DNA of 44,331 nucleotides from a virus, in IMG/VR virus record IMGVR_UViG_3300042876_000708, positions 1 through 44,331 of that record. One strand, given 5' to 3'. The stretch's first letter is position 1. Every line of letters begins with the position of its first letter. Shown piece after piece: positions 1 to 44,331 of this stretch. A program made the position numbers and the translations under genes. The notes beneath the pieces are model-generated. The model was not told the origin of the DNA. It did not search any database and saw nothing but the letters and a program-made list of their open reading frames with translations.

Positions 1-127
1 GCTGAACCTCGGGCTCGGCGCGGCGGCCACCCTCGGGCTCGGCACCGGCGCCAGCACCGTGGCCGCGGGCGACCACGGCCACTTGGGCTACCTCGGCACC
101 GTCGATTGGTCGGCCGCGCTCACCACC
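1..127. repeat. Terminal direct repeat, left copy (circular-contig overlap)
   Basis: These 127 bases are identical to 44205-44331. The fibre gene stays in frame across the join (43642 onwards continues at base 128). That fits an opened circular molecule with a k-mer-sized assembly overlap. The unique genome is then 44,204 bp. Confidence 0.93.
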
Positions 128-1189
128 TGGCCCTCGGCGAGCTACGTGACGACCTCGGCCCTGGCCGCCCGGCAGTACGTGAGCACGACCGACTTGGCAT
201 CCCGGGGGTACCTCTCCACCGTCGACTGGTCCGCGGCCCTCACCACCTGGCCGGCGGCGAGCTACCAGCCGCTGCTCGGCACCGCCTCGGCGGCGCACTA
301 CCTGCGGGGCGACTGGACCTGGGGCACGATCGCCGCGGGCAGCGCCGACTGGGCCAACCCCGGGCCCATCGGGAGCGGCACGCCGAGCACCGGCCGGTTC
401 ACCGACCTCACGGTCACGTCGAGCTTCACCGCGCCGGCCTTCGCCTCGAGCGGCGCCGACGGCACCCACTACCTCAGCGTCTACAACGTGGGCACGTACG
501 CCGGGGTGGCCACCACCGGGGCGTGGCACGACTCGGCGTTCACGGGGCCGCAGCGCTACAGCGGCTCGGCGTGGCAGGTCTTCTACGGCCCCTGGGGCAC
601 CCACGCCCACGGCGGCTCCGAGATCACCACCGGGCTCATCGCCACCTCGCGCCTCCCGGGGTGGCCGTACCTCACCACCTACACCGACACCGTGGGCACC
701 GGGGCCTTCGACCCCACGGCGCGCTACACCTGGAGCACCACACAGACCTTCGGCGGCCTCACCACCGGCACCCCGACGCAGTTCGTCAACCCCCTGCCGG
801 CCGCCTTCGCCGACGGCCACTGGAGCGGCCCGGCGGTGCTCGGCAACGTCGACGCCAACGTCGGCACCGGGGCCATCCTCTACCGCACGGCGGCGGGGCT
901 CTGGAGCCCCTACTCCTGCGCGGTGAACACCACGACGCTGCCGAGCGGCATGGCCTTCAACGCGATCACCACCGCGGCGCCGGGCCTCGTGCTCCTCGAC
1001 GGCGCGCTCGCCCGCCGCTCGGTCCTGGCGCTGGGCACGTCCTCCACTCTCTACTACGCGGGCACCACGGCCGGGAGCATCGCGCCGGCGGTGCCCGGCA
1101 CGGCCGGGCATTCGATCGCCACCGTGCTCCTGCGCCTCGCGGAAGACACGTTCCAGCTCTTCTTCGGCCGGGCCTGGGGGCAGAAGTGA
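2..1189 (+). CDS. Repeat-rich tail-fibre-like protein, 3' part (gene wraps from 43642)
   Basis: This is the downstream part of a 583-residue protein whose start is at 43642. The frame (codons beginning at base 2) matches the frame at the right end after removing the 127-base overlap. The segment carries two copies of VDWSAALTTWP (near bases 101 and 221) and one copy of a longer module ending in LRGDWTW. A Gly/Thr/Ser-rich region and a C-terminal tail follow. The composition suits a beta-structured fibre, but I recognise no named family. It ends in a GTGA overlap with the next gene, implying translational coupling. A role in host-surface contact is inferred from composition and position. Confidence 0.8.
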   Translation: MNLGLGAAATLGLGTGASTVAAGDHGHLGYLGTVDWSAALTTWPSASYVTTSALAARQYVSTTDLASRGYLSTVDWSAALTTWPAASYQPLLGTASAAHYLRGDWTWGTIAAGSADWANPGPIGSGTPSTGRFTDLTVTSSFTAPAFASSGADGTHYLSVYNVGTYAGVATTGAWHDSAFTGPQRYSGSAWQVFYGPWGTHAHGGSEITTGLIATSRLPGWPYLTTYTDTVGTGAFDPTARYTWSTTQTFGGLTTGTPTQFVNPLPAAFADGHWSGPAVLGNVDANVGTGAILYRTAAGLWSPYSCAVNTTTLPSGMAFNAITTAAPGLVLLDGALARRSVLALGTSSTLYYAGTTAGSIAPAVPGTAGHSIATVLLRLAEDTFQLFFGRAWGQK

Positions 1190-2031
1190 GCCGACGGCAG
1201 CGGTGGGAGGGGGTGGGGGCCTTCGCGGCCTGGGCCCTCGGCGTGTGCGGGCTCCTCGGCTGGTGGGCTTACCCGGCCCTGTCGGCGAACCCCACTTTCG
1301 GCCCCGTGGCCTCGCCCTACGCCGTGTGGGGCCTGCCCACCGTGGCGGCGGCCTGGGGCGTGCCCGCTCCGGTCACGAGCTCCGGCGGCGGCGACGACGT
1401 GTGCACCGGCGGGCTCCTCCTGAGCTGGCACATGGAGACCACGAACGTCCTCGGGGGGTCCCCCGCGGGGTGCTCCGTGGGCGACACCACGGTTGCCGTC
1501 TACGCCGGCAGCCCCGCGATCTCGTCGGCGACCCGCTCCGACGGCACCTACTCCGCGCGCTTCCCCTCGGCGACATCCCTCTACGCCTTCAGCGTGGCCA
1601 CCACGGGCGACCTCGCGAAGCCGGGCGCCGGCACGCTGGTGTTCGACGCCTACTTCACCACGCTGGCCTCGGGCGGCGGCTCGGTCGTCAAGTGGGGCGA
1701 CAGCTCGAACAGCGTCGATTTCTACCTGCTCAACGCCGGGGGCACCGTCTACCTCAACTACACCGGGGGCGGCACGCAGCGTTCCGCGGTCATCGCCTCG
1801 GCCTTCCGCCCGCAGACGTGGCAGCGGGTGATCGGCCGCTGGTCTATGACGAGCGTGGGCGGCAAGTACCTGCGGCTCACCATCGACACCGCCACGGGCG
1901 AGGGGTCGACCGCGCTGACCACGATGAGCTGGATCCCGACGACGTTCTACGTGGGCGCGGGCGGGGGCGGCGGCGTGCACGTCGACAACCTCCAGCTCTA
2001 CGACGCCTGGCTGGCGACGAACCCCCGATGA
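1186..2031 (+). CDS. LamG/concanavalin-like protein with N-terminal membrane segment
   Basis: This 281-residue protein starts at a GTG inside the stop of the fibre gene. Residues about 11-30 form a hydrophobic segment preceded by arginines (AAWALGVCGLLGWWAYPAL), which reads as a signal peptide or membrane anchor. From about residue 75 the pattern resembles a concanavalin A/LamG jelly roll: alternating strands, LVFDAYF, VVKWGDSS, a tryptophan-rich RVIGRW and a C-terminal VDNLQLYDAW. These folds usually bind glycans. The gene sits between the fibre and an SGNH esterase and overlaps both by four bases, so the three probably act together on a surface polysaccharide. The family call rests on pattern recognition only. 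Confidence 0.72.
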   Translation: MSRRQRWEGVGAFAAWALGVCGLLGWWAYPALSANPTFGPVASPYAVWGLPTVAAAWGVPAPVTSSGGGDDVCTGGLLLSWHMETTNVLGGSPAGCSVGDTTVAVYAGSPAISSATRSDGTYSARFPSATSLYAFSVATTGDLAKPGAGTLVFDAYFTTLASGGGSVVKWGDSSNSVDFYLLNAGGTVYLNYTGGGTQRSAVIASAFRPQTWQRVIGRWSMTSVGGKYLRLTIDTATGEGSTALTTMSWIPTTFYVGAGGGGGVHVDNLQLYDAWLATNPR

Positions 2032-2786
2032 GGCTCCGCCTGTGCGTTGTGCCGCTGCTCCTGTGGGCCTCCTGGGCCCCCGCCGGCGCCCGGCTCTACC
2101 CGGCACCCCCGGGGACCACGCAGGTGGTCTTTCTGGGCGATAGCCACACCGTGGGCTACTCGAGCCCCAACAACTTCCCCGACGCCTTCTGCGGCTCGAG
2201 CTACGGCGCCTGCTCGAGCTGGCTCAACCAGGGCATCGGGGGCCAGGGCAGCGCGACGATCGCCGCGCGCTTCGCCGCCGACGTGCTCGCCTACTCGCCG
2301 CGCTACGTCGTGATCCTGTGCGGCACCAACGACGTCGCGAGCGACGCCCCGAGCGTGTACGTCACCAACGTCAAGGGGATGATCGACACCGCCCTGGCCA
2401 ACGGGATCGTGGCGGTGGTGGTGTCGATTCCGCCGCGCACCTACACGAGCGACGGGGGCACGCTCAACAAGGCTTACGACGCCCGCAACGCCGCCCTCTC
2501 CGCCGAGATCGCGACCACCTACGCGGGGCAGCCCGTGCTGTGGGTCGACGTGCGGAGCCTCCTAGGGCAGGAGCGGCCGGAGGGCGCCGGCAACACCGAC
2601 CCCGTGCTCCCCAACCTGTGGGACATGCAGCCGGAGCTCGACAGCGGCGACCACGTGCACTACACGGCCGCGGCGCTCCTGACCTTGGGCCAGTACCTCG
2701 CCCAGCAGGTGCTCGCGTCGGACCACGTGGAGAGCGGCCGGCCCGCGGCGGCGCGGCCCACCAGCCTGCGCGGGGTGCTCCGGTGA
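2028..2786 (+). CDS. Exported SGNH/GDSL-family hydrolase (probable carbohydrate esterase)
   Basis: This 252-residue protein opens with a clear signal peptide (MRLRLCVVPLLLWASWAPAGA). All SGNH blocks are visible: GDSH with the nucleophile serine, the block II glycine in GIGGQG, GTND in block III, and D-x-V-H (SGDHVHY) in block V. The family removes acyl groups, often O-acetyl groups from polysaccharides. In phages such enzymes commonly trim host surface glycans. A signal peptide is unexpected for a virion protein, so the enzyme may be secreted or surface-displayed by the lysogen. It overlaps both neighbours by four bases. The fold is secure; the substrate is unknown. Confidence 0.88.
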   Translation: MRLRLCVVPLLLWASWAPAGARLYPAPPGTTQVVFLGDSHTVGYSSPNNFPDAFCGSSYGACSSWLNQGIGGQGSATIAARFAADVLAYSPRYVVILCGTNDVASDAPSVYVTNVKGMIDTALANGIVAVVVSIPPRTYTSDGGTLNKAYDARNAALSAEIATTYAGQPVLWVDVRSLLGQERPEGAGNTDPVLPNLWDMQPELDSGDHVHYTAAALLTLGQYLAQQVLASDHVESGRPAAARPTSLRGVLR

Positions 2787-3499
2787 TCCTCCTCAGCCTC
2801 GACACGAGCGCCTTCGAGATTCTGTCGCGCGAGTGGCCCAAGGCGCACCGCAAGGCCGTCGTGGCGGCCATGAAAGGCGAGGGGTACCGGCTGCACACGG
2901 TGCTCCGCAACCGGTTCATGCGCGGCCCGTTCGACCACCTGGCGGCGCCCCTTACCCGGGCCGAGCGCAAGAACTACCGCTCCGAGGTCGGTCGGCTGCG
3001 GTGGCTCGGCAACAAGATCGCCTACCGGGTCACCGACCTCGACGGCTTAAACCCCGAGCTCGCGGTGGGCCCGGCCCAGTGGCAGCGCTCCGGGGCCAAA
3101 GGCGACATGCGGACGACCCGCAACACCCTGAGCCTCCCCACTCTGATTCAGCTCGCGGTGGGCGGCGGCCACACGGTCACGCGGCAGCAGCAGAACGAGA
3201 TGGCCTACAAGATTCGTCGGGGGTGGAAGGAGCCCGTGGCCAAGCCCGGCATGGGGCTCCTCGACGCCGCGGCGGCCGGCGGGAAGGGCTGGCGCCGTAA
3301 ACGAGGTAGCCTGCGGCGCAAGTGGAAGGAGATTCCCCAGGGGATGCTTCCCCGCGTCGGCGCTTCTCTGCGCTGGCCCCACGACCCCTGGGCCACGCGC
3401 GTAGAGAACGAAGAGCGCGCCAAGTCGCGAGAGTACATCGCGAAGCTCTACCGCATGAGCCTCGGCGGCGAGCGCTGGGCCCGGGAGTGGTGGACATGA
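2783..3499 (+). CDS. Minor tail protein, gpZ-like (tail completion)
   Basis: This 238-residue basic protein starts with a GTG overlapping the esterase stop. The N-terminal half is helical and charged (REWPKAHRKAVVAAMKGEGYRLHTVLRNRF), and the C-terminus is rich in Arg and Trp. Position decides the call: in lambda-like phages gpZ follows the head-tail joining gene and precedes gpU, and here a U-like protein follows. gpZ-type proteins act at the head-proximal end of the tail during completion. The three-gene exported cassette lies between this gene and its expected neighbour at 43234. Similarity is recognised at family level only. Confidence 0.6.
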   Translation: MILLSLDTSAFEILSREWPKAHRKAVVAAMKGEGYRLHTVLRNRFMRGPFDHLAAPLTRAERKNYRSEVGRLRWLGNKIAYRVTDLDGLNPELAVGPAQWQRSGAKGDMRTTRNTLSLPTLIQLAVGGGHTVTRQQQNEMAYKIRRGWKEPVAKPGMGLLDAAAAGGKGWRRKRGSLRRKWKEIPQGMLPRVGASLRWPHDPWATRVENEERAKSREYIAKLYRMSLGGERWAREWWT

Positions 3500-3555
3500 G
3501 CGATCCCCTCGCCTTCGGGCCCGTACGTGGGCCACTCGGGAGGTTCGCCCGATGA
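3496..3555 (+). CDS. Possible 19-residue coupling ORF
   Basis: An ATG overlapping the stop of the preceding gene opens a 19-codon frame whose own stop overlaps the ATG at 3552. This stop-start arrangement matches the rest of the operon. It may therefore be translated mainly to deliver ribosomes to the next gene. No function can be read from so short a peptide. Confidence 0.3.
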   Translation: MSDPLAFGPVRGPLGRFAR

Positions 3556-4022
3556 GCGACGACCGCCTCGACGCCCGCGCCGACGTGCTCGACGCCCTCA
3601 CGGCCGCCGTGCTCCGGGGCAACCCCACGGTGGCCACGTGGGCCGGCGAAGAGCGCGCGTTCAACCCCGACGCGGCCTTCCCGGCGGTGTACGTGGGCAC
3701 GCCCCGCGGGTACCCCTCGGCGGTGTTCGGGCCGCTGCTCGAAACGCCGCCCGACCCGGCGGCCCGGTCGGCCACCTACGCCCGCGCCCTCAACGTGGCC
3801 GTGTACGTCACGGCCCGGGGCGCCACGGCCACCGACGACGCCGAGATGCTCCTCGAAGAGGTCGAGGCCGTGCTCGCGGGCCGGCCCGTCACCCTCGGGG
3901 GCCGAGCCTGCCGGTGGGCGCCGGCCGAGGGCGCCCAGGGCGCCGAGGGCCTCGCGGGCATCGTGCACGACGCCGTCCTCTACGCCCAGCACTGGACCGT
4001 GCGGCAGCTGGTGAGCCGATGA
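3552..4022 (+). CDS. Tail terminator, gpU-like
   Basis: This 156-residue protein has a start supported by GGGAGG at about 3538-3543. The pattern DVLDALTAAVLRG, then FPAVYVGTP, then LNVAVYVTARG with a two-helix stretch LLEEVEAVL, matches minor tail U-type proteins. These cap the growing tail tube and join it to the head. The length is close to lambda gpU (131 residues). Its place just before the tail-tube gene agrees. The first heptamer array begins seven bases after its stop. Confidence 0.65.
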   Translation: MSDDRLDARADVLDALTAAVLRGNPTVATWAGEERAFNPDAAFPAVYVGTPRGYPSAVFGPLLETPPDPAARSATYARALNVAVYVTARGATATDDAEMLLEEVEAVLAGRPVTLGGRACRWAPAEGAQGAEGLAGIVHDAVLYAQHWTVRQLVSR

Positions 4023-4028
4023 TGCCCC

Positions 4029-4119
4029 GTCACCGGTCCCTGGTCCCTGGTCACTGGTCACCGGTCACCGGTCACCGGTCCCTGGTCACTGGTCACTGGT
4101 CACCGGTCACGGGTCACCG
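4029..4119 (+). repeat. Heptanucleotide tandem array A (13 copies, GTCACYG)
   Basis: Thirteen contiguous 7-base units (91 bp) fit the consensus GTC[AC]C[CT]G, mostly GTCACCG, GTCACTG and GTCCCTG. The array lies between the gpU-like and tail-tube genes. Its consensus is the reverse complement of array B at 5326-5416, which also has 13 units. Neither array disrupts a gene. Confidence 0.95.
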
Positions 4120-4147
4120 CTCCTCACCCCTCACGCCTCACCCCTCA
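4120..4147 (+). repeat. Second heptamer tract (CNCCTCA, 4 copies)
   Basis: Four further 7-base units (CTCCTCA, CCCCTCA, CGCCTCA, CCCCTCA) follow array A in the same 7-base register but with a different consensus. The ribosome site GGAGG at 4149-4153 for the tail-tube gene begins immediately after. I see no hairpin with a T-run here, so it does not look like a terminator. Confidence 0.85.
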
Positions 4148-4161
4148 CGGAGGTAGCGACC

Positions 4162-5328
4162 ATGGCCGTCCTCACCCCCCGCACCCTCACCGCGTTCCTC
4201 GTGCCCGAGGTCACCGCCGGCACGCCCGTGCTCCCCGCCACGGCGACCGACACGATCCAGCTGCGCGAGGGCCTGAGCTTCCCCACCCAGCGCACCACCA
4301 CCACGGCGCTGCGCGAGGTGGCCCAGACCGCGAGCACCACGGGGCTCATCCGCAACCTGCGCGACGCGGGCAGCGTCACCATCCCCACCTACCTGCGGCC
4401 CCACGGCACCGCCGGGTCGAAGCCCCAGGAAGACCGGCTGTGGGCCGCGCTCTTCGGCGCCGGGGTCGTGGTGGGGGGCACCAGCGTCACGTACAAGCCG
4501 GCCATCGCCAAGAGCCCCCACACCCTGTGGCTGCGGCTCGACACGGGCGCGGTGATGTTCTGCTCGGGGCTCTACGTGAACGGCCTCACCCTGCGCCAGG
4601 GCGAAGACGGCCCGGTCGAGGCCGAGTGGCGCGCCGGGTTTCTGAAGCTCGGCTGGTGCGGGTCCGACACCCTGGCCGCCGCCGTCGACGGCACCCCGGC
4701 CCCCGCGGCCACCTGCACCGTGCACGACTCGGCCCAGTTCGCCGTGGGCGCCTTCATCCAGATCGGCACCGACCACAACTCGAACGCCGGCTACCGGATC
4801 ACGGCCATCAACTACTCCACCCACGTGCTCACCGTGACGCCGTCGATCTCGACCGACCAGGCCGAAGACGCCGCGGTGGTGCCGCTCCTGCCCACCGCCA
4901 CGGCCGTGGGCACGCCGCTCGATACCCGGCCCACCGTCAAGATCGACAACGTGGCGGTCTACTGGAAGAGCTGGGAGATCGGGGTGGACGAGCCCATCAG
5001 CGTGCTCAAGGAGGTGACCTCCGACCCGACGCTCGCCGACTACCCCACGGCTTTCGGCCGCTCGGGGGCCCGCACCGTCACGGGCAAGCTCGGGGCGGTG
5101 CTCAGGAGCGACGAGCTCAACCGCCTGCGCGCCGTCGACACCGACCGGAGCTTCATCGTCGACTTCACGCAGGAGGCCGCGGGGAGCCGCGTCACCCTCA
5201 CCCTGGCCCAGGGGCGGTGGAACGTGCCCGAGCTGAGCGCCGGCGACCCGGCGCTGGAGCTCACCATGGACTTCGAGGCCAAGGCCTCGGCGAGCCTCGA
5301 GGACGAGCTCGCGGCGGCGTACGTGTGA
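4162..5328 (+). CDS. Major tail tube protein, gpV-like
   Basis: This 388-residue protein is preceded by GGAGG with an 8-base spacer. It begins LTAFLVPEVTAGTPV and includes LREVAQTASTTGLIRNLRDAGSV and a C-terminal LTMDFEAKA, a layout typical of siphovirus tail-tube proteins that stack as rings around the tape measure. Residues about 175-255 look like an inserted beta domain (CTVHDSAQFAVGAFIQIG to VLTVTPSIS), perhaps displayed on the outside of the tail. The gene is bracketed by two inverted heptamer arrays, and its TGA stop is the first three bases of array B. Confidence 0.82.
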   Translation: MAVLTPRTLTAFLVPEVTAGTPVLPATATDTIQLREGLSFPTQRTTTTALREVAQTASTTGLIRNLRDAGSVTIPTYLRPHGTAGSKPQEDRLWAALFGAGVVVGGTSVTYKPAIAKSPHTLWLRLDTGAVMFCSGLYVNGLTLRQGEDGPVEAEWRAGFLKLGWCGSDTLAAAVDGTPAPAATCTVHDSAQFAVGAFIQIGTDHNSNAGYRITAINYSTHVLTVTPSISTDQAEDAAVVPLLPTATAVGTPLDTRPTVKIDNVAVYWKSWEIGVDEPISVLKEVTSDPTLADYPTAFGRSGARTVTGKLGAVLRSDELNRLRAVDTDRSFIVDFTQEAAGSRVTLTLAQGRWNVPELSAGDPALELTMDFEAKASASLEDELAAAYV

Positions 5329-5416
5329 CCGGTGACCAGTGACCGGTGACCGGTGACCAGTGACCAGTGACCAGTGACCGGTGACCAGTGACCAGTGATC
5401 AGTGACCAGTGACCAG
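5326..5416 (+). repeat. Heptanucleotide tandem array B (13 copies, TGACCRG), inverted relative to A
   Basis: Thirteen 7-base units (91 bp), TGACCAG or TGACCGG with one TGATCAG, start at the tail-tube stop codon. Rotated, the consensus is CRGTGAC, the exact reverse complement of array A. Because 7 is not a multiple of 3, the TGA in each unit closes all three forward frames within 21 bases. Confidence 0.95.
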
Positions 5417-5435
5417 TGACGCGAGGAGGGAAGAC

Positions 5436-5747
5436 GTGTTCGAGCGAAAGACGTACGACGTGGCGGCGGCCGGCGGCACCGTGAGCGTGCAGCTGCGCAC
5501 GGCGGCCGAGGTGGCCCGGCTCGACGCGCGCCACCGCAAGGAGGGGGTGCTCGACCAGGTGGCGTTCAACCGAGACCTCTTCGCCGAGTCGGTGGTGGGC
5601 TGGGCCGGCCCCTTCTTCGAGGGCCACGAGGCCAGCCGGGCCGAGGCCGAGAGCCTCTACGACGTGCACACCGACCTCGCCAACGAGGTGCTGGGCAAGG
5701 CCGTGCTCGCCCGCCGGGCCGACCGGGAGGCCGCCCGGGGAAACTGA
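5436..5747 (+). CDS. Tail assembly chaperone, gpG-like (zero-frame product)
   Basis: I chose the GTG at 5436 because GAGGAGGG at 5423-5430 sits just upstream; a longer frame from 5409 would begin inside the array tail. The 103-residue product has a beta start (YDVAAAGGTVSVQLRTAAEVARL) and a helical C-terminus. It ends right after a slippery heptamer. In lambda-like phages this protein and its frameshifted extension coat the tape measure before the tube polymerises. Position between tail tube and tape measure supports the call. Confidence 0.75.
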   Translation: MFERKTYDVAAAGGTVSVQLRTAAEVARLDARHRKEGVLDQVAFNRDLFAESVVGWAGPFFEGHEASRAEAESLYDVHTDLANEVLGKAVLARRADREAARGN

Positions 5748-6058
5748 TCGGCTGCGCCGCCCGGGCCCTCCGGGGCGGCGCGAGCTGCGGCGACTGCCGC
5801 AAGGCCTACGCGGGGGCGCCGCCCTGCGCAAGCTGCAGCCGCAAGGCCGAGGGGGGCGACGAGCTCTGGGCGTGCAACGCCGCCGCGTGGGACCTCTGGC
5901 GCGACTGCCACGACTGGGGGCGCGACGGCCTGAGCGGGCGCCTGCGGGCCGAGGCGGTGGTGGGCCTCGCGCGGGCCCGGGGCGCCGACGACGCGGTAGA
6001 GGCGGTGCTCGACCTCGAGCGCGAGCTCTGGAAACGAAAACTCCTGAAGGGAGGGTGA
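5436..6058 (+). CDS. Tail assembly chaperone frameshift fusion, gpGT-like
   Basis: A -1 shift on G-GGA-AAC (5738-5744) lets ribosomes pass the zero-frame TGA at 5745 and read an open frame to the TGA at 6056. This adds about 105 residues. The extension begins LIGCAARALRGGASCGDCRK and contains closely spaced cysteines (CGDC and later CASC) that could bind zinc, followed by a helical tail ending in WKRKLLKGG. A continuous -1 frame of exactly this kind is the hallmark of the G/T chaperone pair in siphoviruses. Confidence 0.78.
5738..5744 (+). promoter_or_regulatory. Programmed -1 frameshift slippery site GGGAAAC
   Basis: The heptamer lies in the required register (G GGA AAC) immediately before the zero-frame stop. 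It fits X-XXY-YYZ and resembles the GGGAAAG site of lambda G/T. The downstream -1 frame is open for more than 100 codons. Confidence 0.85.
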
Positions 6059-6061
6059 CCC

Positions 6062-8032
6062 CTGAGCACTCCCGGCGGCATCGACATCCACCTGCGGCTC
6101 AAAGACGAGGCCACCCGCGACCTGGGGCGGGCCCTCGGGCAGATCCGCACGCAGGCCGAGAGCGCGATGGGGGTGTTCCGGGGCTTCTCCGGGGCGCTGG
6201 GCGCCCTGGGCGTGGGGCTCGGGGCCGCCGAGTTCCTGGGGTTCCTGCGAAACTCGGTGGCCGAGGCCCGCGAGGCCGAGCGCGCGACGCTCAAGCTCCA
6301 GGCCGTGCTCAAGGCCACGGGCGGCGCGGCAGGGCTCACGGCGCAGGAGCTGCGGCGCCTGGCCGACGAGATGCAGGCGGCCACGGGCATCGAGAACGAC
6401 CTGGTGATCGACGCCGAGGCCGTGCTCGCGACCTTCAAGTCGATCGGCCGCGACGCCTTCCCCGAGGCCCTCCAGGCCGCGGCCGACCTCTCGGCCGTGT
6501 TCGGGCAAGACCTGAAGGCCAGCACGGTGCAGCTCGGCAAGGCCCTGGAAGACCCCGTGCGCGGCCTGACGGCGCTGCGCCGGGTGGGGGTGAGTTTCAC
6601 CGCGGCCCAGGAGGCCCAGGTGAAGGCCCTGGTGGCGGCCAACCGCCAGCTCGACGCCCAGCGCCTCATCCTCGGCGAGGTCGAAAGCCAGGTGGGCGGC
6701 GCCGCGGCGGCCATGCAGGGGCCGCTCAGCCGGGGCCTCTCCGAGGCGGGCCTGGCGTGGAAGAACTTCAAGGAGGAGGTGGGCAACAGCCTCCCCATCA
6801 CCGGCGCGCTCGAGGCGATCACCGCCGCCTTCGAGGGGCTGACCGACGCCGTGCGGGCCTACGGCCGCTACGCGCGGGGCGAGGTGCTCAACGCCTTCCC
6901 CACGGCCCCGGCCCCCTACCGGTGGGGCGCCGTGACGCCCTGGGCCGACCTCGGCAAGCCCGCCCCCGCAGCCCCGCGGTCGTCCGCGCCGGCCGCCGCC
7001 AGGGGCGGGGCCCCCGCTACGGCCCCGAGGGCCGGCGCCCGGCCGGCCTTGAGCAGCCCCTTCTACTCCGCCCTTCCGGGCCAGTGGGGCGGCACCGACT
7101 GGGAGGGGCAGCGGGGCGCGGCCGAGCTCGCGGCCCGCCTGAACGCGGCCGCCGCCGTGGCGCGCACCGCCGGGTACTCGGTGGGCTACAGCGCCGACGC
7201 CGTGGTGGCCTATTGGGACGCCCAGGCCGCCGCGGTCGACGCCTCGGAGCAGGCGGCCCAGGCCGCGTCGGCTGCCGGGCTCGAACGGTACTCGTGGCAG
7301 ACCCGCGGCGAGCAGGAGCGCGCGGCCACGGGGCGCACGGGGGCGGCGCTCGCGGCGGGGGTGCTGGGCGGGATGGAGGCCGGCGCCGGGGGCTGGGAGG
7401 GCTACAACGCCGGGGCCGTGATCGACTACTGGGACCGGATGGCCGCCGGCGCCGACGCGGCCCTCGACGCCGACAAGGTCAAGCAGTACACCGCGGCCTT
7501 CCAGGGCCTCGGCGAGGTGATCGGCGGCACCTCGACGCTCCTCTACCAGATGTACCAGATGAGCGAGGGCGAGAATAAGAAGCTCTTCCGCTGGTACCAG
7601 GGCATGGCCGCGGCCGAGACGGTGATCGCCACCTCGCAGGCGATCATGAACGCCTACGCCCAGGCCGGGCCCTACCTGGGCACGGGGCTCGCCGTGGCCC
7701 TGGGCGCCCTGGGCGCCGCCAAGGTGGGCCTGATCATGAGCCAGAGCCCCCCCGAGCTCGCCGAGGGCGGCATCGTCACCCGCCGCACGCTCGCCGTGGT
7801 GGGCGAGGCCGGCCCCGAGGCGGTGATCCCGCTCTCCCGGGGCCTGCCGGCGCTGGGGGGCGACACGAACGTGGTGGTGAACATCCCGGTGCAGGGGTCC
7901 CTCGACCCGCGCCTCTTGCCGGTGGTGGAGGCCACGGCCTACGAGGCGGTGCGGCGGGGCCTCGCCGAGGCCGCGCGCGACAACCCCCAGTTTCGCGCCC
8001 AGGTGCGGCGCCTCGCCAGCGGGAGGGCCTGA
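6062..8032 (+). CDS. Tape measure protein, gpH-like, with probable CTG start
   Basis: The first ATG in this frame (6167) would cut off a conserved-looking N-terminus (GIDIHLRLKDEATRDLGRALGQI). The frame is open back to a CTG at 6062, which has GGGAGGG at 6049-6055 with a 6-base spacer, so I place the start there: 656 residues. Helices dominate. A hydrophobic segment at about 514-560 and the tape-measure signature EGGIVTRRTLAVVGEAGPE followed by AVIPL at about 567-590 identify the family. Such proteins set tail length (about 0.15 nm per residue, roughly 100 nm here) and help deliver DNA through the envelope. Bases 6059-6061 are the only gap from the chaperone stop. Confidence 0.85.
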   Translation: MSTPGGIDIHLRLKDEATRDLGRALGQIRTQAESAMGVFRGFSGALGALGVGLGAAEFLGFLRNSVAEAREAERATLKLQAVLKATGGAAGLTAQELRRLADEMQAATGIENDLVIDAEAVLATFKSIGRDAFPEALQAAADLSAVFGQDLKASTVQLGKALEDPVRGLTALRRVGVSFTAAQEAQVKALVAANRQLDAQRLILGEVESQVGGAAAAMQGPLSRGLSEAGLAWKNFKEEVGNSLPITGALEAITAAFEGLTDAVRAYGRYARGEVLNAFPTAPAPYRWGAVTPWADLGKPAPAAPRSSAPAAARGGAPATAPRAGARPALSSPFYSALPGQWGGTDWEGQRGAAELAARLNAAAAVARTAGYSVGYSADAVVAYWDAQAAAVDASEQAAQAASAAGLERYSWQTRGEQERAATGRTGAALAAGVLGGMEAGAGGWEGYNAGAVIDYWDRMAAGADAALDADKVKQYTAAFQGLGEVIGGTSTLLYQMYQMSEGENKKLFRWYQGMAAAETVIATSQAIMNAYAQAGPYLGTGLAVALGALGAAKVGLIMSQSPPELAEGGIVTRRTLAVVGEAGPEAVIPLSRGLPALGGDTNVVVNIPVQGSLDPRLLPVVEATAYEAVRRGLAEAARDNPQFRAQVRRLASGRA

Positions 8033-8035
8033 GCC

Positions 8036-8389
8036 GTGGCCGGCGAAGCCGACGCGATCTTCCGCCCCCAGTGGGGCGTCACCGTCACCACCGAGCTGCG
8101 CACCCTGGTGAGCGACACCGACGCCGGGGGCCTCGGCCTGCGGCGCTCGAAGTGGCAGGCGGCCCGGTACCGGATCCGCTTCACCTCGGCCCACGCGAGC
8201 TCGGCCGAGGCCGCGGCCCTCGAGGCGTGGTTCGCCACGAAGAAGGGGAGCCGCACGAGCTGGACGTGGACGTGCCCCAGCGACGGCGTGCTCTACACCT
8301 GCCGCTTCGCCGCCGACCAGCTCCCGCGCACCCGGTCGGCCCCGGGCCTCTGGGAGTACGACATCGACCTCGTGGCGGTGGCCACGTGA
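8036..8389 (+). CDS. Minor tail protein, gpM-like
   Basis: This 117-residue beta-rich protein starts with GTG (GGGAGGG at about 8020-8026). The motif WFATKKGSRTSWTWTCPSDG and the final strand LWEYDIDLVAV resemble gpM/distal-tail minor tail proteins, and lambda gpM has a similar size (109 residues). Its place directly after the tape measure and before a gpL-like gene supports the assignment. It would form part of the tail tip initiator. Confidence 0.6.
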   Translation: MAGEADAIFRPQWGVTVTTELRTLVSDTDAGGLGLRRSKWQAARYRIRFTSAHASSAEAAALEAWFATKKGSRTSWTWTCPSDGVLYTCRFAADQLPRTRSAPGLWEYDIDLVAVAT

Positions 8390-8991
8390 AGACCCTCGCG
8401 GCCGGGTACCTCGCCGCGGCGGCCGCCGAGGCCCAGAGCCCCGTGCTCCTCGTCGCGATCGCCGCCTGGGGCGGGGCGACCGTGCGCTACGCCGCGAGCG
8501 ACGCGGCCGTCACCTTCGGCGGCAACGCCTACGGCGCCCGGCCTTTCCGCGTGGGCCTGCCCGAGGCGAGCCAGGAGGGCGGCGACCCCCGCGTCACCCT
8601 CTCGCTCGCCAACCACGACCTCGCCCTGTCGGCCCTGTGCGCCGCGGCCGACCCCGTGGGCTGCGCCGTCACGCTCACAGCGACCTTTCTCGACGCGCTC
8701 ACAACCTCGCGCACGCTTCTCTCGGGCCTCGTGGTCGACAGCTACGGCCTCACCGAAGAGGCCTGCACCCTCACGCTCGTGCCAGGCGCCACGGGTCTGC
8801 GGGCCCGGGTGCCGGGCCGGCGCGCGGCGCGCACCTGCCCCTGGACGTTCAAGGGCACCGAGTGCGGCTACGCGGGGGCCGACGCCTCGTGCCTGCACAC
8901 CGACGAGGACTGCGCGGCGCGCACCGGGGGTAGCAACCTCGCCAACTTCGGCGGGTTCCTCTTCCTGATCACGAAGGAGTGGAGTGGGTGA
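8386..8991 (+). CDS. Minor tail protein, gpL-like, cysteine-rich C-terminus
   Basis: This 201-residue protein is coupled to its neighbour by GTGA. The N-terminal domain is beta-rich (VLLVAIAAWGGATVRYAASD, RVTLSLANHDLAL). The C-terminus has the gpL/BR0599-type pattern CPWTFKGTECGYAG, then CLHTDEDC, then NFGGF. Lambda gpL coordinates an iron-sulphur cluster through cysteines in this region, so the spaced cysteines here suggest the same metal site; that part is inferred from the family. It ends inside the start of the J-like gene. Confidence 0.75.
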   Translation: MKTLAAGYLAAAAAEAQSPVLLVAIAAWGGATVRYAASDAAVTFGGNAYGARPFRVGLPEASQEGGDPRVTLSLANHDLALSALCAAADPVGCAVTLTATFLDALTTSRTLLSGLVVDSYGLTEEACTLTLVPGATGLRARVPGRRAARTCPWTFKGTECGYAGADASCLHTDEDCAARTGGSNLANFGGFLFLITKEWSG

Positions 8992-11900
8992 GCTTCTGGA
9001 GCGGCTGGGACCCGGTACCCGAGCTGAAGGGGGCCACGCAAGACCTCTTCGCGGGGCGCTTCGAGTCGTTCTTCGGGCGCACCGCCAAGTATCCCTTCGG
9101 GATGCACCCCTGGCAGAACTACTTCGACGAGCTTCTGGCGTTCCCCATCCCCGAAGCCAACAGCCCCACCTACACTTGGGACAGCCCCCAGAACCTGCCG
9201 GCCTACGACCACCCGGTGCCCGTGGCGTACGGGTGCGCCGACACGGGCGGGCTCCTGCTCTACCAGGGCGGCGACGGCGAGCTCCGCGACGTGTTCGTGG
9301 CCGTGAGCGAGGGCACGGTGCGGCGCATCGACGCCGTGAAGGTGAACGGGGTGGCGTGGGAGCTCTTGAAGGGCAGCTCGGGCGAGGGCGCCCGGGTGGC
9401 CACCCACCTCGGCACCGGGGCCCAGACGGTGGACAAGCGCTTCACCCTCTGGCGCCATCAGGAGGTGTACGGCGGCACGGCCTGGAACCTCAAGACCTCC
9501 GACACGACCGCCGCCGTGGGCACCTTCGAGGTGCTCGAAAACGGCGCCTACGTGCTCGTGAAGCTCGGCGTGCTCTACGCCCTGAACGAGCAGGAGTGGA
9601 AGTACGTAGACGCGAAGGTGGAGTGGAAGCTCCAGGCGGCGGGGCTCTGGACCGACGGGGGCACCTTCCGCCTCACGCTCGACCAGGACCAGGGGGGCCT
9701 CGAGGAGTGCCGGGTGCCGCTCTTCACTGCGGGCGACACCGACCAGACCCCGGTGCCGTTCACGTACGGCTACACCGAGGGCACCCGGGCCTGCAACCTG
9801 GGCAAGCGGGCCGAGCAGGCCGCCTACCGGGTGGTGAAGGACGCCACGGTGCACGTGTTCGACGCGGGACTCTACGACCTGCGGGTCACCTACGTGACAC
9901 GGGCCAACGGCGGCGCCGAGCGCGAGATCGACGGGCAGCTCGTGCTGGCCTCGGCCGAGGTGGTGGAGACGGCCGGCGGACAGGCCTACCGCCACACGGC
10001 CTACGTGGCCGCCACGATCCCCGCCTCGGACCTCGCCCAGGGCTCGGCCACGATCACGAGCCGCGTGGCGGGCCGCGACACGGTAGAGGTGTGGGACGGC
10101 TCGGCCTGGCAGACCCGCTGGACGAACAACCCGGTGTGGATCGCGCGGGACCTCTGGCGAAACGCCCGGTACGGCGCCGGGCAGACCGCCTTCGACGACG
10201 CGCGGGCGAAGCTCGCCGCGGCCTACTGCGACGCGGCCATCGCCACGCTCGCCACGGCCACCGTGTCGGCCGGCGGGGGCACCACGGCGCTCACCGTGAC
10301 GGGGCTCGCCTACGAGAGCGGCGACGACGTGCCCGTCGACCTCTCGGGCTACCTCGTGGTGAGCCAGGCCGCCGAGACGCGCCTGTGCGTGTACCACGAC
10401 CAGACGGGCGGGGTGCTCCACCTCGACCGGGCCTTCGACGTGGCGGCCACCTCGGTCACCGTGAAGGAGCAGCGCTTCCGGTTCGACTACGTGTTCGACG
10501 CCGAGGCCGACGTGGAGGAGCAGGCGCGGCGGATCGCGGCGCACTGCCGCGGGGTGGTGTGGCGCGAGGGCGGCACGCTCTCGTTCGACATCGAGCGGGC
10601 CCGCGACCCCTCGGCCTTCCAGGCGGGCGTCACGACGATCACCCCCGACCTGATCCTCGAAGGCTCGTTCTCGGCCGAGCGCCGGAGCGAGCGCGACGTG
10701 CCCTCGGGCATCGCCCTGAAGTTCCTCGACCCCGACCAGGCGCACCCGAAGCAGAGCGAGATCGTGGGCGACGCCTCGGGCAAGGTGGAAGAGGCCGAGC
10801 TCTACGGGTGCCGCAACCCCCGGCAGGCCCGGCGGGTGGGCGCCTACCTCTACAACGCGGCCCGCGCCGTGTGGGTGTGCCGCCTGCGCACGAGCCTCGC
10901 CACCGTGGCCCTCGAGCCGGGCGACGTGGTGCAGGTGGCCCACCCGGTGACCGGGTGGGGCTACACCATGACCGACGTGGACGCGCCGGTGCGGAACGCC
11001 GCCACCGACAAGGCGTTCGTCATCGTGAGCGTGGCCGACGGCGAGGACGACACCCGCGACTACACGCTGCGCGAGTACGACGCGGCCCTCTACTCCGACA
11101 CGGCCGACCGGCTCACGGTGCGAAAGGCCCCGAGCGCCTTCGTGAACCCCTTCGCGCCCCCCGCGGCCTTCTCGGCGCTTCGCGGGTCGAATCTGGGCGA
11201 CCTGACGAACGACGGGGTCTATAACCCCGTGGTCGAGGTGGGCTGGACCCACCCCCAACCCGACGGGGTGGGCCAGGTGGAGCTCTACGGGAGCCGCGAC
11301 GGCGGCACGAGCTGGCGGCTGCTGGGGCGCTTCGGGGGGCAGGAGGGCTCGGGCCGGGTGACGATTGCCGACTGGTCGGGCACGCTCAAGGTGCTGGCCC
11401 TGCCAATCTCGCAGGCGGGCGTGCCCGGGGTGTGGGCCGACCAGCCCACGGCCGACGTGGCGGTGGCGGGGCAGCTCGACTACGTGAGCCGCACCACGGC
11501 CGACGTGACCTGGCACGTGGCAACTGCCACCGGCAGCGACACCACGGGCGACGGGTCGAGCGGGGCGCCGTGGCAGACGATCGCCAAGGCCGTGGCGGCC
11601 GTGCCCCGGCGCATCGACCACGCGGTGCGGGTACAGCTGGCCACGGGCACCTACCGGGAGAGCGTGCGGATCGAGGAGCGAGTGGGCGGGGGGAGCCTCG
11701 CCCTGGCGCCGGAGACGGCGGCGAGCCCCGTGATTCTCCCGCCCACGAACCCAGGCTCTTGGGCCGCCACGACCGCGTACGCCTACGACCGGCACGTGGT
11801 GGAGTACAGCAACGGCATCTACTACGCCTACCGGGCCGTCGTGGGCGGCACGTCGGGGGGCTCGGAGCCCACCTGGCCGACGACCGTGGGGGCCACGGTG

Positions 11901-14891
11901 ACCGACGGCACGGTGACGTGGCAGTGCATCGGCGAGAGCAGCGTGCTGCTGGAGCTGCCCGCGGTGTACCTGAAGCGCTTGGGCTGCCGGGTGCTCGTGG
12001 AGGGCCTGGAGCTCGTTTCGGACGAGGCGAACGGGGGGCACCTGGTAGAGGCCCGCCACTGCGAGCGCCTGCACCTGAAGAACCTGGCGGGCGGGTACGA
12101 GGGCACCTTCGACCTCGGCGCGCAGTGCTTCGTGTACGGCGAAGACTCGACGATCACGGTCGAGGGCCTGACGAACGCCGCGGGCCGCGACCCCATCGAG
12201 TACGGCTACGACCTCTACCGCTGCACGGTGCACGGGTACCACCCCGTGGGGCACTACCAGATCACCGACCCCCGAGACAACGTGCTGGCCACCTCACAGG
12301 GAGAGGTGCTCGCGGCCAGCGACGTGCGGGTGCACGGGGCCGCCGGGGGCGCCGACGACACGGAGGCCTTTCAGAAGGCCCTCGACTGGGCGGCCCTGAA
12401 CGGCGGCGAGGTGTGGATCCCCCCGGGCACGTGGACGATCAAGCCGGCCTCGGGGGTGACGACGACCCGCTCGATCGGCGTCTCCGACGGCCTGCTCCTG
12501 CCCGGGTGGACCTATGAGGTGATCGGCACGGCCGGGGTCGTGACCTACGACGGCACGGCCTACGCCGTGGGAGAAACCTTCGAGGGGGTGTTCGGGGTGA
12601 CGGGCTGGGCCGGGGCCGCGGTGACGGGGGCGACCCAGGCGAACCCGTGCGTGGTCACGATACCGGGGCACCGGCTGCAGACGGACGACCCGGTACGGTT
12701 CACCCACCTCGTCGGCATGACCGAGCTGAACACCGGGACCTTCACCGCCACGAGGCTGACCGACGACACGATCTCGATCGGCGTCGACTCGTCGGGCTAC
12801 GGGGCGTACACCTCCGGCGGCTGGGCCTACGGCGACGCCGAGCCGGCCTTCCAGGTGGCGGTCGCGCTCTACGCCTCGGGCCAGAAGACGCGGATCCGCG
12901 GCGCGGGCAAGAGCTCGATCCTGCGGATCGAGGGCGCCGGGGTGGGCCTCGGCCTCCTGGAGGTGCCGGCCCCCGCCCTGGGCGAGCGCACCATCGTCTG
13001 GTACGCCGACCTTGACGCCTTCGTGCTCAAGGGCGACGGCACGAGCTCGCCGCAGATGGGCCTGATGGCCGAGTACTGCTGCTACTACGGCCGCTCGGGC
13101 AACGTCTACCTCTGGGACCTCGCCGTGGGCGCGTACCTGCACGAGTGCTGGAACTGGCACACCGAGCGCCTGGAGCTCGAGGGCGGCGGCCGGATGGACG
13201 CCGGGGCCGTGCTCGAAAACGCCAACCAGATGGTGATCGGCAACCTCTACACCCATCAGATGCGCCAGGGGCTGCGCGTCACGACGTACACGGCCCACGG
13301 GGGCAGCGTGGGACAGCCGGCCACGGTGTGCGAGGAGACCTCGATCGGGCAGTACAGCGGGCCCATCGTCAAGGTGGTGAGCGCCACGGAGTTCCTGCTC
13401 TACCCGGCCGTGAAGAGCGCCACGACCACGCTTGCGGCCGGCGACTGCCTGGTGGACGGCACGACCACGACGATGAACGCGCGGCTCTGCGAGCTCGTGG
13501 GCGGCGTGGGGGTGCTCGCCACGTCGGCCGAGGGGCTGTGGATCCACGGGGGGCAGGTGGGCCACCGGGGCTCGACCGGGATCGAGCTGGTGGTGGCGGG
13601 CACGGCCGGGAGCCAGAACGTGGGGCCGGTGGTCGTGAAGGGCGAGTTCGAGGGGCCGGCCACGGGGGTGAAGGTGCGCCGGGCGCCCTACGCCACCTCG
13701 GGCGAGCTCCGGGGGCTCGACGTGCAGATCACCTGCTGGGCGGGCCGCGACGGCAGCGATACGCACTTCGGCCGCCGACACGGGGTGGTACTCGACTACG
13801 TGCGCGCCGCGAAGATCCACGAAGCGGCCCTGAGCACGCGGTCGCTCACGGCCACCGTGAATGTGACGGGGGCCTACCAGGAGAACCCCTGTCGCCTCAC
13901 GCTCGCCTCCGACGCGGTGCAGACCGGCGACGAGGTGTACCTGACCCTCGGCACGCCGGCCTCGTTCACCGGCATGTACGAGCTGAACGGCCGGTGGTTC
14001 ACGGCTACCCGCACGGGCTCGGCCGAGATCACCCTGGACGGCGAGGACGCCACGGCGCACTCGGCCTGGGTCTCGGGCGGCACGGTGAAGCGGGCGAAGA
14101 GCCGCAACCACTGCGTGTGGATCAAGGACACCTGCCACGACGTGACGATCGAGAACGCGACCTACGACCACAACGAGCAGAACGACAAGGTGCGCGACGA
14201 CCAGGTGCGCCCGCTCGCGGGAACGTCGTCGGCCTTCGTCTTCCAGAACGTCGACGGCCCCACCCTGGCGAGCTGGTCGGGCCTGACCTCGAGCATCAGC
14301 CCCCGGCACGTGCAGGTGTCGCGCGGGGTGCGCACCTTCTCGGCCGGCGACGACTCGGAGGCGCGGTGGCCCCGGTTCGTGCGGCTCCGCTGGATCTTCG
14401 CTTTGAACGCCATGCCCCTGAACGGCGCCCTCTTCGCCGCCGCCATCGACCGGGGCGGGCGCTTCCCGAACTGGACCTACACTCCGAACCTCTCCGCCGC
14501 GGGCCTCTCGCGGGTGACGTCGGGTTCGGCGCTCACGATCACCGGGGCGACCCAGGCGAACCCCTGCCAGGTGACCGTGAGCGGCACGGCGCCGGCCACG
14601 GGGAGCGTGGTGTGGATCGCTGGAGTGGGGGGCATGACGCAGCTCAACGGCGCCCTCTACACGGTGACGAACACGGGGGCCAGCACCTTGACCCTCGATG
14701 GGGTCAACGCCACCGGCTACGGGGCGTACACCTCGGGCGGGACCGCCCTGGTGCAGGTGGCCCCGACGATCCGCCACGAGATGCTGTGCCCGGTGTCGGC
14801 CGACGGGTTCGTGACCGTGCAGGTGTTCGCCCCGCCGGCGTCGGGGTGGGACGTGGACGTGACCCTGCAGCAGACAGGGTCGGAATACTGA
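8988..14891 (+). CDS. Giant tail-tip/host-specificity protein, gpJ-like, with pectate-lyase and FCCH-type domains
   Basis: I prefer the GTG at 8988 over the GTG at 8979, because AAGGAG at 8974-8979 then sits 8 bases upstream and the start overlaps the previous stop: 1967 residues. Residues 1 to about 830 look like a TipJ-type baseplate hub (YTWDSPQNLPAYDHPVPVAYG, QARRIAAHCRGVVWREGGTLSFDIERA). Near 845-905 a DUF1565/pectate-lyase-like start appears (ATGSDTTGDGSSGAPWQTI). A carbohydrate-binding-like strip follows at 925-985 (EPTWPTTVGATVTDGTVTW), then a right-handed helix start GADDTEAFQKAL near 1119. Three copies of a roughly 70-residue FCCH-type module (TGATQANPC to AYTSGG) lie near 1213-1279, 1624-1701 and 1850-1919. 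The hub is fused to what look like receptor-degrading or receptor-binding modules. Confidence 0.85.
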   Translation: MSFWSGWDPVPELKGATQDLFAGRFESFFGRTAKYPFGMHPWQNYFDELLAFPIPEANSPTYTWDSPQNLPAYDHPVPVAYGCADTGGLLLYQGGDGELRDVFVAVSEGTVRRIDAVKVNGVAWELLKGSSGEGARVATHLGTGAQTVDKRFTLWRHQEVYGGTAWNLKTSDTTAAVGTFEVLENGAYVLVKLGVLYALNEQEWKYVDAKVEWKLQAAGLWTDGGTFRLTLDQDQGGLEECRVPLFTAGDTDQTPVPFTYGYTEGTRACNLGKRAEQAAYRVVKDATVHVFDAGLYDLRVTYVTRANGGAEREIDGQLVLASAEVVETAGGQAYRHTAYVAATIPASDLAQGSATITSRVAGRDTVEVWDGSAWQTRWTNNPVWIARDLWRNARYGAGQTAFDDARAKLAAAYCDAAIATLATATVSAGGGTTALTVTGLAYESGDDVPVDLSGYLVVSQAAETRLCVYHDQTGGVLHLDRAFDVAATSVTVKEQRFRFDYVFDAEADVEEQARRIAAHCRGVVWREGGTLSFDIERARDPSAFQAGVTTITPDLILEGSFSAERRSERDVPSGIALKFLDPDQAHPKQSEIVGDASGKVEEAELYGCRNPRQARRVGAYLYNAARAVWVCRLRTSLATVALEPGDVVQVAHPVTGWGYTMTDVDAPVRNAATDKAFVIVSVADGEDDTRDYTLREYDAALYSDTADRLTVRKAPSAFVNPFAPPAAFSALRGSNLGDLTNDGVYNPVVEVGWTHPQPDGVGQVELYGSRDGGTSWRLLGRFGGQEGSGRVTIADWSGTLKVLALPISQAGVPGVWADQPTADVAVAGQLDYVSRTTADVTWHVATATGSDTTGDGSSGAPWQTIAKAVAAVPRRIDHAVRVQLATGTYRESVRIEERVGGGSLALAPETAASPVILPPTNPGSWAATTAYAYDRHVVEYSNGIYYAYRAVVGGTSGGSEPTWPTTVGATVTDGTVTWQCIGESSVLLELPAVYLKRLGCRVLVEGLELVSDEANGGHLVEARHCERLHLKNLAGGYEGTFDLGAQCFVYGEDSTITVEGLTNAAGRDPIEYGYDLYRCTVHGYHPVGHYQITDPRDNVLATSQGEVLAASDVRVHGAAGGADDTEAFQKALDWAALNGGEVWIPPGTWTIKPASGVTTTRSIGVSDGLLLPGWTYEVIGTAGVVTYDGTAYAVGETFEGVFGVTGWAGAAVTGATQANPCVVTIPGHRLQTDDPVRFTHLVGMTELNTGTFTATRLTDDTISIGVDSSGYGAYTSGGWAYGDAEPAFQVAVALYASGQKTRIRGAGKSSILRIEGAGVGLGLLEVPAPALGERTIVWYADLDAFVLKGDGTSSPQMGLMAEYCCYYGRSGNVYLWDLAVGAYLHECWNWHTERLELEGGGRMDAGAVLENANQMVIGNLYTHQMRQGLRVTTYTAHGGSVGQPATVCEETSIGQYSGPIVKVVSATEFLLYPAVKSATTTLAAGDCLVDGTTTTMNARLCELVGGVGVLATSAEGLWIHGGQVGHRGSTGIELVVAGTAGSQNVGPVVVKGEFEGPATGVKVRRAPYATSGELRGLDVQITCWAGRDGSDTHFGRRHGVVLDYVRAAKIHEAALSTRSLTATVNVTGAYQENPCRLTLASDAVQTGDEVYLTLGTPASFTGMYELNGRWFTATRTGSAEITLDGEDATAHSAWVSGGTVKRAKSRNHCVWIKDTCHDVTIENATYDHNEQNDKVRDDQVRPLAGTSSAFVFQNVDGPTLASWSGLTSSISPRHVQVSRGVRTFSAGDDSEARWPRFVRLRWIFALNAMPLNGALFAAAIDRGGRFPNWTYTPNLSAAGLSRVTSGSALTITGATQANPCQVTVSGTAPATGSVVWIAGVGGMTQLNGALYTVTNTGASTLTLDGVNATGYGAYTSGGTALVQVAPTIRHEMLCPVSADGFVTVQVFAPPASGWDVDVTLQQTGSEY

Positions 14892-14905
14892 GGGAGGACG
14901 ACGAC

Positions 14906-15265
14906 ATGGACGTGGCGCGCGAGGTGGTGGTGTTGGCTATGGGCGTCGGCGCCACACTGCTCGGCCGGTGGGCCTGGGATCGGGCGAAGGCCCCCGACCG
15001 GGCCGAGGCCGCCGCCCGGGAGGCCGACGAGCGCCTCCGGCAGGAGCTCGCCCGCTATGGCCGCCGCACCGAGGACCGCTTCGTGCTCCGCGAGGTGTGC
15101 CAGCGCTGCCAGGTGGACCAGCAGCACCAGGGCGAGGCCGTGGCGCGGCAGCTCGAAGACCTGAAAGAGGAGATGCGCCGGAACTTCACAACCGTGTTCG
15201 ACGAGCTCCGGCGCCTGACGATGGGGCTCAACGGCCACGGGCCGCCGAAGGGAGGCCAGCCGTGA
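14906..15265 (+). CDS. Membrane-anchored coiled-coil protein of the lysis cassette
   Basis: This 119-residue protein has AGGGAGG 8 bases upstream. Residues about 6-20 form one membrane segment (VVVLAMGVGATLLGRW). A long charged helix with CQRC and a coiled coil (ARQLEDLKEEMRRNFTTVFDELRRL) follow. One N-terminal membrane span plus a coiled coil is the layout of an inner-membrane spanin, but also of other small lysis-cassette proteins. No partner outer-membrane lipoprotein is nested here. It is the first gene after the tail tip. Confidence 0.5.
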   Translation: MDVAREVVVLAMGVGATLLGRWAWDRAKAPDRAEAAAREADERLRQELARYGRRTEDRFVLREVCQRCQVDQQHQGEAVARQLEDLKEEMRRNFTTVFDELRRLTMGLNGHGPPKGGQP

Positions 15266-15441
15266 GCCCCGCCTGCGACGGGTGCACGGCGCTTGCGCGG
15301 GAGCGGCGCGACTGGGCGAACGAGCTCGGCAACTACGCCCAGCTCCTGGCGCTTGCCGCCGACCGCGAGAACTGGGGCAGCGTGGAGGCGGTGATCGACC
15401 GCGTGCTCGAGCTGCGGCGCCGGATCGGGGGCGGACTATGA
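15262..15441 (+). CDS. Small helical protein of the lysis cassette, unknown function
   Basis: This is a 59-residue soluble protein beginning MSPACDGCTALARERRDW, mostly helical, with a CxxC near the N-terminus. It has GGGAGG at 15250-15255 and overlaps both neighbours by four bases (GTGA and ATGA). I do not recognise the family. Its position between the coiled-coil membrane protein and the endolysin suggests an accessory or regulatory role in lysis. Confidence 0.55.
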   Translation: MSPACDGCTALARERRDWANELGNYAQLLALAADRENWGSVEAVIDRVLELRRRIGGGL

Positions 15442-15878
15442 CCACGAGCGAGGCGGGCCGGGCCTTGATCCGGCGCCACGAGGGTTTCAGGGCGCTGCCC
15501 TACCTGTGCCCCGCGGGGCGGCCGACGATCGGCTACGGCCACGTGATCGCCCCAGGCGAGCGGATCGACCGGGTGACGGAGGACGAGGCCGACCGGCTCC
15601 TCGCCGTGGATCTTCGGCGCGTGGAGGCCTCCCTGCGCGACCTCGTGCGCGTACCCGTGACGCAGGGGCAGTGGGACGCCCTGGCCTCGCTCGCGTACAA
15701 CGTGGGCGTTGGGGCGCTGGGCGCCTCGACTCTGCTGCGCAAGGTCAACGCGGGCGACGTGGCCGGGGCGGCGGCCGAGTTCGGCCGCTGGGTACACGCG
15801 GGCAAGAGAGTGCTCCCGGGGCTCGTGGCCCGGCGGGCCGACGAGCGAAACCTCTTCGACGGAAGGAGCACGGCATGA
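15438..15878 (+). CDS. Endolysin, GH24 (T4-type) lysozyme
   Basis: This 146-residue lysozyme cleaves the MurNAc-GlcNAc bond of peptidoglycan. The catalytic stretch RHEGFRALPYLCPAGRPTIG gives Glu15, Cys24 and Thr30 in the family's E-8x-[D/C]-5x-T spacing. Cysteine replaces the aspartate of T4 lysozyme, a known family variant. TIGYGH and the C-terminal GLVARRADERNLF are also typical. There is no signal peptide or SAR segment, so release should depend on a holin, and the next gene fits that. ATGA couples it to both neighbours. Confidence 0.93.
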   Translation: MTTSEAGRALIRRHEGFRALPYLCPAGRPTIGYGHVIAPGERIDRVTEDEADRLLAVDLRRVEASLRDLVRVPVTQGQWDALASLAYNVGVGALGASTLLRKVNAGDVAGAAAEFGRWVHAGKRVLPGLVARRADERNLFDGRSTA

Positions 15879-16078
15879 ACTGGAAGAAGGTGGCGGGCAA
15901 GTGGGGGAAGTGGGCCTTTGGCACCGCCGCGGCGGGCATTGCGGCGGCCGCGAGCCAGGGCGCCGACGTGACCGACCCCCAGGTGGCGGCCCAGGTGGCA
16001 CTGACGGCGCTCGTCGCGGGCTTCCTCGGGGCGGGTCAGAATGCCTGGAAGCACCGGGCCGCCTCCGCCTCGGACTGA
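15875..16078 (+). CDS. Small membrane protein, probable holin
   Basis: This 67-residue protein has GGAAGGAG just upstream. It has a basic N-terminus (MNWKKVAGKWGKW), a short hydrophobic segment (AFGTAAAGIAAAA), a second one (VAAQVALTALVAGFLGAG) and a basic end. Size, two membrane segments and a place right after the endolysin argue for a holin. The sequence is too generic to name a holin family. Confidence 0.6.
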   Translation: MNWKKVAGKWGKWAFGTAAAGIAAAASQGADVTDPQVAAQVALTALVAGFLGAGQNAWKHRAASASD

Positions 16079-16268
16079 CCCTACCGGGGAGCTTGGCGGC
16101 CCGGGGCCGCCGCCTCCCGGCCCCTCCGCCGGGCTCCCGGACCTCGTGCGCTGCCGGTGCGGCCGGCCGGCCATGTTCATCTGGCGGGGCTGGCTGGGCC
16201 GCTACCACTGGTGCGTGCCCTGCCTCGACCGGATGGTGAGGAAGGCACTGCGCCGCCAGCGATCTTGA
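16041..16268 (+). CDS. Small zinc-ribbon-like protein (start uncertain)
   Basis: The frame from the ATG at 16041 gives 75 residues, but the first 35 are low-complexity proline/glycine and overlap the holin gene. A start further in, such as the GTG near 16146, is equally possible. The C-terminal part CRCGRPAMFIWRGWLGRYHW followed by CVPC has paired cysteines and resembles small Com-type zinc ribbons. Those regulate translation in some phages, so that is only a suggestion. It is the last gene before the late terminator. Confidence 0.5.
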   Translation: MPGSTGPPPPRTDPTGELGGPGPPPPGPSAGLPDLVRCRCGRPAMFIWRGWLGRYHWCVPCLDRMVRKALRRQRS

Positions 16269-16320
16269 GAGGTCCCCGACGGCCCTCGGCTCCCCGCCCC
16301 GGGCCGCTTACCCCCTGGCT

Positions 16321-16353
16321 GCCCCCCTCCTCCGGCGGCCCGGGGGCTTTTTT
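16321..16353 (+). terminator. Rho-independent terminator of the late/lysis operon
   Basis: GCCCCC at 16321-16326 pairs with GGGGGC at 16342-16347, followed by six T residues (16348-16353). It faces rightward, directly after the last lysis-cassette gene and before a gene on the opposite strand. Confidence 0.8.
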
Positions 16354-16364
16354 GTTGCCGGGCG

Positions 16365-16898
16365 CTACAGCGGGAGGCCCGGAGCCTCGGGCGGCGGGAG
16401 GAGCGAGTCGCGGCACTGGAGCCAATCGGCGACGTTGCGCTCGGTGGCCGTCGCCGTGACCGAGCCCCGGCGCCCCGTCACCCTGGCGCGCACCTCCCGG
16501 GCCACCGCGAGGGCGCGCAGGAGGCCGGGGCCGACCTCCACCGAGAAGACCTGGTCGCCCGGGGCGCCCGGTGCCAACGGGCCGCCGTAGAGGGCGAGCC
16601 GTTCGCCGTCGACCACGAGCGTCAGCGTCTCGCCAGGGGCCAGGCCCAGCGGGGCGGGCGTGCGCACGAGCACCCGCAGCAGATAGAAGGGCGCCGCCCC
16701 CTCGGGCTGGGCGCGGAAGGGGTCGAGGCGGATCCGCCCCGGCCCGCCGCCGTCTTGCGGCAGGTTGAGCGTGCGGCACCAGGCGTAGGCGGCGCGGTCG
16801 AAGTCGTCGACCCAGGCCTCGAGCTCCGCCGCGTGGGCGCCGCCCGGCAGCAGCAGGGCGGACAGGAGCAGCGCAGCAGGCAGCGAGAGCAGGTTCAC
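16365..16898 (-). CDS. Exported protein of unknown function (lysogenic-conversion candidate)
   Basis: I place the start at the GTG ending at 16898, because AGGAGGAG (complement at 16906-16913) lies 7 bases upstream. An upstream ATG frame exists but lacks such a site. The 177-residue product has a clean signal peptide, MNLLSLPAALLLSALLLPGG then AHA, with likely cleavage before AELEAW. The mature part is beta-rich (LRVLVRTPAPLGLAPGETLTL, DQVFSVEVGPGLLRALAV) with two cysteines. It stands alone on the leftward strand between the late terminator and attP, the usual place for genes expressed from the prophage. I recognise no family. Confidence 0.68.
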   Translation of the reverse strand: MNLLSLPAALLLSALLLPGGAHAAELEAWVDDFDRAAYAWCRTLNLPQDGGGPGRIRLDPFRAQPEGAAPFYLLRVLVRTPAPLGLAPGETLTLVVDGERLALYGGPLAPGAPGDQVFSVEVGPGLLRALAVAREVRARVTGRRGSVTATATERNVADWLQCRDSLLPPPEAPGLPL

Positions 16899-16993
16899 GG
16901 GCGATCTCCTCCTGAAGGCACGAAGCAAGCGCCGCGAGTCTGCCACCGGGCAGGCCGTTTCTCAAGGGCGGCGTCTCCGCCGCAACACCACCC

Positions 16994-17015
16994 GAGCTAG
17001 CGCCCTGCTAGCTTG
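16994..17015. other. attP arm-type sites, left (P') arm
   Basis: GAGCTAGC at 16994-17001 and TGCTAGCTTG at 17006-17015 match, in inverse and direct orientation, the three repeats at 17221-17250 on the other side of the core. Repeats flanking a tRNA-derived core next to int are the expected pattern of integrase arm sites. Confidence 0.65.
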
Positions 17016-17025
17016 ACCCCAAACG

Positions 17026-17056
17026 AAAGGGCCCGGGCAAATCGCCCGGGCCCTTT
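17026..17056. terminator. Bidirectional terminator hairpin beside attP core
   Basis: A perfect 13-bp stem (17026-17038 with 17044-17056) has a 5-base loop, and its outer ends are AAA and TTT. On the leftward strand it lies 10 bases beyond the tRNA CCA end, where a tRNA gene's own terminator would be. The phage may therefore restore both the tRNA 3' half and its terminator on integration. Confidence 0.8.
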
Positions 17057-17066
17057 GTGTCCGTAG

Positions 17067-17111
17067 TGGTGAGCCGTGAAGGAATCGAACCTTCAACCTA
17101 CTGATTAAGAG
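17067..17111 (-). other. attP core: 3' half of tRNA-Lys(CTT)
   Basis: On the leftward strand this reads anticodon loop CTCTTAA (anticodon CTT at 17107-17109), 3' anticodon stem, variable loop, an intact T arm (GAAGG, TTCGATT, CCTTC at 17078-17094), the 3' acceptor strand, A73 and CCA (17067-17069). The sequence before the loop cannot form the 5' anticodon stem, so tRNA identity stops at the loop. This is a crossover segment, not a functional tRNA gene. It lies beside int. Confidence 0.87.
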
Positions 17112-17220
17112 ACTCTTGTAACCTGTACCCTTGTTGCCCTGCGTCTACTCCATGCCTTCGGAATCCACATTCACGCTTCCCTTGCCGCAGCACGAGACCG
17201 CCCGAGAGTTTGACGGATTT

Positions 17221-17250
17221 TGCTAGCTCGTGCTAGCTTGCTGCTAGCTT
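17221..17250. other. attP arm-type sites, int-proximal arm (three repeats)
   Basis: TGCTAGCT occurs at 17221, 17231 and 17242, spaced 10-11 bases so that all face the same side of the helix. Matching copies lie beyond the core at 16994-17015. They end 16 bases before the int start, so integrase bound here could also repress its own gene. Confidence 0.7.
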
Positions 17251-17265
17251 ACCCGGCGGGAGGCC

Positions 17266-18447
17266 ATGGCAAGAGTCAAACTCTCGAAGCGCTACTGCGA
17301 CACCGCGACCCACGAGGGCAAGCCCGGCTCTCTCGACGTCCGCTGGGACGAGAGCCTCCGCGGCTTCGGCCTGCGGGTGTACCCAAGCGGCCGGAAGGCG
17401 TGGGTCATCTTCTACCGCACCCCCGAGGGGCGTCAACGGTTCCACTCCCTGGCCCCCTACGAGCACCTGGCCCTCGACCAGGCCCGCGACGAGGCCAAGG
17501 GCGCGCTCGGGCGCGTGGCCAAGGACAAAGCTGACCCCGCCGAAGAGCGCAAGGCCGCCCGCCACGGCGACACGGTGGAAGACCTCGTGACGCTCTACGT
17601 GGAGGAGTGGGCCAAACCCCGCAAGAAGACCTGGGCCGAGGACGAGCGTCAGCTCAAGCTCGACGTGGTGCCCACCTGGGGCTCGCGCCGCATGGTCGAC
17701 ATCAGCCGGGGCGACGTGCGCGCGCTCCTCGAGGGCGTGGTGAGGAGGGGCAGCCCGGTGGCGGCCAACCGGCTCCTTGCCGTGCTGCGCACCCTGTTCG
17801 GCTTCGCGGTGGACCGCGAGCTCGTCGAGCACTCGCCCTGCGAGCGGATCCGCCCGCCGGCGAAGGAGCTGCGGCGCGAGCGCGTGCTCACGGCCGACGA
17901 GATCCGCACGCTGTGGGCTGGCGCCCAGGGCGACACGGGCCGAGCCCTGCGTCTGATCCTCGCCACGGCGCAGCGCCCAGGCGAGGTGGCCGGCGCCCAC
18001 TGGCGCGAGATCGAGGGCGGCTGGTGGACGATCCCCCAGGAGCGCCACAAGGCGAGCCGCTCGCACCGCGTACCGCTCGCGGCCCTCGCCCTCGACGTGC
18101 TGGGCAAGCAGGGCAGGGGCTACGTGTTCCCCTCTCCGGGCAAGCGCAAAGGCGCGGCCCGCCACCTGACGCTCTACACGCTCGACCACGACGTGGCCGC
18201 CCTTCTGCCCGTGCTCAAGCTCGACCACTTCACGCCCCACGACCTGCGGCGCACGGCGGCCACACTGATGGCAGGGCAGGGGGTGCCCCGCCTGGTGATC
18301 TCCCGCATCCTCGGCCACGCCGAGGGCGGCACCACATCGATCTACGACCGGCACAGCTACGACGCCGAGAAGCGCGCAGCGCTCGAGGCGTGGGAGCGGT
18401 GGCTCGTGGCCCTCCTGAACCATACTCCTTCAACGGTTGCCCCCTGA
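17266..18447 (+). CDS. int: Tyrosine-type phage integrase
   Basis: This 393-residue recombinase would catalyse integration into, and excision from, the host tRNA-Lys(CTT) gene. Residues 1 to about 95 are an arm-binding/DUF4102-like domain (LRGFGLRVYPSGRKAWVIFY), about 100-190 a core-binding SAM-like domain, and the rest the catalytic domain. The catalytic set is visible: Arg237 (AQRPGEV), His325 and Arg328 (HDLRRT), His351 (GHAEG) and the nucleophile Tyr360 (SIYDRH). CGGGAGG precedes the ATG by a few bases. attP lies immediately upstream, as in many phages integrating at tRNA genes. Confidence 0.95.
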   Translation: MARVKLSKRYCDTATHEGKPGSLDVRWDESLRGFGLRVYPSGRKAWVIFYRTPEGRQRFHSLAPYEHLALDQARDEAKGALGRVAKDKADPAEERKAARHGDTVEDLVTLYVEEWAKPRKKTWAEDERQLKLDVVPTWGSRRMVDISRGDVRALLEGVVRRGSPVAANRLLAVLRTLFGFAVDRELVEHSPCERIRPPAKELRRERVLTADEIRTLWAGAQGDTGRALRLILATAQRPGEVAGAHWREIEGGWWTIPQERHKASRSHRVPLAALALDVLGKQGRGYVFPSPGKRKGAARHLTLYTLDHDVAALLPVLKLDHFTPHDLRRTAATLMAGQGVPRLVISRILGHAEGGTTSIYDRHSYDAEKRAALEAWERWLVALLNHTPSTVAP

Positions 18448-18958
18448 CGCCCAAATGGTTCAAGACGCAAGAGTGCGGTTTCATTGCACTCTTGCTGCGC
18501 CTTGAACCATTTGAACCCTTTGAATCGACTTCGCGGGTTTTCGGATATGGAGTGGCCCTTGTATTTGATAATAACAACGAGCCTTCAAATGGTTCATGCT
18601 CGCGAGACGCTTAGGGAAAATGGTTCAAGAGTCTCGCCCCGGAGGCACGATCCTCCTCGCCTCTACCGACACGGTGGCCGCCGACCCCACCACGGCCGGC
18701 GGGTCCTCCCTGGCCCCTGCCGATCCTCGATTACGGCCAGCTCGGGGTATGGCTACGGGTGGGGCGATTTGCGGAGCGGAAAAACGGAAGGCCTCGGCAA
18801 ATCGGCCACTGGCGCGGGTTTGTCCGTGCGGTGGGGCAGGGAAAGAGAGGTGCAGTGCGCCTCGGCGCTTATCGGCAGAATTGCCGCTCCGGGAGCGACG
18901 CAAAATACCCGCCGCCCGACCAAGGGCCGAGGCATGTGCCGTGCCAACACTGCCTGTG
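18448..18958. other. Non-coding region with AAATGGTTCA repeats
   Basis: This stretch of about 510 bases has lower GC than its surroundings. It carries AAATGGTTCA at 18453, 18587 and 18618 and its inverse at 18503. An AT-rich patch at 18562-18579 and a GCGAGAC/GTCTCGC inverted pair (18602-18608, 18631-18637) are also present. A weak rightward reading frame in its second half is listed separately. The repeats look like binding sites or a structured 3' end for the int message. Confidence 0.6.
18452..18513 (+). promoter_or_regulatory. Extended stem-loop just after int
   Basis: The outer 13-bp stem pairs CAAATGGTTCAAG (18452-18464) with CTTGAACCATTTG (18501-18513). The inner 10-bp stem pairs GCAAGAGTGC (18467-18476) with GCACTCTTGC (18486-18495) around a 9-base loop. 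No T-run follows, so it may act as a 3' stabiliser, sib-like processing site or protein-binding site rather than a simple terminator. Confidence 0.75.
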
Positions 18959-18980
18959 TCAGGGCCTGGGCGCTCGGTAA
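18711..18980 (+). pseudogene. Possible gene remnant with C-terminal cysteine motif
   Basis: One frame reads PILDYGQLGVWLRVGRFAER and later HVPCQHCLCQGLGAR before a stop at 18978. It is protein-like but lacks a convincing start; the first usable codon is a GTG at 18759 without a ribosome site. It may be the tail of a decayed gene. It overlaps the end of the lipoprotein gene on the other strand by 22 bases. Confidence 0.22.
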
Positions 18981-19426
18981 ACCGCACTCGCGGGGGCGCG
19001 CACGATCTTGTACTTCAGCTTCTGGTTGTCGGTCTCCTCGACCTCGATTGTCCAATCCTTGAAAACGATCTCCTTGGATTTCGACAGATCGTAGGTAGCC
19101 TGCTGGAAAAACGGGCTTCTGGCGATCCCGTCCTGCGTGTACTCACGATAGGTGAGGTGCAAGATGCTGGCTTCGTTGCCTGAGTACAGCAGCTCTTGCC
19201 ACACCGAGTGCGCCGCCCTGACCGGCCGCGCCTTCCTTTTGAATAGAACGCGCGTGAGCCCGACGGGGCGGGCCATGGTCTCGTAGCACCCGATCTCGAC
19301 AATCGAAGAGCCAACCGTGGCAACCCCTGCCTCCCCCTCTGTCGGCTTCGAAGCGCGCACGCATTCGTAGCGCCAGCCGCAGCCGGATCCGGCAAGAGCC
19401 ACCAGTAACAAAAGCAGCACGGGCAT
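18959..19426 (-). CDS. Lipoprotein, possible superinfection-exclusion factor
   Basis: The ATG ending at 19426 has AAGGAGG upstream and starts MPVLLLLLVALAGSGCGWRY, a lipoprotein signal with lipobox LAGSGC. The product is 155 residues. The mature part is mixed alpha/beta with conserved-looking ILHLTYREY and KEIVFKDWTIEV. A longer upstream frame lacks a ribosome site. It lies downstream of the repressor on the same strand, so it is probably expressed in the lysogen. Prophage lipoproteins in such positions often block receptors against related phages, but I infer that from location and class, not from the sequence. Confidence 0.65.
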   Translation of the reverse strand: MPVLLLLLVALAGSGCGWRYECVRASKPTEGEAGVATVGSSIVEIGCYETMARPVGLTRVLFKRKARPVRAAHSVWQELLYSGNEASILHLTYREYTQDGIARSPFFQQATYDLSKSKEIVFKDWTIEVEETDNQKLKYKIVRAPASAVYRAPRP

Positions 19427-19651
19427 AGGTCCCCCTCCTTCTTCCTCGGGGCTGGCTCCGGGTTGTTCAGGGGCTGCCGAGCTGCCAGCCGAGGCTCCGG
19501 CGCGCCCTTGTGCTGCCGCGCTTAGCGGCAAGGAGCCACTCCTGGCTATCCACCACCAGCAAAACCTTCTCGCGAATTCGACGGGCAATCTCTAAAGAAC
19601 GCTTACATTTAGAGGCCGTGAACCGAGCACATCTGCCGCCGGCACAAACTC

Positions 19652-20176
19652 TCAGCGTCGCATCCCTGCCGCCTTCCGTACCGCCCCATCCTGGGGCTCT
19701 CCGCCCTCCGCCCTCTGCGCTTCCGGCGAGGCGCGTGCCCCTTCGAGCTCGTTGAGGCGGGCCAAAGCCTGGGCGTGCCCCAGCACAACAGCCTGCTGGT
19801 CAAGGGTAAGGTTGCCCCAGCACGCGAGGAGGTCCACTTGGGCAGGGTTGGTGGTGAACACACCGCCCGTCTTGCCGGGCGTCGCCATCCCCGCGCTGGC
19901 CGGTTCCGCTATGCGGCTGGTCTCTTCAACCGCCATATCGATTGCCGGGCCTTCTTCGCCCAGCAACCAAGACAACGGCCTCTCTGCCGCCGCGCAGATG
20001 CGCAACGCCATCACGATCCCCGGTTCGCCCTCCTTGGCCGCCAAGGACGTCAGCGAGGAATAGACAACGCCTGCCTTACGGGCAAACGCAGCCCAGTTCC
20101 CGCCCGCGGTCCGGTGCACGGCCTCGTCTAGGCGAGCGCGCAGGCCGGGCAGGCGGAGGCCCTCTTTCCGCGGCAC
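19652..20176 (-). CDS. Lysogeny repressor, HTH (XRE-type) without S24 peptidase domain
   Basis: The start is a GTG at 20174-20176 with GGAG 9 bases upstream, giving 174 residues. Residues about 20-75 form a helix-turn-helix (NWAAFARKAGVVYSSLTSLA then GIVMALRICAAAERPLSWLL). The C-terminal half is helical (ACWGNLTLDQQAVVLGHAQALARL) and lacks the AG cleavage site and Ser/Lys pair of LexA/CI repressors. Induction may therefore work through an antirepressor, and a BRO-type protein is encoded divergently next door. The palindromes between the two genes are its likely operators. Confidence 0.75.
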   Translation of the reverse strand: MPRKEGLRLPGLRARLDEAVHRTAGGNWAAFARKAGVVYSSLTSLAAKEGEPGIVMALRICAAAERPLSWLLGEEGPAIDMAVEETSRIAEPASAGMATPGKTGGVFTTNPAQVDLLACWGNLTLDQQAVVLGHAQALARLNELEGARASPEAQRAEGGEPQDGAVRKAAGMRR

Positions 20177-20187
20177 GCTATTTTCTC

Positions 20188-20245
20188 CGTTGCAACGTTA
20201 TTTGTCCTTGACACGTTACGTCGTAACGTCTACGTTGTAGCGTAG
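20188..20245. promoter_or_regulatory. Operator cluster of the lysis-lysogeny switch
   Basis: Three dyads share the half-site CGTT: CGTTGCAACG (20188-20197), the perfect 17-mer ACGTTACGTCGTAACGT (20213-20229), and CTACG-N6-CGTAG (20230-20245). They fill the space between the repressor and the divergent antirepressor gene. The second lies between the -35 and -10 of the rightward promoter, so repressor binding would block it. Confidence 0.82.
20208..20236 (+). promoter_or_regulatory. Rightward early promoter
   Basis: TTGACA at 20208-20213 is followed after 17 bases by TACGTT at 20231-20236, which keeps the three most conserved -10 positions. It lies within the operator dyads and about 50 bases upstream of the antirepressor ATG at 20287, which has AGGAG at 20276-20280. 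Confidence 0.72.
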
Positions 20246-20286
20246 AAGTTACGGCAAGGCGCTAAACCGCTTCCCAGGAGTCACCC

Positions 20287-21054
20287 ATGTCTACCCACCT
20301 CGTCCCCTTCGCCTACGACGACCGCCTCATCCGCACGCAACTGGACGAGGAGGGCGCCGTCTGGTTCGTCGCCAAGGACGTCTGCGACCTTCTGGGCATC
20401 CAGAACGTCAGCGACGTCATGGCCAAACAGGTGGACGACGACGAGCGGCGCTATGCCAAAATCTACCCACCTCAGCGTCCCGATGGCGTCGAGGTCAACC
20501 TGCTCTCCGAGTCCGGCGTCTATACCCTCATCCTCCGCTCCAACAAACCCGAGGCCCGGCCGTTTCGCCGCTGGGTCACCCACGAGGTGCTTCCGGCGCT
20601 GCGGCGCACGGGGGCCTATGCCGTGCCGCGGCCGGCCACGGGGCCCGAGGTGCTCGACCGCGCCGCCCGCGAGCTGCGGGGCGCCCGGCGCCTGGCGCGC
20701 GCCATCGGCTACCGGGGCGCCGACGAGCTCCGCCGGGCCAACGCGGCCGTGCTCGCCTCCACCGGGCTCGACTGCCTGGCCTACCTCCAGGTAGAGGCCG
20801 ACGAGCTCGCGCCCCCGCCGCCGGCCCCCGCGCTCGACCTCGTCCCCTTCGTCTCCCAGCGCTGCCGGCACGACCTGCGGGCCGACGTCGAAGCCACGGC
20901 GCTCTATCACGCCTACCGTCACTGGGCCCACCAACAGGGCGAGGCACCGGCCAGCCAGGGCACCTTCGGCCGCACCCTGCAGGCGCTGGGCTTCCGGCGC
21001 AGCCGGGGCACCGGCGGCCGCCACCGCTACCACGGCCTCGACCTCGCCCTGTAA
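20287..21054 (+). CDS. BRO-N domain antirepressor-like protein
   Basis: This 255-residue protein has residues 1 to about 115 as a BRO-N domain (VWFVAKDVCDLLGIQNVSDV, LLSESGVYTLILRSNKPEAR, FRRWVTHEVLPALRRTGAY). The C-terminus (ALYHAYRHWAHQQGEAPASQ, then TFGRTLQALGF) resembles the winged-helix tail of P4/D5-type primases. BRO-N proteins bind DNA, and many phage versions antagonise the repressor. It is the first gene of the rightward early operon, divergent from a repressor with no self-cleavage domain, which fits an antirepressor role. Confidence 0.82.
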   Translation: MSTHLVPFAYDDRLIRTQLDEEGAVWFVAKDVCDLLGIQNVSDVMAKQVDDDERRYAKIYPPQRPDGVEVNLLSESGVYTLILRSNKPEARPFRRWVTHEVLPALRRTGAYAVPRPATGPEVLDRAARELRGARRLARAIGYRGADELRRANAAVLASTGLDCLAYLQVEADELAPPPPAPALDLVPFVSQRCRHDLRADVEATALYHAYRHWAHQQGEAPASQGTFGRTLQALGFRRSRGTGGRHRYHGLDLAL

Positions 21055-21075
21055 CCACGACGCTACAGGATGCCC

Positions 21076-21276
21076 ATGGAACCGCGAAAGATCAATGCCC
21101 TGCTCGTCATCTCCGACTCCTCCCTCGAGGAGATCGCCGCCGAGGCCCAGGCCAAGGTCGCCACCGTCAAGGCGGTGGTCTACGGCCTGCGCCGCACCGG
21201 GCCCCTCGCGCGGCGCGTCATGGAGGCCATCGAGCACAAAACCGGCAAGAGCCCCGACGAGCTCTGGGCCGCGTAG
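21076..21276 (+). CDS. Small Cro/Ner-like DNA-binding protein
   Basis: Two in-frame ATGs exist (21070 and 21076). AGGA at 21067-21070 overlaps the first and is well spaced for the second, so I use 21076, giving 66 residues starting MEPRKINALL. The middle is a helix-turn-helix (LEEIAAEAQAKVATVKAVVY) followed by ARRVMEAIEHKTGKSPDELW. Size and position, second in the early operon, resemble Cro or Ner regulators that turn down early transcription. Confidence 0.65.
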   Translation: MEPRKINALLVISDSSLEEIAAEAQAKVATVKAVVYGLRRTGPLARRVMEAIEHKTGKSPDELWAA

Positions 21277-21360
21277 GCGCCCCGGGTTTCCGGCATGCTG
21301 CCCCAAGGCAGGCCCCCGGGGTTGACGAAAACCGAGCCACCCGTTCCGCGAGGATCAGCC

Positions 21361-21849
21361 GTGTCGCACGCCGCGCACTATCCCAGCCAGCACACCCAAG
21401 GCTTCGCGTCGCTCCTCTACGTGGTGTTCGTGCTCGAGAAGGGCCACCGGGTCGACCGCGTGGCCCCCCAGCTCGACGTGGCCCCGAGCACCCTCTACGA
21501 GTACATCCGCGGCACCCGCGTCTTCCCGCCCGACCTCCTCGCGCCCCTCTACCTGGCCACGCGCGAGCGGCGGTTTCTGGCCTTCTTCCTCGACGAGTGC
21601 GACGTCGAGTTCCACGCGCTGCCCGAGTGCCAAGGCGACCCCGACGTCGGGTCCCTTCAGCAAATGATCCGCGCCCAAGAGCGCTTCCTCGGGCTGCTCA
21701 AGTCCTACGCGGCGGCGCGCCAAGACGGCGCCGTCACCCGCAGCGAGATCGTGGAAATCGAGCGCGAGTATTACGAAGCCCAGGCCGCGCTGGCCCAGCT
21801 GCTGGCGTGCGCCAGGGCCGAAGCGCGCCGGCCCGGGAGGGAGGGCTGA
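21361..21849 (+). CDS. CII/CP76-type phage regulatory protein
   Basis: The GTG at 21361 begins MSHAAHYPSQHTQGFASLLY; a longer frame from 21295 has no better start. The 162-residue product has a helix-turn-helix (RVDRVAPQLDVAPSTLYEYI) followed by FPPDLLAPLYLAT and a helical C-terminus with a coiled segment. This arrangement matches the CP76/CII-like regulators that follow antirepressor genes in P2-like and related phages. It probably controls the early or lysogenic promoters. Confidence 0.65.
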   Translation: MSHAAHYPSQHTQGFASLLYVVFVLEKGHRVDRVAPQLDVAPSTLYEYIRGTRVFPPDLLAPLYLATRERRFLAFFLDECDVEFHALPECQGDPDVGSLQQMIRAQERFLGLLKSYAAARQDGAVTRSEIVEIEREYYEAQAALAQLLACARAEARRPGREG

Positions 21850-21852
21850 GCC

Positions 21853-22050
21853 ATGACCCACGCCGAAGCCGACCGCCTCATTCGGATGCCCCTTGACGAG
21901 TACCAGGCGCTTCTTCGCGCGACACCCACAGCCGAGCTTGGGGCCCTGATCGCCGACGCGCACGCGGCCTTCCGGCGCGAGCGCGAAGGGTTTCTTTCCC
22001 AGCTCCGGTTTGATCGTCCTCCCCGGGCCGAAGGCGAGGCTCAACCATGA
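21853..22050 (+). CDS. Small helical protein of the early operon, unknown
   Basis: This is a 65-residue, mostly helical, charged protein (ADRLIRMPLDEYQALLRATP, then AAFRREREGFLSQL). Its ATG lies just after the preceding stop and its own stop overlaps the next ATG. Nothing identifies a function. Confidence 0.6.
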   Translation: MTHAEADRLIRMPLDEYQALLRATPTAELGALIADAHAAFRREREGFLSQLRFDRPPRAEGEAQP

Positions 22051-22397
22051 GCCAGCCCCAGCCCTCCGCGGCGGCGCTCGCCCTCGCCGAGTTCATCGAG
22101 CGAATGATCGACGCCAAGCTCGACGCCCTGCGGCCCCAGCTCGTGGCCGCGGCGCGGGCCGAGCAGCCCGAGCCCCTCGACCCCGACCAGGAGCTCACCG
22201 TGCGCGAGGCCGCGGCCCTCCTGGCCCTGTCCCCCAAGACCTTGAACACCTGGCGCCGCCGGCCCCCCGAAGGGGGCGGCCCGAGGTTTCGCAAGCACGG
22301 GCGAAACGGCCAGCCCGGCGGGCGCGTCACCTACCGCCGCGGCGACCTGGTGGCCTGGGCCGCCAGCCGGGGGCGCACGAACACCAACGCGGCCTGA
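22047..22397 (+). CDS. HTH_17/AlpA-type DNA-binding protein, excisionase candidate
   Basis: This 116-residue protein has an N-terminal helix (ALAEFIERMIDAKLDALRPQL) and a C-terminal winged helix-turn-helix, ELTVREAAALLALSPKTLNT then WRRR, with GGRVTYRRGDLVAWAASR. This is the pattern of MerR-like HTH_17 domains in phage excisionases and AlpA regulators. No other excisionase candidate is evident, so directing excision with the integrase at 17266 is a reasonable but untested role. Confidence 0.65.
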   Translation: MSQPQPSAAALALAEFIERMIDAKLDALRPQLVAAARAEQPEPLDPDQELTVREAAALLALSPKTLNTWRRRPPEGGGPRFRKHGRNGQPGGRVTYRRGDLVAWAASRGRTNTNAA

Positions 22398-22438
22398 CCC
22401 CCCCAGGCCGCCGGCGCGGGACAGGCGCCGTGACTGTA

Positions 22439-22464
22439 CCCGGGGGCGCTGCCCTCCCCCCGGG
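22439..22464 (+). terminator. GC-rich hairpin, possible weak terminator
   Basis: CCCGGGGG (22439-22446) pairs with CCCCCGGG (22457-22464), followed by only GTTT. It lies in the only sizeable gap (22398-22533) of the early operon and may attenuate transcription. The rest of the gap holds other GC-rich inverted segments and no gene. Confidence 0.4.
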
Positions 22465-22533
22465 GTTTCACCAAAAGATGAGCCGGCTCGGGCCCCGTAA
22501 GGCCCGGCCCAACCACCACCAGGAGGTGCCCGC

Positions 22534-22668
22534 ATGAGCCCCGCCGCCCTTGCCCGCGTAGGCCAGCCGACCCGCAAGCGCCGCCGCCTCCTCACCGAGC
22601 GGGGCGAAGAAGTGCTCGGCCTCCTCTCCATCGTTGCCGCCGTCCTCGCGATCCTGGTGCTCCCGTGA
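22534..22668 (+). CDS. Small single-span membrane protein
   Basis: This 44-residue protein follows AGGAGG. Its arginine-rich N-terminus (PTRKRRRLLTERGEE) leads into one membrane span ending the protein (VLGLLSIVAAVLAILVLP). It overlaps the next gene by GTGA. Function unknown. Confidence 0.6.
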   Translation: MSPAALARVGQPTRKRRRLLTERGEEVLGLLSIVAAVLAILVLP

Positions 22669-22829
22669 GCCCCTGGGTTGCGGGGCTCGCGGGGCTTGTC
22701 TGCGGGGGCACCTTTGGCGCCCTCGTCATGGGTCTCCTCGCCGGCCGGCGCGTGGCCCAGGCCGACGAGAGGGCCTTCCGGTGGCGGCTCAGGGCGCTCG
22801 GCCTCGGCTACCGCGAGCCGCAGCCATGA
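22665..22829 (+). CDS. Small membrane protein, DUF3789-like
   Basis: This is a 54-residue protein: a glycine-rich span (VAGLAGLVCGGTFGALVMGL then LAG) followed by a charged cytoplasmic tail (RRVAQADERAFRWRLRAL). Short phage proteins with a single glycine-rich span and the sequence AxxADE are often annotated DUF3789; that link is by resemblance. It is coupled to both neighbours. Confidence 0.55.
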   Translation: MSPWVAGLAGLVCGGTFGALVMGLLAGRRVAQADERAFRWRLRALGLGYREPQP

Positions 22830-22975
22830 GCGGGGCCACGCTGCACTACCTCCGACACGGCTTCCCCTTCGCCGAGGCCGAGCGCCGCATTCTCGAGTGG
22901 TGGCACCGCGGCTACGTCCTCGCCTCCGACCTTGGCACCCGCACCACGCGCCTCCTGCGCCGCCCCAAGGAGTGA
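22826..22975 (+). CDS. Small protein of the early operon, unknown
   Basis: A 49-residue protein (FPFAEAERRILEWWHRGYVL) coupled by ATGA to the preceding gene. It is helical and basic and shows no recognisable domain. Confidence 0.5.
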   Translation: MSGATLHYLRHGFPFAEAERRILEWWHRGYVLASDLGTRTTRLLRRPKE

Positions 22976-22978
22976 GCC

Positions 22979-23164
22979 ATGTGCCACGAGCCCACGCCCC
23001 AGCCCTCGGCCCCCGCCACCGACTTCGAGCGCCTGCTCGAGCAGGTGCTCGGCCTGCTCCGGCGCACGCGCCAGCGGGCCGAGGCCGCCGAGGCCGAGCG
23101 CGACCTCCTGCGCGCCCGGCTCCACCAGGTGGTCGGCCCCCGGGGCGCCCAGGTGACCCCGTGA
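22979..23164 (+). CDS. Small coiled-coil protein, unknown
   Basis: A 61-residue protein with one long helix predicted from FERLLEQVLGLLRRTRQRAE to ERDLLRARLHQVV, heptad-like. It overlaps the next gene by GTGA. No function can be assigned. Confidence 0.5.
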   Translation: MCHEPTPQPSAPATDFERLLEQVLGLLRRTRQRAEAAEAERDLLRARLHQVVGPRGAQVTP

Positions 23165-23346
23165 CTTTGGGCGAGGTGCGCGACCTCCTGGCGGGGCTGC
23201 GGTGCCCCGAGCTCGACCGGCTCGCCCCCCTGCCCGACGCCCGCCCCGTCGAGGTCACCACCAGCCTTGGGCGCGTGCCCGGGGGCCTGTGCCTCGGCGT
23301 GGCCGTCGAGATCCCCGGGGCCCGGCTCCCCAAGGGGCGGGCATGA
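23161..23346 (+). CDS. Small protein of the early operon, unknown
   Basis: A 61-residue protein starting at a GTG in the previous stop (LGEVRDLLAGLRCPELDRLA, then LCLGVAVEIPGARL). It ends in ATGA overlap with the next gene. The coupling supports translation; the family is not recognised. Confidence 0.5.
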   Translation: MTLGEVRDLLAGLRCPELDRLAPLPDARPVEVTTSLGRVPGGLCLGVAVEIPGARLPKGRA

Positions 23347-23711
23347 GCGACCGCACCCTCTACACCCGCTACGGCCGCCACACCGTGGCCGTGCCCCGCC
23401 TGCGGGTGGGCGACGCCGTCTCGTGGGAGGCCTACGCCGGCGGCGCCTGGCGCACCTACCGGGGGCGGGTCGTGGCCGTGCTCCCCGCCGGCACCCCGTG
23501 GGAGGCCGTGCAGGCCCAGCACCGCCCCGGGCGCACCCTCAGCTTCGCGCCCCCGGCCGACCCCCGCGACCACCGCAGCTACCTCGTCGAAGTGCCCGCC
23601 GTGGGCCGCGCCTTGCCCCGGCTCTACTGGCCCCGGGTGCCCGCATTGCAGCGCCTGGCCCCGGTTGTGGGGCCCCGGGGGGCGAGCCCGGAACGGGGTT
23701 CGCGCCCATGA
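23343..23711 (+). CDS. Beta-rich protein of the early operon, unknown
   Basis: A 122-residue protein beginning MSDRTLYTRYGRHTVAVPRL. The central part RVGDAVSWEAYAGGAWRTYR followed by GRVVAVLPAG looks like a small SH3-like or PilZ-like barrel. Overlaps on both sides tie it to the operon. No confident function. Confidence 0.55.
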   Translation: MSDRTLYTRYGRHTVAVPRLRVGDAVSWEAYAGGAWRTYRGRVVAVLPAGTPWEAVQAQHRPGRTLSFAPPADPRDHRSYLVEVPAVGRALPRLYWPRVPALQRLAPVVGPRGASPERGSRP

Positions 23712-24034
23712 CCTGGCCCCACGCCGACCCCGAGCTCACGGCCGAGCGGCTGCGCGAGCTCGCCCAGCGCGAGCACAAGTGCCGCTCGTGTCTCTACGGG
23801 GGATGGGGTCCGGGGCTCGCCGAGAGGTGCCTGCACCCCGGGCACAAGTGCTGGGACGCCGCGCGGCTCACCATGGCGGCCCTGGGCTGCGCCGACCGCG
23901 TCAGCCGGTACGACAAGCTCGGGCCCGACGACCCCACGCCCGTGCCGCCGGTGTGCTTCGCCGAGTACCACGATCGCCGGCACTGCGAGCGCCTGGCGGC
24001 GCGGCGGGGCGAGCCGATGAAAGAGGCCGCATGA
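23708..24034 (+). CDS. Cysteine/histidine-rich protein, possible metal-binding
   Basis: A 108-residue protein with CRSC, then CLHPGHKCW, and later cysteines near CFAEYHDRRHC. The spacing suggests a zinc site. It overlaps the previous gene by ATGA. It is the last gene with the typical high-GC codon use before the compositionally distinct island begins. Function unknown. Confidence 0.55.
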   Translation: MTWPHADPELTAERLRELAQREHKCRSCLYGGWGPGLAERCLHPGHKCWDAARLTMAALGCADRVSRYDKLGPDDPTPVPPVCFAEYHDRRHCERLAARRGEPMKEAA

Positions 24035-24345
24035 GCGCTGAATTTGGAGGAAGAATGGCCTGCGAATACGTCCGAGACTACTACGGGGTGCCGGCCGAGA
24101 TCGGGCGCCGGGTGATCGCCTACGGGCGGCCCGGAATCATCGCGGCGGATCGGGGCAACTACATCGGCGTCAACTTCGACGACGCCAAGCCCGGATGCAT
24201 CGACAACTGCCACCCCACGGATCATGTCGAATACCTCGAAGAGTTCGGCAAGATCCGACAGATGACTCGATCCCAGGAACGCTACCAGGACTACATCAAC
24301 AGCGACTGCGGTTACACCTTCGCCGAGTACCTCGGCATTCGTTGA
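24031..24345 (+). CDS. Conserved small protein, first gene of the island
   Basis: The ATG at 24031 overlaps the previous stop, but a stronger ribosome site (GGAGG at 24046-24050) precedes an in-frame ATG at 24055, giving MACEYVRDYYGVPAEIGRRV. I think 24055 may be the ancestral start, with the coupled start acquired on insertion. The rest (GRPGIIAADRGNYIGVNFDD, TDHVEYLEEFGKIR, RSQERYQDYI) resembles a small beta-barrel protein recurrent in phages and mobile DNA, function unknown. From here codon use becomes less GC-biased. Confidence 0.65.
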   Translation: MSAEFGGRMACEYVRDYYGVPAEIGRRVIAYGRPGIIAADRGNYIGVNFDDAKPGCIDNCHPTDHVEYLEEFGKIRQMTRSQERYQDYINSDCGYTFAEYLGIR

Positions 24346-24389
24346 CGCGAACGCCCGGCCTCGCGCGGCGGCCCAGAAAGGATAGAACC

Positions 24390-24587
24390 ATGGACGAGCC
24401 GAAAAACGGAACAACCCAGGCTGGTGCCGCTCCCGTGCAGGGTGGGGTTATCTGTTCAGGCGTCGACGAATGGGGCTGTGGCAATTCTCCGTGCCTGCAC
24501 GTCATGGAGCACTGGAGGGCCGGCTCGTGCGGCATGGGCAAGTGCGAAGCATGGGATTCTCAGTGTGAGTGCGTACCTGGAGGTTGA
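24390..24587 (+). CDS. Small cysteine-rich protein
   Basis: A 65-residue protein with eight cysteines (CSGVDEWGCGNSPCLHVMEH, then CGMGKCEAW, CEC), preceded by AAAGGAT. The density suggests metal binding or disulphides. It directly precedes the radical SAM gene with one base between stop and ATG. Unknown function. Confidence 0.55.
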   Translation: MDEPKNGTTQAGAAPVQGGVICSGVDEWGCGNSPCLHVMEHWRAGSCGMGKCEAWDSQCECVPGG

Positions 24588-24588
24588 G

Positions 24589-25383
24589 ATGATTCGCGTC
24601 TTCCCGAGGCGTACGAAGTGGACCCCTACCGATGACCTCGCGTTCGTCGGCTACCCGCCGCTGTTTCGCCCACCGGAGCAGCCGGTTCGAGTCTCGGTGA
24701 CGTTCACCTGGGACCTCCCGGAAGGGACACGACTGGCGAAGGCGTGGGAGGCGTACTACTCGGACGTTCAGCTTGGCGGCCCGGCGTTCGGAGATCCCGG
24801 CGGCGAGTTCGAGCCGGGGCGGTTCGTCGTGCCCGGAGTGACGATCACCTCCCGAGGATGCCCCCACCAATGCCCGTGGTGCTACGTGCCCAAGCGCACG
24901 GCGGGCGTTCGGGAGTACCCGATCCGGGACGGCTGGATCGTGCAGGACGACAACCTCCTGGCGTGCTCCAGGCCGCACATAGAGGCCGTGGCCGAGATGC
25001 TCCGCCGACAGAAGCGGGCCGTTCACTTCGCGGGCGGCCTGGATGCAAGACTTCTGAGGGACTGGCACCGGGAGGTATTCGATGGCCTTCGGGTAGCTGA
25101 GTTGTGGTTCGCCTGCGATTCCAAGTATCGCCTGCCCGACCTGGAGCGAGCCGCCAAGATTCTCGACGGGATCCCGGAGCGGAAGCGCCGCGCGTACGTG
25201 CTTATGGGCTTCGGAGACGAGAGTCTCGACGAAGCGGAGCGGCGCGTGGAGCGCGTGTATGAACTGGGGTTCCTCCCGTTTGCCCAACTGTACCAGGGGA
25301 TGGAACGCCAGGAGTACGGTCGCGAGTGGCGCGCCCTGGCGAGGAAGTGGAGTCGGCCCGCTGCGTACCGCCGGGCTGCTTGA
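24589..25383 (+). CDS. Radical SAM protein (first of two)
   Basis: This 264-residue protein has GGAGG at 24579-24583. The cluster motif GCPHQCPWCYVP gives Cys91, Cys95 and Cys98 in CxxxCxxC spacing for a [4Fe-4S] cluster that cleaves S-adenosylmethionine. Downstream are FAGGLDARLL, LWFACDSKY and YVLMGFGDESLDEAERRVER, which suit the strands and helices of a partial TIM barrel. It lacks an obvious cobalamin domain or SPASM-type cysteines. The substrate is unknown. The lower GC and the flanking intergenic hairpin suggest acquisition with the island. Confidence 0.82.
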   Translation: MIRVFPRRTKWTPTDDLAFVGYPPLFRPPEQPVRVSVTFTWDLPEGTRLAKAWEAYYSDVQLGGPAFGDPGGEFEPGRFVVPGVTITSRGCPHQCPWCYVPKRTAGVREYPIRDGWIVQDDNLLACSRPHIEAVAEMLRRQKRAVHFAGGLDARLLRDWHREVFDGLRVAELWFACDSKYRLPDLERAAKILDGIPERKRRAYVLMGFGDESLDEAERRVERVYELGFLPFAQLYQGMERQEYGREWRALARKWSRPAAYRRAA

Positions 25384-25387
25384 GTAG

Positions 25388-25456
25388 CAATCGAACGCGA
25401 GGGCTCAGGAGCGGGGCTTGTCCCTGTCGCCTGGAGCCCCTGGTTCGCTGGGTTGG
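25388..25456. other. Imperfect palindrome with one bulged base, attC-like (site 1)
   Basis: After the radical SAM stop, CGAAC (25392-25396) pairs with GTTCG (25443-25447), GGGCTC (25401-25406) with GAGCCC (25434-25439), and AGG with CCT, leaving G25433 unpaired. An imperfect hairpin with an extrahelical base between ORFs is how integron attC sites are built. The end box is not a perfect GTTRRRY, so the assignment is tentative. Confidence 0.4.
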
Positions 25457-25466
25457 AGGACGGAAC

Positions 25467-25673
25467 ATGGCAACGATGACAGTTCAAAAGCTCATCTCCG
25501 AACTAAGGAAACACCCCCAGCGGGCTTTGGTGGCATGGCGCGACCATGACCAATCGTCGGACGAGGTTAATGGGTTCGTCCATGGGGTCCACGACGGAGA
25601 GCCCGAACTTCTGGCGGCATACCCAGAGATGCTTGAAGGCCGCCGCTGCAAGAAGATCGTCGTAATATCGTGA
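25467..25673 (+). CDS. Small conserved-type protein of the island, unknown
   Basis: A 68-residue protein (TVQKLISELRKHPQRALVAW, GFVHGVHDGEPELLAAYPEM, KKIVVIS). The order helix, strand, strand, strand with a closing KKIVVIS recurs in small accessory proteins of mobile elements. GGAGG precedes the ATG. Function unknown. Confidence 0.6.
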   Translation: MATMTVQKLISELRKHPQRALVAWRDHDQSSDEVNGFVHGVHDGEPELLAAYPEMLEGRRCKKIVVIS

Positions 25674-25720
25674 TAGCGAACGCCCAGGCTGTGCGGCTTG
25701 GCCGCAGAAGGACTGTGTAG

Positions 25721-26113
25721 ATGAGCACAGAAACTGGACCCCTCTACAAAAGATTGTGGCCCGAAGAAAATGGGGTTGCGGCCAAGTCCGAACCAGCCTC
25801 TTGTTCGGTGCCAATTCACCAAACGATATACGAGCACGGAGGCTCGCGCATCTGGCTCGACAAGGCGGACGGCGGCCGTGAGAGACGCGCGCGGACCGAA
25901 GGTCCGCCTGGAAACGGTGGTTCTGCCCCGCCGCCGATCGAGTGGAAGCGGCATAACGACCGCTGCCTTTTTGGCTTCGTGGCCGGGGAGAAGGCGTTCC
26001 GCATCTCCGAGCACTGGACGGGCACGTGGCTCGACAAGCTGGACGGCAAGAGCGTGCCGGTGGTGTGCCGTACGGTACAGGAAGCCCAGGAACACGCCCA
26101 AGGAATGATGTAG
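25721..26113 (+). CDS. Protein of unknown function in the island
   Basis: A 130-residue protein whose second half (IEWKRHNDRCLFGFVAGEKA, TWLDKLDGKSVPVVCRTVQE) reads like a small folded domain. The first half is low-complexity and basic. Two similar WLDK segments (RIWLDKADG and TWLDKLDG) hint at an internal duplication. It ends three bases before the second attC-like palindrome. No ribosome site is strong, so the start is uncertain. Confidence 0.5.
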   Translation: MSTETGPLYKRLWPEENGVAAKSEPASCSVPIHQTIYEHGGSRIWLDKADGGRERRARTEGPPGNGGSAPPPIEWKRHNDRCLFGFVAGEKAFRISEHWTGTWLDKLDGKSVPVVCRTVQEAQEHAQGMM

Positions 26114-26115
26114 GG

Positions 26116-26172
26116 GCAGAACGCCCCGCGTAACCGTGTGGCGAAGCCATCCGGTTCACGCGGTTGTTAGGG
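26116..26172. other. attC-like site (site 2)
   Basis: Directly after a stop codon, AAC (26120-26122) and GTTAGG (26166-26171) bracket a hairpin. CCGCGT (26126-26131) pairs with ACGCGG (26158-26163), AACCG (26132-26136) with CGGTT (26152-26156), and TGG with CCA, with C26157 bulged. Size (57 bp), AAC/GTT ends and one extrahelical base all match integron attC architecture. The final base of GTTRRRY deviates. Confidence 0.5.
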
Positions 26173-26185
26173 TTCGTGAGCGACC

Positions 26186-26884
26186 ATGCTTGAACTAAGC
26201 CTTTTTTCTGGTGCCGGCGGTGGACTTCTAGGTTCGAAGCTGCTGGGCTGGAGGACGGTGGGATACGTTGAGAAAGACGACTACTGCCAACGAGTTCTTG
26301 CCGCTCGCATTCGGGACGGCTTTCTCCCCGAGGCCCCCATCTTCGGCGATATCCGAGCATTCATCGGTGAGGGGTACGCCGAATGCTATCGGGAAATGGT
26401 TGATGTTGTTACCGCCGGTTTCCCCTGCCCTGTCAACTCCCAGGCCGCTCGAGGCCGGAATGTTGCGGAAGACCTCTGGCCCGAAACCGCAACGGTGCTT
26501 CGCAAGGTACGACCGAAGTGGGCGTTGCTGGAGAACGTGCCAGGGATCGCTGCCGCTGGAAGGGGCCTCGGACGTGTTCTCGGGGACTTGGCCGCGCTCG
26601 GGTATGCAGCGAGGTGGGGATGCCTTTCGGCTGGCGCCATTGGAGCCCCGCATCAGCGCGCCAGAATCTGGATCGTGGCTCGCTACCCCGACTGCGACGG
26701 CAAACCATGGATGCCCTTCGATGGCAAAGTGGCCGGGGTGCCGAGGCTGGAGTGGCCGAGTTTCCCCGACGACATGGGAATGGGCGATGGGGTGGCCCAC
26801 TGGATGGACCGCCTTGCAGCCCTTGGAAACGGCCAAGTTCCGGCGGTGGTGCGAACTGCATGGAGTGCCCTTGTAGCACCCTAA
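26186..26884 (+). CDS. C5 cytosine DNA methyltransferase (short, Dcm-type)
   Basis: This 232-residue enzyme transfers a methyl group from SAM to cytosine C5. Motif I (LFSGAGGGLLG), motif IV with the nucleophile (GFPCPVNSQAARG), motif VI (ENVPGI), motif VIII (HQRARIWIVA) and motif X (ALGNGQVPAVV) are all present in order. The target-recognition segment between VIII and X is only about 50 residues, so it is a minimal form. No cognate restriction enzyme is nearby, so it probably protects the phage from host restriction or marks its genome. It follows the second attC-like site. Confidence 0.88.
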   Translation: MLELSLFSGAGGGLLGSKLLGWRTVGYVEKDDYCQRVLAARIRDGFLPEAPIFGDIRAFIGEGYAECYREMVDVVTAGFPCPVNSQAARGRNVAEDLWPETATVLRKVRPKWALLENVPGIAAAGRGLGRVLGDLAALGYAARWGCLSAGAIGAPHQRARIWIVARYPDCDGKPWMPFDGKVAGVPRLEWPSFPDDMGMGDGVAHWMDRLAALGNGQVPAVVRTAWSALVAP

Positions 26885-26919
26885 CGCCCTGCTCACCGGC
26901 TGGGCACCGGAGGATGACA

Positions 26920-27045
26920 ATGCTCTGGGGAACCTGTGTGAAAGTGAGTGAGGCGATCATGCGAGAAAAAGATTGGCCCATGGGGCCCCGTCCGACGTGC
27001 AGCAGGTGGTTAGCGCCGAACCCTGCCAAGAATGTGTGCGGCTAA
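26920..27045 (+). CDS. Possible 41-residue protein overlapping the next frame
   Basis: The ATG at 26920 has CCGGAGG 6 bases upstream and opens 41 codons (MLWGTCVKVSEAIMREKDWP). The good ribosome site argues for translation, but the frame is short and overlaps the better-looking frame ending at 27176. The two could be the halves of one gene broken by a frameshift. Confidence 0.35.
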   Translation: MLWGTCVKVSEAIMREKDWPMGPRPTCSRWLAPNPAKNVCG

Positions 27046-27176
27046 GGGATGCTCTTAACGCGATAGTCTGCTTGGCGGCCGAGGGGCCGGACGTGTACCG
27101 CGCCGAAGGGAAGAGCTTGGCGTTCCTGTTGGAGAACATCGCGGCAGAGGCATGTTCTGCCCTTTCTGGGCGCTAA
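26973..27176 (+). CDS. Small protein with CxxC, last gene of the island (start uncertain)
   Basis: The frame contains PCQECVRLRDALNAIVCLAA then EGPDVYRAEGKSLAFLLENIAAEA, convincingly protein-like with a helical end. The only starts are a TTG at 26973 and internal GTGs, none with a clear ribosome site. The true 5' end may be in the overlapping frame from 26920. Function unknown. Confidence 0.45.
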   Translation: MAHGAPSDVQQVVSAEPCQECVRLRDALNAIVCLAAEGPDVYRAEGKSLAFLLENIAAEACSALSGR

Positions 27177-27215
27177 CAGCAGATTATCCGAACCGTGCAA
27201 GGTAGGAGGCCCCCT

Positions 27216-27533
27216 ATGGCCTATCGCCGCTCCCACCGCTACTCCCGCCAGATCGCCGCCGCCCGCGCGGCCAAGGCCCGCCTGCGCGAAGAGGGCCCGG
27301 CGCCCGACTACCCGGTTGAGCTTCCCGAGCTCCGGCGCGAGGTCGTGGTGGTCGACTACGACACCGGAGCCCCCGTGGTGAGCCACTGGCGCCTCTACCG
27401 CACCGCGCGTGTCGACTGCTACCGGGTCGAGGAGGGCGGCCGCCCCTGGGCGGGCCGCCACGGCTGGGCCAAGGTGCTCGCCGCGGTGCGCCAGCGGTTC
27501 CCTCGGGTGCTTTCGGCGGAGGCCTGCGGATGA
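27216..27533 (+). CDS. Early-operon protein, unknown
   Basis: A 105-residue basic protein preceded by TAGGAGG at 27203-27209. It begins MAYRRSHRYSRQIAAARAAK and has a beta part (EVVVVDYDTGAPVVSHWRLY, then VDCYRVEE). High-GC codon use returns here, marking the right edge of the island. It overlaps the next gene by ATGA. Confidence 0.55.
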   Translation: MAYRRSHRYSRQIAAARAAKARLREEGPAPDYPVELPELRREVVVVDYDTGAPVVSHWRLYRTARVDCYRVEEGGRPWAGRHGWAKVLAAVRQRFPRVLSAEACG

Positions 27534-27766
27534 GCCAGGCCCTACTGCTCCTCCTCTCCGGCTCGGCCGCCTGGCTCGTCACCCGGGGCACGCCCGGCGC
27601 CGCGGCGCTGGGCTGCGCCCTCGGGCTCCTGGGCCAGCCCCTCTGGCTCTGGTCCTCTTGGCGCGCGCGGCAGTGGGGCATCTTCGCCCTGTCGGTCTGG
27701 TACTTCTGGTCGTGGGGCACCGGCCTCGCACTCGCCCTGGCGGCCCTGCGGGGGGCGCACCCGTGA
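27530..27766 (+). CDS. Small multi-span membrane protein
   Basis: A 78-residue protein with three hydrophobic stretches (ALLLLLSGSAAWLV; AALGCALGLLGQPLWLW; GIFALSVWYFWSWGTGLALA then LAAL). Its stop overlaps the GTG of the primase gene. Similar small membrane proteins sit beside replication genes in other phages, with unknown role. Confidence 0.6.
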   Translation: MSQALLLLLSGSAAWLVTRGTPGAAALGCALGLLGQPLWLWSSWRARQWGIFALSVWYFWSWGTGLALALAALRGAHP

Positions 27767-28485
27767 GCGACCTCTTCGCCCGCCTGGCCGAGCTGCCGCT
27801 CCACCAGGTGCTCGGCAGCCGCCTGCCCGGCCTCAAGAAGGCCGGCGCCGAGTACAAGGCGTGCTGCCCGCTGCACGGCGAAAAGACGCCGAGCTTCACC
27901 CTCTACGAGAAGGCCGGCAAGGGGGCCTGGAAGTGTTTCGGCTGCGGCAAGGGGGGCGACGCCGTCGATTTCGTCGTCCTCACCGAGCACCTCGACAAGT
28001 GGGCCGCGGCCGTGCGCCTCGCCCAAGAGAACGGGGTGCCCGTGCCCGAGCGCCGCCCGCCCACCGACGCCGAGCGCGCCCAGCGCGACGCCGAGGCCGA
28101 GGCCAGGGCTGCGGCCGAGGCCCACCGGGCCGAGTGCCTCCGCTGCCTCGCCCTGGCCCAGCACTACTACGTCAAGGCCCTCGCGGCCGACCGCCCCGAG
28201 GCCGAGCGGGCCCGCGCCTACCTGGCCGGCCGCGGCCTCGGGGCCGACGTGCCCGGGGTCGAGGCCTGGGGCTTCGGCTACGCGCCCGACACCCGGAGCC
28301 TCTGCGACTACCTCGACGGCCAGGGCGTCACGGCCGAGGTGCGGGCCGCCGCCGGCCTCACCAAGCTCGAAGAGAACGGGCGCGAGTGGCGCCGCTTCCG
28401 CAACCGCGTCACCCTGCCCATCCGCGACCCCGACGGCCGCGTCCTCTCCTTCGTCGCGCGGGAGCTGCCCGAGGGGGCCGGGTGA
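27763..28485 (+). CDS. DnaG-type primase N-terminal part: CHC2 zinc finger and catalytic N-domain
   Basis: This 240-residue product starts with GTG. Residues about 35-65 form a CHC2 zinc finger (CCPLHGEKTPSF, then WKCFGCGKGGDAVDF) that binds template. The region near 215-235 (FRNRVTLPIRDPDGRVLSFV then AREL) is the start of the DnaG RNA-polymerase core. It stops at TGA (28483) exactly where DnaG proteins continue into the KYxN-SPET-like segment, and that segment (KPKYVNGPNT) is found in the next gene in the +1 frame. So this is one half of a split or frameshifted primase. Confidence 0.85.
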   Translation: MSDLFARLAELPLHQVLGSRLPGLKKAGAEYKACCPLHGEKTPSFTLYEKAGKGAWKCFGCGKGGDAVDFVVLTEHLDKWAAAVRLAQENGVPVPERRPPTDAERAQRDAEAEARAAAEAHRAECLRCLALAQHYYVKALAADRPEAERARAYLAGRGLGADVPGVEAWGFGYAPDTRSLCDYLDGQGVTAEVRAAAGLTKLEENGREWRRFRNRVTLPIRDPDGRVLSFVARELPEGAG

Positions 28486-28537
28486 GCGCGCCCCTCCAGA
28501 CCGGCCCCTCCGTGGGCCCTTGCGGGACTGCTCGTCC

Positions 28538-30634
28538 ATGAGCAAGAAGCCCAAGTACGTCAACGGCCCCAACACGGCCGTGTTCGAGAAGGGCGAGGTG
28601 CTCTACGGCCTCGACCTCGCCCGGGCCGAGGTGCGCAAGAGCGGCCGCGCCGTGCTCGTCGAAGGCCAGCTCGACGCCGTGGCCCTGCACCTCTTCGCCG
28701 GCCTCCCCGGGGCCGTGGGCCTCCAGGGCTCGCAGCTCACGCCGGCCCAGGCGGCGCGGCTCGTCGCCGAGGGCTGCCGCGACGCCGTCTTGGTGCCCGA
28801 CCCCGACGGCAAGCTCGACCTCGCCCGCGCCCTCGAAATCGGCCTCGAGGCCCGGCTCCCCCTGCGACTGGCCCAGCTGCCCGCGTGCAAGGGCTGCGGC
28901 AAATGGGACCCCGACACCGTGGCCCGCGCGCCCTTTGGCCCCTGGGGCGACGTGCCCGGCGCCCAGTGGCTCGCCGAGCTCGTCGCCGATGCCCCGGGCC
29001 TCTGGCCCGTGCTCCTGGCGCGGCTCGACGCCCGGCGGCTCGACGCCACCGCGCTCACCGCGGCCATCGCCCGCGAGCTCGCCCCCCTGCTCGCCGCGGC
29101 CCCGCCCGCCGAGCGCGAGCTCATGGCCGCCGAGGCCGGCGAGCGCCTGGGGCTGGGCGACGGCAAGGCGCGCAGGAAGCTCGGCGTGCGCGCCTTCCGG
29201 CGGGCCGCGGGGCTCCTGGCCGAGGGCGGCAAGAAGCCCAAGGCCGAGCGCCCCCTCTCGCTGCCGCCCGAGCCCGGGGCCCCCGGGGCCCCGCCCGCCG
29301 CCGGCCAGCCCGAGCGCTGCACCGACCGCGGCAATGCGCTCCGCCTCGTGCGCCACCACGGCGCCGACCTCCTCTGGTGCGAGGAAGAAGACGTCTGGTA
29401 CCTCTGGGACGGCCGGCGCTGGGCCAAAGACCGCACCGGGGCCGTGCACCACCGGGCCGACGCCACGATCGACGCCCTCTGGCGCGAGGCCTCGGGCGCC
29501 GTCAACGGCCACCGCTACGAGCTGTGCGAGTGGGCCGAGAAGAGCGAAGACGGCCGGCGCATCCGCGAAATGATCCGCCTCGCGCGCCACCACCTGCCCG
29601 TCGTCCCCGAAGAGCTCGACACCGACCCCTGGCTCCTCTGCGTCCAGAACGGCGTCATCGACCTCAAGACCTCCGCGCTCCGGCCCCACCGCCGCGACGA
29701 CCGCATCTCGAAGCTCTGCCCCGTGCCCTACGAGCCCCAGGCCCGGGCGCCGCTGTGGCTGCGGTGCCTGCACCGGTGGATGGACGACGACGTCGAGATG
29801 ATCGGCTTCCTCCAGCGCGCCGCCGGCTACAGCCTCACCGGGCTCGTGGGCGAGCACTGCTTCTTCCTCTGCCACGGCGACGGGCGCAACGGCAAGAGCA
29901 CCTTCCTCGACACCCTGCGCGGCATCCTGGGCGAGCACGCCTGCGGCCTCCGCATCGAAGTGCTCCTCGCCCAGGATCGCGTCCAGGTGGGCCCCAGCCC
30001 CGACATCGCGCGGCTCAAGGGCCGGCGCCTCGTGGTCAGCACCGAGCCCGACGAGGGCGTGCGTTTGGCCGAGGGCCTCGTCAAGGCGCTCACCGGCGGC
30101 GAAGACATCTCCGCGCGGTTCCTCCACCGCGACACCATGGATTTTTCGGCCACCCACAAGCTCTGGCTCGGCGTCAACCACCTGCCCCAGATCCGGGGGC
30201 AAGACGAGGGCATCTGGAGCAAGATCCGCAAGGTGCCGTGGGACGTCGTCATCCCCCCGGCCGAGCGCGACCCCGAGCTCAAGGCCAAGCTCCGCGCCGA
30301 GTGGCCCGGCATCCTCGCCTGGGCCGTCGACGGCGCCGAGATCTACCGCCGCGAGGGCCTGCGGCCCCCCGAGAAGGTGCTCGCCGCCACCCGCGAGTAC
30401 AGCCACGAGCAAGACGTGGTGGGGCGGTTCCTCGAGGAGTGCACCGAGACGAGCACGAGCGCGTGGTGCCTGGCCTCGGCCCTCTACGAGGCCTACGAAG
30501 AGTGGGCCAAGGGCAACGAGGTCGTGCTCAGCCAGGCCAAGTTCGGCCGCGTGCTCACCCGCAAGGGGATGCGGAAGGGCCGCAGCGCCGTGGGCGGCAA
30601 GACCACCTACGAGGGGCTGGGGCTGAAGACGTGA
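28538..30634 (+). CDS. TOPRIM primase-SF3 helicase (P4/D5 type)
   Basis: From the ATG at 28538 (a TTG at 28520 is also possible; neither has a good ribosome site) the product is 698 residues. It begins with KPKYVNGPNT, then TOPRIM: the glutamate in LVEGQLDAVALH and DxD in LVPDPDG. Residues about 260-400 are a D5-N domain (CVQNGVIDL). The helicase Walker A GDGRNGKS places Lys453. The end is the D5 winged helix (LYEAYEEWAKGNEVVLSQAK then FGRVL). It would unwind and prime phage DNA. The frame is open upstream back to the preceding TGA, so a +1 shift could fuse both genes into a 956-residue protein. Confidence 0.87.
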   Translation: MSKKPKYVNGPNTAVFEKGEVLYGLDLARAEVRKSGRAVLVEGQLDAVALHLFAGLPGAVGLQGSQLTPAQAARLVAEGCRDAVLVPDPDGKLDLARALEIGLEARLPLRLAQLPACKGCGKWDPDTVARAPFGPWGDVPGAQWLAELVADAPGLWPVLLARLDARRLDATALTAAIARELAPLLAAAPPAERELMAAEAGERLGLGDGKARRKLGVRAFRRAAGLLAEGGKKPKAERPLSLPPEPGAPGAPPAAGQPERCTDRGNALRLVRHHGADLLWCEEEDVWYLWDGRRWAKDRTGAVHHRADATIDALWREASGAVNGHRYELCEWAEKSEDGRRIREMIRLARHHLPVVPEELDTDPWLLCVQNGVIDLKTSALRPHRRDDRISKLCPVPYEPQARAPLWLRCLHRWMDDDVEMIGFLQRAAGYSLTGLVGEHCFFLCHGDGRNGKSTFLDTLRGILGEHACGLRIEVLLAQDRVQVGPSPDIARLKGRRLVVSTEPDEGVRLAEGLVKALTGGEDISARFLHRDTMDFSATHKLWLGVNHLPQIRGQDEGIWSKIRKVPWDVVIPPAERDPELKAKLRAEWPGILAWAVDGAEIYRREGLRPPEKVLAATREYSHEQDVVGRFLEECTETSTSAWCLASALYEAYEEWAKGNEVVLSQAKFGRVLTRKGMRKGRSAVGGKTTYEGLGLKT

Positions 30635-31368
30635 GCGACACCCCCGACGTGGGCGCCGTGGTCGCCCAGCTCCTCGACCCCGCCCGGCGGGTCACCGTGC
30701 TCGCCGCGGCGGCGGCCAAGGCCGAGAGCGAGTACCGGCAGGCGCCCACCAAGGCGAACCTCGACGCCTGGCAGGCGGCGCTCCGCGAGCTCAAGGCCGG
30801 GGCGGCGCCCGAGGCCCCGGCCCCGGCGCCCGAGGCCGAGCGCGCCTACACCGCCAAGGAGGCCCTCGAGTACCTGCGGGCCCAGGGGTGGAAGTGCGGC
30901 AAGTCGAAGCTCTACGACGACACCGCGGCCGGCGTCATCGGCCGGGGCAAAGACGGCCGCTACACCCGCCGCGCGCTCGACGACTACGGCCCCCGCTGCG
31001 GGCCCCTCACGGGAGAGAGCCGCGAAGAGGGCGACCGGCGCCTGGCGCGCGAGAAGCAGGAGCACGAGGTGCGAAAGCTCGCGGCCGAGGCCGACCGCCG
31101 GCAGCTCCAGCTCGGCCGCGAGCGGGGCGAGCTCATCAGCCGCGCCGACGCCGAGCGGGCCCTGGCCGCGCGGGCGCTGCTCTTGCGGGGCGACGTCGAG
31201 GGCTGGGCCCACGAGGTGCCGCTCACCATCGTCGACCGCTTCGGCCTCGCGGCCGAGGCGCTGCCCGAGCTGCGCTCGCTGCTGCTGGCGGCGGCCAAGG
31301 AGTGGCTCGGAAGGTACGCGGAAGACAAGGAGTTCGCGCAGATGCTGCCCGCGGGGGGCGAGCCGTGA
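30631..31368 (+). CDS. Terminase small subunit, Nu1-like
   Basis: This 245-residue protein has GTGA coupling to the helicase and to the large subunit. The middle (YTAKEALEYLRAQGWKCGKS then KLYDD) is a DNA-binding winged helix like Nu1. The long charged helix LAREKQEHEVRKLAAEADRR to GELISRADAERALAARA is typical of this family. It recognises the packaging site and recruits the large subunit. It is longer than lambda Nu1 (181 residues), owing to an Ala/Pro-rich N-terminal extension. Confidence 0.78.
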   Translation: MSDTPDVGAVVAQLLDPARRVTVLAAAAAKAESEYRQAPTKANLDAWQAALRELKAGAAPEAPAPAPEAERAYTAKEALEYLRAQGWKCGKSKLYDDTAAGVIGRGKDGRYTRRALDDYGPRCGPLTGESREEGDRRLAREKQEHEVRKLAAEADRRQLQLGRERGELISRADAERALAARALLLRGDVEGWAHEVPLTIVDRFGLAAEALPELRSLLLAAAKEWLGRYAEDKEFAQMLPAGGEP

Positions 31369-33374
31369 GCCCCACCCCGGCCCCCCTCTTCGCCAACGAG
31401 GTGCGCTGGCGCTTCACGCCGGCCGAGCGCGAGGCGTTCCGCCTGGGCGACGAGCGCACCACCGTCGAGTGGGCCGAGGCCACGATCAAGCTCCCCCCGG
31501 GCGTCACCGAGCTGCACGGCCCCTGGCGCTCGGCCGTCACCCCCTACGCCCGCGAGCCCATGAACCTGTGGGACGACGACCACGTGCGCCGCTCCGTCAA
31601 GTGCTGGGCCCCCCAGACGGCCAAAACGATGACGAGCTACCTCCCGGTCTTGCGCCGCCTCGCCCGGGGCCAGGGCCCGGCGCTCCTGGTCATGAGCGCC
31701 GAGGCCGGCGCCCGCAAGATGTTCCGCGACTACGTCACCCCCATCGCGCTCCACAGCCCCGGCCTCGCGGCGCTCCTCAGCACCAACACCCGCGAGGATC
31801 TCACCTCGTCGACCATCCGCTTCCTGGGCGACCGCGGCCGGTTCGACTCGGCCTGGGCCACGAGCCTCCCGCGCCTCAAGTCGTTCTCGTACCGCATCGC
31901 CCTGGGCGACGAGGTCGAAGACTGGCCGAGCGACGTCGACGGCGGCGGCGACCCCGAAGCGCTCCTCGACGTGCGCACCCGCTTCTACCCCCACACCTCC
32001 CGGATCGAGCTCGTATCGAGCCCCGGGGGCGAGCGCGGCGTGTGGGCGAAGCTCGCCGAGTGCCAGGAGGTGCGCGTCTACCTCGCCCGGTGCCCCCATT
32101 GCGGCGCCGAGCAGCGCCTGGTGTGGCCGGTTAAAGGAAGCCCCTGGTACCCCCGGTGGGAGTTCGACCCCACCCACGACCCCAGCCGCATCGAGGGCGA
32201 GCACGGCGCCCGCTACCTGTGCGCCGCGGCGGGCTGCGGCGCCCGGTGGAGCGACGCCGAACGCGACCGCGCCGTGGCCACGGGCCGCTGGCAGGCCGTC
32301 GGCAAGGAGTACCTCGCGCCCGCCCGCTGGGACGACCCCTTCCCCGAGCCCCCCGCCGTGCGGAGCCTGCGGCCCGTGTCGGTGGGCTACCACCTGGCCG
32401 CGTGGACCTCGCGCCTCGTCAGCCTCAGCAAGGTCGTGGCCGAGTTCCTGCGGGCCGAAAAGACGCCCGACCCCGTCGAGCGCCGCCAGAAGCTCAAGGC
32501 CTGGACCAACAACTACCCCGCCCACCCCTGGCTCGACGAGCGGCCCCCCGAGGTCGCCGCCGACAAGGTGCTCGGCCTGCGCGACGACCGGCCCGAGGGC
32601 CAGGTGCCGCTCTGGGGCCTCGCCGTGTTCGTCACCGCCGACGTCCAGGAGGGCGGCATCTACTGGGAGGCCCGGGCCTGGGGCGCCGGCAAGAAGAGCG
32701 CCGGCCTCCAGCACGGCTACCTCCCCCGGGTGGGCGCCGTGGCCGGGCCCGCCGAGCCCGGGTGGGAGCACGTGGCGCCCGACTTCCGGCTCCTGGCCCA
32801 GGTGCTCCGGCGCGAGTGGTGCACCGCCGACGGCGAGCTCCTGCCCACGCGCTTCGCCCTCGTCGACTCCGGGTACCGCACCGACGAGGTCTACGAGGCC
32901 TGCCGCCTCACCGGGGCCGTGCCCAGCAAGGGGGCCGACCACAAGAAGGTCCCGCTCACCTACCACAAGATCGACACCATCCCCGGCACCGGCAAGGCCC
33001 TGCCCGGGGGCCTCCAGCTCGTCAGCTACGACGCCAACCACTGGAAAGACGAGCTCGCCCGGCGCCTGGCCTCGGGGCCCGGGGGCCTGTGGGCCCTGCA
33101 CGCCGACACCGGCGACGACTACGCCGCCCACTACGCCGCCGAGGCCCGCGACGAGACCACCAAGGAGTGGGTGCTCCGGGGCCGGCGCGCCAACCACTGG
33201 TGGGACTGCGGGGTCTTGCAGGTGGTGGCCGCGCAGATCCAGGAGCAGCTGCTCTTAAAGCTCGAGCGCCTCTGCGCGCCGCCGCGCGCCCCGGCGCCGG
33301 TGCGCCCCCCGGCCGAGCCCGTGCCCGGCAACCCCCTGAGCGGACGAAACCTCAACCCCCACGCCAAGAGGTGA
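31365..33374 (+). CDS. Terminase large subunit, GpA family
   Basis: A 669-residue packaging motor. The ATPase half carries a GpA-type Walker A, CWAPQTAKTMTSY (degenerate, with the lysine kept), and Walker B in RIALGDEVEDWP. A zinc ribbon is inserted (RCPHCGAEQ and CAAAGCGARW). The nuclease half has the acidic residues in VTADVQ, VDSGYRT and HWWDCG. GpA proteins cut the concatemer at cos in lambda, so packaging is probably cos-type. The C-terminus is proline-rich. Confidence 0.93.
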   Translation: MSPTPAPLFANEVRWRFTPAEREAFRLGDERTTVEWAEATIKLPPGVTELHGPWRSAVTPYAREPMNLWDDDHVRRSVKCWAPQTAKTMTSYLPVLRRLARGQGPALLVMSAEAGARKMFRDYVTPIALHSPGLAALLSTNTREDLTSSTIRFLGDRGRFDSAWATSLPRLKSFSYRIALGDEVEDWPSDVDGGGDPEALLDVRTRFYPHTSRIELVSSPGGERGVWAKLAECQEVRVYLARCPHCGAEQRLVWPVKGSPWYPRWEFDPTHDPSRIEGEHGARYLCAAAGCGARWSDAERDRAVATGRWQAVGKEYLAPARWDDPFPEPPAVRSLRPVSVGYHLAAWTSRLVSLSKVVAEFLRAEKTPDPVERRQKLKAWTNNYPAHPWLDERPPEVAADKVLGLRDDRPEGQVPLWGLAVFVTADVQEGGIYWEARAWGAGKKSAGLQHGYLPRVGAVAGPAEPGWEHVAPDFRLLAQVLRREWCTADGELLPTRFALVDSGYRTDEVYEACRLTGAVPSKGADHKKVPLTYHKIDTIPGTGKALPGGLQLVSYDANHWKDELARRLASGPGGLWALHADTGDDYAAHYAAEARDETTKEWVLRGRRANHWWDCGVLQVVAAQIQEQLLLKLERLCAPPRAPAPVRPPAEPVPGNPLSGRNLNPHAKR

Positions 33375-33378
33375 CACC

Positions 33379-33663
33379 ATGACCATCGAAATCTCTCTGC
33401 CCCGCACCCTCGACGGAGCCTGTTACGACCGCAAGCTCGGCGCGGCCTGCCCCGGCGAGGGCTGCGGCGAGCGCAAGCCCAAGGTGGTGCGCACCCTGCC
33501 CTGGGAGCACGGCGTGCGGGTGCGCTATCACCGCTGCCAGCGGTGCGGCGTCACCTTCAAGAGCCTCGAAGAAGAGGCGCCCCCCGCGCCCGAGCCGGCG
33601 CCGGCCCCGGCCCCGGCCGCCGGCTTTCGGAGCAATTTGCGGCACCCGCTGGCGAGGGGTTGA
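33379..33663 (+). CDS. Small zinc-ribbon protein
   Basis: This 94-residue protein has paired cysteines ACPGEGCGERK and HRCQRCGVTF, the spacing of a zinc ribbon, then an EEEAPPAPEP-type linker and a basic end (FRSNLRHPLARG). It lies four bases after the terminase stop. In lambda this place is taken by gpW, which here comes 4.6 kb later. A nucleic-acid-binding role is inferred from the ribbon. Confidence 0.65.
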   Translation: MTIEISLPRTLDGACYDRKLGAACPGEGCGERKPKVVRTLPWEHGVRVRYHRCQRCGVTFKSLEEEAPPAPEPAPAPAPAAGFRSNLRHPLARG

Positions 33664-33676
33664 GGGAGGTGGGGCG

Positions 33677-34297
33677 ATGAGCGACACCGCCAACCCAGGC
33701 TCCACGGGAGACCTCTCCCCCTGGCAGCACAACCCCCGCAAGGTCAGCCCCGACGCCCTCGGCCGGCTGCGCAAACAGCTCGCCGCCTTCGGCGACCTGG
33801 GCGGCATCGTTTTCAACGTGCGCACGGGACGTCTCGTGGGCGGCCACCAGCGAGTGAGCTCTCTTGACGGAAGCTGGCCCATCGACAAGCAGGAGGCCCC
33901 CGACGCCCTCGGCACCGTGGCCGTTGGCTGGATCGACACGCCCCACGGACGCTTCTCGTACCGCGAGGTGGACTGGCCCGCGGAGAAGGAAGCCTTGGCC
34001 AACCTGGCCGCGAACAACCCGACCGGCACGTTTGACCCGGACCTCCTCGAGCCTCTGCTTACAGAGCTTCATGCCTTGCCCGAGATCGATTTGGATCTGA
34101 GCGGCTTCTCGGAGCAATCCCTTGCGAAGTTGCTCTCTCCAGAGACAGAAGAGCCCGAGGTGAAGGAGTGGGAGCTCGGCACGGTGTACGAGCCGTTCTG
34201 GATCGTCTTGCGCGGTCCGGTAGAGCTCTTTGGCCGGGTGAAGGCCTTGCTGGATACGCTCGACGACGAGCGGATCCTCGTGGAGACGAGCCTATGA
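33677..34297 (+). CDS. ParB/Srx-fold protein
   Basis: The 206-residue protein follows GGGAGG. Its N-terminal 90 residues have the ParB-type pattern: NPRKVSPDALGRLRKQLAAF, then GDLGGIVFNVRTGRLVGGHQ then R. The rest is acidic and helical (LANLAANNPTGTFDPDLLEP, LSGFSEQSLAKLL). In phages this fold is often beside or fused to a DNA methyltransferase, and the next gene encodes a methyltransferase, overlapping by four bases. It probably acts with that enzyme on phage DNA rather than in partition. GC and codon use begin to drop along this gene. Confidence 0.78.
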   Translation: MSDTANPGSTGDLSPWQHNPRKVSPDALGRLRKQLAAFGDLGGIVFNVRTGRLVGGHQRVSSLDGSWPIDKQEAPDALGTVAVGWIDTPHGRFSYREVDWPAEKEALANLAANNPTGTFDPDLLEPLLTELHALPEIDLDLSGFSEQSLAKLLSPETEEPEVKEWELGTVYEPFWIVLRGPVELFGRVKALLDTLDDERILVETSL

Positions 34298-34899
34298 TGA
34301 GGCGGCAGTGGAAGCCGGTAGACAACACCGCCCTCGGCCCCAAGGTCGAGATCCGGCGACGGCTCCTGCAGGAGTTGGCGGCACCCTCGGTGCTCGACTG
34401 CTATGCGGGCTCGGGCGAGCTTTGGCGAAGCTGCTACCAGGGGGTCCGCTACCTGGGCTTGGACAGGAAGAGGATCGTGGACGGAAGGAAGGTGCTGCAG
34501 ATCGACAACCGCGAGTTCCTTAGGCGGGCCAACCTGGCCGAATACAACCTCTTCGACCTCGATGCCTACGGAAGCCCCTGGCATCCTTTTCTGATCGTGC
34601 TTCACCGCCGCAAGCTCCCCCTAGGCGAACGGCTGGCCTTTGCGCTCACCGACGGTTTGCAGTTCAAACTGCGGATGAGCGACTGCCCCACCGGACTCAA
34701 GCGCTACATCGGCCTTCCGCCCAAGATGACGATCCCCTGCCTCGGCCGGCACCAGGAGTTCCTCTCCTCCCTTATCGTCAGCCGCGCGGCCGAGGCCGCC
34801 GGGGCGCGGATCCTTCTCTCTCTGATCTCGCGCAACGTCCGGGGGAACATGAGGTATCTGGGCCTCCTCGTCGAGGGGACAGAAAACAAAGGCCAATGA
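34294..34899 (+). CDS. Rossmann-fold methyltransferase-like protein with Trm1-type motif
   Basis: A 201-residue protein coupled to the ParB-like gene. Motif I is VLDCYAGSGELW and the motif II region is YLGLDRKRIVDG. Motif IV reads FDLDAYGSPW, close to the D-x-D-x-F-G-S-P of tRNA (guanine-N2) methyltransferases (Trm1) and unlike the DPPY/NPPF of adenine methylases. The target could therefore be a guanine or an RNA. The C-terminus is helical and basic. Pairing with a ParB-like protein suggests a phage modification module. The family is called by motif only. Confidence 0.65.
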   Translation: MMRRQWKPVDNTALGPKVEIRRRLLQELAAPSVLDCYAGSGELWRSCYQGVRYLGLDRKRIVDGRKVLQIDNREFLRRANLAEYNLFDLDAYGSPWHPFLIVLHRRKLPLGERLAFALTDGLQFKLRMSDCPTGLKRYIGLPPKMTIPCLGRHQEFLSSLIVSRAAEAAGARILLSLISRNVRGNMRYLGLLVEGTENKGQ

Positions 34900-35182
34900 T
34901 TTCAATAACATACAAGACAACCCTTTTCTTTTCGTGCCTGTCGTTTTTCTTCCAAGCCTAACCCATCGAAACGACTACAGAAACCGAAGCCCAACAAGGG
35001 CCCTTGCCGAAACTCCCCCTCCTATCCCCTGGACCCGGGCCCAGAAGGGGCGTTCCCGGGCCTTCTCCGAAGCCGCCCTTGGAGGGGTGTCGGCTCGGAC
35101 TGTCGCCGAGTTGTTGACAAAATAACGGGTGAATGGTATAAGTACTTAAGAACAGACACTTTTCCCCGTCAGGAGGTCCCCC
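34900..35182. other. Non-coding gap with promoter
   Basis: No credible gene is present. The left part is AT-rich (near 34900-34960), the middle holds GC-rich inverted segments such as CCCGGG copies near 35034 and 35055, and the right part holds the promoter at 35114-35142. Confidence 0.6.
35114..35142 (+). promoter_or_regulatory. Near-consensus sigma-70 promoter
   Basis: TTGACA (35114-35119), a 17-base spacer and TATAAG (35137-35142) give 11 of 12 consensus bases in an otherwise GC-rich genome. An 8-base palindrome AAGTACTT (35140-35147) overlaps the -10 and could be an operator. The radical SAM gene starts at 35183 with AGGAGG at 35171-35176. Expression from the prophage is likely. Confidence 0.9.
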
Positions 35183-35932
35183 ATGTCGATCATCTACACC
35201 CCGTCTGGCAAGGCCCGCGAGTACGCCGACCTGGCCGCCAACCTCTATGCCGGGTGCAGCCACGCCTGCGCGTACTGCTACGCCCCGGCTGCCTGCCGGC
35301 GCACGCCCGAGCAGTTCCGGCAGGCGGCTCCCCGGGCCGACGTGCTGGCCCAGCTCTCGCGCGAGGCCCCGGCGCACCGCGACGCCGAAGTGCACCTGTG
35401 CTTCACCTGCGACCCCTACCAGCCCCTCGAAACCTCTCTGCGCCTCACTCGCCAGGCACTGGGCATCTTCACCACCAACGGCGTCCGCGCCCGCATCCTC
35501 ACCAAGGGAGGCACCCGGGCCCTCGACGACCTGCCTTACTTGGTCGCCAACCGTGCCCTCTTCGGAGCCACGCTCACCTTCTGCTCGGCCAAAGACTCCC
35601 GAAAGTGGGAGCCCGGGGCAGCGCTGCCCTCCGACCGGCTCGAGGCCCTCAGCCAGGCCAAGGCCGCCGGCCTCGAAACCTGGGCGAGCTTCGAGCCCGT
35701 GATCGACCCGGCCCAAACCCTCGATCTCATCCGCTCGGTCGTGGGCGTGGTCGACGTCTTCAAGGTAGGCAAGTGGAACCACGACGCGCGCGCCAAAGAG
35801 ATCGACTGGCCCCGTTTCGCCCGCGAGGCCCAGCAACTTCTTGACGACCTCGGCGTGCGCTACTACCTCAAGGACGACCTTCGCAAGCATCTCCCGTCCG
35901 ATTCCTCTTGCGCCCGGGCGCAAGCGAGCTAG
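35183..35932 (+). CDS. SPL-type (COG1533) radical SAM protein
   Basis: This 249-residue protein starts MSIIYTPSGKAREYADLAAN. Its cluster motif GCSHACAYCYAP places Cys25, Cys29 and Cys32. FTCDPYQPLE, ILTKGGTRAL and a C-terminal FKVGKWNHDARAKEIDWPRF match the SplB-like radical SAM family related to spore photoproduct lyase. Phage copies have unknown substrates; DNA lesion repair or base modification is possible. It has its own strong promoter, unlike its neighbours, and is the second radical SAM gene in the genome. Confidence 0.85.
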   Translation: MSIIYTPSGKAREYADLAANLYAGCSHACAYCYAPAACRRTPEQFRQAAPRADVLAQLSREAPAHRDAEVHLCFTCDPYQPLETSLRLTRQALGIFTTNGVRARILTKGGTRALDDLPYLVANRALFGATLTFCSAKDSRKWEPGAALPSDRLEALSQAKAAGLETWASFEPVIDPAQTLDLIRSVVGVVDVFKVGKWNHDARAKEIDWPRFAREAQQLLDDLGVRYYLKDDLRKHLPSDSSCARAQAS

Positions 35933-36029
35933 ACTGCTTCACACCCGCCGGGCATCCCGCCCAGCGGCCACCGACTCGCCGGCCGGCTCCCCCTCGGGGG
36001 GCAGAAGGTGCGGCAAGGAGGCACGAACC

Positions 36030-37100
36030 ATGAAGACCTCGACCGTCACCCTCCCGCTCCAGACCCAGCGCACCCAGACCGTCTCTCTTCCCCTCCGCCG
36101 CGCCCTCGACCTCGGCAAAACGTACGCCCGCATCAAGTACGTGCCCACCCTCCCGGTCGACCTCCTCCAACTCCAGGCCGTCGTCGGCGAGTACACCCCC
36201 GAGCAGGGGCGCATCGCCGGAGAGTTCGAGCGCCTGACCGCCCAGATCCGCTGCCTCGCAGCCGGGCAGCCGGTAGCCGCCGAGGTCAAGACCGGCTCGC
36301 TCGCCAAGCGCGAGGCCTTCGCCGTCGAGCAGATCCGCGCCGCCAAGGCCGCCGAGCGAAAGCTCGCGGCCCGTGAGAAGAGCACCCGCAAGAAGATCGC
36401 CGCCCTCCAGAAGCAGCAGCAAGACCTCATCCGCCAGCGCCGCGAGCTCAACGGCCGCGTCGCCGTCGAGCGCCGCCAGGCCGCCGCCGGCAAGCGGGCC
36501 GCCGAGGCCGAGGCCCTGGCCGCCGGGCGCTTCTGGGAGTGCGAGGAGGCCACGCTCAAGGAGTTCTTCCGGGTTCCCTTCGGTTGCCGCAAGCTCGTCG
36601 ACGTCTCCCAGCAGCACCGCGCCGCCCTCTTCGTCGAGCTCGAGCACGGCGAACGCGACGGCTACGGCGCGCTCGTCCCCACGCACCGGGCCTTCCTATG
36701 CGGCATCGACGACAACGGCGAGCAGTGGGGGTTCCGGGTCCAGGCGGCCCGCGACGAGTGGGACCTGTGGGACTACGAGAGCAAGGTAGAAGACGCCATG
36801 GCCGTGTGTTGGGGCGTCGAGGTCGCCACCGTGCGGCGGGCCTGGCGGCAGGGCGAGGTGCTCTTCTGGGCCGCGGAGCTCCCGGCCTCGCTCGGCGACA
36901 AGCGGGTGGGCACGCAAACCCTTGCTCCCTCGCACACCGCCGCGGCGCCGAACCTGTGGGCCACCGGCACGAAGCGCGACGGCACCGGCTACCTGTGGTC
37001 CGAGGCCGAGCCCATCCGCATCGAACACCCCACGCACGCCGCGCTCCTGCTGCCCGCCGGGAGCTACCGCTACGCCATCCACGGCTACGACGCCGACTGA
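36030..37100 (+). CDS. Coiled-coil accessory protein, unknown
   Basis: The 356-residue protein has CAAGGAGG upstream. Residues 1-100 are an alpha/beta part (TVSLPLRRALDLGKTYARIK). About 105-165 is a strongly charged coiled coil rich in Lys, Arg and Gln. About 165-290 is a tryptophan-rich domain (DEWDLWDYESKVEDAMAV). The end LIRIEHPTHAALLLP-like strip (PIRIEHPTHAALLLPAGSYR then YAIHGYD) recurs at the C-termini of accessory proteins in phages and mobile elements. No enzymatic motif is visible. It is followed by a terminator and the 37166 gene, with which it may form a pair. Confidence 0.65.
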   Translation: MKTSTVTLPLQTQRTQTVSLPLRRALDLGKTYARIKYVPTLPVDLLQLQAVVGEYTPEQGRIAGEFERLTAQIRCLAAGQPVAAEVKTGSLAKREAFAVEQIRAAKAAERKLAAREKSTRKKIAALQKQQQDLIRQRRELNGRVAVERRQAAAGKRAAEAEALAAGRFWECEEATLKEFFRVPFGCRKLVDVSQQHRAALFVELEHGERDGYGALVPTHRAFLCGIDDNGEQWGFRVQAARDEWDLWDYESKVEDAMAVCWGVEVATVRRAWRQGEVLFWAAELPASLGDKRVGTQTLAPSHTAAAPNLWATGTKRDGTGYLWSEAEPIRIEHPTHAALLLPAGSYRYAIHGYDAD

Positions 37101-37119
37101 TCCACCCCCCACCCCCCCC

Positions 37120-37147
37120 GGGGGCCCCGCGAGGGGCCCCCTCTTTT
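37120..37147 (+). terminator. Rho-independent terminator
   Basis: GGGGGCCCC (37120-37128) pairs perfectly with GGGGCCCCC (37133-37141) around GCGA, followed by TCTTTT. It lies 20 bases after the 36030 gene stop and would end the transcript from the 35114 promoter or attenuate it before the next gene. Confidence 0.85.
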
Positions 37148-37165
37148 CGAGAGGAGGCCTGACCC

Positions 37166-37666
37166 ATGCTCACCCACCCCCTGGCCGAGCTCTACGACGG
37201 CACCGTCGACGAGCTCAAGCGCACCCTTACCCGGGGCGAGCTCTGCCTGATCGCCGACGTCATGAACGGCACCTGGCTCCTGCCCGGCCTTGTCGGCCAG
37301 CACGTGCTCGCCAATGTGGCCGACGCCTTTGCCCTCTACCCCGGCCAGTACGAAGACAAGTGGCAGGTGGAGAAAGAGGCGGTTCTCGGCAAGCTTCAGG
37401 GGCTCCCCGGCTGGCACCTGGGCGTCTTGGAGGTGTGGGCCGCCCGCTTCTGGCAGCAGGTGTCGAACACCCCGGGCGCCTGGGACCACGACCCCTACCT
37501 GACCCCGGGCGGCTACGCCGAGGCGGGCGCCCTCGACCAGGCCGAGAAGAAGCTTGCCCACGCCGCCGACCTCATGGAGCAGACCAAGGGCGCGTTCAAG
37601 TCGAAGCTCATCGCCGAGGCCAAGGACGAAGTGACCGAGGCCTTGCGGCTTCTCAAGAGCCTGTGA
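37166..37666 (+). CDS. Small helical accessory protein, unknown
   Basis: A 166-residue protein with GAGGAGG upstream. The pattern LTRGELCLIADVMNGTWLLP, GLVGQHVLANVADAFALYPG, LPGWHLGVLEVWAARFWQQV is a recurrent small helical family in phages and integrative elements. It lies next to a partner with the HPTHA-LPAG strip, as here. The C-terminus is a helical tail. Function unknown. Confidence 0.65.
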   Translation: MLTHPLAELYDGTVDELKRTLTRGELCLIADVMNGTWLLPGLVGQHVLANVADAFALYPGQYEDKWQVEKEAVLGKLQGLPGWHLGVLEVWAARFWQQVSNTPGAWDHDPYLTPGGYAEAGALDQAEKKLAHAADLMEQTKGAFKSKLIAEAKDEVTEALRLLKSL

Positions 37667-37757
37667 CGATGAACCCTCCCGACCTCTTCTCTCGGGCGGC
37701 GCCGAGTCGTAGCCGTAGGCCGGGCACCGCCCACCGAACCCCTGTAGCAAGCCCCAC

Positions 37758-37785
37758 GGCCCGCCCCCTCGGCGGGCCTCTCTCT
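37758..37785 (+). terminator. Terminator-like hairpin after the accessory block
   Basis: GGCCCGCC (37758-37765) pairs with GGCGGGCC (37771-37778) around a 5-base loop, followed by a pyrimidine tract TCTCTCT rather than pure T. Confidence 0.6.
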
Positions 37786-37801
37786 GAGACTTCGTTTCCA
37801 A

Positions 37802-37824
37802 AATAGAACGAAGTCCGTTCTATT
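37802..37824. promoter_or_regulatory. Perfect dyad AATAGAACG-N5-CGTTCTATT
   Basis: Nine-base arms at 37802-37810 and 37816-37824 form a perfect 23-bp dyad in an AT-richer patch upstream of the head operon. It looks like an operator for a dimeric regulator. GAAC-N7-GTTC is loosely reminiscent of SOS boxes but matches none I can name. Confidence 0.7.
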
Positions 37825-37900
37825 CTAGAAACGCGCCCCCTTCCGCCCCCGCCCCCGATCTGTTCTACTGCCCCCCGTACATCACGCGAAACACCCGAAA

Positions 37901-37948
37901 GAGCGCCGGCCGTGCAGGGGCCTGCATCCCCTGCACGCGTCGGCGCTC
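37901..37948 (+). promoter_or_regulatory. Large hairpin upstream of gpW
   Basis: An inner 10-bp stem (CGTGCAGGGG at 37911-37920 with CCCCTGCACG at 37928-37937, 7-base loop) is extended by an outer 8-bp stem (GAGCGCCG at 37901-37908 with CGGCGCTC at 37941-37948). It ends 28 bases before the gpW start. CGTTTTCG follows, so it may be a terminator or antitermination element, or an RNA leader for the head operon. Confidence 0.75.
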
Positions 37949-37976
37949 GACGTTTTCGCCCCAAGGAGTCGCGCCG

Positions 37977-38186
37977 TTGGCCACAGCCGCCGAACTACTC
38001 GCCGCCGTCGACGCCGCCATTCTGAGCGTGCTCACCCACGGGCAGGCCCTGGGCACCGAGGGCAAGACGTGGACGAAGGCCGACCTGGGGCAGCTGCGCG
38101 AAACTCGCAAAGAGCTCCAGCGCGAGGTGGCCGCCGCCACCCACCCCCTGCGCCGCGCCTGGGCCGGCACCGTGGGGCGCGACTGA
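37977..38186 (+). CDS. Head-to-tail joining protein, gpW-like
   Basis: A 69-residue protein starting with TTG (AAGGAGT at 37963-37969, 7-base spacer). ELLAAVDAAILSVLTHGQAL, then GKTWTKADLGQLRETRKELQ then REV, matches the small gpW fold of two helices and a beta hairpin. gpW fills the portal channel before tail attachment. It overlaps the portal gene (TGATG), as in lambda, where W precedes B. Confidence 0.8.
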   Translation: MATAAELLAAVDAAILSVLTHGQALGTEGKTWTKADLGQLRETRKELQREVAAATHPLRRAWAGTVGRD

Positions 38187-39835
38187 TGGGGGCGGCGCTG
38201 GCCCTGCCCCGCGGCACCGTGCTCGACGCCGCCGGCACGCCCCTGCGGCCCTCGGCCTCACACGGCCGCCACGTGCGGCGCCACGGCGCCACCGCCAAGG
38301 GGCAGCTCGTCAACTGGATCAACCAGGTGGTCGGCGCCCGGGTGGCCGAGCGCGAGAAGCGCGTCGTGTCCGACCGCGCCGCCGACCTCTACGTCAACTC
38401 GGCCATCGCCAAGGGCGTGATCGACGGCGTGGTCACCGAAATGGTGGGCACGGGCCTCACCCCGCTGCCCGCGCCCATGCTCGAGCACCTCGGCCTCGGC
38501 AACGACTGGTCCGAGGAGTGGAGCGCTGCCTGCGAGTCGCTCTTCGAGCGCTGGGGCTTCGACCCCCGCCACTGGTGCGACCACACCCGCCGCATGAACG
38601 CCTACCAGCTGCAGGCCCTGGCGGCGTTCTACTGGCACCTCGACGGCATCGCCCTCTTCCAGGTGCGCTTCACCCGCGACCCCCTGCGGCCTTCGGGGCT
38701 CTCGCTGCTGCCCATCGACCCCACCCGGCTCCAGACCCCCCAGGGCAAAGAGCACTCGGCCGCCGAGATCTACGACGGCGTCGAGGTCGACGCTGAGGGC
38801 GCCCCCGTGGCCGTGCACATCACGCGGCCCTCGCCGGCGGGCACGTACAGCAAGACCGGGGGCGCGAGCGTGCGCGTGCCCCTGTGGCACGCCGAAACCG
38901 GGCTGCCCCAGGTGCTGCTGGTGTGCGACGTGCGCAACGTGGCCGAGTACCGGCAAGACTCGCTGCTCAGCTCGGTGATCCCCGAGATCAAGACCAACGA
39001 CGACCTCGTCGAGGCCGCGCTCATCCGCACCATGCTGCTGAACCTCTTTACCCTCTACGTCTCGCAAGAGACGCCCGGCGCCGGGTTCCCCGGGATTACG
39101 GCGCCCATGGCCGGCACGGGCTCCGCCGACCCCCAGCAGGTCGACTGGGCGCAGCGCGTCTACGAGCTCTCGAAGGGGTTGGTGCTCGAAGGCCCCCCGG
39201 GGTACAAGCCCGAGCCCATCGAGAACAGCGCGCCCGGCCCCGGGTTCAGCGACATGTGGCGGTCGATCATCTCGCGGGTGGGCATGGCCACGCAGCGGGG
39301 CAGCGAGAACGTGCTGCGCGAGTACAACGCCAGCTACTCCGCCTCGCTCGCCTCCATCGAGAACGCCGAGCGGTTCTCCGAGCTCGGGCGGTGCGTGCTC
39401 AACAGCACCTACAACCAGCCCGTGCACAGCTGGCTGCTCTACGAGCGGTTCCTCGCCGGCGAGCTCCCGGTGCCGGCCCGGTACACCCGCGAGCGCTTCC
39501 TGCGCGAGCTCTACGCCTTCACCCGGGCCGAGTGGCTGCCGCCCCCGGCGCGGGTCATCCGCCCCGACGTGCAGGCCAAGGCCAACCAGGTGAACCTCGA
39601 AACCGGCGCCGACACCCTGCCCGACATCTACGCCCGCCGGGGCCTCAAGTGGCGCGAGCAGCGCCGCAAGACGGCGCAGGTCAAGGCCTACGACCTGCGC
39701 CTCGAGCGAGAGTTTCCCGGCATCTCCATGACCGACGCCCCTCCGGCCCCGGAGCCCCCCACCGGCCGAGGCCCCGACGACGAAGACGAGCCGATCGACG
39801 GGGCAGACGAAGAGGAAACCATCGATGCGCCTTGA
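38186..39835 (+). CDS. Portal protein, lambda gpB family
   Basis: A 549-residue protein from the ATG overlapping the gpW stop. Family signatures include VSDRAADLYVNSAIAKGVID, LLPIDPTRLQTP, LIRTMLLNLFTLYVSQETPG, and the C-terminal GADTLPDIYARRGLKWREQR. It forms the ring through which DNA enters the head. The end is acidic (DDEDEPIDGADEEE). It overlaps the protease gene by eleven bases. Confidence 0.93.
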   Translation: MGAALALPRGTVLDAAGTPLRPSASHGRHVRRHGATAKGQLVNWINQVVGARVAEREKRVVSDRAADLYVNSAIAKGVIDGVVTEMVGTGLTPLPAPMLEHLGLGNDWSEEWSAACESLFERWGFDPRHWCDHTRRMNAYQLQALAAFYWHLDGIALFQVRFTRDPLRPSGLSLLPIDPTRLQTPQGKEHSAAEIYDGVEVDAEGAPVAVHITRPSPAGTYSKTGGASVRVPLWHAETGLPQVLLVCDVRNVAEYRQDSLLSSVIPEIKTNDDLVEAALIRTMLLNLFTLYVSQETPGAGFPGITAPMAGTGSADPQQVDWAQRVYELSKGLVLEGPPGYKPEPIENSAPGPGFSDMWRSIISRVGMATQRGSENVLREYNASYSASLASIENAERFSELGRCVLNSTYNQPVHSWLLYERFLAGELPVPARYTRERFLRELYAFTRAEWLPPPARVIRPDVQAKANQVNLETGADTLPDIYARRGLKWREQRRKTAQVKAYDLRLEREFPGISMTDAPPAPEPPTGRGPDDEDEPIDGADEEETIDAP

Positions 39836-41147
39836 CCTCTGGTACGGCCGCCCCTGGGCGCTGCTGCCCGCGAAGATGGACGAGATCCAGGGCGCCGTCG
39901 ACGCCCTCGCCGCCGGCGCCCGCCTCGAGGGCTTCGCCGCCGGCAAGAGCGGCCACCGGGCCGACGACTCCCTGGTGGTGCACGACGGCGTCGCCGTCAT
40001 CCCCGTCTACGGCACCCTCGACAGCAAGGCCAACCTCATCGGCGACGCCAGCGGCGGCACCAGCTACCAGCTCCTGGCCCGCGACATCCGCGCCGCCGCG
40101 GCCGACCGCAGCGTCGACGCCCTGCTGCTCGACATCGACAGCCCCGGCGGCTCTACCGACGGCGTCTTCGAGGCCGTGGCCGCCGTGCGCGAGGCGCGGG
40201 CCAAAAAGCCCGTTGTGGCCTACACCGGCGGGCACATGACCAGCGCCGCCTACTGGATCGGCTCGGCGGCCTCGCGGGTGGTGGTGTCGCCCCAGTCGAT
40301 GGTGGGCTCGATCGGCGTGCGCATGGTGCACACCGACCGTTCCGAGTCCGACGCCCGGGCCGGCGTCAAGCGCACCGAGATCTACGCCGGCCAGTACAAG
40401 AGCGCCGGCACCGACTCCGCCCCCCTCGACGCCGACAGCAAGGCCTATCTGCAGGCCATGGCCGACAAGCTCCACACCGTGTTCGTCGAGAGCGTGGCGG
40501 CCCAGCGGGCAGGGGCCAGGCTCACCGTGGCCGACGTGCTCGCCAAAGGCGCCCGCGTCTACGTGGGCGCCGAGGCCGTGAAAGAGAAGCTCGCCGACAA
40601 GGTCGGCGACATGACCCTGGCGCGCAAGACCGCGCGGAAGGAGATCCGCATGAATCGAGAGCAGCTCAAGGCCGAACACCCCGAACTGTACCAGGCCGTC
40701 CTCCAGGAGGGCGCCGCCTCGGTCGTCGTGCCCGACGTGGGCGCGGCGGCGGCCGCGGCACGCGCCGAGGGCGTGGCGGCCGAGCGCACGCGGGCCGTCA
40801 AGCTCGTGAGCGCCCACGGCCCCCTCGACCTCACCCTGGCCGCCCTGCAAGAGGGCGCCGAGCCCGGCGACTTCGCCCTGAGCGTGCTGCAGGCCGAGCG
40901 CGAGGGGCGCGCCGCCGGCCTCGACCGCCTGGCCGCCAGCCTGGCCCCGGCCGTGCCCTCGGCCCCCGCCGCCAGGCCCGAGGCCGCCGGCGACGTGGTC
41001 GACTTCATGGCCGCGGCCCGGGCCCGGGCCCAAGAGAAGGGGCTCGGCCTGGCCGAGGCCGTGCGGCAGGTCACCGCCGAAAGCCCCGACCTGCGCGAGG
41101 CCTACGCCCACGACGCGTGCCGCAAGGCGAGCCGCAAGAGCGAGTAG
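39825..41147 (+). CDS. Head maturation protease fused to scaffold, gpC-like (S49)
   Basis: A 440-residue protein with residues about 55-270 forming an S49 peptidase: LLLDIDSPGGSTDGVFEAVA, then GGHMTSAAYWIGSAA with the likely nucleophile Ser140, and GQYKSAGTD with Lys192. The 52-residue spacing equals that of Ser166/Lys218 in lambda gpC. Residues 276-440 are the scaffold domain, also made separately from 40650. The protease digests scaffold and portal N-termini during head assembly. Confidence 0.9.
   Translation: MRLDLWYGRPWALLPAKMDEIQGAVDALAAGARLEGFAAGKSGHRADDSLVVHDGVAVIPVYGTLDSKANLIGDASGGTSYQLLARDIRAAAADRSVDALLLDIDSPGGSTDGVFEAVAAVREARAKKPVVAYTGGHMTSAAYWIGSAASRVVVSPQSMVGSIGVRMVHTDRSESDARAGVKRTEIYAGQYKSAGTDSAPLDADSKAYLQAMADKLHTVFVESVAAQRAGARLTVADVLAKGARVYVGAEAVKEKLADKVGDMTLARKTARKEIRMNREQLKAEHPELYQAVLQEGAASVVVPDVGAAAAAARAEGVAAERTRAVKLVSAHGPLDLTLAALQEGAEPGDFALSVLQAEREGRAAGLDRLAASLAPAVPSAPAARPEAAGDVVDFMAAARARAQEKGLGLAEAVRQVTAESPDLREAYAHDACRKASRKSE
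40650..41147 (+). CDS. Capsid scaffold, Nu3-like, nested in-frame
   Basis: An in-frame ATG at 40650 has GGAAGGAG at 40636-40643, 6 bases upstream. The 165-residue product (MNREQLKAEHPELYQAVLQE) is helical with an Ala/Arg-rich middle, as expected of a scaffold. Lambda makes Nu3 in the same way from within gene C. Confidence 0.82.
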   Translation: MNREQLKAEHPELYQAVLQEGAASVVVPDVGAAAAAARAEGVAAERTRAVKLVSAHGPLDLTLAALQEGAEPGDFALSVLQAEREGRAAGLDRLAASLAPAVPSAPAARPEAAGDVVDFMAAARARAQEKGLGLAEAVRQVTAESPDLREAYAHDACRKASRKSE

Positions 41148-41204
41148 CCGCCGCGCGGCCCGCTCCCCCTACCCGAAACCGCTCACCGCACAGGAGCCGA
41201 CACC

Positions 41205-42170
41205 ATGAGCCAGCAGATCAAGCGCACCTTCACCGCCGGCGAAGCCCTCACCGCCTACGCGCGGGTCAAGGTCAAGAGCGGCACCGCCACCGATCCCGTG
41301 CAGGTCGATCTGGCCGGGGCCGGCGAGCAGCACATCGGCGTCACCGAGTACGCGGCCGCCTCCGGCGACCCCGTCGAGGTGATCCTCAACGCCGCCCCCC
41401 GCTTCGGCACCGCCGCCGAGGCCTTCGCCCGCGGCGCCACCCTCTACGGCGCGGCGGCCGGCGGCATCCAGGACACGAGCTCGGGCTCGGCCATCGGGCA
41501 GGCCCTGGCCGCGGCCACCGCGAGCGGCGACGTGGTCGAGTTCGCGCCCTACCAGGTGCTCAGCACCACGGCCGCCACGGTCTCGGTGGCCGACACCGGC
41601 AGCTTCACCGCCGCCACCACCGTCGAGGCGGCCCTGGCCGAGATCTACCAGCACCTCAAGAGCGCCCAGGGCTTCATCCCCGTGCCGCTCACGAGCCTGC
41701 GCGAGGTCACCACCAACGACATCCCCAACGCCGCCGGCAACGGCGGGGTGCTGGCCACCGACTCCACCCCCACGCTCGAATACACCAACGGCGACACCGA
41801 CAGCTGCCTGCGCGTGCTGTGGGCCGCGTCCAACGCCGACCCCGTCTGCTTCCAGGTGCCGCTGCCCCCCGACCTCAACGACGCCGCCGACGTGGTGATC
41901 CACTTCCGCGCCGCCATGGCGGGCGCCACCGACACCCCGGTCCTCAGCGCCGACTGCTTCTTCAACGAGGGCGACACCAAGGTGGAGGACGACTCGGCCG
42001 CCGTCACCGGCACCACCTTCGCCGAGTACACGATCACCGTGGCCGCGGCCGACGTGCCCGCCGGCGCCCAGACTCTGAGCTGCGAGCTCACGCCGGGCGC
42101 CCACACCACCGACACCCTGAGCCTCACCGCTCTGTGGATCGAGTACACGCGCACCATCCTGACGAGCTGA
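41205..42170 (+). CDS. Head decoration protein with C-terminal beta domain
   Basis: A 321-residue protein. Residues 1 to about 120 match the DUF2190-like capsid decoration fold (FTAGEALTAYARVKVKSGTA, HIGVTEYAAASGDPVEVILN). About 120-165 is a linker with a helix. The remaining 150 residues are a beta-sandwich (VLWAASNADPVCFQVPLPPD, TLSLTALWIEYTRTI). Decoration proteins stabilise the expanded capsid. The extra domain is about twice the usual size and may be displayed on the head. It sits where lambda has gene D. Confidence 0.75.
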   Translation: MSQQIKRTFTAGEALTAYARVKVKSGTATDPVQVDLAGAGEQHIGVTEYAAASGDPVEVILNAAPRFGTAAEAFARGATLYGAAAGGIQDTSSGSAIGQALAAATASGDVVEFAPYQVLSTTAATVSVADTGSFTAATTVEAALAEIYQHLKSAQGFIPVPLTSLREVTTNDIPNAAGNGGVLATDSTPTLEYTNGDTDSCLRVLWAASNADPVCFQVPLPPDLNDAADVVIHFRAAMAGATDTPVLSADCFFNEGDTKVEDDSAAVTGTTFAEYTITVAAADVPAGAQTLSCELTPGAHTTDTLSLTALWIEYTRTILTS

Positions 42171-42244
42171 GCGTAACGCGACCCGGGCTGTGCAGGAGCC
42201 CTCCGCCCCCTTGAACCCGAAACCGTGACCAACGGAGGAATGCC

Positions 42245-43222
42245 ATGCCCAGACCCACCAGCGCCACCACCCTTCAGCGCCCCGACCTCGGGGCCCTCAT
42301 GTACGAGTACTTCATGGGGCTCGACCGGCAGGGCTTCATCGGCCGGCTCGTGCTCCCCGTGTTCGGCGTGCAGGAGAAGAGCGCCGACTACCCCGTCATC
42401 CCGGTCGAGTCGCTCCTCAAGGTGCCCGAAGACGGCGGCAAGCGCGCCCCGCGGTCGGCCTACGGCCGCGACGACTTCGAGTTCGCCACCGGCACGTACA
42501 GCTGCAAGGAGTACGGCCGGGAGGCCCCGGTGGACGACGTCGAGGCAGCCCTCTACCGGCGCTACTTCGACGCCGAAGAGGTGGCCTCTCAGCGCGCCAC
42601 CCTCATGCTCGCCATCCTCTACGAGATGCGCTGCGCCAGCATGCTGCTGGCCACCGGCACCTTCGGCAACGCGGCCTGCGCGGTGGCGTGGTCCACCGCG
42701 GCCACCGCCACCCCGGGGGTCGACGTCAAGACGGCCCGCTCCGCCATGCGCGACGCCAGCGGCATGGAGCCCAACGTCATGGTCATGAGCAAGTCGGTGT
42801 TCGACAACCTCATGGTCACCGCCGAGATCAAGGCCGCCTTCCAATACACGAACCCCATCGAGGGGATGAGCCGCGAGGCCAAGCGGCGCCTCGCCGCCCA
42901 GTACTTCGAGGTGGACGAGGTGCTGGTGGCCGGCGGCATGTACGACACCGCCAAGAAGGGCCAGGCCACCAGCAGCCTCACGCAGATCTGGGGCACCGGC
43001 ACCGTGGGGCTCTTCCGGGTGGCTTCCTCCGAGAGCCAGGACCTGCGCGAGCCCGTCGTGGGCCGCACCTTCCTCTGGGAGGAAGACAGCCCCGAGCTCT
43101 TCGTCACCGAGCAGTACGAAGAGCCCCAGACCCGCAGCCAGGTGTACCGGGTGCGCCACCACACCGACGAGCGGCTGGTGTACGCCGGCGTCGGGCGGCT
43201 CATCACCGGCGTTTCCGGCTAG
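42245..43222 (+). CDS. Major capsid protein, gpE-type position (HK97 fold)
   Basis: A 325-residue protein (GGAGGA just before the ATG). Elements include ADYPVIPVESLLKVPEDGGK, a long helical spine (AEEVASQRATLMLAILYEMR), and the A-domain-like ASGMEPNVMVMSKSVFDNLM then ITGV at the end. It forms the shell with the decoration protein encoded just before. Position and fold pattern support the call. Confidence 0.85.
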   Translation: MPRPTSATTLQRPDLGALMYEYFMGLDRQGFIGRLVLPVFGVQEKSADYPVIPVESLLKVPEDGGKRAPRSAYGRDDFEFATGTYSCKEYGREAPVDDVEAALYRRYFDAEEVASQRATLMLAILYEMRCASMLLATGTFGNAACAVAWSTAATATPGVDVKTARSAMRDASGMEPNVMVMSKSVFDNLMVTAEIKAAFQYTNPIEGMSREAKRRLAAQYFEVDEVLVAGGMYDTAKKGQATSSLTQIWGTGTVGLFRVASSESQDLREPVVGRTFLWEEDSPELFVTEQYEEPQTRSQVYRVRHHTDERLVYAGVGRLITGVSG

Positions 43223-43233
43223 GAAGACAGCCC

Positions 43234-43632
43234 GTGAGCTTTGCCGAGGCGGCGGCCGAAATGGCCGCCGCCCTCAGCAGCGAGGCGGCCTTCGGCGAGA
43301 CCCTGACCGTCGGGGGCGTCGAGGTGCTGGGCACGTGGTCCGACGTGGCCCTCGAAGACCTGGGCTCGGGCTTCGTCGCCGACGCGGTCGAGGTCTGGAT
43401 CCCGCGCTCCGCCGTGGCGAGCCTGACGCGCGGGCAGCAGCTCGTCCGGGGTGCCGGCGGCGCCGTGGCGCTCGACCTGGGCGACGGCGTGGGCCTTGAG
43501 CTGGGCGACGGGGTCGTGCTGGGCCTGGAGCCCTCGGGCGAAGTGTGGGAAATCGACGCGGTGCAGGCGGGCCCGGTCTGGTGGCACTGCCGCTGCTTCC
43601 GCCGGATTCGCCCCGTGCCGCGGGGCGGCTAG
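43234..43632 (+). CDS. Head-tail joining protein, gpFII-like
   Basis: A 132-residue protein starting with GTG (AGGAAG upstream). A helical start (SFAEAAAEMAAALSSEAAFG) is followed by a beta barrel (EVLGTWSDVALEDLGSGFVA, DAVEVWIPRSAVASL, WHCRCFRRIRPV), typical of gpFII-like head-tail connectors. Its expected neighbour, gpZ, is displaced by the exported three-gene cassette that follows. Confidence 0.65.
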   Translation: MSFAEAAAEMAAALSSEAAFGETLTVGGVEVLGTWSDVALEDLGSGFVADAVEVWIPRSAVASLTRGQQLVRGAGGAVALDLGDGVGLELGDGVVLGLEPSGEVWEIDAVQAGPVWWHCRCFRRIRPVPRGG

Positions 43633-43641
43633 GAGGAAAAG

Positions 43642-44331
43642 ATGCGCCGACGCCTGTCCGAAGCCGCCATTCCCGCTGCCGCGGCCCTTGCCCTGGTGCT
43701 CTGGGTCGTGCTGCTGCCCGCGCCCTCGCCTTACTACGGCCCGTCGGTCTACGCCGCGATCAACACGGCCACGCCGATCACGAGCCTCTCTGTGCTGACC
43801 ACCCTGCCCGGCAACGCCCGCTGGTACGTGATCATCCCCACGGGGGGCGGCTGGAGCAACCGCGCGGTGTCGGCCACGACGGCGCTCGGCGGGTACCTCA
43901 CCACGGCGCCCGCCGGCGGGGGCATCACCACCGTCGACTGGTCCGCGGCGCTCACCACCTGGCCCTCGGCCACCGTGAGCACCACCGGGCACGCCCACTC
44001 GTCGTACATCGGCACGGTCGACTGGTCGGCCGCACTCACCACCTGGCCCGCCGCGAGCTACCAGCCCTACCTGGGCACCGGGTCCGCCGCCCAGTTTCTG
44101 CGCGGCGACTGGACGTGGCAGACCCTGGGCACGGGCGGCGGTGGCGGCGGCGACATGTTCAACGCCGACAACCTCTCGGGGCTCACGAGCTTCGGCCGCG
44201 CCCGGCTGAACCTCGGGCTCGGCGCGGCGGCCACCCTCGGGCTCGGCACCGGCGCCAGCACCGTGGCCGCGGGCGACCACGGCCACTTGGGCTACCTCGG
44301 CACCGTCGATTGGTCGGCCGCGCTCACCACC
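43642..44331 (+). CDS. Repeat-rich tail-fibre-like protein, 5' part (continues at base 128)
   Basis: AGGAGG at 43631-43636 precedes the ATG. The N-terminus MRRRLSEAAIPAAAALALVL then WVVLLPAPSP is an arginine-led hydrophobic segment, a signal peptide or membrane anchor. VDWSAALTTWP occurs near 43933, 44017 and 44305, and a longer module ending LRGDWTW near 44014-44115 is repeated near 218-325. The whole gene encodes 583 residues once the overlap is merged. Fibre-like composition is clear, the family is not. Confidence 0.8.
   Translation, partial: MRRRLSEAAIPAAAALALVLWVVLLPAPSPYYGPSVYAAINTATPITSLSVLTTLPGNARWYVIIPTGGGWSNRAVSATTALGGYLTTAPAGGGITTVDWSAALTTWPSATVSTTGHAHSSYIGTVDWSAALTTWPAASYQPYLGTGSAAQFLRGDWTWQTLGTGGGGGGDMFNADNLSGLTSFGRARLNLGLGAAATLGLGTGASTVAAGDHGHLGYLGTVDWSAALTT
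44205..44331. repeat. Terminal direct repeat, right copy
   Basis: Identical to bases 1-127; see the left copy. Delete one copy to obtain the circular 44,204-bp sequence. Confidence 0.93.

Follow-up and report, generated by a model that had tools for sequence, protein, structure and literature searches.

Organization of the locus

The window, i.e., the whole stretch of viral DNA that was analyzed, spans all 44,331 bases of IMG/VR record IMGVR_UViG_3300042876_000708. Based on its exact 127-nt terminal repeat (positions 1-127 are identical to 44205-44331), the assembly is most likely circular and complete, at about 44.2 kb. The phage has a GC content of 71.6% and is a temperate siphophage, as judged by the genes identified, which include a gpA-type terminase, lambda-type portal, S49-type head protease, capsid, tape measure, tail proteins, tyrosine integrase, BRO antirepressor and D5-type primase. 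The C-terminal part of the BRO-N antirepressor (20287-21054) was found to resemble the C-terminus of D5-type primases (PHROG matches, residues 187-253), and a radical-SAM-like gene (35183-35932; weak Pfam match, phrog_13321) was detected between the terminase and portal genes. Comparison of the terminase with four phyla to find the host gave only about 22-38% identity throughout. Searches of viral contigs with the tail tube, large tail protein, capsid and terminase returned no usable relative among the records covered, which may exclude this genome itself and those closest to it; a short contig (L132) had 36% capsid identity and no tail-tube match. In a phage collection, the tail tube was unmatched and the best terminase matches were at about 27% identity.

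Two tandem heptamer arrays, here termed A and B, were found to bracket a single gene of this phage (Table 1). Both are intergenic: array A separates the genes at 3552-4022 and 4162-5328, and array B lies between 5328 and 5436 and includes the stop codon of the bracketed gene. Array A is composed of nine GTCACYG, three GTCCCTG and one GTCACGG units, starts 6 nt past the upstream stop codon and contains no stop codon in any of the three frames; about 42 nt lie between its end and the start of the bracketed gene. The edges of array B vary with the register chosen. When read as TGACCRG, 13 units occupy 5326-5416 and are followed by TGAC to position 5420; when read as CRGTGAC, 13 units occupy 5330-5420, of which 12 are exact. 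The first TGA of array B (5326-5328) is the stop codon of the bracketed gene, TGA occurs in all three frames within 21 nt, and only 16 nt separate the end of the array from the start of the next cistron. The sequence-only reading had described two inverted 13-copy arrays around one gene, stop codons in all frames at the end of that gene and a second heptamer type after array A. All three descriptions agree with the sequence, the count being 13 units for A, 13 units plus 4 nt for B and four units for the second type.

Table 1. Positions of the arrays and associated features in the window.
Feature	Positions	Strand	Description and basis
ORF through array A, 44 aa	4022-4156	+	ATG overlaps stop of gene 3552-4022; ends 5 nt before tail-tube start; predicted from sequence only
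Array A, GTCACYG type	4029-4119	+	13 tandem heptamers, exactly 13 x 7 nt
Second, related array, CCTCACS	4122-4149	+	4 units; ends at tail-tube Shine-Dalgarno sequence; Tandem Repeats Finder
Shine-Dalgarno-like GGAGG	4149-4153	+	For tail-tube start at 4162; sequence; inside loop of predicted A:B stem
Probable major tail-tube protein gene, 388 aa	4162-5328	+	PF18906 and gene order
Array B, CRGTGAC	5326-5420	+	13 4/7 tandem heptamers, inverted relative to A; 95-nt block
Probable tail assembly chaperone, 103 aa	5436-5747	+	Next cistron; sequence and gene order, without family match
Slippery heptamer G GGA AAC	5738-5744	+	Directly before stop TGA; canonical -1 site
Tyrosine integrase, phage type	17266-18447		12 kb from arrays; sole recombinase seen

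The best inverted-repeat alignment of the two arrays pairs 4028-4122 with 5327-5421 (95 nt, 89% complementary, 1204 nt apart) and far exceeds every other inverted repeat in the window. Likewise, Tandem Repeats Finder scores were 115-169 for the arrays vs 70 or less for rows outside the array stretch. Arrays A and B are not due to chance. With 7-nt tandem units in several copies and few variants, they match heptanucleotide tandem repeats of the STRR kind. The position of the short ORF that runs through array A suggests possible translational coupling.

The product of the bracketed gene matched the Phage_tube_2 family (PF18906) at 25.4 bits, just below the curated cut-off of 27 bits. No PHROG match was detected for this product at 0.001, and a single-sequence structure model (pLDDT 31) was too poor for structure search. 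In the next cistron, a -1 shift at the slippery heptamer opens a cysteine-rich extension of about 106 codons (to 6058), and downstream of this chaperone pair lies a tape measure gene supported by PHROG matches. Siphophage tail modules usually have this order of tube gene, frameshifted chaperone pair and tape measure gene. Based on the PF18906 match below cut-off and the place of the gene before the frameshifted chaperone pair and tape measure gene, 4162-5328 is the probable, not certain, major tail-tube gene. The sequence-only reading had named it as such outright; family match and gene order favor that identification, and the score limits its certainty. The base composition of the gene was similar to that of its neighbors.

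Predicted RNA pairing of the arrays

When a 1600-nt RNA that included both arrays was folded, 84 bases of array A were paired with array B in the minimum-energy structure, and the A:B duplex was predicted at -178 kcal/mol compared to -41 and -34 kcal/mol for the arms alone. The predicted stem ends at the stop codon; its loop contains the ribosome-binding site of the tail-tube gene, and the site of the next gene falls outside the structure. Thus, in the predicted fold, the arms share one property of RNase III stalks, i.e., a long stable duplex that may form around a segment of RNA. No promoters or terminators above chance were detected near the arrays.

The order of unit variants was used to compare the two arms. 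In the observed arrays 84 of 91 positions were paired, as opposed to a mean of 82.8 when the units of array B were shuffled (p=0.22), and the best offset of A vs B was no better than in the shuffles (p=0.83); this comparison is weak, as the arrays have little unit variation. Based on these shuffles, the A:B pairing follows from the shared consensus, with no sign that variants in one arm are matched by the other. The order of variants also gave no support to the idea that the arms were copied from one another. The long RNA stem closing a loop with the tail-tube cistron, as proposed from the sequence, is upheld as a predicted fold, and selection for it is unsupported.

The heptamer in viruses and bacteria

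Three or more exact units were found in only 16 other contigs among 2.9 million viral contigs, and two intact GTCACYG arrays a gene apart were not detected in any of the viral stretches fetched. Eleven of the 16 contigs (L011, L165-L168, L170, L171, L173-L175 and L177) represent one phage family with a conserved CAGTGAC array of 4-5 units at one intergenic place with drifting flanks. This conserved array is possibly a regulatory or replication site. In a further viral contig (L176), two inverted heptamer arrays separated by 17 nt form a terminator-like hairpin at a gene stop (910-1009); this was the one tight heptamer hairpin of the - + type in viruses, and none of the + - type was found in viruses.

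In bacteria, a scan of GTDB genomes for five tandem GTCACYG units detected at least 120 stretches in about ten phyla which, among the matches listed, included Cyanobacteria, Actinomycetota, Pseudomonadota, Bacteroidota, Verrucomicrobiota, Planctomycetota and Desulfobacterota. Some genomes had dozens of array places on both strands, and most, as judged from the sampled Planctomycetota, had none. The reversed-pattern control of this search was uninformative for GTCACTG, as this unit is palindromic in its letters and reads the same backwards. The proposed kinship of the heptamer to cyanobacterial STRR repeats is borne out by these results, the exact unit being present in about ten phyla. The heptamer was also considered as typical of Planctomycetota; this was dropped, as the 3 matches among 199 sampled genomes were all from previously known carriers and the other 196 genomes had none. 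Heptameric repeats have been reported as over-represented in bacteria, with slippage proposed as their origin (PMC4692102), and TAACTGA heptamer repeats upstream of start codons have been read as regulator sites (PMC4679880).

Only 11 of 106 bacterial arrays were deep inside an ORF. Where a gene 3' end was 0-10 nt before an array, 15 arrays were TGA-oriented vs 2 open, and in the cyanobacterium Aliterella alone 10 vs 1 (a set that overlaps slightly with the former); ORFs in these orientation counts were called by a simple, uncurated rule. This TGA bias at gene ends is partly mechanical, because a TGA-oriented array supplies the stop codon and an array in the opposite orientation is read through. 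Arrays before gene starts had no orientation preference in the bacterial sample (21 vs 14, p=0.31). Array B is thus a typical gene-end case, and array A, open and just past a stop codon, is of the rarer sort.

Genes bracketed by heptamer arrays were also found outside this phage. In the array-rich Aliterella, inverted neighboring arrays are common: a pyrophosphatase-like ORF (L178; labeled by eye from its sequence) and a 523-aa ORF (L181) each lie between an upstream GTCACTG and a downstream CAGTGAC array, the same polarity as in the phage, and a three-gene group (L182) is bracketed likewise. Neighboring arrays in the stretches fetched were direct in 13 cases and inverted in 4, when degenerate arrays and viral contigs were counted. 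No publication on the inverted array pairs of Aliterella atlantica was found in the literature. In Geobacter metallireducens, short tandem-repeat sites have been described as mostly paired on opposite strands (PMC2700814). The sequence-only reading treated paired inverted arrays as unfamiliar round a virion gene; in bacteria, genes with such pairs are found, as in Aliterella (L178 and L181), and the paired sites of Geobacter are a further case of paired arrays. In an unrelated phage contig of 32% GC (L009, IMGVR_UViG_3300005573_000304), the major head protein gene at 1282-2382 (phrog_1005, 9e-102) lies between two directly oriented period-7 GTGAC arrays, with 13.4 and 6.6 copies, and other spacers of this contig contain heptamer arrays as well. 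Arrays on both sides of a major virion gene have thus arisen at least twice, once without a possible A:B stem. The inverted brackets of Aliterella and the direct bracket of L009 reveal that inverted pairing is neither unique nor required.

Discussion

The arrays most likely belong to an ordinary type of repeat whose placement here is unusual, and nothing found shows selection for their pairing. We rank first, and regard as probable, the explanation that ordinary heptamer arrays grew by slippage in two neighboring spacers of the late operon. Slippage during replication would have lengthened the arrays, which perhaps spread locally from spacer to spacer; they may have been retained since they lie outside essential sequence, and their inverted orientation would be incidental. 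A long RNA stem may form, yet it is probably not the reason why the arrays were kept. When two arrays are placed at random in the spacers of this phage, they lie on either side of the same gene in 7% of cases, and half of such flanking pairs are expected to be inverted; the arrangement by itself is thus mildly surprising. Given how rarely the heptamer occurs in viruses, the presence of two 13-unit arrays in a single phage of 44 kb calls for a common cause, and the arrays probably share one, in a host rich in the heptamer or in local spread. Counted against the passive growth of the arrays are the rarity of the heptamer, both in viruses and per host (as in the Planctomycetota sample), the bracketed gene, which is probably among those for the most abundant virion proteins, and the major virion gene similarly bracketed in L009. 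So is the phage family of 11 contigs, in which the array is kept amid drift of its flanks, hinting at function in some phages.

An explanation that we rank second, and hold to be rather unlikely, is that A and B pair in the late polycistronic mRNA as a stem of about 84 bp, whose loop would contain exactly the tail-tube cistron, including its ribosome-binding site. Cleavage of the RNase III type, or the stem itself, would separate the tail-tube message, stabilize it and fix its level independently of its neighbors, much as rRNA processing stalks do. The predicted fold and its duplex energy favor such a role, as does the predicted extent of the stem, which would reach only to the stop codon and include neither ribosome-binding site. 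In rRNA precursor, complementary arms separated by 1700 nt form an RNase III site, and RNAs of phages lambda, T7 and T3 are processed by this enzyme (PMC5371410 and its reference 10). By contrast, the unit variants are unmatched between the arms (of arrays with little variation), the direct arrays of L009 make such a stem impossible, long-range pairing competes with quick local folds, and an Rfam search returned nothing. It is, if anything, slightly more doubtful that a tandem-heptamer clamp, by RNase III cutting or by stabilization, marks off the tail-tube message and so keeps the tail tube at a high ratio relative to tape measure and chaperone. Ranked third, and improbable, is a role as regulator sites, in which a host or phage protein would bind repeatedly along each array, at the DNA or RNA level. 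Each array would then act by itself on how the adjacent gene is transcribed or translated, and the inverted pair would amount to two such sites. Retention of the array in the 11-contig family, the TAACTGA repeats before start codons (PMC4679880) and the paired opposite-strand sites of Geobacter (PMC2700814) are in line with binding sites. The absence of orientation preference before gene starts, the location of arrays at gene ends and in very different hosts, and the lack of a candidate protein argue against them.

Two other accounts are very improbable. Recombination between the inverted arrays (95-nt repeats at 89%) could flip the tail-tube gene, or the arrays could have brought the gene in as an invertible or amplifiable cassette. 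However, if 4120-5325 were inverted, an essential virion gene would be antisense to the rest of its operon, the circular assembled genome has this gene in operon orientation, and its base composition fits that of its neighbors. No recombinase match was found among the adjacent genes searched, the tyrosine integrase being the only such gene seen and 12 kb away. Thus, inversion or duplication of the gene, as raised by the sequence-only reading, received no support. It is similarly far-fetched that the repeats were collapsed or duplicated in assembly; this is a metagenome contig and repeats are hard to assemble, but the terminal overlap of 127 nt suggests assembly words longer than the arrays (91-95 nt), and A and B do not have identical units.

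If the arrays merely ride along, widespread bacterial heptamers also settle in phage late operons beside major virion genes, where they tend to abut gene ends and provide stop codons in all frames. The stem, if functional, would be a simple way to isolate one message of an operon by an expandable repeat and to tune the ratios of virion proteins.

The phage arrays can be compared to several known systems. As in the stalks that RNase III processes in rRNA precursors and in phage mRNAs (PMC5371410), complementary arms are separated by more than 1 kb and could enclose a single functional RNA segment; unlike these stalks, the arms are tandem repeats, and their pairing is a predicted one. In L009, a major virion gene (capsid) is similarly placed between two GTGAC-family heptamer arrays, by contrast in direct orientation, with other heptamer arrays present and at lower GC. 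The Aliterella atlantica loci (L178 and L181) are alike in that a single gene is preceded by GTCACTG and followed by CAGTGAC, with the downstream array at or near the stop codon, and differ in having arrays of 3-5 units around cellular genes of a chromosome. Bacterial heptanucleotide repeats (i.e., cyanobacterial STRR, TAACTGA of Beggiatoaceae (PMC4679880) and the GGGAATC type of Xanthomonas and Nostoc (PMC4692102)) are alike in their 7-nt tandem unit, mostly intergenic location, several unit variants and occurrence in unrelated bacteria. The phage differs from these in that its GTCACYG unit is found in a virus, as two long inverted arrays around one virion gene.
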